Assembly: GCF_947179165.1 (NCBI RefSeq)
Contig: NC_077237.1
Span: forward strand, 88,078,341 to 88,142,340
Direction of reading: 5' to 3'
DNA length: 64,000 bases
DNA from: Solanum dulcamara
Taxonomy: Eukaryota; Streptophyta; Magnoliopsida; Solanales; Solanaceae
Below, piece after piece: positions 1-64,000 of this stretch (position 1 is its first letter; each line of letters begins with the position of its first letter). The position numbers were made by a program, and so were the translations under genes. The notes below the pieces were generated by a model, which saw nothing but the letters and a program-made list of their open reading frames with translations, had not been told where the DNA came from and ran no database searches.

Positions 1-108
1 ATAAATTCAAAAAAATATTATAAAAATGTGAATGATACCTTATGACGACAAATATTGTAAGCACATTTATTTTATAGAAAAAAGAATGAGTGGAAATGTA
101 ACACACAC

Positions 109-208
109 CACAAAGGAAATCAAAGTCAAGCATCCGTTGGATAGGAAGCTGCTTGTAGTTGTAGAACAAAGCTTGTGTAGTTTTGGAGAAAAGTTGTCCA
201 GTCGCCAT
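109..208 (-). CDS. ACLB: ATP-citrate synthase beta subunit, first coding exon (partial)
   Basis: Start codon at 208 on the minus strand. The exon reads MATGQLFSKTTQALFYNYKQ and then LPIQRMLDFDFLCG, and ends at a GT donor at 108-107. This is the very conserved N-terminus of plant ATP-citrate lyase subunit B (known from the family, which is about 608 residues). The rest of the gene lies beyond the left edge. ACL is a cytosolic enzyme that cleaves citrate with ATP and CoA to give acetyl-CoA and oxaloacetate. That acetyl-CoA feeds sterols, waxes, flavonoids and fatty-acid elongation. The B subunit carries the citrate-synthase-like part and pairs with subunit A. A 3' splice site (ctgcag) precedes the exon at 229-230, so 209-228 is 5'UTR. 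The upstream UTR exon is inferred near 2270-2370. Only 33 codons are visible, but the match is strong. Confidence 0.9.
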
Positions 209-844
209 TCTGCTGATTTAATCGAGACCTGCAGAAAAGTTGCAACATCAGCACAAGCATCAAAGTTTAATTCCATCAAAATAAAGTTATTCATGAGAGG
301 AGCACTCCATGACTTTTAGCCAACCGCCAAAACAATATCTCAACAGGCTAATATGCATCTGAAAGTGACATATATATGTCAAAAATAGCTAAAATTTCAA
401 CAATTACGAAGTTTTGAACCTATAATTGTGAAAGTGCAAGGAATTCAATGATGACTGATGAGATACATAAACATTGAATACATCAAATACAAATCCCGGA
501 TACTCCTCGTTTCGGAACATCTTTCTTCACCAAGGCCCAAGTTATCCACTCAAATCCACCATTTCCACATACAAACACCATGAGAAAAAAATATGTTACT
601 ATAACAAGATGATCCTTTAGAGATTTCTCTAAATTAACCTTTAACAAATGAAAACAAACCAGAACCAGGCTACATCGCCCCTGAGTTCAATTAAACCAAA
701 GACTATACTACAAACAGCCTGTGATCAGTGAAAATCAGAACTAAGTATAAATGATAAGAAAGTGAAACTCAATGTGCTTAAGATGAATAATTGATTGAAT
801 GAGGAAAAGCCAACAAACAATGATAAAGGTGAGTGCAAATAAAA

Positions 845-995
845 AAAAACAGCAGCCGAGGAATGGCAAGACCACAAGGGTCTATTGTACGCAACCTTAT
901 CCTGCATTTTTGCAAGCGGTTGTTCCCACAACTCAAACCCGTGACCTTCCAGTCACGTGACATCAACTTTACCAGTTACGCAAGGCAGGCAGAAA
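845..995 (-). mobile_element. Au-like SINE
   Basis: On the minus strand there is an A-box-like segment (about 965-985, gcgtaactggtaaagttgatg-type), then a tRNA-like B box GGTCACGGGTTTGAG (933-947). It continues with the typical Au body (TGCAAAAATGCAGGATAAGG, then GCGTACAATAGACCCTTGTG) and ends near an A/T run at about 841-850. This order and wording match the Au SINE family known from many angiosperms. It sits in the ACLB leader intron in the same orientation as the gene. Confidence 0.7.
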
Positions 996-1299
996 GGTGA
1001 GTGCAAATGATGATTCAAAACCACGTGATATTCAAAAAAAACTCGTAAAAAGATCAGATCTTTAACACGTGAACCAAATAAAAGAAATGCACCTTCATTC
1101 TCCTAAAAAGACTACAACTATAAATGACCATTAAAGCAGATCTTTCTTAGATCAAATATTTGTACAACAATCAAAGCATTTCACCACGGAAACATCGAAA
1201 ACAGATCAGACAAAAGAAAAATTCTGTAACTTCAGCAGTTTTACTTACACTAACAGGCAGAAACCCAAATCGCCAATCCAACAATAAAATCACAAAAAT

Positions 1300-2230
1300 G
1301 AACCAAAAACCTTTTGGATCAACAGAAGGTTCCCAAAATCAAGAATTCGACAGAAAAACGACAAAATCCCAGATCCCATACTCCAAAAAACACAACAAGG
1401 ATTCAAAAAAGAGAAACTTTTTAGGAAATCATAAAATGTACCTCATAACAGGAACCTAAAATCAAGAATTCAACACTAAAAAGACAGAACCCCAGATCCC
1501 ATACTCATAAAAGAACAAAAAAGATTCAAAAAAAGAGAAACTTTTTAGGAAATAAAATACTAATATTCAAAAAATGTACCTCCTAACAGGAACCTCAGAT
1601 CCCATACTCAAAAAAACACAGCAAAGATCAAAAAAGAGAAACTTTTTTAGAAAACAAAATACTAGTATTCAAAAACTGTACCTCCTAATAAGAACCCCAG
1701 ATCCCATACTCAAAAAAACACAGCAAAGATTCAAAAAAGAGAAACTTTTTAGAAAACAAAATACTAGTATTCACAAATGTACCTCCTAACAAGAACCCTA
1801 GATCACATACTCAAAAAAACACAGCAAAGATTCAAAAAAAGAGAAACTTTTTAGGAAAAAAATTACTAGTATTCACAAAATGTACCTCCTAACAAGAATC
1901 TTTGATCCCATACTCAAAAAAACACAGCAATGATTCAAAAAAGAGAAACTTTTTAGAAAAAAAAAATACTAGTATTCACAAAATGTACCTCCTAACAAGA
2001 ACTCCAGATCCCATACTCAAAAAAACACAGCAAAGATTCAAAGAAAGAGAAACTTTTTACGAAACAAAATGCATCTTCTAACAGGAACCAAAATCAAGAA
2101 TTCAACAATAAAACAACAGAACCCCAGATCTCAACTCCAATTAAAATCCATCAAACCCAAATCAAACAATAAAAAAACAAAACCCCAGATCCCAGAACAT
2201 GAAAAAAATAACATCAAGAATCTTTAAAAA
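1300..2230 (-). repeat. Tandem array of ~105-bp units in ACLB leader intron
   Basis: About seven to eight head-to-tail, imperfect units. Markers that recur are cagatcccatactc (about 1371, 1492, 1592, 1698, 1903, 2008, with variants near 1800 and 2185), gagaaactttttag (each unit), and aaatgtacctcctaac (1436, 1571, 1775, 1877, 1980, and a variant at 1675). Read in gene direction, each unit runs GGAGGTACATTT, CTAGTATTTTG, then AAAAAGTTTCTC, TGAGTATGGGATCTGGGGTT. The same order of motifs occurs at the presumed intron start (2269 downward), so the array looks like an amplification of the donor-proximal intron segment. Confidence 0.9.
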
Positions 2231-2395
2231 ATGGAAACTTTTCTAGGAAACAAAATGCTAGAAATGTACCAATTATGTATTTGTTCTTGATTAAGCGAGG
2301 ATGAAGAATGATCTAATTTGCCCCTGTAAGTAGAGTTGGGTGAGTGAAATAGTTAGATGGTTGGTATGTCGTGGAAGAATGTTAGATGGGTGAGT

Positions 2396-2406
2396 GTATA
2401 TATATG
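2396..2406 (-). promoter_or_regulatory. TATA box of ACLB (predicted)
   Basis: The minus strand reads CATATATATACAC directly downstream of a CT-rich run (cgtccctctttctctc). It lies about 30 bp ahead of a likely transcription start near 2370 and before the presumed leader exon. No experimental start is visible, so this is inference from position and composition. Confidence 0.45.
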
Positions 2407-3209
2407 AGAGAAAGAGGGACGGAGCAGCCAACCTTGAAAGACACCAAATTGATTCACGTGCCTCAGGTTGTTAGGTATCGTTAGGTTGGCCAACAAATTA
2501 TATTTTTTTGAACTAACTTATCCCATCTTTCGCGTGAAATAAATAATCTCAAATTCGATAAAATAGTCAATATTAAGATTGAGAAATGTATCTTGGGATA
2601 AATTTATAGCGTCTTAATCATGAGATATCTTGCGTGCCAAACACCCCTTAGTTCACGCTTAATTTTTTTATGATTACTTAATGAATTTGAATAGAGGCTG
2701 GTGATAAATAGTTATAACAAAGTAATATTATTATTAAGATGTTGTGCATTCGAAGATATGTGTAAAGATGACATTTCACTCAGGATAGAGCAAGTGTGTT
2801 GGTTACGAATTATGGTAAATACTGTAATTTTGATTCAAGTTCTCTATTTGTTGTAAGAAATTCATCGAATATGTACAAACTTATTATTTTAGAACCCGAT
2901 AATTTAAATGAATTAAAATTATGAATGCATAAACTTCAAATTCTGACTTCGCATCTAATTCCACTACTTCACTCACTTTTACTGTTGATCATTTATCAAC
3001 TATTACATACATCATGATCGTCAATCTTATCATTGCCGCTAACTATCATAATTACAATAGCGATCAATCACTACTATCTTCCGTCACTATAAATTATTGA
3101 GAATCGTTATAATAGTTAAATTATTTAATTTGATTTAAGCATCGAATGTGAGTACTCTTCATTGATTATTCTTAATTTGATGTGATTAAAAAAAATACAT
3201 AAAAAATAT

Positions 3210-3255
3210 GATGTGATGGGCGTGGGGGTGGGGGTGGGGGTGGAGGTGGGTGGAT
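3210..3255 (+). repeat. G-rich (GGGGGT)n tract
   Basis: A run of four or more G-blocks (gtgggggtgggggtggggg, then tggaggtgggtgg) fits the pattern of a G-quadruplex-forming sequence. It lies in intergenic DNA about 0.8 kb upstream of the inferred ACLB promoter. Confidence 0.6.
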
Positions 3256-5419
3256 TGGAACTTGTTGAAAGGTTGGCCTGACTTTAGTAACTTGAAAAAT
3301 CAAGGGTAAACATGACCTGTTTTTGTGGATGTTACATTTTGACCTTTATTTTTTTTATTGATATTATTATTGTTATTGTTATTATTGTTACCTATAATTA
3401 ACTTACTATATCATGTTTAGTGTTTGAAACATAAAATTTGAATTACTATATTTCATGTTTCAATTGCTTATTCTATACATTCTAAAATCAATTTGGGCAT
3501 GTTTTATATCTTAAATAATCTGTCATGTATGTCCCACAACATAATTTTCTTTACATTAATTTTTAAGTGCTTAATCATAGTAGCTTATATGCCACATTAT
3601 TGAATTAGAAATGTTTGTTCTACATCCTAACATAACTTGAAAATTTCAAATTTGTAACTATAGTAAAAAATTGATTTTTTTAAAGAAAATATTATAAAAT
3701 TTTATTATTCAAATAAAATTAGATTTATGATCCACTCTAAAAAAAAATTGTTATGGAAAAATAACTAAAACACATGATTGGTTATAGATATCCATTCTTG
3801 GCTGCTACCAAAATTGAATACACCTAATGTTAGGAGCTAATTTGTGGGCTATGCTTAGAGTTAAATCAAAGTAATACATAGAATACAAAATAAAAATAAA
3901 GAAAATAATATAATAGAAAAAGTAGGCAAAAAGAGAGATAAATAAAATAAATTAAAATAGGAACACCACAAATGAAAAGAACAAAAGATAATTTAATTTA
4001 ATGAAGTTCAAATTAATGTCACTTTCTAGTCATAATTGATCAAATGCTAGAGAGAAAGTTTGTCAATAAAATAAGGCCACATCATCCAAGTACCCAAAAG
4101 ATATTTTTTCAAAGGAATAATAAAAGTATAATCTCTTAAATTATTAGTAAATTTTAATTTTACTTCTCGTAGTTTTTGACAATTTATTTAATTTTAATAA
4201 TTAAATTATGTTTTTGTCTCGTTACATACACAATATGTTATGTTTAGATTATTTTAGTATAAATAAATTTTCTTTCACAAATAACTAACTTTTTTGACAA
4301 GGGAGATAGGTATCATTTCCATATCTCGTCCTATTAGAGCCTAACGTATAAAGGTTCGATAGAAAATGCGATAAAAGGATGTTCCTAGGCCTTCTACATA
4401 TTCTTTATTTTTATTCTTTCTATTTTTTTACTTATTAAGAGAGAAAATACGAGGTAACAATACAAATTTAAGTAAAATGATAAATTTTATGACTATTCAT
4501 TAATAAATGAGTCAACAATGCATATTTCAATCAATTAAAGATTAATTATCGTACTTATTCAGATATCAGAAGAATCAAAATTATAATTTATTAATAATTA
4601 AAAAGATAGAAAGTGTTGTTAACCTGTGTAAAATGTGCCACTTTCTTTGTTATAATACAAAATACTAATGGAAATAAAATAAAACATAGACACACTAAAC
4701 TTTGCTACTACTTGCCATTGTTGAAAAGCCTCCACAAATAGTGTCCAAACTTTTAGCCATCACTTATGAATTATCTTTCTTTATTAGTTATTTAGTCAAA
4801 TTCTTACTGCAAAAGTCCAATCAATAACTTACAACCTTAAAAAAAAATCTTGCAATTTAAACAAATAAGCTGATTAGAGTGCTACCAAGTTTCGTTTTTG
4901 GTTGCAACCCCAAATTCCCGGAAGAATGAAATTCAAAAAGTCTTTGCTTCGATTATCGAATTATATATTGTTGCTATTGTTTATTTCTTAATTATGCTCA
5001 GCATGATTGCTTCACTACTGTATTTTTCTCATATCTAATTTTATTATCATTTATTTAAATTGAAGATTTATCGAAAACAATCTTTTTATCTTCATAAGAT
5101 AAATATAAGACTACATACCACCGACCCGTATATATGTTGTTTGTTGCACCAAATAATAAGCCCATCATCTAATTATTATTTTGTGTTAAGAAAAGAAAAA
5201 CAGAGCCAGCCAGCAACAAAAACGTGATATTGCCATTCAATTAGTTATTTCTTGTCTTATTGACCATTACATTGACACCTACAGAGGTTATTTTTTCCAT
5301 TTTAGTGCAGGCTAACGTATATTCGATATATTATTTCGTATTAATAAATCATTATATGAGGACAGTGCATTCATGTCTGCAGGTTATCAAGTAAATAGGG
5401 GTCTTCGAACGGTTTTCCT

Positions 5420-5495
5420 CGTTTGCTGAATGGTTAGATTGTCATATATATCAAATGACATAGATTTTGAGTTCGAATCTTTAATGTGAAACCAT
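5420..5495 (+). repeat. tRNA-like / SINE relic
   Basis: The segment contains an A-box-like gctgaatggttagattgtca and, about 45 bp on, a B-box-like gagttcgaatcttt. It does not close into a tRNA cloverleaf that I can see, so a decayed SINE head is more likely than a tRNA gene. Confidence 0.3.
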
Positions 5496-6404
5496 TTTTA
5501 ATAGTGAATATTTTACTTCTTAAAATATGAACTTTCGATGCGAATCAGAATTAATTGGACTCCAAAACAGATATCATCATTAACGAGAAATCAATATTTT
5601 ATTTTATGCATCATAAAGCTGAGGCAAATCATATAAAATGAAACAAAAACAAGCAAGCAATTAGCAACCTCATATGACCACATCATTTATTATATAATAT
5701 CCACTGAAGTTGTAGTGAAATAATTAAACAATTTTCAATAGCCATCACTTATTTTTTTATTACTATATTATTAAGAAGTTTTCATGATTTCTGTGCTATT
5801 ATTTTTTTTCCAAGCCGCACTCCATCCTTGACTGATTGGTGAACTTCTTAATTTTTTTTATTATTTGATTTCTCAAATCACAATATGTTAAAATGTAGGA
5901 TTGATCTGAATCTTGATATGCACTATGTAAATAAAAATTTATATAATCAAAATATAATATTTAATGTGTTGAATAAGGCCTTTCATTGATTTTATATATA
6001 TTATTAATGTTAATATACATATAAGTTAAAACCTCAAAAGGTCAAAAAAAACAAAAAAAGGAATGGTAAATTGTTCCTGTTATTTTATAGATATAGAATT
6101 TAAGTCCTATACACCAACTTGATAGAAGTTGTTTGCTCTATCAATTCACTTGTAAGGTAATTACATATAAATATCTTCAAAAAGCAGTTCATCCATCAAC
6201 AGAAATACTTTTGTAGTATTTTACAAACTTGTTTTTAGTTTTACATCTGCATAAAATCTAAAAAGGTCATTTTCTTCCGTTCAATTTGTAAGAATTTGTA
6301 AGTGTGACATAAGAAATCATTTCCTCTGATGAATGTAGGATATTAGTATATAATCTCAACATTATTCTGCCTATATAATACAATGATTAGAGTTCATACA
6401 TTGG

Positions 6405-6870
6405 CTGAAAGAGGCTGCTGTTGGACTCAATCTCCCATGTAACTGAGGTCACGTTCAATCACATGCCCCCACATCTTATCAATTTTTACTCCATCCCATA
6501 GACAGTAATCTCTGTTCATAATCCATGGATTGTCTTTGGATAAGATTCCCGGCAGTAGTAATCACAAATACTTGATAAAGGACCTACAATAAGCATTTTC
6601 TTGAATCTTAGGTCCAAAAGAGCACAAACATCTAGTATTTGCAATTACTATGGTAAAAGATCTTATCCAAAAACAAACTAATGGAATAAGAGCGGAGATT
6701 GTTGCTTATGGGATGAAGTTAAATGCAATGAGACGTCGGGCCAAGTGATTGAACTTGACATCAGTTGTAGCCTGTGGGGACGATGATTGATTCCAATAGC
6801 ACCCTCTTACAGCTCTCTCAGCTCCAAAGGCTCGACCTTTCTTGGAATAACTTATCCAATTCTCACATCT
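6405..6870. repeat. Hcr9/Cf-derived foldback unit 1
   Basis: An inverted repeat. The arm at about 6405-6580 reads, on the minus strand, SYPKTNPWIMNRDYCLWDGV then VIERDLSY. The arm at about 6628-6800 reads, on the plus strand, WNKSGDCCLWDEVKCNETSG then QVIELDISCS. Both are the N-terminal cap (LRRNT, Cys-Cys-x-Trp) of Cf-9/Hcr9-type receptor-like proteins. The pairing continues through the ggataagat and aatcacaaatactt segments up to a loop of about 50 bp. Past arm B, a shifted frame gives QLSQLQRLDLSWNNLSNSHI, the first LRR. Stops and frameshifts exclude a functional receptor. The structure could give a hairpin RNA. Confidence 0.8.
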
Positions 6871-6880
6871 CAAATGTGGC
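6640..6880 (+). pseudogene. Hcr9-type LRR receptor-like protein fragment, copy 1
   Basis: About 80 codons resembling the Cf-9/Hcr9 N-terminus. The fragment runs from SYPKTN and the WNKSGDCCLWDEVKC cap motif, through TSGQVIELDIS, to the first leucine-rich repeat LSQLQRLDLSWNNLS. A frameshift near 6775-6785 separates the two parts. The signal peptide, the remaining LRRs and the membrane anchor are absent. Intact family members are extracellular LRR receptors for apoplastic fungal effectors. This copy cannot make one. Confidence 0.75.
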
Positions 6881-7390
6881 TTGGAAGAGGATGACATTGG
6901 ACTCAATCGTCCCTGCAACTGAGGTCATGTTCAATCACATGCCCCCACGTCTTATCACGTTCCACACCATCCCATAGACAACTATCTCTTCTCGTATTCC
7001 ATGAGTTGTCTCTAGATAAGATTCCTGACCGTAGTAATCACAGATGCTCGATGAGGGACCTACCTAAGCATTTTCTTGAATTTTAGAAGGGAAATGCTTT
7101 ATCAGAAATTTCTGTCCAAAAAGAGCACGGTCATCTAGTATTTGTGATTACTACGTTAAAAGATCTTATCCAAAAACACTATCACGGAATATGAGCAGAG
7201 ATTGTTGCTTATGGGATGGAGTTAACTGTGATGAGACGTCGGACCAGGTGATTGAACTTGACATCAGTTGTAGCTAGTGGGGACGATGATTGATTCCAAT
7301 AGCATCCTCTTCCAGCTCTCTCATCTCCAAAGGCTCGACCTTTCTTGGAATAACATATCCAGTTCTCACATCTTGGACAATAGATGACTT
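6880..7390. repeat. Hcr9/Cf-derived foldback unit 2
   Basis: A second copy of the same antisense-loop-sense structure, offset by about 480 bp from unit 1. The antisense arm is about 6880-7060 and the sense arm about 7130-7300. The sense arm reads SRDCCLWDGVNCDETSDQVI then ELDISCS followed by TAG. In another frame it gives FQLSHLQRLDLSWNNISSSH. The two units share 75-85% of bases by eye and so arose by tandem duplication of an already inverted unit. Coding capacity is broken, while the inverted symmetry is kept in both units. Confidence 0.8.
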
Positions 7391-7400
7391 TAACTGTATT
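7145..7400 (+). pseudogene. Hcr9-type LRR receptor-like protein fragment, copy 2
   Basis: Same part of the receptor as copy 1: the CCLWDGVNCDETS cap motif, then VIELDIS, then a TAG stop at about 7274-7276. After a frame change it reads LSHLQRLDLSWNN. The sequence diverges from the receptor family beyond about 7375. This is the sense arm of foldback unit 2. Confidence 0.75.
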
Positions 7401-7519
7401 CTACTAAGAAATGTGGCACTTTCTGTATACATGTTAGAACCGGTGGCGCTGATCATGAGTCAATCAACAAATTATGCCTTTGGTTTTGCTAGAACTGCAG
7501 TTTGTTAACTCACGCATCG

Positions 7520-8464
7520 TAAGCTAGAGTCCACGTAATCTATGTGATATACAGATCTATTTGCGGCCTTCGCGTCAAGAATTTCCTAAAAAAGACACGA
7601 CCACATGAGCCAAAACTTAGTAAGAAATGGTACAAATAAAGAGGAAAACAATGTACAAAAAGATCAGGGATATAGAAAGTTAAGTATAGAAATGTTAAGC
7701 AAATAGGAATATTAATGGAGCAGACTTCTAAGATCAATAAGATTCAAAAAAAACTTCTATACAGTTCATGTCAGTTTGTGTGCAGTATATCAATATAAGA
7801 TTGTAGACCGAAAAATTCAACATTGGCATAATAAAAATACACCAGAAGCTTTACAGATCTCGAGACATGTTGGTTTAAGTCTTAGCTCCAACGTCCACAT
7901 GTCAATTAAGGAAATACGAAACTACTCATCCAAGATAAACTTGGTCCTTTATGATGGAAGTTTTTAGTGTAGAACTACGCGAGCTGAAAATAGTGGTGAA
8001 TTCTTTGCATGGGATAATAGCATTTTGACACTAGAAATTAGACATATTTGCTTCTACTGTATATCTCATTTGATGACTGAAAAATAAAACGAAACTACTG
8101 ATACATGTACAATGGTTGTTTATAAGGAAGGTCAAGTATAACATTTAGCTGAAGCGAGCTACTTAATAAAGCATTTAACAGCATTAAAAACATTGCCAGG
8201 GACTAGAGTAGCTAATGAGTCAAGTAATAGTATAAGGTTAGAGGGCATACCGTTGTATCAAAAATTTGAAGCCTTCCCCTGCAAATCTGTGATGATGCAT
8301 TATGTATATATATGTTCTGTATGAGCTATAAAACCGTTTATCTCTGATTTCGACCTTTGTCCTTGAGAATCTGTGTACCAACGATCATCATTAGTCCTTG
8401 GACAGGCCTTCCAGAGAACCTCATAGTTCTAAATTTCAGCTGGTGTATCAACCTCAAATACAAT
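7520..8464. other. 3' flank of LdpA-like gene, no other gene
   Basis: AT-rich sequence between the foldback units and the stop codon of the minus-strand Fe-S gene. The part next to 8464 must hold that gene's 3'UTR. No clear poly(A) signal stands out, and no ORF has family resemblance. Confidence 0.5.
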
Positions 8465-11400
8465 CTAAGTGCTCTGCTTCTGGATGTTGTAACATTTAAC
8501 AGTTCCAACCAGAGCTAGTGATTCAATAATGGCCTGCAGAAGTTGCTCGGGGAAATCTTCAACACAAGCAAGTCCGTGATGACTTTGCACAGAACTCAAA
8601 ACTCTACCGACAATCTGAAGGGGGAATAAGGAGATTAAATTATGATACTGCTATAGTATTTAGCCTATGCAGTTGATTGGATAGACTAGAATAATTTCCA
8701 TGATTGGCAATAAGGACCTACCTTTCGTGCATAGCCGCCAAAGGCCACACCAGCAATCAAAGCATTTGGTGAATGTAAGGTGCTCGGAATTGTCTCATAT
8801 CTTGAAGCCTCTAAATGAATGTGTGGATTGATGTCAAAACTTCAGTGTTATATGGAATATGAACTTCATAAAGTGTGGACTGTGGAGTTAATACCGTGTA
8901 TGGTCGTTGTTTGGAATAATCTCTCTGTTTTCAACCCCTCCACTGTGTGACCATTGGTACCACCCGCCAGTTGAAGGAAGCCTATAACGTAGGAAGAATC
9001 TTAAAATTTCACTAGCGAGTTGTTTATAGCAATAGCCAACAATGAGTCATATCATGTCATTTATCAAAAGAATTATTTTATGCGCAAACCTTTAGGCTTG
9101 TCGCCAGCAGAGGCCAATTTTCGTGCAAAAGCAATTGCATCCCTTGTGGCACCTCGCCCAATATCTCCACTCATTGGTCGACCATCCAACTTCAATTACA
9201 ATCATTAGTAGAAATGATATGAAAATATATTTGGAGCATCCTAGCTTCTAAATCAATTAGTGATAGGACACATGATCTGCACCTGCCATAAGTTGACGCA
9301 TTGTATGCTGGCTTCCATTATGGAGTACATAGCTTTCATTGCAGATATGGTTGAATCTCTCAAGTCTGGAAAGCTAACCTGCACGAAACCATGATAAAAA
9401 CATTTTTTTTAACATACTTCTTGAAATGGAATAAGTTACTTGAACTTACTAGTTGATCCTCCTTCCGTTTGAATTTGTTTGTTTGGTTTTGACTTGTCAG
9501 GGAGTTTAAGAAAATAAAAAAGACTTTTGAATCTTGTGATCTTAAACTAAAGATATATCGAATGTACCAAAATTGTCTTTATTCTCGTGGTTTAAACATG
9601 TCATATGGAAAGTTAGAATTAAAGAGTTGTCAATAAAGGAAAGAGACACTCTTTTTAAATGGACTAAAAAAGAAAAGTAGGACAAACAAATTGAAATGGA
9701 GGGAGTAGTATTTAATGTGGCCAACAATCAAATAAAGAGTAACGGCTTCACATACTGCCACGAGCTTCAGATTTGCAGTTGAATTCCCCAGCCCAGTCCA
9801 GAGTTCTTTAAAAACTGAAGGTTCCCTATTCCAAAAATGAGAATGCAGATAAGATACACTTTTTAGCTACAAATTCATGTTACTCTGACAATGTGACAAA
9901 GAACTATTTGTACATTTTGTTTGAGATTACTGTTGTTACAGAATTTAGGAGAAGCAAAATCAGATTGTATTGCAGAAGTATATTTTGAGTAAGTATCTAT
10001 TATATGGGTTAAGTTTGTGTCTCAATTGAATAAGTAATGAAAATGCACACTTGAATGATTTCGGGGAATATATTAACCAAAAAGAAAATTATGCTAACCT
10101 TCCACTGGTATGAATTTCTATGGCATCAACATCATCCCTTTCAAGAAGTTCAGCTGTAGCTGTAACATCTCTCACATACGTAATAGCTCCTAAATCAACA
10201 AAAGTTTTTTTTATGAATTCAATTTGCAGAAAAACAACAATGCTAACGTAAAAGGGCATGGAGGAGGTGAAAATAGACGAGCAGCAGTACGCAAAAAACA
10301 TGGTGACAGAACGAGAAACGTTTTTTTTAGACAAGTGACCAGATTTATGGAACTCACTTATTTTGTCGTACGGACAAACCGGAAGGCAGCGACCACAACC
10401 ATAACAGCGCTCAGCCAAAACCCCGCCCTGCAATATTTACAGATGTAGCCTTTAGAAATGAACATGGATAAGCTTTAAAACGAATATAGCAGCTATAGTG
10501 TAAATCAAGGCAATTCAAAATGGAGAGAACCTTTTGCAATATTGCATTAGCAGGACACACTTTCTCACAAGGTCTCATGCAATCCCAAGGGCAATCATCC
10601 GGATCAAATTCTGCAACATTATCATAGACAGCTAGAGTATTAAACCCACACATCTTATTTACGAATACTTTCCATGAGTAATCTCATTCATGATATTTGA
10701 TCTAATTTTCCCAGTACCATTCAATTTCGAAAGGGTGACCATCTGCCCATTTTAGGAGACTGAAAGATCATAGAATCCAATGAAAATGACGATGCATTAG
10801 AAACTACTCTGTATGATAAACTAGAGTTCTTTGAGTTAAATGCTTCTGATGGTCCGTGCAATGTTTGATGAAGTAAGATCCAATGATAGTTAAAAACTCA
10901 TTGCAAAAGGACCGATATTAGAAAGCCTCAATATGGACGACAAAGTTCTAAAAACGGGAATAATCAAAACCATTTCACAGTTTCAAATGCTTCAGAAGAT
11001 TATGCACTCCCATCAGAAGCTTACTTTTTTTTTATAACCGAGAAACCCCCGACCAGTGCATGGTTCAGAACTCGGTGGATCACGGGCTAGCCCATCTACC
11101 CTTCTCCACTTAAATACCATATTTTTTACTGGCAACTTTTTGTCTACGACAGGGTAGCAATCATACTTGTACTAAAAGAAACTTTTACCCCTACATCACG
11201 TAACCAAGATTATGAGTATCAGAAAGGACAAATATGCTGGTTGAAGTCAAAGTGTCGGGGGAGTTACCAGCTTTACGGAAATGAAGATCTTCATCATCAT
11301 TAACACTGATCATTACCCAAGGCCTGCGTATGGGCACAAGGGCTCTGGCTGCTTCTATCCCTTCATTTACAGCATTCACCACTGAAGCCTCAGCAGCGCA

Positions 11401-12690
11401 GTCAATGCAATCAACTACAATCAACACTCAAACTTACCAACCTCATGCAAGAAATTATAGTACCAAAATTATAAAGAGGCAGTTAATGATTCAATTCTCA
11501 CCTCCGGCAAGTGTATAAACCAGAGAAAGGTTCCTGATATCAACCAAATCCTACAAAAACCAAGAAAGATAAAAAATGCTCAAATATGCTAACATGTCTA
11601 TGCATTATGTATAATCTTCACTTAGTTTGTACTAGCTTCATCACACTTTAATGACGGTATTCAACTACAAATGGAGCTTAAGATGATAACTTTAACAGTT
11701 AACTTATATATTTTACTCTCATATTTATTTTATGTGGCAGTCTTTGATTCGGCACGGAGTTTAAGAAAGAAAGGAAAGACTCTTGAAACTTATGGAACAT
11801 ATCATAGACATTTCTGTGGTTGCTTGTCACTAAGGCTAAAACGAGAAGTTTAACATTCAAATTGTTTCCAAGGATGTAATTCATTTTGGTAACAGACTAA
11901 GAAGTAAAGAATGGCACATAAAATGGAACCTAGGAGTACTAGCATAAAAAAATAGAACAACAACAGCCACCCTCAAAAAACAAATAGTACAAGGAATTTA
12001 AATTCTTCCAAGTTGTGAAATATGCATTAAAATGAAATAGTATCAAAAATTTGAGACACTTCTAAAAAATAGAACAACAGCAACCACCCTGAAAATGATA
12101 GTGCAATGCATTTGAAATCTTCCAAGTTGTGAACTTTGCATAAAAATGAAATAGTATCAAAAGAGGTTTGCGTACACTCTACACTCCCCACTGGTGGGAT
12201 TACACTAGATATGTTGTTATTTTGCATCAGTCTTTAAACAAAAGGACATCATATGAATTGGAACAACAAAGTATTTGATTCTGATTATACAAGAAAAAGA
12301 ACTTTAAAAAGCACAAAACAAAAAGTCAACAGTGGAAAACTGTAAAGGTGGAGTCTTTAGAGTAAATGAAGAGTTAATAAGTGAAGACCTCAAAACTAGC
12401 ACCACAAATGAGCTTGACCCAATTTCCCTTCTGAAGAGATTCAACATGGGAACTACTAACAGAAGGAATTACTGTCTTCTTTATGATGCTTTTCACTTTT
12501 TCAACCCCATTGTAGTTGCTGTAATTAAGTGGATCTGGTAACAGAGAAACCAAAAAAAATCAAGAAAATTGAAAACTTACAAAAAGATTAAGATATACCA
12601 AAACCCCATAAATCCAAATTGATGGAATAGATAGAGAATACCTTGCAATTTGGTGCCAAGTGAAGCATAGCAAGGAATGCTTAAAGCCAT
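8465..12690 (-). CDS. LdpA-like 4Fe-4S iron-sulfur protein, plastid-targeted (predicted)
   Basis: Thirteen coding exons on the minus strand: 12642-12690, 12389-12534, 11502-11550, 11268-11414, 10531-10610, 10358-10427, 10099-10189, 9756-9825, 9283-9378, 9090-9189, 8895-8999, 8722-8810, 8465-8614. All introns are GT-AG, and the total is 1,242 nt (413 aa). The N-terminus MALSIPCYASLGTK is transit-peptide-like. Next come WVKLICGASFED, LAGVDCIDCAAE, a Cys cluster CPWDCMRPCEKVCP (about residue 136) and a ferredoxin motif CYGCGRCLPVCP (about 165-176). The C-terminal part (FKELWTGLGN, GGTNGHTVEGL, IVGRVLSSVQ) resembles the LdpA_C domain. In cyanobacteria LdpA carries Fe-S clusters and links redox/light state to the circadian clock. 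A role in the plant chloroplast is inference. Exon 9 (9283-9378) and others keep a continuous frame. Confidence 0.88.
11030..11145 (-). repeat. Solanaceae SINE relic in intron
   Basis: The stretch runs ttttttttataaccgagaaa, aactcggtgga, gctagcccatctacccttct, ccactta. The cccttctccactt block recurs at 44633-44650, 52635-52650 and 58553-58567, next to similar flanks. This marks a dispersed SINE-like family, and the T-run at the left is the poly(A) tail of a minus-strand insertion. It lies between exons 4 and 5 of the LdpA-like gene. Confidence 0.45.
11955..12170. repeat. Two-copy ~115-bp tandem duplication
   Basis: The segment from aatagaacaacaacagccac (about 11951) to gaaatagtatcaaaa (12049) is repeated from aatagaacaacagcaaccac (about 12069) to gaaatagtatcaaaa (12161). 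Both contain cttccaagttgtgaa. It lies in intron 2 of the LdpA-like gene. Confidence 0.75.
12158..12225 (+). mobile_element. RTE-LINE/SINE 3' tail fragment
   Basis: It reads ggtttgcgtacactctacac, tccccactggtgggattaca, ctagatatgttgtt. This is the very common plant 3' module (GTCTGCGTACACTCTACCCT, CCCCACTTGTGGGATT, TTGTTG tail) shared by Au SINEs and RTE-type LINEs. Only the tail is present. Confidence 0.6.
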
Positions 12691-13019
12691 CTTTGTTAAA
12701 AGGTTCTTTTGGATAAAGAGGGGGTGGGTGGAGAAGATTGATTGTTATCTAAAAAGAATCTCAAGTTTTTGAAACTACAATATCACTCCCTTTAATTATT
12801 TGAAAATGTTCGAGTACATCCTCACATTTGTGATTTGTCTTGTATTTGTCAAATGTTTAATCATGGTCCATCAAAGTCCTCATTGTTTTCTTTTATTTTA
12901 AATATACCCCACTATTGAATTTTTGTTGTAAAAAAATAGGTTTGATTGACATGTTCAAATATGTCCTCACATTTGTGATTTGTCTTATATTTATCCATTG
13001 GCAAAGAGTGTAGTGTTGA

Positions 13020-13595
13020 TCAATCAAGTACTCACACGTTCAGAAGCTGAGGGCAACAAAAGCAAGAGTGCTTAGGTAGATGTGCGAATATATATTTGAA
13101 GAGACAAAGATTAGGAATGAAGTTATTTAAGACAATATGGGAGTAACCTTTGTGGTGGACGAGATGCAGAAAGCGAGCTGAAATATTTTGGGCATGTGAA
13201 GAGAAGGAGCACATATATCTCAAAAATGTGGTGCAAGAGATCTACAATGATATGTTTAAGGAGAAGTATATCGAGAAAGATGATTAAACATGAAATAACA
13301 CGTAGAGCATTTTTATCTTTTTTCTATTCTCCTTACATATCTCACTATTAAAGTTTTATTATTATCGTATTCATCAATTTTATTGATGTTGTTATTTTTA
13401 CTATTTTTCTGTCACTAACTTTTTCTTATTCAGTATTTTCATCAGAACTTTTTATTTTTTGTATCTGTCAAACTTGTTTTGAAAATGTTTTTTCTGAGCC
13501 AATGATCTTATCAGAAATAACATCTCCATCTCTACCAATAAAGATATAAGGTTTGCATACACCAACTTATAAATTTATGTTGTTCTTCTTTCAAT
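13020..13595 (+). mobile_element. 5'-truncated RTE-type LINE
   Basis: At 13040-13290 the broken plus-strand reading gives TKARVLR, CEYIFEETKIRNEVI, DNMGVTFVVDEMQKAS and the NILGM/KRR region. These match the reverse-transcriptase C-terminus of plant RTE LINEs (RMLRWMCGHTR, RIRNEDIRDKVGVASVEDKM, RWFGHVKRR). After AT-rich 3'UTR it continues with cttgttttgaaaatgttttt, gagccaatgatcttatcaga, aaggtttgcatacacca and ends in a decayed TTG-type tail (about 13580-13595). Many stops, hence dead. Confidence 0.7.
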
Positions 13596-13968
13596 GGGCT
13601 ATTCATAAAGTTCAAAATCCAATTTATATATAGTACTAATGGGCAAACGTCCAACTCATGAAACATAACATAACCTCAGTTGGTGAAAAGTCGACAAACA
13701 CCAAGGTGTCAAATCTTTTCATTGATGTGAGTTCTCGAAGAAAATCATCATGTAATCCCTAACATAAGTGATGGTAGTCATTTTATTTTTATTAAAGAAT
13801 ATTTTGCTTCTTAAAAGAATATTTATCAACACAAGAAAATAACACATTTTTCTTAAAATTCTTTCTAAAAAAGAAAAAAGTATTTTTGGTCACACCAAAA
13901 TACACCCAAATGACAACTTTTGCAGTTTCACCCCACAAACTTCCCATTAATTTCCAAATAGTACGTTT

Positions 13969-13977
13969 TTAGGGTTT
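13969..13977 (+). promoter_or_regulatory. Telo-box-like motif ahead of Fip1-like gene
   Basis: TTAGGGTTT lies about 55 bp upstream of the start codon at 14029. Telo-box (AAACCCTAA) motifs near the start are common in plant genes expressed in growing cells. The motif is short and may be chance. Confidence 0.4.
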
Positions 13978-14028
13978 AAGAAACTCATGATTATCTCTAA
14001 AACCCTGAGCTCACTCCCTACACTCGAA

Positions 14029-17000
14029 ATGGAGAATGTCGCCGGCGACGACGACGATTTCGGCGATCTCTACGCCGACGTCGAAGTCCAAGCAAGTTCA
14101 GCAATCAATGCTATACAGATTTCAATGCAGGTTCAAACAGAAATCAATGAGGCTGACTACAATGCTGCCGTCGGAAACTGTAATCGTGAAAATGCAGTAA
14201 GCGAAGAGGAATGTGAGAGCGAGAGTGGAGATGACTTGAACATACTGTTGAATGGTGACGAAGAAGGTGATGATCATTTTATCAATGGAGGATCTGATGA
14301 AGATGAAATTGAGGAAAATGGAGGTTTTAGTGTTAGTGATAAAGGAAATGGTTTAGGACAGAATTCAAATGGCAGCGAAAACGGCAAAGGAGAAAAAAGC
14401 AGTTACAAGGTAGCATTATAGAGTGTAAAATTAGTGTAAAAAGTAGTGTAAATTTGAATTTATTTCGAAATCGTTTTCATGTTGCTTAATTGTTGAACCT
14501 GATTAAACAAGTTGTTTTGGTTTTTGAATGCTTATTTTGGCTTGATTTTATGCGTAAAACGGGGAGGTTAGTGTAAAGCTGATTATGAGGTTTGTATATT
14601 TTGATATTCCTGACATTTACTATGTTGGAAGACTCTTATTTGATATCATTTTAGTTTAAGTTATTCTTTTTATTAAATTTAGCTTGCTTTCAAATCTGAA
14701 AATTCGGTGATTGTATAGTCTCTTCAAATTTGTCTGGCGTTATTTGCTGATCAGGGCCAATTTAAGCTAAAATCAGATATCCTCAAGAGTTGCACGAAAT
14801 TATGGACTATAAGTTTGAAATATCCTCACATCAAATGGTGAATTCTGTTTTTAAATTTCGCTTAAAGTTCACTTAGTTTGAAACTCAGTATATTGTTTAG
14901 GTGTTAATTCAAGAATTAAATATGACTAGGACGAGTTGAATGATTGATATATATGTACCTACCTCCACTTGCTGCAACTTGGGATTTTACTGGAAATGTC
15001 TTTAAGTGTTTTCTTCTTGATTATCTATGTTGAATTCTTCAAGTGTGACAATTATCACGATGATAGACTTCTTCAGCGTTTACATGAATTAATGCATTTA
15101 AGCTTTCGTGAATTAGTCAAGGTGCTGGCCTGAATGCCACCTATATGAAAAGAAAATGGATTAGTAAAAATGGATTAGTACTGTTCTGTACTTCTGTTGC
15201 TTCATATTGTTTCATTCTCCGAATAATGATTTCCCCTCACTTTTCTGTAGAATACAAGACCTCCACACGCAGCATATTCAAGTCATCTCAAAGCCAATGG
15301 ATCTTCTTGTGCGCCTTCTTACTCTACATCATTCGTCAAGGGCAACTGGGAGGATAATAGCTACACGCAAAGGGTGGGCTCAGGCTTTGCTGCTCAAAAT
15401 GGACAGAGCTTCTCACTTCCTCGGTCGAGGTTATTAAGTTTTGTCAAACTTAGCTTGTATTCTAATCTTTGGTTAATGCTTTGTTGTGTTTCCATTTTTA
15501 TAGAAAAATATCTACATTTCAACTTACTGTTAAAAGAAAATTATCTACATTTGGGACAACTGGTTCCACTTTTCCTGGTGCATATTTGCTTTTTGGAGAT
15601 AGTTTTGGTCATCTCATCAAAGAACTGTTAAGAAATAGGTTTACCAGATAAAGTTGTTCTATGTTCTTTTGTAGGCTTAATCTTTTCATATATCATAGAT
15701 ATGTGATTGTTCCATAAATTTTCAGGAATATCATGGACATGAATATTGATATGTTTGAGAAGAAACCTTGGCGGTATTCTGGCGCTGACTTGACAGATTA
15801 TTTTAATTTTGGCTTTGATGAAGATAGTTGGAAACAGTATTGCACCTGCCTGGTAATGAATGCATATAATTTTGTCGGTTTCTGATATGTATCAGAGTAT
15901 ATAGTTTTTCCTTTTGTCATTTCTTATTATGTTTGTTTTTGTATTTCTTTCCAACTTTCTAGAATGTATAGTGGCAAGTTGCTTCTACCATTTTTACTGC
16001 ATGTCTTACATGTTTATCATTGATTGTGACTTTTGAAATAGGATGAGCACCGAGAACAAGCAAAAAAGGTAGTCAAGGATTCAGACTACAAGACTTTGAA
16101 AAATAGTAAGGTAGGTATCTCTGGATGTTGTCAAGATTTACTATTTCTCAAACAATAGGTGAATCCTTACCTCATCAAAAAAAAAAAGAAGAAAAAGAAA
16201 CAATAGGTGAAGCTTTGTGTATCAAATGGGTTGTGAAAGCTGAGGGTGACTGTTGTTCAAGAAGGTAATGTCCGTAAAAGCTGGTCATTTTGCACAGAGT
16301 AGAACAGTTTCTCCAGCCAGTGGAAGTTGTTGTAGTCAACAGCAGCCCACACTGTTATGTCTTTCTTCTTTCCAAAGTTCCTTACTCAGGATCATACACA
16401 CCACCTCTGTATATATCAAATGCATACCGAAATTCCTTCTGATCTTTAACCTCATCTTTTTCCATTTCTAAAACACAAAATAAGTAATCGAGTAAAGGCA
16501 TTGGTTTAACACTTTATTGGAAAAGGGCTGCCTAAAATGCTGGTACTTCTTACCATAATGAGTGCACTCTTAACGAAACCTACATCTGTATATCATTGGT
16601 TCTTTCACTCTCCCTCTCTCTCTTATGCTCAGTGGTGCTTCTTTGTTTGATTCCTCTTTGTTGAGATGCAGTACTGGAGTTGTCTGTGTATTGGTTGCCA
16701 CCCATTTAAGGGTGCTGGAGAATGAGAACCTGTTAAAGTTGGCAAAATTTGTAAAGATCAGATTACCTTTACGATGGATGGGCATTTTAATATGAATTTC
16801 ATTTGGTAAACTAGTGTCTTCTGTTCAAAACATGCTGAAGATGGAATTTTGAAAAATGTAGATGTCTTTGTTACCTAACAGTTCTTAAATGCTATCTGAA
16901 ATTGAAATGTTTATGGTATAAACTTGCCAATGTTCAGCCAAAAGGTAGAGAAATAGAGGTGGAAGAGAGCATGATTGAGCGCCGACCATCAACAGATGTG

Positions 17001-20000
17001 GGACGTCCACAGTATCGGGATTCTGGTGTTGTCATACAGGTATCAAATTTTTTGACTCTTCCTTTTTCTTGACCATCTAATTACTGTGTGCTCACAGGCT
17101 TGTGCTGGCACCAGATTGCTTTGCAGCAGTCAATGGAAGATCCCATAAGTTCTACAAAAGAGCAGCGGGAAGCATCTGAGAAAGGAACTGGAGATGTTGG
17201 GGGAGATGGAAAGGAGTTTCTCTGCTTCAGTAGTGCCAGCGAAGATGAGTTAGCGAGCTTGGAAGGAACTGGAGAAAGATCAGGCAACTCTACATCTGGA
17301 AGGTCTGACATCTGCTGGTTGAATTGTGATGGTAGTCTGTAACTCAACTAGGATTATTCTTTTGCTGGTTAATCTTCACATTGGAACACAACTATTTTGG
17401 AAAGGGCATGCCGGTAAAAGTGACCTTGCAGATTTTAATCCTTATGTAGTTAAAGTTCGAAGGCTATATTTGCTGCAATATAAGAGTTTGAAATGTGATA
17501 GGTTTTCTCACATGTTCTTGTTGCTTAGTTGGCTTAAAGTTGTCGTCTTCTAAGTCATTTTAAGTTTTTTTTGTGCTAGACATTCTTGCAAAATATTGCT
17601 TATAATGTGAATTTTAGGGTTAAAAGAATAAAAAAAGATAGTTTGAGAATTTAGTTAAAATATAAGGGATATAAAAGTAATTTCCATGGTAAAAAAAAAT
17701 GACTTTAAGCACTTTGAAAAAAAAAAGTTAGGAATCCTAACTTTTCATTTTTGACTGACTTTAAGAACTTTATGACTTAAAGTCAGCATTAGACAAACAC
17801 GTCCAAAAGCTAAAAAGGGGCTTTAAGTTGGTCCCAATCCAAACGGGCTCATTGTCAATTTTTTCAGAGATTTCCTTTTTCATTGACCATGAGTAATCTG
17901 TTCCGTTGTTGTCTTTCTATTTGCTATCTTCACCTTTACTTTTAGGTCTTGCTTCTCACATCTCACCTGATTTTCTGCTGATTGATGATGCATAAAAATG
18001 TATTTAGTGATTCAAGTTATGTCATTCTCATAAAATTAACTCTGCATTCCAGGAATACACCTGTTCATGAGCACGTGTCTATGGGTTCAGATAACTACGG
18101 AAATTCGGAGTTCTCTGATGCAGATGAGCGACACCACCAAGAGGGGACCTACTGTAATGTTGATCAAACCTCGGTAGCAATTAAATCTTCTCATGATGCA
18201 AATAAAAGCAGTGAGAGAGACATATCTGATGCAAGACGGCCTAAAAAGTTACAGGAACCACTGCATGGTGGAGGCAGAGAGCATAGCCCAGGTTCATCTT
18301 GCTGTTCTCTAAGTCATGGTGACACATCTGGAGATGGGACTTTTCTTGACTTAAAGAAATCTCATGATCATCATACAAGGTTATTATCTAATGCAGAATC
18401 TGAGTTACAGGAGAAGGGTACAATTGATTACCAGCCAATTTCCGGAACCGATCATATCAGATCAAAGTCTGGTGATCCTCAATATTTTACACGAAGTAGG
18501 TCTGTGCAAAGAGATCTGCTGCATGACAGAAGAAGTCCTGGTAGAATGAGTGGAACAATTCCCGTTCACCTGAAAGATGAGGATTCCCGCAAATCTGATG
18601 CTAGGATACTGTATGAAAGGCGTAATTCAACTGTGATCCGACACAGACAGAGAGATAGACGATATGCTTTTGACTCTCATGAAAGGGAAGATACTTCACA
18701 TTTTAATAGGGCAGAACCCTTTTACTCTAATGCAGGACGATTTTCTGATTATCCATGCCGGGATTCTTTTACAAAAAATCCTGAGATGGAATATCAGTTA
18801 AAATGCAGATATGACAAAAAATGGTCTGGCGATCGAAGTGTGAAAAGAAAGCTAGATCCTCTTGAATTATCAGTTTATACAGATGATGAATTGTCGGAAA
18901 GAGATAGACCCCATGATGGAAGAAGACTCACTGTTCAGGATATGGACAACGTTTCTTTTCATGATTCAGAACAATGGATCGATAAGTATATTTCCTATTC
19001 AGATGATGAGAAACCCAGTCGACGAATGTGGAAAATAGATCAGCTGCAGAGTAACAAGAGAGTGAGGACTGATGATCTTGTAACTGAATGTAATTATATC
19101 TATGATATCATGGAAGAGACCGATAACAGATATAGACCATACAACCACAGGGATACTAATATTCAAGAAGATGACTATCATGTAAAATTGACTTATTTCA
19201 GAAGAGAAATTAAAAGCCCCAGTAGGGGCAAAAGGAGAGATAACAGTCCTTGCAGAAGTTTAAATGATATATGTTTCATGGATCTAAAGGATGAGGAAGG
19301 GAGATTTGATGGGTATCGACCTCCATCCTTTAGTTTGTATAGACAAACTTGTACTCCTAGCAGAAGGTGGCAGAACCCTGAACTGCCACGTGGCAGACAC
19401 GGAATATTCAACAGCACTAGGAAATGCGATGGTGGTCAGTTTGCTAATTTGACCAACTCCATTGGTGCCGATCAGACAATCAAGTATCCTGGTAATCAGG
19501 ACAGTTTTAAAAGAAGAAGAGGGGACCGACAATCTAAAGGGATGCAATGGGTTGAAGATGAAAACAGTTCTAGGTATCGGCAAAATATATTAGATGCTGA
19601 GAGGACATCATATTCGTTCAGAAAAACTTCAAGTGACCAAAGGTTTAAGTCATTTGACAATAATCATGGACCCAACCCAGTAGAAAAGCTTTTAGATGAC
19701 AGGCATGTGGATCAGGAAAAATACAAATTGATAAGGGAGGGCAATAATGCCAGTCAATTTGGTCAAGGGTCTAAAGTTTTTCATAAAGATAATCATTGGA
19801 GGAGATTCCCAAGAGGGAGAGATTCTGTTGACACGGGCTTGATTGTTGAGAACAGAGAGGTAATTTTGTGTATACGAATGTCAAGAGTGTATAGTCCATA
19901 TGTAAATATGAGTTTTCCATATATGTTGGGTCCTATTCCATCTTTTGATATCATCTCATGCTACCAAGATTTCCTAATTTCCCTGTGCGTTTGATTTCAG

Positions 20001-22788
20001 ATTGAAGTTCTCATGTTGCCTTGTTTATTTTTGAAAAAATAAAATTAATTTCTTGAACTGACCCTTCAAAAATTGGACGTGTCAATTCCAAGATCATATT
20101 AAGCTTTCTACTCTAGGAATTCTTACATTATTACCATAATCAATTGATCATCAGTATTCTCTAGTTACTATGAAACCATATAAATCTGTTGGTGACCATT
20201 TAGTCGTTTTTTTTCTTGATCCAACAAATACGTTGACAAGAAAAGATTGTTTGCTTAAGAGACATGTTACCATTTTGTAGCTCCAGTTGGTGTTAGTCTT
20301 TTGCCACTTGGGGTACATTAGATATCTAATGTGATAGCACTTTTGCAAGAAATAAGAGAGGACTCCCGAAGTTCATCGTCTTTGTGTAGTTATATAGGTA
20401 ATCTTCTGCAACAGGAATAAACAAGAAAAATTTTGTTATATACTGCAACTTTAGTATCAGTAAAGTGGATCTCAGTAAACTAGGCAGAAAACTCACCAAA
20501 TTGTATAACTGGGGTATCACTAAATTGTAAACATGATGAGGCTTACTATTTCTTCTAACTCACCAAATCTCATTTAACGCAAATAGTTTCTATTTTTGTG
20601 TTGAAGGGGGCTGTCTGATCTTTCTTTCTCGAGTCTGATAGATTGATATGTCACTAGCACAATGTTTCTGCATGACTTCATTGATTGTTCTTTTCTCTTT
20701 AATTGAGCAATAGTTTAGGAGGTAAGTTGCCTTTGGTAGCCGGCATTGGCATAAAACTGTGTTTTACTTTACTATTAGCGTCAAACTACATGTCCTGAAT
20801 GTACTTTTCTTTCTGGATATTAATCATCATAAAATTGTGCTTGCACAGGAACTTTACATGACTCAACATTCTAGCAAATCATATGTTCTTTCTTGGCATA
20901 CACCTTTGTATGTGGGATACCTTCAGTTTTTAATAAAGTATTATCTTTGCTTTCATCTGTTCTTCAATATCAAAAAAGTTGAATATGACGACTTTAAATC
21001 GTGTTCAAGAATGTGAGTTGGGCAGTGAAATAAGAACAAAGGAGATTGCTACACCACTGAAGTTGTTGTCTTTATGCATGCCCCTTTTATGTCTCTGGAC
21101 AACTTGTCATCTAGATACGAAATGATAATTTTAGCCGGACAGATACTCTAAATTCAGTTTTTGAGAGGCCATATTAGGTGTTGCTCCTGCTTGAACTTGG
21201 ACTAGAACAAAGTTTTGTTTTTTGCTTATCAAGGGGAGGGTGTGTTAGGTGTATTAGTCTTCAATGTTTAGATGTATAGTGCTGAAGATCTTATGTAGTT
21301 ACGTAAAAAATAAGAATACTGATTTTCTGTGTGAGCTCATGACAATTTAACATCATATCTTGGAAGTACATTTTAGTACTTCTGTTATTCCGTTAGTACA
21401 GATGATGAGGTGCTTTTGGTAGAAAACTATGTCTTTTATAAGGTTCTCTACGTTTCTCCCCATCTTGTCAATAAAATCGCTACCTCCATCATAAAAAAAG
21501 TAAAAAAGAACTTTAGTTAGTTATGCTGTTTGTAAAATTTAGAATCCACCCTTTACTTTCTTCAGCTTTGTTTGAGCCTTTGAGGTAAGATCCAACCCTT
21601 GCCTTGGTGGCTTCAAAGTTGAAAAAAACCAACTGATAATCATAGAAAAGGGAATTAGATGTGGAGAAAACTTTAACTGCATAATTCGTTTTGCAATTAT
21701 AGTGCTTTTACTTTTGCTTCAGGAGCCATTTCTTGTTTCACCATATAACCATCAATTTTATGATACATTGATACCATGTAGTAAATATGAGCTCTCTGAT
21801 ATTAATTTTTATGTTGGTATACCATGACGGCATTATAAAGCTTTGCTATTATCCTTGTTCCTAACACATTCCTATGTTTTAAATTTCTTCTTGGCTGCAC
21901 TTTATTGGTAAACTAAAGCATGATGTTCTGCTTCGGACAGTCATCTTGATTAGCATGTATACTAATTCCTTTATTCTTCACCTCCAGTTATAATTTATTA
22001 CAAACGCATATAGCCATTGACTATATAGCTCTCTTCTGTTTAACTATTTAAGTTACATCCCCTTTCAAAGTTTCAAGTTTGCTAGTACTGGGTATGATAG
22101 TTATGCCTTTAACAGTTGACAAGTTCTCTAGTTTTCATGGTAAGTTTTTGTGTCATGTGAGATCACACACGATAAGGCAGCCTCTCTTCATTAATTCTGT
22201 AAACTACTAGGATTTTGATTTTTATTTGTGACCATGGATCTGCAGTCCTCCGGAAGATGCTCCAAAGCAGTGGGTGTAACATACTTTGACAGGTATGGCC
22301 ACTTGGATTCAGATAGTTATGTGGAGCTGAAGCCCATTGATGGAGCTAGCAAACCCCATTTCAGGAAGACACTCAGAACTCGAAACATGACAACTGGTCC
22401 TAAAGAAAACGATAATCAAAGGCTTGATATATTCTCAGATGCCGAACAGGAAGAGTCTCTGGATATTGAAGAAGGTCAGATAATTTCTGAAGAAATGAAC
22501 GAGAAAATCATTGAAAGGAGAAGCACATGTTCTGGCAAATCGCAAATCAGTGAAATGAAGAATTTCGCTAATGATAAAAATGTGGAGGGACAGGACAACC
22601 CTAGGATTTTGGAGATCATGGCAAAGATGGAAAAGCGTAGAGAGCGTTTCAAGCAGCCTATTGCTCTCAAAAGTGATTCAAAGGATGTCTCTAGGCCTTT
22701 GGTTGATTTGTTTGCTGTGTCGACTGAGTCTATGCAACCAAGACCAGCACGAAAGAGGAGATGGGCTGCAAGCGAGTCAACTGTTTAA
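14029..22788 (+). CDS. FIP1: Fip1-motif polyadenylation factor (FIPS3/FIPS5-like)
   Basis: Eight coding exons: 14029-14409, 15251-15429, 15726-15852, 16042-16110, 16938-17039, 17127-17302, 18053-19859, 22246-22788. The total is 3,384 nt (1,127 aa). The N-terminus [20 protein letters not shown] is acidic. The Fip1 motif reads [20 protein letters not shown] then [10 protein letters not shown] (about residues 195-225). A 602-residue Ser/Arg/Asp-rich exon follows, and the end carries [14 protein letters not shown] and ARKRRWAAS, both typical of plant FIPS proteins. Fip1 binds poly(A) polymerase and CPSF30 in the nuclear cleavage/polyadenylation complex. An in-frame ATG at 13987 would add 14 residues. 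I chose 14029 because homologs begin with Met-Glu-acidic. The junctions 14409/15251 and 17039/17127 were fixed by phase, and a small exon between 14410 and 15250 cannot be excluded. Confidence 0.88.
17690..17851. mobile_element. Degraded hAT-type MITE
   Basis: AT-rich hairpin-like DNA (agttaggaatcctaactttt palindrome at about 17727-17746, actttaag repeats) ending in aatccaaacgggctc at 17837-17851. That end is identical to the terminal inverted repeat of the copies at 52812 and 57294. The left terminus is not recognisable. It lies in intron 6 of the Fip1-like gene. Confidence 0.5.
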
Positions 22789-24112
22789 TGCTTTTGGTGT
22801 GAGGTGATATTAGTGATGCGTCTCTATTCACCTTCCTAACTGGATCTGTGTATAGTGGTGTTCCACTTACAGTTGATTGCAGAAACGGTTGCTGATGGTA
22901 TATACCTGGGGACTGGGGTTAAGAAGTTTCCCATGAAAAGAGGGAAAGAAGAAACACGTATAATAAAGAATACTGAATACTTTGGTAGGAGTAAGGTCTG
23001 CGTACACTTTACCCTCCCCAGACCCTACATTGTGAGATTTCACTGGGTTGTTGTACTGAATACTGTCTGTTTTGTTGCGCTAAAATCCATTTTTTCTCTG
23101 AAGTATAATTGATTATTTTGATTTCAAAGGATGTAAGTTGCTTGTAGCAGGCTACCAGTGATGATGGTATTGCTTGAGTGTTTTTTTTTTAAAAAACTTT
23201 TATTCCCAATTGTTACAACATTTATTCTTGAGGAAATCATGTTGCTGCCATGTATAATCTCTCAGTTCTTAAGTTTTATCATTTTCCTTGTTAGTTCCTT
23301 GATAGGTTTCAGAAGCAGTGGTTTGGAAGCAACTTTCCTGTTTGATTATATGGATCTACAAGTTCAAATTGCAAGCTTGCCTGAATATTTTTCTTCAATA
23401 AGGTAGGGAGTATGGCGTAACGTGATGGTGTGTCATATGTAGTTGTCATTTTTTGAGCGTAGATTGTAGTCTTGTATTTCATGTCTATGGAAGACTTGGG
23501 GACGGAGTTAGGAGGGTGCAAGGGGGTTCATCCAAATTCCGATCATTGGAAATTACATTCTATATGATCAAATTAATACTATTTGTGTATATATAATAGA
23601 TGTTGAGTCTGCTTGTGTTTACTTGTCTAAATGTAGTTAATGTAATACAACGAAGAACAATTGGTTATACCAAGCTGCGGGTTGGTCAATTGGTTATATA
23701 GCTTTTTCATGTCGTTCTACAGAGATTTTTATTTTACAAGAAGAATTTTTCAATATCGTTTTCTTCTATTCAAATGGTAAGAAGCTATGTCAAATTATTT
23801 CCTCTATCTTTATGTGTCTTAATAGATAAATTATTTACTAGTAGCCATTTTGGGACTAAACCTACTTTGGTTTTCTTGGGTCATATCAGTCACATTTTAA
23901 CAAAGCCATAATTTCACATGAGTGAAAGCTGGATACATAATTAATTCGAATTGATGTGAATAATACTGACCAAAACCAAAATTGTTTATCTTAGTAAATC
24001 AAAGTTAAACATGAGTGGGAGTTCAACTCTGAAAGTGACTATGCGATAGAATGAGGAAATTGCATCTAAGTTCTTGTTTTTAAGCTTCTGGCAAAAAAGA
24101 TGAACAGTAGTC
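22789..24112. other. Convergent intergenic region
   Basis: Between the stop of the plus-strand Fip1-like gene and the stop of minus-strand ALDH22A1, so both 3'UTRs fall here. It also holds a LINE/SINE tail at about 22985-23060. No further coding region is seen. Confidence 0.55.
22985..23062 (+). mobile_element. RTE-LINE/SINE 3' tail fragment
   Basis: It reads ggagtaaggtctgcgtacac, tttaccctccccagacccta, cattgtgagatttcactggg, ttgttg. This matches the conserved 3' module of Au/RTE elements including the TTG end, in plus orientation. It is probably inside the Fip1-like 3'UTR or just past it. Confidence 0.65.
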
Positions 24113-27100
24113 TTAGTCATTTCTCCTCCTATTGTTTGTGGGAGGAGGGGGTTGCTCTGAGAGGATTTTCAGAACATTCACCAATGCCCGTAAACGATCC
24201 CAGATGTTCAAACCATAAAGAGTATGCACCAGAGATTCTTGGAACTCGAATCCATTCTCAGCAATAGGATACTGCAAAAGATGGGGTAAAATGTATTTAT
24301 AAGATATGAAATGTATGAATGACCGCATGATTTTTAGTAGATGAACAGCAACTCACCTGAATGGGTTTTGGTATCTTGGTTTTAATAAAAGGCCACCACC
24401 GGTCCTCCACAACCGACTTTACAAGACAGCAAGCTCGTAATCCTTCAATACCAGCAAATCTTCCAAATCCACTGTCTTTGACTCCACCAAATGGCAGGGA
24501 CTGCATATTATTGATCAGGAGAAAATGTTAGAAGGGTCCATTTTAAAACGAACAAGAAAAAAGGAGTGCTGCGGAGGAACAAAGGTCTTGGAAGGAAAAG
24601 CTGAGAGGTCCAAAATTGTAAACAAAAGGTTTTTTTTAGAGGATTAAACAATGCTGGGCAAAGCAACTGCTTAACCAAAACTTTAAGTCTTTTGAGGTAG
24701 TTGGTGTTTAGAAGATAGATTTCAAGGTTACACATGGCAATGCTTTAGGACCAAAGACAGGCCAGGGAAGGTCATGAGCATCAGGAGTTGAGAATGGGGG
24801 GTGAGTCATGAGGGGAAAGGGAGGGTAACTTCTGGCTGTGTTTTGCAACAGTTACTTCTGGCTGTAGAAGAGAGAAGGTAAGGAAGCTAACTTCTAGCTC
24901 GTCAAATTTGCAAATGCGGACATTTAAAGGCAGAAAGAGGATCTTTTTTGGTCTCCTTTGATATGAAGGTTAAGAAACAATAAGACCATGTGGGATCTGC
25001 ACAAAATTTTAAGTAGGACTGTTAGACTTGAGCAAAGGGATCCTTGTTACTGAAAATAGTTATAATGAAGGAAAAATTATGGCTATCAGTAATGGAGTTC
25101 TAAAGCAGATGCAACATGGTATTGTCTGAGGTTCACAAAATTGTCTCTAATTGTACTCATACCTCAATCATCATAGCAAATAGTCACATATAAGTATGCC
25201 AAACTCTTTGATAAAATGTCTCAAGAGCCTGATGCCTATAGGTACCTGACACATGTAATTTGATGCAAAGTCATTGACAGCAGCCACTCCACAATGCAAT
25301 TGTGAAGCTATCTGCCTAGCACGACGCTGACTGCCTGAAAATACAGCACAACCAAGCCCATAGCTTGAATCATTTGCAAGCTGAACAACTTCTTCATCAG
25401 AGCTGAATTTCATTATCGGTAATATTGGTCCAAAAGCCTGCGAGCAATTGCCTTATGGAGTTAACCATACCACCTTCATCTCAGTAGTAACTAAAAAGAT
25501 AATCTAACAACTTATGATACCTCTTCCTGCATCAGTTTCATTGTGTGATTTACATTTACAATCACAGTAGGAGGGAAGTACTGGTCAACAGCACCTTCGC
25601 CAATATTGCCTACACTTCCTCGAGCAACAATTTCAGCACCTTTGTCTAGGGCATCATTTACTAGGTATTGAAGCCTTTCAGAATGCTCTTGCATGCATAT
25701 GGCTCCCATGTCATACTTCTCGGACAGAGGAGGTCCCTACAATAAAATTCAGTTTCGAGTATATAAGAATTTTAGAAAATCAGACTACGCAAGCAAAATC
25801 ATCAATTTCAAAGTCATTAGCAAGAGAAAAAGTAGATTGCTGCTTAGGATTCAGGCAATTACTGTGTATTTATCTCTCAATTCTAGGCAAACTCATACTT
25901 CTACCGCTCACAATTATTAGCAAAACCAGAATTTTAGATAGGATCAGTAAGCCATTTAACTAAGAAGCCAAAAAGCCACTATGAGCAAAAATGCTACGTT
26001 TCATGAAGAATAAAGATCTTATAGTCCATCGAGTTAGTAATAGGCACAAATGAGAAAAGTTACTTACAGCAGTAACCGATTTCACAATTTTAACAACTTC
26101 AGCAACAAAAGAAGAGTAAACGTCCTTGTGAACATAAAAGCGTTCTGCGCCAGCACAATTCTGCCCGCTTGATTGGAGAGCTCCTCTAGCAGCAATTTGT
26201 GCAACCTGCATCAAATTTGATTAGTTCTTTAAAGACTCATAAGAAAAAGATATAGTTGAATGATCTTCTTTCTTTAACTTCTCATAGAGATATTTAAATG
26301 ATCTTCCTATCTTAGTTGAAAGCAATCAAATGTACTTGTGACCCCCAAAATGAAAGCAGACTGGAAAAATTTATACATGTGGCACATCAACATCTTCACA
26401 GACAATAAATGCGTCTTTTCCACCAAGCTCAAGGGTAACTGGTATCAGTGTATCTGAAGCCTTCCGCATAATCTGTAAAACAAAAAGTCAGAACATTAGA
26501 ATTAATAATTCAGCAGAAAAGAAAAGGAAAAAAAAAGTTAGCCAAAGTTATAAAGATGAAAATGGAAGTTAAGTCACTCCGTATCAGATCAGAAAATATA
26601 AGCATGTATTCTATGTTCAGGGAGAGCCTACCTTTTTACCCACACCAGGAGATCCAACAAATATAATTTTGTCGACAGAGGATACTAGTGCTTCTCCAGT
26701 TTCAGCAAAGCTGGTAATGAAATTTTAAAATTGTATGACAAATCAACCAAGAACAGAAAGGATAAATGATGTACAATGCATACCCTGTTATAACTTCTAC
26801 CAAGTTCTCAGGAGCTCCGACTGCAGCAAGAGCAGTTTGAATTATTCGCAGATAGAAACACCCGGACCAACTGGCATGTTCTGAGACCTAAGGTAACAAA
26901 GAGGTGATCTCGTCAAAAGTCAAAACCACAGTTTTTTAGCAGTTTGCAGATTTATATATGTGTATATATTTAAAGTTCAAGATCTGATAACTACATTTAA
27001 GCATGCTCATCTCAAATATTTTCCAATTGCATTCCATGTTACTAAAATTTTCTATCCATGAGCAAACAAGCAATGCAGTAAGTTGGAAAAGAAAAAAGCA

Positions 27101-30100
27101 GACCTTTATCACAATGCTGTTCCCTGAGAAGACTGCAGCCAACATTGGATTAAAGATATTGTGAAATGGGTAATTCCATGAAACAATAGCACCAACAACA
27201 CCAAGAGGAGAAAACTCCACTTTTGCAATCTTGTGAAGCATTGATCTCCCACATGAACTGCAAGCCACAACACACAACCATAAATTCCCTTTACCCCCTA
27301 GGTATCAAGGGCTGAAACCGTGTAAGTTATGAATCCACTATTTTATTGAAATGCAAGGAAGATAAACCATTTTGGCTTTTTCATAACATACCGGTATTCA
27401 GGCTTTAGCCACTTTTCACCCTCTGAAAGAAGCCAATGGATTTTTTCACATGTAGTCATAATTTCTCCCAAGGAGGCATCTACCATTGTTTTTCCAGTAT
27501 CACGCGAAGAGATACTAGCAAAAGTTGTTCAGAGAAATCATCCAACCCAGTCAAATGAAAATAGGAAGATAAGTAGCAGTTTAGTATGATTAAGAGGCAA
27601 TTCAAATGCAACTAACTCTTAAGACCAAAATTCAATGTTGTCATATGTGTGAGAGAGAGAAATTGGACAAACGGTCGGTTTTCATAATCATGAGATTCTT
27701 CTGTTACTTTTGTACTTGTTTATTTATGACAAGTGAGACTCTCTATTATATCATTAGTTGTGTTGCAAATTGTTGGGCAGAAAATTTTGAAGCAACCAAC
27801 ACTTGGAATAAGGTCACTGACATAAAGATCTGAACTCTAGGCAATAGCTTAATAGACTTCAGGTATCTCCTATCCAGTTTCATAGTATATGATTGTGACA
27901 CAAAATTATGCCCAATGGAACTGTTTAATCTCAAAATGCTTAGTACTCCAGCGCTCCTGTTTCCAAGCACTTTCAATCTATTGGAAGAAGAGTGTTCACG
28001 TCAGAGCTAGAAGAGTGGGAGGGAATGAAATAACAATAGCTGCTACTTCTGTCTATAGCTGTCTTCACCTATTGATTAAGCCCTTCAAAGGAATCTCTTT
28101 TATTTCTTCTTTCTAAAGACGAGGCTAAGCCAACTGCAAAAGTTGTCTCAACTATCAGTCTCTCCTGAAACATTTTACTGTGTAAACCATATTAGTGTAT
28201 AACTCAATAACTGAGAACATTTCATTTGGACGTCCAACAGTATTAGGTCATAATTTGTGTCTCTGTACATATAATGTTAAAAAAACACGCTCAACAATTA
28301 ACCAAAAGGATCTTAAGCATTTCAGTATCATTCATTCTGCTCCTTGGACATAATTTAATGTGTCAATACTGTTGGCAGTGTAAAATAGCAGTTTAAAATG
28401 ATAAGTGTCCTTACTTGCATATAAGGTCTTGATGTTCAATAATATACTTCAGAAGTATACGTAGAAACAGGCGTCTTTGCTTGAAGCTACTCTTTGCCCA
28501 TATCTTCTGAGCTTTCCTTGCCTGTACAACTCGCTCCTTAACCTGAGCATGATTTAGCTTGTTAATTGAATTTGGCTTGCATGTATATATCTCACAAAAG
28601 ACTGTTGGTGCTGGTTTTAGGGGAGAAGAACAAGGAAATTAATAAGATTGCAGATGTGAGCTGGAGAATGCTAAGGCAAACCACGGGGAACGTCGAATCA
28701 CTTTAACTATGATAAGGCTTACCCTGTTGCAAAAGTGTGGCAAGTAAGGATTGTTTTTTATGATGCTAATCTTAGCACCCTAGTTTTGTTTATTTATAAG
28801 AACAAACCTATCTTGAAGTTCATGTATACCTTTATCACGTAAAGGCTCTAATGATAATAAGTGGCAGCAAAGAGAAACAGTTAATTGAATGCCCCATCAA
28901 ATCCTGATAAGATTACTCAGTATCTTTATGCAAAACTTCATACAAGAATTTAAGATACTGAACCATGTAAAAAAGGGAATGAGGGAAAAGGAAAAGTTAG
29001 TCTAGTGCATGACAGGGGATCTTGACATTTAGTATAGAGGAACATAAATATCATATTTATATTAGAACAGAAATCTGACCTCATCAGGTTTCAGCGCCGG
29101 GAAATAACCCAGGTACTTCATTGTTGCGGGTTCATAGCACTGAACTTTGTCCGTATGCCTTCTCGAGGGAATCTAAATGAGCAAAATTCAGTGTGAGAAT
29201 ATACACATGTCACATTCTTTCACTTTACAGGATGAACCATATAAAGTTCCACAAAAAGTAAGAGAGCAAAGTCCATTTGAATAACTAAACGCACATGGAT
29301 ACTACAGTAAATCTCAAACTGTGTGATCGGACTTGTTCTCCTTGAGAGAAATGCTTTCTTGATTGTGTAAATGAGTTGGAAGTGGGAGGAACTACTCTCA
29401 GTAAGATGTTGAGTTGACAAATTACATAAAACTCATATTCTCGGATGGAAATGTTTTTGCAGTAATTTTAAGCGTTTGGTATCTCGAAGTCGAGACAATG
29501 TTTTGTCGAAAAAGTTATCTCCATTGAGAGAAGAAAATTGACTTCATAAACTTATGGATGGAACTCATTTTCTTTAATAAAATATCCCCATTCTTGCTAC
29601 ATATCTCTTGCATCAACCATCAATAAGGTATTTTTGTCAACCTTTAGATACCACCAAAACACAATCATCACATTATCTCTTTTCTTTTGTTTTGTTTAAT
29701 AAGGTTATGTCTGGGCCAGCTTGTGAACAACTTGGTTAATCCACCATATACTTTCTATCTTCTCACAAGTACTATACCATGTACTCAAGCTACCAAGGTT
29801 TAAATAGATAAGAATAATTCATTTAGTGTAGCTTATGTTGGGACTTCAATCTTGCTTCCCCAAGGTTGTCTCAACTGTTAGCTACGCCCTAGGGAGCAAT
29901 TCAATCCTCATACTCTATCTACCACCTTGTATGATATTATAGTAATAATAATATCACCTGCTTTTTTACTCAACTTGACATTGTAAAATGTTTCAAGTAA
30001 ATGATCTCTAAGTGTTAAAACACTTTCCACATATCTCTAATGAAAATTCAAATTGTTCTGTTCAGTAAATATCTATCACTAAGTGCCTCTTCATAAAGAA

Positions 30101-31228
30101 AAAGATACTACTAAAAAAGAGTTGATGAAATCCAACTAGTGAAATTCAACAAGACAGGCAGCCACATTTCTACCAAATCACGCCATGAAAAAGATTGCAA
30201 ATACAAAAATAAAAACAAAAAACAAAAGAAGCAAAAGGCAAATGGATACCATCTATAGTTCGAATCAACATCAAATAAAAGTACCAAAATTCCATCTAAG
30301 CAAGTAGGCATTTCATTCATTACTTACATAAATGTAGCTGTTGTCTTTAGTTTGATTCCCATCGTCCAACACTACAATACCAAAAACATCATTAAACAAC
30401 CAACACTATAATAGATTCAAAAATATCAACATTGTACTACCATAAGGAGTAAAAAAAGGTAATTAAATAATCTATCCCTCTCTTCCAATTTATATGACAC
30501 AGTTTGCTTTCCGAAATTCATACTATGTCAACTTTGACCATCATTTTTCATTTTAATATGTATTTTTCAACATATTGACATGAGAAGAATGTCAACTTAC
30601 ACTATTTGCGGTATAGCCTTTGAATATCCAAATTTTAAACCAATGTAGGACTCTAACCCACTCTAATACCCCTTCAAACCCAGGCCCAACCAGAGCGTGA
30701 ACCAAAAGACCAAACAATGATGGACCTGACTCTAATACTATGTAAAATATGACACTTAGGCTTAACTCCCCCAAGTCCATATAAACAAACCGCTTGTCCA
30801 TTCTCCAATACTCTAACCTATTCTAACAAATTCTAAAGTATTGAGTTAATATAATCTAATTTAGCTTCCAAATCCGCTTCAATGAGCTAAAAAGTGTCAC
30901 ATAAATTGGAACTAAATGAATAACTACAACAACATTCCAATAAGCAATGTGAAAGTACTTCAAACAGATAAATTCTAAATTATTGAGTTGATCTAATCTA
31001 ATTTAGCTTAGATAAGGTAAAAATGTCACATAAATTGGAATTAAATAACTAACTACAACATTTCAATAAGCAATGTGAAAAATACTTCAAACAGCAAAAT
31101 TCGTTTAGAGTCTTACCATCAGAAGTATCGACGTCAATAGAAGGAACATTGGAAGGAATGAGCATCAACAGTAATCTACAGATCGCAAATGCGAAAGCGA
31201 TAACAATCAGCGGCCACCAGAACGTCAT
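24113..31228 (-). CDS. ALDH22A1: Aldehyde dehydrogenase family 22 member A1
   Basis: Fourteen exons on the minus strand: 31117-31228, 30328-30371, 29080-29172, 28415-28542, 27392-27514, 27104-27257, 26784-26887, 26632-26710, 26377-26472, 26068-26205, 25521-25736, 25246-25437, 24357-24500, 24113-24271. The total is 1,782 nt (593 aa, near the family's usual ~596). The N-terminus [20 protein letters not shown] is a membrane or secretory anchor. The catalytic general base is Glu294 in LELGGKD, and the nucleophile is Cys328 in [13 protein letters not shown]. The spacing of 34 residues is standard for ALDHs. Other landmarks are [28 protein letters not shown] and [10 protein letters not shown]. Members oxidise aldehydes to acids with NAD(P)+, and family 22 is linked to stress tolerance. 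All introns are GT-AG. Intron 1 holds a local duplication (30830-31097). Confidence 0.95.
30830..31097. repeat. Two-copy ~130-bp tandem duplication in ALDH22A1 intron 1
   Basis: The block attctaaagtattgagtta...caataagcaatgtgaaa...acttcaaacag (about 30830-30967) recurs as attctaaattattgagttga...ataagcaatgtgaaaaatac (about 30970-31097). Between them lie gtcacataaattggaa in both copies. The start of the first copy is also similar to sequence near 30485-30550. Confidence 0.75.
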
Positions 31229-31732
31229 TGGAAGTTTCTAGAAGCTTCGAAGAAGAATAATTAGGGTTTTTCACACTATTCTGAAGGAAATCGCCATAGC
31301 CACAAGAGAGAAAATAGATTCTGAGTTCCTCGTAGACGTCGCTTTTTTCAGTCTTCTATTAAATATATAAAGATAAATTAGTGGCGGTCTAAAAGTCGAT
31401 TTGCAACACATTTTAAATATTGATAATTCTTTTATGGCTTGTTTGGATGGATGGTTATACATCGTTTCATTTATAAATTTTTAAGCTATACAAGTTAGCT
31501 GAACTAGTCCCGTGGATATAACACCCAGTGAAATTCACTAAGTGGAGTCTAGAAAAAGTAAAGTATAAGCAGACCTTATCATTATCGAGGCTTTTTTCGA
31601 AAGACTCTCAGCTCAAGTATCTCAAACATACCCGGTAGATATGTGTGTCAAAATTTTTTGAGTTGTTTTAACTACTCTAGAATTGGATATAAATGTATTT
31701 TTTAATTTGAATTCAGCTAACATTTATGATTT

Positions 31733-31922
31733 TCAATTTTGGGTGTGCACAAATACGCACTTAAATTTGTATGAAGTTGAACAAGTAGATACATGCATCC
31801 TACATGATAATTCAAGTGAAATATACTCGGACTGATTTGTATTATGCCATGTAGGATATGTGTGTCTACTTGTTCAGTTTTATACAAATTTAAATATCTA
31901 TTTGTGTACAACAAAAATTGTA
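31733..31922. mobile_element. Foldback MITE
   Basis: The left arm 31733-31812 (tgcacaaatacgcacttaaa, ttgtatgaagttgaacaagt, agatacatgcatcctacatg) is the inverse of the right arm 31845-31922 (catgtaggatatgtgtgtct, acttgttcagttttatacaa, atttaaatatctatttgtgt). Arms are about 80% complementary with a spacer of about 30 bp. Size and symmetry fit a foldback MITE. The superfamily is not clear because no convincing target-site duplication stands out. Confidence 0.7.
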
Positions 31923-32654
31923 GGGTATACCGTATACCTGTCAGCCAAGGCCTAGTTAAAGGATACACTAATTTTTTTATCATTTACCCTGAAAGTTGAT
32001 GTATCAAAAAACATGAATACACTTTTTTTTTGCACACAAATATTAAGTGTGTTTCTTCGATGTGCTTCAGTAATCACTATGTGTTAAATGATAGTTTTAT
32101 GCCACAAAATGTTTCGCGTTAGTTGGGTCCGGAGAAGAGTCACACTCAAGAGGTGTGATGTAGACTGTCTATCCTAATACATCCATTATTGACTATTTCT
32201 ACGACTCAAATTCATAACCTATAGATCAAAAACAACTTTATTGTTACTCCAAGTCACATATTTAGTAATCAGTAAATGTTGGGAAGATAAATATCAGTAA
32301 ACCAAAATTGCCAAAATCTAAGAATGTTTTTTTCTTTTGCTACTCAAATATTGTTGTAAAATATTCCTAGATTCTCATAAAAGTAATTAATACTAAGTTT
32401 TCTTTGTAACAATACTTTACTTTCTGACAAAACAATGCTTCTCTGAAAATGAAGTAAACAAATAATGACTTCTCCTACATGTTCATCTCATAAAAAAGAT
32501 ACAAGTTTCAACCATGTTAGACACATTTATAACACCTATCAATCATCAAATATTTCTATATTTTATGGTTTTGTCATCAACAGCATATTCTGATTGTCTC
32601 CCCTTAATATCATTGCTGCATTCATCTGGTAACCTTGTTTCACCCCTTACATCC

Positions 32655-32698
32655 TATAATCACCCCACCCCCCCCAACCTCCCCCACCCCGCCCCCTA
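32655..32698. repeat. C-rich tract
   Basis: caccccaccccccccaacct followed by cccccaccccgcccccta. The minus strand carries several G-runs and could form a G-quadruplex about 270 bp upstream of the DUF247 start codon. Confidence 0.6.
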
Positions 32699-32967
32699 GA
32701 CGTATAGCGGATTTGACAAAATCTACTGCGTCTAGCTCTGACTATAGATATGAATTGTGATTATGTGAAAAGTTGACACATTTATTAAGAAAAAGTAGAA
32801 TGTACTGATTCTGAATATTGAATTCGTCATTGCTTAGGGCGATTGTTGGAGGTGAAGTGGTACAAATTTGAGGTTTTTGAAATATTTCTCTTTTTTTTGC
32901 AGGGGTTTGGTTAATTCATTTGAAAAGTTTAATGAAGTAACGATTTTGGAGGGAGTCAATTCTACTC

Positions 32968-34242
32968 ATGTCTCAAGGAAAGATGAAGGAAGACGATATA
33001 TCTTACGCAAATGTCAAGAGAAATGATCATGTATTACTCGATATCGTGAAAGAAGAAGAAGAAGATCTTGTACAATCAATTGATGAAAAGATGAAAAATA
33101 TCTCAAGTTTTCATCGTATCAACAGAGTTCCTAAAGAACTTAGAAAGGGAAGTGAATATAGTTACTCTCCTAAATTAGTCTCAATAGGTCCTTTTCATCA
33201 TGGAGTTGATAATCTTAAAACCATGGAGGAATATAAGTGGTGTTATCTCAACACACTTGTTAGTAGAAAAACAATAAACACACAAACCATTTTAGAGAAT
33301 TGTGTGAAAACACTTAGAAATTTAGAGGATAAAGCAAGAAAATGCTATGGTGAAAACACAATTGATCAAATAGGAAGTAATGAGTTTGTCCAAATGATGT
33401 TACTTGATAGTGGTTTTCTCATTGAGGTCTTTATCAAGTTTGCTCTAAAGGGTTTTCGACGTAGAGATGACACTCTCTTTAGCAACTACGAGAAGTTTTA
33501 CCATCTGAGATGTGACTTGATTCTATTTGAAAACCAAATCCCATTTTTTATCCTTCACCAAATGTTTCACTTAGTTCCAATTCCTAAAGAATGTACTTAT
33601 TCCCTCATTCAACTTGCCTTACTCTTCTTTAGAAAATTGATTCCTGGAGAAGGACTTGTAACTATAGGGAAATTTGGTCCTAATGTTCACCATTTATTGG
33701 ACTTAATTCATCATTGTTATCTCCCAACAAGTCCACAAATTCACTCAAATGGAACAGAAAAACATATGTACAATGTACTACATCTTCATGATATAGGGAT
33801 CAAGTTCAAGAAAGCAATAAGTGATAGTGTCATGAATGTAAGATTCACCAAAGACAAAGTCTTGGAAATCCCATTATTGAAATTACACAACTACTCTGAG
33901 ATTTTATTCAAAAATATGGTGGCAATGGAGCAATGTGATACCTTTAAAAGTGGCACGAAGCACGTCACGTCTTATGTTTACCTCATGAAAAGTCTTGTAA
34001 GGTCTGCAGATGATGCAAGCTATTTGAGACAAAGGGAGATTTTGAATAGCAGTTTGTATAATGATGAAGAGATTTTTCAACTGATGCTGAGGCTTCATGT
34101 GGAGCACTTTGATGTCATGGATTTCTATTATAGTGGACTTTGTGAGAAAGTTGATGGTTACAAGAATAAAACTAAGTGGAAAGAATGCTGCCAGAAAATT
34201 AGCTATGTATATAAGAAGACTGCCAAAAGAATTTCATGCTAA
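32968..34242 (+). CDS. DUF247 (UPF0481) family protein, anchor missing
   Basis: An intronless ORF of 424 aa starting MSQGKMKEDDISYANVKRND. The DUF247 landmarks are INRVPKELRKG, YSPKLVSIGPFHHG, MEEYKWCYL, NEFVQMMLLDSGFLIE, DLILFENQIPFFIL, and late LVRSADDASYLRQREIL. The function of the family is not settled in general, and most members are plant-specific membrane-associated proteins. Typical members end in one hydrophobic helix. Here the protein stops at ...CQKISYVYKKTAKRISC with none. Translating in frame past the TAA gives a hydrophobic stretch (HFLLVVFVFLLQF), so the anchor may have been lost by a stop mutation, or the helix may be a chance reading of T-rich 3' sequence. The start at 32968 is the first ATG of the frame. 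Confidence 0.85.
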   Translation: MSQGKMKEDDISYANVKRNDHVLLDIVKEEEEDLVQSIDEKMKNISSFHRINRVPKELRKGSEYSYSPKLVSIGPFHHGVDNLKTMEEYKWCYLNTLVSRKTINTQTILENCVKTLRNLEDKARKCYGENTIDQIGSNEFVQMMLLDSGFLIEVFIKFALKGFRRRDDTLFSNYEKFYHLRCDLILFENQIPFFILHQMFHLVPIPKECTYSLIQLALLFFRKLIPGEGLVTIGKFGPNVHHLLDLIHHCYLPTSPQIHSNGTEKHMYNVLHLHDIGIKFKKAISDSVMNVRFTKDKVLEIPLLKLHNYSEILFKNMVAMEQCDTFKSGTKHVTSYVYLMKSLVRSADDASYLRQREILNSSLYNDEEIFQLMLRLHVEHFDVMDFYYSGLCEKVDGYKNKTKWKECCQKISYVYKKTAKRISC

Positions 34243-34439
34243 CATTTTCTCTTAGTAGTTTTTGTGTTTTTGCTGCAATTTTAGTTTCTTTATTTGCATT
34301 TTTACTGCACCATGCTTGAGATATTATTATATGGAAATTCCAAATTATATCTATCTATGTTTGTTTTTGTTACTGTATTTAAAGTCAAACCTCTCTCTTA
34401 CTACATCATGTGTTCATCTGAGTTTTTGTTGTGTCTTTT

Positions 34440-34568
34440 TTCTTGTTGTTGCTTCTGCTTGTTACTGTTGCGTCTTTTTCATCTTTCTTTCAACTGAGTT
34501 ACTGTTGCATCTATTTCATTTTTCATTCAACTGACTTACTGTTGCATCTTTTTCATCTTCTGTTCAGC
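34440..34568 (+). repeat. Three-copy ~44-bp tandem repeat 3' of DUF247 gene
   Basis: The unit ttactgttgcatctttttca followed by tctttctttcaactga recurs at about 34450, 34498 and 34538 with small changes. It lies about 200 bp past the stop codon, probably in or near the 3'UTR. Confidence 0.7.
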
Positions 34569-35112
34569 TAAAAATCTATCAGAAACAATCTTTCTAGTCT
34601 CTATCTACTCAAAGGTAAGTAAGAAACTGCATACTCTTCCCTCCCTAGACAATGGATTTTTTGTTGTTATAGCAAAATATTACTATAAAAAACATATAAT
34701 AATTCATAACATAACAAATGAAACTGGTTGTAAGAAAAACTTGAACATTATAGTAAAATGTTGTTAGATATGGAAGATTGCTATAGAGAAATCCAACTAT
34801 AATACTCTTTTACTTGAACAACATACATGTTTTTGAATATTAAGAACTGAGAAACCAGCCAATGTTGAACTGAAGTACTTTGCTTCATCTTAACATCTTC
34901 ACATCTCAGAAAAAGTACCATCTTTTATCTATACAAGAACACTATGAAAATACCAACTAGTAAATCATGTTTACACATTGGACAATCTATATAATCGATG
35001 TCACAATAGCAAAAGGATAAATATACTACATTTTTTCTGCATAAGTTGGCCGAAAGTGAAGTAAATTGCCAAACATATTGCCTGTCGAATTCCATAATTA
35101 CTGCTGGTAGAT

Positions 35113-38100
35113 TTACGATTCATCCATGAAGACAGCACCGTGGCCATTAGCTTTCATGAATTTCTTTAACAGAAGTGCAAGTATTGCAATTGTAAGTCCA
35201 ACTGCTGCCCATGTGAATATACGGTCATCAGCCTGCCTCGGAATGCTCTGTTGAGGTGTATGCAATATCCGATGCTCACTAGGCCGTACAGCAGGGGGCT
35301 CTATAGGTGCCTGTACAGGATCAGCATCTAAAGCCAATTCACGTCTCTCTTCAGTAGTTGTGTCAGCAACAGATGGATTAGGACGTCTTTCTTCAGCAGC
35401 CTCGTTGCTGGTGTTCTCAGGACTCTCCTTGACCTCGCTCTCTCTATTACTGTTCTGTTCTTCAGGAGCTGGTGAGGAAGTAGCTTGAGGAACTGGGGGT
35501 GCTTTGCTTAGCATGTATTCATGTATCTGTAAAATAAACCAACTATTAATGCTTATGCCTGTGTTATAACATATTGGATGCCAAAATGACATTCAGATAA
35601 TGCTATACCTCGTCAATCAGCTTCTGGCGCTCAGGAGTCCCATATCTTGGAGCCACATCACGAGATTTAATAGCTAAAACACGCCTTTCTTCCTTTGTAT
35701 ATTCTAGTGATCCAAGGGCACCGTTTGGGTTGGTAGGCATAAATGCGATCAGAGCTACCAGCGCAGTGCGAACTGCACATCATAAGTAAAACAATTAAAT
35801 ACTGATTAGCTTCAGTAGCTGTGAGCCTGAACCAAAACATGGGAAGCAGCGTCCATTAATTCAGAAGAATATACCACACAATAGCTTCATGCACCAAAAA
35901 ATGCTTTTCTCTAGTCATTACAACTAAGGAATAATGATTGCAAAAAAAGGTTGCTCACACTTCACTTCTTGATTTGAAACTTTTGCCTACTAAGGTGTTT
36001 GCATTTTTGTTTTGCTCAAGTACACAGTACACCAATAGCCATCACAAGAAAGTTAGTGCACATATTCAATCATATCTTCCGTCTTTTACACCCATCAACA
36101 CAACCTCATGCCATATTCAATTATATTGATTCAACTAAATACAGCCACAAGTTAAAAGCAATGGAGAATATAATTTTTGAGGGAAATTGCCAACTCATGC
36201 GGATGAAGATTCCTTTTTATGTCCTAACATGACATTGCCTAAAATTTGAGACAAGAGGAACTGTTTTATTGCTTTCAGGTAAAAAGGGTTTCTGGCAATA
36301 TATCCCAAGAGAAAAACACTAATACAAAGATATGAAAGTGAATTATTCATCAAAATATAACATATTGCAAAAATGGTATAGAGAATGATGAAGTTACCAC
36401 TCCATGATGGTTGCCAGTGCTCAGGATGATGATTAGAAATACTCAAACAAATCTTGGTTTGGGTTTCAAATCGTCCATTTGGCTGAAAAAGAACAAAACC
36501 ATGAGTTAGCAGATTATTAAACATGAAATGAATCAACTATAAACTTAGATGGTAATGGAATGAGATAGGGTTTGGCTTCTCCTGTTTGTAGCCTGCCCCA
36601 CCCCACAAGACAGACTCCCTTTTGCTCCACCACCCCCGATAATCCCATCTCTTCTCTTTCAGTTTGTTAATCCGCGTACCTTTTGTTTTCTTTTTCCAAT
36701 CTTTTTTGCTACCCTCCCCGACGAATTTGTGTAGCGGGAGGGAAACTTGGGTCACACTTCAAAACTTATTCAAGATTTACACATGGAGCAAAAGAACGAC
36801 TTCCTTCAGTACTCTTTAGTCAGATCTTATCCTACGGTACGACTTCCCTAAGATTTGCTTACTTTCCATTTGAATTACAAATCTCTTAGCCTCTTTTTCC
36901 CATGATACCTGTTTTTATCCCTTTTTTTTCACATCAAAACTTGTCAGCACTCTGCTCAGCCCAATCTGTAAAGTCTGCTTGTGGCAGGGTGGGGTTTGAC
37001 CGACAAAGCTCGACCTATTCTAATTACTAAACCTTGTTCCATAAAATGACTCAAGGAGTAAGACAAGCTTTTAAAACAGAAAGAAACTCACTGTCAAAAG
37101 CATGAAAGAAGGAGGCTTGAAAGGAAATTCGGCAGGCAACTGGATTCGTCCATGATAAATCCCCCCTTCAAACTCAGAATCTCGGGGACCCCTAATTGCA
37201 AATTGCCATTCAAATATGTTCTCCTGAAAAGGTAACATAAAGTTCAGCTTTAAATAGCTACGTCATTATGCAACTTTTAGTATTAAAAACAACTTGTGAC
37301 CGGAAGATAACCAGTCATTTGTTAACAGAATATAATGCAAGACACAACATTGAAAGTTATTTCGACTCGAAAGAGAGAATTATGATGAAATTTACCAGTG
37401 ATTCAAGATCTTGAATACACATGTTACCTCATAGAAAAAGAAGGAAAATCCCCCAAAATCAAATCTTGACCATGTATATTATAACAACAGCAGAAAGGCA
37501 TCAAACTGAGAGCTAGAAGTGCATGGAGCATTCATTGTTAGCGAGGTTGATTCTTCAGCAGGATCAACTATTATAACATACATGAACTTAGATCATAAAA
37601 ACTCTATGCCAATGAAATTTTATCGAAGCTTAAGAGTTTTATATCATGAGCATTCTGATGTAGAACCACAATTATCATATTAAATACTAGAAATCACTGG
37701 TTGCTGCCTTGTCCAATTTGCAATTTAGTTTATTTTGTCAGCAGTAAATACTACCAAACAAGCTTTTGCCAAAACATTCCAAATTTTAAGACTTGTACAT
37801 CCGCGCAGTAAAAATTGCATAAAGGAAACAGCTTCCCTACCAATACGGTAAACCATCAAATCTCACTTTCATAGCAAAAAAGCAAACAAAAACACCTCCA
37901 CTTCCCCACCTCCCCACCACCCGCGACAAGCAAATTAGTTACACCCTCTATCTCAAATACCAACTAACTACAAACCCTATTTACATCTACACTCATACAA
38001 GCAGACAACTTCTCCAATTTATTTCACACTTCTTTTCTTATCCCCAGGAAATTTGACTCAATTTCGAATGGATCCAGCAAATTTACCTAAATCAACTTGT

Positions 38101-38481
38101 TTCAACAGTTTTTGCTCATGGCAAGTAAACTAGACTAATTTTCTTAGCTAAATCAAACTACATAAGTACTCAATTTTTAAAATTAACATATAGAGATCAA
38201 GACATTTCGTATTATAATTTGCAATTCACCTAAAAAAATTATTTTTTTAAAGCAAAAAATGCACCACATTAAAATTCTAGATCCAAAGAGAAAAAAACAG
38301 ATAAATCATGAAATGATAAAATCGATTACATTACAAAAAAAAAAGGAAAATTAAGAAATTAAATTGAAACCTCAAGAGGAAGGCTCATGAAATCATCGGA
38401 AGGGTTTGATTGCATCTCTTTAACCTCCTGTAAGATTCTCTTCACCGCCGGATTTTTCAGATTATACTTGTCCTCCGCCAT
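35113..38481 (-). CDS. UBC32: ER-anchored ubiquitin-conjugating enzyme E2 (UBC32/UBE2J type)
   Basis: Five exons on the minus strand: 38371-38481, 37092-37223, 36398-36482, 35609-35772, 35113-35526. The total is 906 nt (301 aa). MAEDKYNLKNPAVKRILQEV starts a UBC fold. FPFKPPSFMLLTPNGRFET follows, and the active-site Cys93 lies in TKICLSISNHHPEHWQPSWS, the UBE2J-specific form. A Pro/Glu/Ser-rich linker comes next, and a C-terminal tail anchor IFTWAAVGLTIAILALLLKK (about residues 268-288) ends in a short lumenal tail. UBE2J/UBC32 enzymes work in ER-associated degradation with HRD1 or DOA10-type ligases. Arabidopsis UBC32 is induced by ER and salt stress, and the promoter here carries matching elements (38629-38653). 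All introns are GT-AG. Confidence 0.95.
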
Positions 38482-38624
38482 ATCTATTACTCTAACTCTC
38501 TAAGCCGCTGCCGTCGCCTCCGTCTCCGGTCACCGTAAATCCACCGCCGGTCAAAAAAGTACCACCGATAATGATGATAATGAAGAAGAAAACTAATGGG
38601 AAAAATAATAAATAAAGAAAGTGA

Positions 38625-39420
38625 AAGGGTGACGCGTCATCACTATGACGTGGCGACTAATTATTGGACAAAAATGACAAAATCTTAATGGCTTGTTTAA
38701 GTGTAATAATTTATGATTATGAAAAGATTATTGAAGGGATGGTTTTATGAAATTTATTTATGGCTTATACCTCTCTCGTTTATTAAAGTTCTGTTTGAAA
38801 ATCTCATTCGAGAAATTTTATAAAAATAACTTTTTGCATCGGTTTTCACTAACGATATAATAATTAGTATTGTATTGTGGGTTACTCCAATTTAGCTCTC
38901 TCGTATTAAAATTGAGAGTTACTTTACATAATTTCTCACTTTATTATTTTAATAAAAAAAATTGAACGTTTTGATGAAATTCACAATTAAAAAACTTAAA
39001 ACACTAAAGTACTTAAAAGGTATATTCACAAATTATTGATTTTAAGACGATGGTGATGCGTCATCACAATAACACGACGATTAATTATTAGACAGAAATA
39101 ACAAAATCTTAATGGTTTGTTTTAGTAATTTATTGACTTGACAGTATGAATTTATGAATTTTATTTATGGCTTACGCTTGTTGCTTATTAAAGTTCTGTT
39201 CGAAAATCTCAATAAATTTCATAGACAATTTTTTTGGGCCGCAATAAATTCTTTTATACCAACTTAGTGCCGGAGTCTCCATTCACAAAATAATTAGTAT
39301 TGTATTTTATGTTATCCCAACTCAATTCTATCGTACTAAAATTAGAATTAACTCTTTACAATTTTTATTATAACACTAACGATAATGAACGATCTCATAA
39401 CATTCACAATTAAAAAACTT
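38625..39420. repeat. Tandem duplication of UBC32 upstream region (~420-bp period)
   Basis: Block A (about 38625-39000) and block B (about 39045-39420) share, in order, gcgtcatcac, actaattattggac / attaattattagac, acaaaatcttaatgg, atttatggctta, tattaaagttctgtt, gaaaatctca, taattagtattgtattt/g, and cacaattaaaaaacttaaaa. Identity is about 70-75% by eye. In the distal copy the bZIP core is gatgcgtcatcac, and the TGACGTGG site is replaced by aacacgacga. Confidence 0.8.
38629..38653 (-). promoter_or_regulatory. UPR-type bZIP elements in UBC32 promoter
   Basis: About 150-170 bp upstream of the UBC32 ATG. On the gene strand, GATGACGCGTCAC (38641-38629) shares GATGACGCGT with the plant UPRE-II element known from BiP promoters. 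TGACGTGG (plus strand, 38646-38653) matches the UPRE/ABRE-type bZIP28/bZIP60 site. Motif identity is visible in the sequence. Function is inferred from the gene's ERAD role. Confidence 0.6.
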
Positions 39421-41206
39421 AAAACATCCTAGTCACAAGCATTCAAACTTGAATTAAAAAGTTGGAAGATACTAAATTCAAGATCCCAATTACTTGAAAT
39501 AAAAAGTGTGAAAACATAATATTGAATTCTCAAATTGGTAGTTGTAATTTTGTTTCATGTGGGTAAAGCCTCGAAAAGTGGAATGGGACACAAAAAGACA
39601 AACTTGTGGAAAACTTCACCCCTTAGAAGAAGTCTTCTAAAACTCCAAAATAATATGTTTTGTCACACTGAATTTTTATGGTCAAATTTTTAATCAGACA
39701 GCATTTAAAACTATCAGATGTGTATATATTTTTTGTTACTATTAGGCTTTTTTCATTGAATTTTTTTTAATAAGATTTTAACGAAGCACAACATTTATAA
39801 ATGTTCAGAATAATTATGTATATTATTTTTTGTAAAGTTTTTTTAATGTTACACGTGGACATTCAACGGAGAGTATTAGAAAGGAGCACGTGGATGTTCC
39901 ACTTTATAACTTTTTTTCCCACTTGTTTTTTCCTCTTTTCTTTTCACTCCCCATTGTCCCCATATGTTTTCCCCTTTTTCTTTGTTATAAATTGCCTTTT
40001 TCTTTTCACTACAATTTTCTCTCTTTCTCTCTTTCCTGCACTAACTCTCTCATTTTTAATTTGTCAAGTTAATTTATTTTATAACAATTAAAGATGTAGG
40101 GTACCAAAAGCACTACTAATGACCCCTTTAATGTGAGACCAAAAAACACCAATGACCAAAATCAACCAACACATCTCCATCATGTGTTACTACACAAGAA
40201 AGAAAGAAAGAAAGAAATTAAGCAGCCAAGAGAGACATGGAAAAAACAGCAAAACCTTAAATAACAGTAATCCCAGGAATGTAGTCTGAAAATGATGAAA
40301 TGTATGCAAATCTTATTCCTACCTCGCCAGAATAAAAAGGTTTCGACAAGGCAAAGCCTTGACCTACCATATTAGGTTCTTTATTCTTTGTCCTTATTCA
40401 TTCAATTCATTCTTTCAAATAAATAACTAAAAACCTTGAAGTTGCTAAGGTACAACATACCAGTGTGACCCATCAATGAGGTTCAGATAAGGTTGAGTGC
40501 ACACAAATCTTATCTCTACATTTTGTGAGACAAAAGATGTTTCTGATAAACCCTTTAACTCAGGAGAAGTGTTTTCAAAAACAGGTTTGACAAATACAAA
40601 AGTTACAGTGAAAAGAGAGAACCCACTGGACTTCACAAGTAGAGTAGCAAAAAAATGGGAGGGGACAAAAAGAAGCCAAATGAGCTACCACTGTAAATCT
40701 AATGTACATATACGCAGTAAATGTTGATTGTCCCACTCAAATTTTAATATACAATTAGGCAACATTGAAACAGAAAACTTGGCCTCAAGCAACATTGATC
40801 TCTCTAAATTGAAGAATAAACCTTTCAAGGGCAAAAGTTGGTGCCCTATACATTGCATACAAGTGCACATAACTAGGGAAAGTGAAGATGGAGTTGGGGG
40901 TAGAGATAAAACCAAAGAATAGGAGAAACCAAAATTCTATAGCTATGTAATGTTTTACAGGAGCAATTGGAAATGCTAAACAAAAGAGAAAACTCAACAC
41001 GGTGGCTAATCTCTCCCCTCGCTTGCAACAACACTGTACAGACTCCAATCCACCAATAGTTATGAAATTCAACAATCAAATTGCCTGTTAGATCATCACT
41101 CATGTCGAAGTTGTACAGAGGGCTCATTTGAAGCAAGCACATGCTCAAGCAATATCTTGTAGATCACGGTAGGAGTCAAATTGACATGATGATCTCAAAA
41201 GAGGAG
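39420..41206. other. Intergenic, no gene seen
   Basis: Between the UBC32 promoter and the PP4R3 stop codon. It includes pyrimidine-rich stretches (39900-40050), a gaaa microsatellite (40197-40215) and, next to 41206, the PP4R3 3'UTR. Short ORFs here have no family resemblance. Confidence 0.5.
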
Positions 41207-58914
<17,708 letters not shown>

Positions 58915-61442
58915 AGAAACTTCTAGAACACAAACTTCACTGAGCCTGCTGTTTACCGGAGAACGATTGAAATTAGGGTTTTTGAGTAGCTAAAAAAAGG
59001 GGGAAAGAAAGGAAGAGATTGAATATGAAGTATTTGAGGTTTTTTGGGTATAAAATTGGGATCAATTCAAAACCCTAACCGCCATTGAAATGGAGTGAAA
59101 CTTCTCTCTTTCTCTCTCCTCTTTCTCTCTCTTCTCTCCAATTCTTTCTAAAGTGTTCGTGCCTGACCTGACCTTTGGGAACAGAAGCACTACATTGGTG
59201 GATGGGTGAAATGACTTTAATGCCCTTAGATTGTGAGTAAAATATCAGACTTGCCATTGAAGAAAAATAATTTATAAAAATTTATATTGAATTTATCTAT
59301 TATTTTATATTGAACTAAAATATTTATTTGAGTCACTCTTTGTTATGGGCTTCGAATACACCTCCATAGGGATTCGGTGTCCTCGTTGAGATTTTTTCAT
59401 CATTGTAGTGAAAGAAATCCAACTACAATATCATATCTGGCACGGCTCAATTTCATGACATGTATTTTTTTATGTTTGGTTTGATGAATTTCGCAAATTT
59501 GCTTATTGAATCATGTCATGGGCCAAAAGTGTGCATACATATAAACTTGTGATATGGGTTATTAAGCCATGTAATTTTCATTTCTCATTCAAAAATTTGT
59601 TAGCGTAGAAGCCTACTAATATAGCTCTTTTATATTTAAATTCACGTCACCAATTACCTATTTGATCAAAGAGCGTTACAATTTAATTTTTTCATTACAA
59701 CAATAATAACATATTCAGTGTAAGCACACAAATAGGTCTTGAGGAGAGTAATGTATATGTAGTCTTTTAACATAACAAAATCAAAATATCTCACATTGCT
59801 AAATTGATTCTTTTAACATAAAAAAAAACATAATGGGTCATCCTTAACAAATTAAAGTTTGGATGATATACACACGTGAAACAACTAAGGAAATGTCTAA
59901 CCTTGACTAAGTTTTGGACACATCATCAATTCATAATTATCAAAACTCAAAAAGTAGGAAAAATGTTTTATTAGTTATGCAATAATGAGATGTGTGGTAC
60001 TCAGATATCATTATTGCATAACTAATTAACTGATCCTCTTTGCTAGTTTATTTTTTTTTTTCAAAAAGGGACTTAGTTGATACTTCCTTAGTTCCATATT
60101 AGATAGACACTTCTAACTTTACACGATGATTAAAAAATCATTACTATATTAAAAGGCTTTACCATTCTACCATTTGTTGATATCAATGCAATACATATAA
60201 AGTATAGAAATAACTAGTATTAAAAATTGTTTACATTCAAAAGACCATATTAACTATAGATGTAAAATAGGAAAAATTTAATTAATTATATCTTGATTTA
60301 GTAAGTGATCAGGTAATATCCCTCCGTAGATACTGATGTTCTTACTTTAAACTTCCCAAAATGACATCTAATAATGTTTTTCCATATCTTAGGAAGGCTA
60401 AGGTAAGAACAGCCATTTTCTTCGACTCCACACCTCAATACCTGCTACCTCTTACCTTTGTAGGTACCAAGTGACCTGTCCACATATCACTACTTAGGAC
60501 TTGCATAAAATTGCATTCATAAGCAGAAAGCAGGAATAGGTAGAGATGGAGACTAATGTTAATGGCATTCTAAACATGTCAAGTGGATATAGTAGGGGAG
60601 TCCAACACTGTTTGAGAAGTTGACAAAAACAGGGCATCTGTTGAGGCATGCAATTTGCAATAAGAGACATGCATAAGTCCCTAAAATCAAATATGCAAAC
60701 CTGCAAGGTACTCGATAACCTTGAACTCATTGACTAAGCAGAATTGAGCTGGGAGGCAATTCTCACAACCCCAAGTGACAATAGCATGATATAAACCAGA
60801 CCATTCCCACAACACAGGTCTTGCTTTATGGGATGGGATGGGATGGGATGGGATGGGAAAGTGAAAGACTCCAATAGAAAACATCATCTGATGCCACCGA
60901 TTCGTTCAGTTTCTATAGTAAGTGGAAAGTGAAGACTCCAAGAGAAAACAAATGATACATTCTCTTAGTTTCTATAATTAGACATCTGGTTGAACATAGA
61001 GGCTCCACCTAGTATATAAAAGTAACTGTGTTTCTAGGATAAACAAGAAAGCACTGAAATAGATCTGTTTTCCATAAATTGGTAAGAGAATTTAAATGGA
61101 AGCCCTGTACTTATGTAGCTCACCAATATGGTTAAAGATTAGAACTCTATCAAAGAGCCATAACCAAACAAACATAAGCTGGAGATTTTGGAAATTATAA
61201 TAACAAATAACAAGGCTGAAAAGCTTGATAAAAACAAATTGCTAAATAAGCATAACATGAATTGCAAGGGCGATGACGTTACTTTGAACTGTTTTCACTG
61301 AAAGAGTGTAACAGACTAATAGTCAAAACAAGGTTTCGTACTAACTCAAGTATCCACTACAAATACCAAAACATCAAACAACGCCTAAACAAACTCAAAG
61401 ATTGCTTGTCATAATGAATAGCTCATTACTATAACAATTCAT
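58915..61442. other. Intergenic, no gene seen
   Basis: The PP4R3 leader lies here, with TTAGGGTTTTT at 58974 and AAACCCTAA at 59071-59079. A pyrimidine-rich block at 59100-59140 is followed by AT-rich DNA. The only marked feature is a (GGGAT)n run at 60828-60860. The RPL29 3'UTR adjoins 61442. Confidence 0.55.
60828..60860 (+). repeat. (GGGAT)n pentanucleotide microsatellite
   Basis: About six units of gggat in tatgggatgggatgggatgg and onward. It lies in intergenic DNA 3' of RPL29. Confidence 0.9.
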
Positions 61443-63230
61443 TTACTTTTCAGCAGATTCAACACTCTTCTTGTTGTGCTTCCTAGCATACCTCTGGTTC
61501 CTCAAAAACTTGGGATCCATCTGCATTTTACCATAAAGATAAAAAATCACCAAACTTTAGTAAAACAACAGATCAACTTTTTCTTTACTACTTTTTCCAT
61601 AAGCAAATCCATAGTCTTATATCAGCAGATATAGAATATGACTACACCTATTATTACTCTGTGGCAGTGATAGAACTTCAAATAACTAAGTATTTTGCTT
61701 CAAAACTACTCATAATTAATAATATGGTCTACATTTGTTTGATTTAATAACCTTACATCTACATATCCAAATAGTTTGAAGTCTAAACAAGAATCAACTA
61801 AGAACAAGAAAAGATGTGGGGGGGGGGGGGGGGGGTTATCATAAGCAAATATGTGAATTTATATCAACGGATATACGAATACCTTTACACCTACTATTAC
61901 TTGTCGCAGTACTAGAACTTAGTATGACCAAGTATTTTGCTTTAAAAACTTTTCATATTATATTAAGGTCTACACTCGCCGATGTAACAACCTTACATCC
62001 ACATATAAACTAAGGAAAAAAGATGGGCTTTTTTATCATAAGCAAATCCGTGAGAATTTATATCAGCAGATACGAATATCTTTACACCTACTATTACATG
62101 TGAGAATGATAGAACTTAGTATGACTACATACTTTGTTTTAAAAACTGTTCATATTATATAAAAGGTCTACATTTACCAATTTTTAAAAACCATACATTC
62201 ACATATAAACAAAGGAGAAAAGATGGGATTTTTTATCATAAGTAAATCCGTGATTTCGAATGTCTTTGCACCTACTATTGCTTTGTGGCAGTAATAGAAC
62301 TAAGTATAATCACATCTTTTGTTTAAGAAACTGTTCATATTATATATAGGGTCTAGTTACATTTGCGCTATTTAGTAACCTTACATCTGCAAAACATTTT
62401 ACCACAAGATAGAAAAATCACCAAACTTAAGTACAACAACAAGTGCACTTTTTCTTTATTACTTCTATCATAAGAAAATCCATAGATATCTTTATACCTA
62501 CTATCAGCATATAAGGATATAAGGATATCTTTATACCTACTAATACTTTGTGGATGTGACACAACTTAGTATAACTAAGTATTTAATTTCAAAACTGTTC
62601 ACATATACACACATTCTCCCGATTTAATAACCTTAACATAACATATCCAAATAGTTCAAAAATCTCACAATAATAAGCACAGAAAGGAGAAAATATGGTT
62701 CTTTAGAGTACCCAAGTGTGTGGCCTAGTGGTCAATGAGATAGGCTGAGAACCAAAAAGAATCAAAATTTACCTCTCAACTTTTGAATACGGTTTAAAAT
62801 TACCCAATGAGGTCTTAAGGTTCAAATCCCAGGACACAAAATAAAGCATTAGATGATTTCTTCCTGTCTGTTACGGGTACAGGTTGCTGGTGGGAGGTGA
62901 CAAGTATTCCGACGAGGTGCGCGAAAGCTAAGGTCATAAAAGAATATGGGTTTTTTTAACAGACCCATTAGTGAAAGTGTGTGATAGAACTTAATATGAC
63001 TACAGATTTTGTTTAAATGACTATTCTTATTATATATATAATCTACATTCACCTGATTCAATAACCTTAATTGTATCTACATATACAAATAAGCATAAAA
63101 AGGAGAAAAGATGGGTTTTTTAACAAACCCCTTTGGTTGAACTGTGACGATGCTTTCTGGGTTTCTTGATTCCATTCCTGTGTGCCTTATACGACTGATT
63201 GTGAGCTGTGTGATTCTTCGACTTGGCCAT
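61443..63230 (-). CDS. RPL29: 60S ribosomal protein L29 (eL29)
   Basis: Two exons on the minus strand: 63129-63230 and 61443-61520. The total is 180 nt (59 aa). The protein reads [59 protein letters not shown]. It is lysine/arginine-rich and near the plant family's ~61 residues. eL29 is a component of the large cytosolic ribosomal subunit. The intron (61521-63128, 1.6 kb) is unusually filled with repeats. Telo-box motifs upstream (63405-63434) are typical of plant ribosomal-protein genes. Confidence 0.95.
61590..63120. repeat. ~200-bp tandem repeats filling the RPL29 intron
   Basis: About six imperfect units. Recurring markers are cataagcaaat (61599, 61840, 62038; variants at 62239 and 62470), acacctactattac (61889, 62086, 62270), agaacttagtatgac (61914, 62111; variants at 62298, 62985), ttcatattatat (61950, 62147, 62335), and aaccttacat (61750, 61990, 62380). 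Others are gaaaagatgggnttttt (62024, 62217, 63106). Units are about 195-240 bp. A TS-like SINE interrupts the array at 62715-62938, and a run of about 20 G lies at 61816-61836. Confidence 0.9.
62715..62938 (+). mobile_element. TS-like SINE
   Basis: A-box gtgtggcctagtggtcaatg (62720-62739), B-box ggttcaaatcccagg (62819-62833), then gatttcttcctgtctgtta, gttgctggtgggaggtgaca, gtattccgacgaggtgcgcg, aaagctaaggtcat. This order is that of the tobacco TS SINE family known throughout Solanaceae. An insertion of about 40 bp separates the A-box region from the B box. It is antisense to RPL29, in its intron. Confidence 0.8.
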
Positions 63231-63404
63231 TTCTTCTCAAAGTAACTGCAGAACAAGAAAAAATAATAATAAGGAAAAATCCGATGAAAAATCAGCTCAT
63301 ACTTCTCAATTTTTTCGAGTGGGGTGGGGGGGGGGAGGAGGGAGTACCTGTTGCCGGCGATTAGGGATTTCACAGTGAGGAAGAAAGTGAAAGAGGAGAA
63401 TGGA

Positions 63405-63434
63405 TTAGGGTTCTTATGATGTTTGAAACCCTAA
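63405..63434 (-). promoter_or_regulatory. Telo-box pair in RPL29 promoter
   Basis: AACCCTAA on the gene strand (63412-63405) and AAACCCTAA on the plus strand (63426-63434), about 175-205 bp upstream of the ATG. Telo-boxes are a known hallmark of plant ribosomal-protein promoters. Confidence 0.6.
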
Positions 63435-63439
63435 AGCTA

Positions 63440-64000
63440 TGTGAAATGACGAAAATAGCCTTGATTTGATTTTGATGTAGTTTGAAACTAGATTGATGTG
63501 CACATATTATAGCCATTTGAAAACTAACCAAGGTGTTAAAAGTTTAATCGCTTCATAATCAACTTCAAATGTACCAGAGTGTGAAGTTGAATAAGGTCGA
63601 GGATTTGAAGTTATGCTATGTTTTAGCCAACAGATAACTTCATACGTCATGTTTGAATTTTAAAGTGAGTTATGCTATGTCAAAGTTTTTTAAGAATGAT
63701 GTATAATTATGCTTTTAAGGTTTCATAGTCTATGTAGGATAATTCAATAACATGTCAATGAATTTATAAACCACACAAGTATTGTGAAAAGTTGCGAAGG
63801 AGGAACAACAACAATCATATTTAGGATTTAAAAACCATTTATGTAATAATATCGACTTAACTCAAATTGTAAAAAAATTGCTTCTTCCTGTTACCCCCTC
63901 CCCCCTCCCCTTCTCGTACAATCATCGTTTTTTATTTCTGAGTATTTATTTAGTTTTGGGGGTAAAAAAGAGTAGAAAATTGTGGTTTAATTTTTCCATT
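63440..64000. other. Right-edge intergenic DNA, no gene seen
   Basis: AT-rich sequence upstream of RPL29 with a C-rich tract (63893-63912). No coding region or element is recognised. Confidence 0.5.

Follow-up and report, generated by a model that had tools for sequence, protein, structure and literature searches.

Tandem foldbacks made from a receptor-like protein gene segment in Solanum dulcamara: a probable old relic of inverted duplication

Two related foldbacks stand in tandem in a 64-kb stretch of the 942-Mb Solanum dulcamara genome (C1:88078341-88142340, hereafter the window), in both of which the gene segment that encodes the N-terminus of an LRR receptor-like protein (RLP) is present twice, once in antisense and once in sense orientation. 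In our opinion, this locus is probably an old relic of inverted duplication, or a dying proto-MIRNA, which was derived from an RLP segment, doubled in tandem, and is drifting unmaintained. In this proposed history, an RLP gene segment (from the N-terminus to the first LRR) would have been duplicated head to head, giving rise to a foldback; after much divergence of its arms, the whole foldback would have been duplicated in tandem, and from then on the arms would have drifted, without pairing, coding or targeting imposing any clear constraint on them.

The two units (6402-6870 and 6877-7373) are direct copies of each other, 81% identical by BLAST, and each one is itself an inverted repeat, in which an antisense arm is followed by a very short loop (4 nt in unit 1 and 10 nt in unit 2) and by a sense arm. 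The antisense arm of unit 1 (A1, 6403-6598, minus strand, located by the MFE stem and by tblastn to the RLPs L003, L006 and L007) is the 5' arm of the first plus-strand hairpin, and its sense arm (S1, 6603-6870, plus strand, located by folding and alignment) is paired up to 6814, beyond which about 56 nt more of RLP-like sequence stay unpaired. The corresponding arms of unit 2 are A2 (6878-7077, minus strand, from folding and tblastn) and S2 (7088-7373, plus strand, from folding and alignment), the latter being paired up to 7317; at the loop end of S2 there is a 27-nt segment (7087-7113) which unit 1 does not have. The hairpins are therefore 412 nt (6403-6814) and 440 nt (6878-7317) long, with an identity between arms of 68% in unit 1 (195 columns) and 75% in unit 2 (188 columns), and none of the four arm copies preserves an intact receptor frame. 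This anatomy is clearly not the product of chance. BLAST, alignment and folding all agree with the initial annotation, which had described two tandem units of antisense and sense copies, with coding frames broken in every copy; the arms of about 175 bp that it mentioned are real, but they span 196-230 nt (bulges included) and are thus rather longer.

The receptor segment present in the arms extends from about the SYPKT motif, through CCLWDG and VIELDxSC, up to the first LRR, and the remainder of the receptor is absent. Three RLP proteins from the same genome match the four arms by tblastn (E 0.01) and, at this same threshold, find no other match within the 64-kb window; LRRNT_2 and LRR domains are present in two of the three, and one of them can be aligned, over its length, with the solved structure of a plant RLP (7drb). 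Both arms of a unit are homologous to one gene family, in opposite orientation and around a short loop, which is the arrangement by which an inverted duplication is recognized. The family assignment is based on the RLPs of the genome itself, because neither a protein search with the sense segment (in a set of 5.8 billion) nor a Pfam search with its 80-residue reading returned a match, and the matches from the PDB were weak, although mostly to LRR receptors (best E 0.0034). The comparison with the genome's own RLP genes, which the initial annotation had proposed as a check, finds all four arms matched, and the origin from a receptor N-terminus that it had suggested is supported, in the form of an inverted duplication of an RLP segment. 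Its "Hcr9/Cf" label is loose: the arms lie apart from the C4, C10 and C6 RLPs which fit miR6023.

The genome search, made from 26 scored candidates, listed 39 matches, two of them being the window itself, and our RLP sample was formed by 25 places outside the window (six loci and 19 further ones). Among the places sampled, the closest piece of RLP type is also on C1, at a distance of about 0.63 Mb, and this contig contains nine of the 25 in its interval from 88.80 to 89.47 Mb. With a sense-arm query, a second RLP foldback was not detected among 77 loci located outside both the window and its flanks (some of these loci overlap): the sense arm is matched by 34 of the 77 loci, never on both strands (0/34). 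A weaker copy located elsewhere could have escaped a search based on the sense arm. The locus L027 was considered as a second RLP foldback and rejected, its inverted repeat not being of RLP sequence. L027 (587-677) and L024 (584-674), which are far apart on C1, have a short RLP fragment in common (93% over 91 bp) as well as a second short match, and possibly represent a mobile element carrying an RLP fragment.

The order of events can be read from a tree in which the four arms were placed together with 22 RLP segments out of the 25 sampled (L024, L025 and L027, being partial, were left out). All four arms group in a single clade of their own (support 95/88; 94% of 200 bootstrap trees), placed on the side of the RLPs from C1, C5, C7, C9 and C2, and not of those from C4, C10 and C6, and therefore one RLP segment was inverted-duplicated and the foldback doubled afterwards. 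Inside this clade, A1 groups with A2 (99/94) and S1 with S2 (100/98), from which it follows that the inverted duplication preceded the tandem duplication. The path lengths are 0.40-0.43 changes per site between antisense and sense arms, 0.27 between A1 and A2, and 0.13 between S1 and S2, and L003, the RLP closest to the arms in this tree, is separated from them by 0.38-0.45; the divergence between the arms of a unit is about equal to their distance from the nearest sampled RLP. Assuming roughly 7e-9 neutral changes per site and year, the inverted duplication would date back some 30 million years and the tandem duplication some 10-20 million years. The locus had initially been called young, which does not agree with these estimated ages, nor with arms that are 68-75% identical and as far from each other as they are from L003.

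A divergence between arms as large as that from the nearest other RLP would also fit a different origin, in which the foldback is what remains of two neighboring RLP genes, already diverged and in opposite orientation, with a subsequent duplication of the pair; a juxtaposition of related sequences has been described for MIR846 (PMC1790633). We consider this origin improbable, in view of the single clade formed by the four arms against 22 RLPs, and of the nearly identical gene position at which the arms meet, with loops of 4 and 10 nt, even if this last objection is weakened by the approximately 56 nt that the sense arms extend further at their outer end. The inverted duplication of one segment is thus the origin that we retain.

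Folding, which had been proposed as a further check, gives stable stems of 160 bp in both units, with no collapse into short helices. On the plus strand, 6403-6598 pairs with 6603-6814 in unit 1 (longest unbroken helix of 15 bp) and 6878-7077 with 7088-7317 in unit 2 (18 bp), and when both units are included in one fold the two hairpins stay separate. The MFE is -189.2 kcal/mol for unit 1 (region 6395-6880; z -12.0, shuffle mean -110.6) and -228.4 kcal/mol for unit 2 (region 6870-7400; z -15.8, shuffle mean -131.0), values which none of the 100 shuffles of each region reached. Using general miRNA-duplex criteria (≤5 mismatches and small bulges), 110 of the 176 21-nt windows in unit 1 and 119 of the 180 in unit 2 have a passing geometry, which only shows that the stem is long. 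The usual limit for a MIRNA foldback is 300 nt, and these foldbacks (412 and 440 nt) exceed it. A scan of the whole window against Rfam found no family at the gathering score; MIR7533, MIR2630, MIR2606 and MIR172 appear far below the cut-off, some of them on the other strand, and were rejected as an identity for the locus, since they look like generic long-stem matches.

Long stable stems are also what would be seen in a working inverted-repeat siRNA or MIRNA locus, with both hairpins being transcribed and antisense small RNAs repressing RLPs of the parental clade, a reading to which we give some weight but regard as unlikely. Loci born from their own target family have a precedent (PMC1790633), and the predicted reach of the antisense arms is wide. 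Using a simple mismatch score of our own (cut-off ≤3.5) on the 25 RLP segments, at least one segment is matched by 75 of the 179 21-mers from A1 and by 48 of the 170 from A2, which jointly reach 25/25 and 20/25 segments, respectively, while three out of three shuffles reach none. The broadest reach is predicted for a 22-mer of A1 (6409-6430, plus strand; 14/25 segments at ≤3.5), and a 22-mer of A2 starting with U (6914-6935, plus strand) reaches 12/25. Nevertheless, the sense arms read in reverse, used as control, match no less often (79/180 and 73/180 21-mers), and the windows of 21 columns along the antisense arms include none that is exceptionally similar to the 22 RLPs (p 0.32), so that the targeting potential appears to be inherited, and selection on it is unsupported. 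The proposal that the locus could silence receptor genes therefore stands in principle, as antisense 21-mers do reach RLPs, but they do it no better than the controls.

The persisting complementarity between arms had been taken as a signal of function, which our results do not support, because common descent alone gives such pairing. Arms swapped between units (-190.3 and -174.6, sum -364.9 kcal/mol) pair as well as those within units (-171.3 and -198.3, sum -369.6 kcal/mol), with sums that differ by less than 5 kcal/mol, and the minus strand folds about equally (-193.1 and -229.1 kcal/mol). Among the arm differences on the plus strand, G:U is not above A:C (15 vs 17 and 12 vs 10 in the two units), and hence there is no sign that pairing of the plus-strand RNA was selected; additionally, none of 187 columns had changed in a matching way in the two arms of one unit. 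When the mismatches of unit 2 are randomly re-placed, 166 of 300 arrangements are as low in energy, i.e. the native placement is no better than random. For unit 1 just 5 of 300 are as low, which leans towards maintenance and counts in favor of a working locus, with the loop end in this case taking in columns of doubtful homology. Excluding five columns changed in both, the antisense arm changed in 34 columns and the sense arm in 16 (p 0.015), which speaks against a working miRNA, whose arm should be conserved, and the longest run of identity between A1 and A2 (20 nt) is ordinary (p 0.25). Neither the conserved mature block nor the selection on pairing that characterize a MIRNA was observed, with the exception of the mismatch placement in unit 1, in this one genome; this lack of pairing polarity, of coevolution and of a conserved 21-nt block weighs against a working locus.

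The pattern of change between units was also analyzed. There are 39 differences in 187 columns for the antisense arms and 33 in 262 for the sense arms, with no gaps inside the aligned arms (the four gaps of the global unit alignment, of 1, 1, 27 and 1 nt, are confined to the outer end and the surroundings of the loop). Neutral drift is expected to leave more gaps than those seen inside these arms, and this is another point on the side of a working locus. Methylation decay is usual in dead repeats; here, C:G to T:A changes are not in excess (13 vs 15 in the other direction), so that no sign of it is seen, and this also counts against plain drift. The differences are evenly distributed over codon positions 1, 2 and 3 (11/14/13 for A1/A2 and 8/10/10 for S1/S2), a weak test, because some RLP gene pairs are fairly even as well. 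Judging from the sequence, the arms most likely drifted without clear constraint on pairing, coding or targeting.

In the flanks, a TATATAA word (6372-6378, plus strand) precedes the foot of hairpin 1 by 30 nt; as a possible TATA box it would suit a working locus, but the promoter reading was set aside as too weak, there being nine TATA-like words within 5400-6404. For the 3' flank (7385-8400) there is no other match, and for the 5' flank (5400-6395) 12 short ones were obtained elsewhere, of which 11 fall within 6202-6326 and one at 5462-5575; no element is recognized around the locus from these matches, and its capture by a mobile element was rejected. Exons of an LdpA-like iron-sulfur protein gene run towards the hairpins on the minus strand (8700-10700), and read-through from this gene would transcribe the minus strand of the hairpins, which also folds. 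The rest of the window contains a tandem array of 5.7 copies of a 103-bp unit (1486-2070), another palindromic foldback (31734-31920, 74% self-complementary), an open DUF247 reading frame of 424 residues (32968-34242), and an inverted pair (52797-52958 and 57301-57459, 88% identical and separated by about 4.3 kb), in which a small mobile element may be present twice.

If the plus strand were transcribed, the RNA would fold into two imperfect 160-bp hairpins, which Dicer-like enzymes would cut into heterogeneous 21-24-nt RNAs, and the products of the antisense 5' arms would reach RLP mRNAs weakly; we judge that such small-RNA activity is weak or lost. The small RNAs acting as a brake on immune receptors are believed to arise from their own targets. 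A bolder scenario, which we hold to be rather improbable, is that of a live tandem double hairpin from an RLP group that is not of the miR6023 type, whose small RNAs would act on the IELDLSC and DSNSSLF motifs and control a large RLP cluster near the same contig end. If true, it would constitute a second, independent birth of a miR6023-like regulator in one receptor superfamily. As a single genome reveals the order of events, the parental group and the possible targets, the steps of birth, drift and death become testable, and the locus is also a warning that a long stem and complementarity to a family are insufficient for a working MIRNA, since both follow from descent.

The closest known system is MIR6023 of Solanaceae (sly-MIR6023, miRBase MI0020240); the tomato miR6023 sequence is printed in PMC9952195. 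As reported in PMC6950276, sly-miR6023 comes from the 5p arm of its precursor, with several small-RNA clusters on one foldback, and its cleavage of Cf-9 was shown by RACE (8/8 fragments), while the authors of a tomato atlas state that their own analyses failed to annotate miR6023, which they retained from earlier work (PMC9569937). In S. dulcamara, a single exact match to the 22-mer exists, on the complementary strand of an RLP segment from C4, at YPKTLSWN, the same motif that is found in the middle of the window arms, and we infer that the tomato Cf-9 site is also at this position. With the RLP segments, miR6023 scores ≤3.5 in 6 of 25 cases, the well-scoring targets being among the C4, C10 and C6 RLPs, outside which the window arms are placed in the tree. 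A broken RLP gene on C4 (L021, C4:82117960-82119325) has a perfect sly-miR6023 site.

Could the locus be a diverged ortholog or sister of MIR6023, whose 5p product cuts Cf-9 transcripts? Its antisense arm is the 5' one, as the published 5p position requires (PMC6950276), and it covers the place homologous to the miR6023 match in the genome's own RLPs; moreover, S2 retains a miR6023-type target site (7168-7189, plus strand) with 3 mismatches to the 22-mer. The genome contains 109 places within 3 mismatches of miR6023 (14 for a backwards control), and among the 50 of these that were folded (30 + 20) the lowest energy is that of the window locus (L046, minus strand; -121.5, the next being -86.0), which pairs 19 of the 22 bases of the miR6023-like 22-mer (stem z -8.9). 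A strong stem is not unique to it, however: at L032 (C3:19899628-19899649, positions 1501-1522 of that locus), a miR6023-like 22-mer with 2 mismatches lies on the 5' side of a strong stem which pairs 20/22 bases (z -7.7), within a long inverted repeat with no RLP similarity. L032 belongs to a sequence type that recurs at many genomic places. L059, L060 and L067 pair 19 bases, but fold no better than shuffles. The mature MIR6023 sequence (UUCCAUGAAAGAGUUUUUGGAU), or a near copy of it on a 5p arm, is absent from the window at ≤3 mismatches, the sole match at this level being the complement of the sense-arm site 7168-7189, and the equivalent places in the antisense arms according to the arm/RLP alignment (6521-6541 in A1 and 6997-7017 in A2, plus strand) are diverged, one base shorter, different from each other and both beyond 3 mismatches. 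With arms that, in addition, come from another RLP group than the one scoring well with miR6023, and with two tandem hairpins, unlike MIR6023, such kinship seems very unlikely to us. The locus resembles MIR6023, or could once have worked like it; an identity with MIR6023 is unsupported.

Among other small RNAs of tomato, miR6022 presumably fits an LRR motif outside the segment present in the window. Together with sly-miR00093, sly-miR6022 has been reported as directed at the Cf-9 receptor family, the same family as that of the window arms, and the RACE described in that report confirmed miR00093 and not miR6022 (PMC6950276). No paper connecting Hcr9 genes with inverted repeats and small RNAs was retrieved from the literature, and six probes of 12-15 nt found no printed mature miRNA from the arms in PMC main texts. 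Inverted-duplication MIRNAs of Arabidopsis, such as MIR163, MIR161, MIR824 and MIR778, among others, are described in PMC1790633, and the window arms are like them in being similar to a protein-coding family beyond a 21-nt site. Those loci have sequenced miRNAs, while the foldbacks presented here are predicted from sequence, and several of the Arabidopsis loci show a miRNA block more conserved than its flanks (PMC1790633). No such block was found in the window arms. Drift and death, the course that we consider probable for the S. dulcamara foldbacks, is perhaps the commonest fate of such inverted-duplication loci (PMC1790633).
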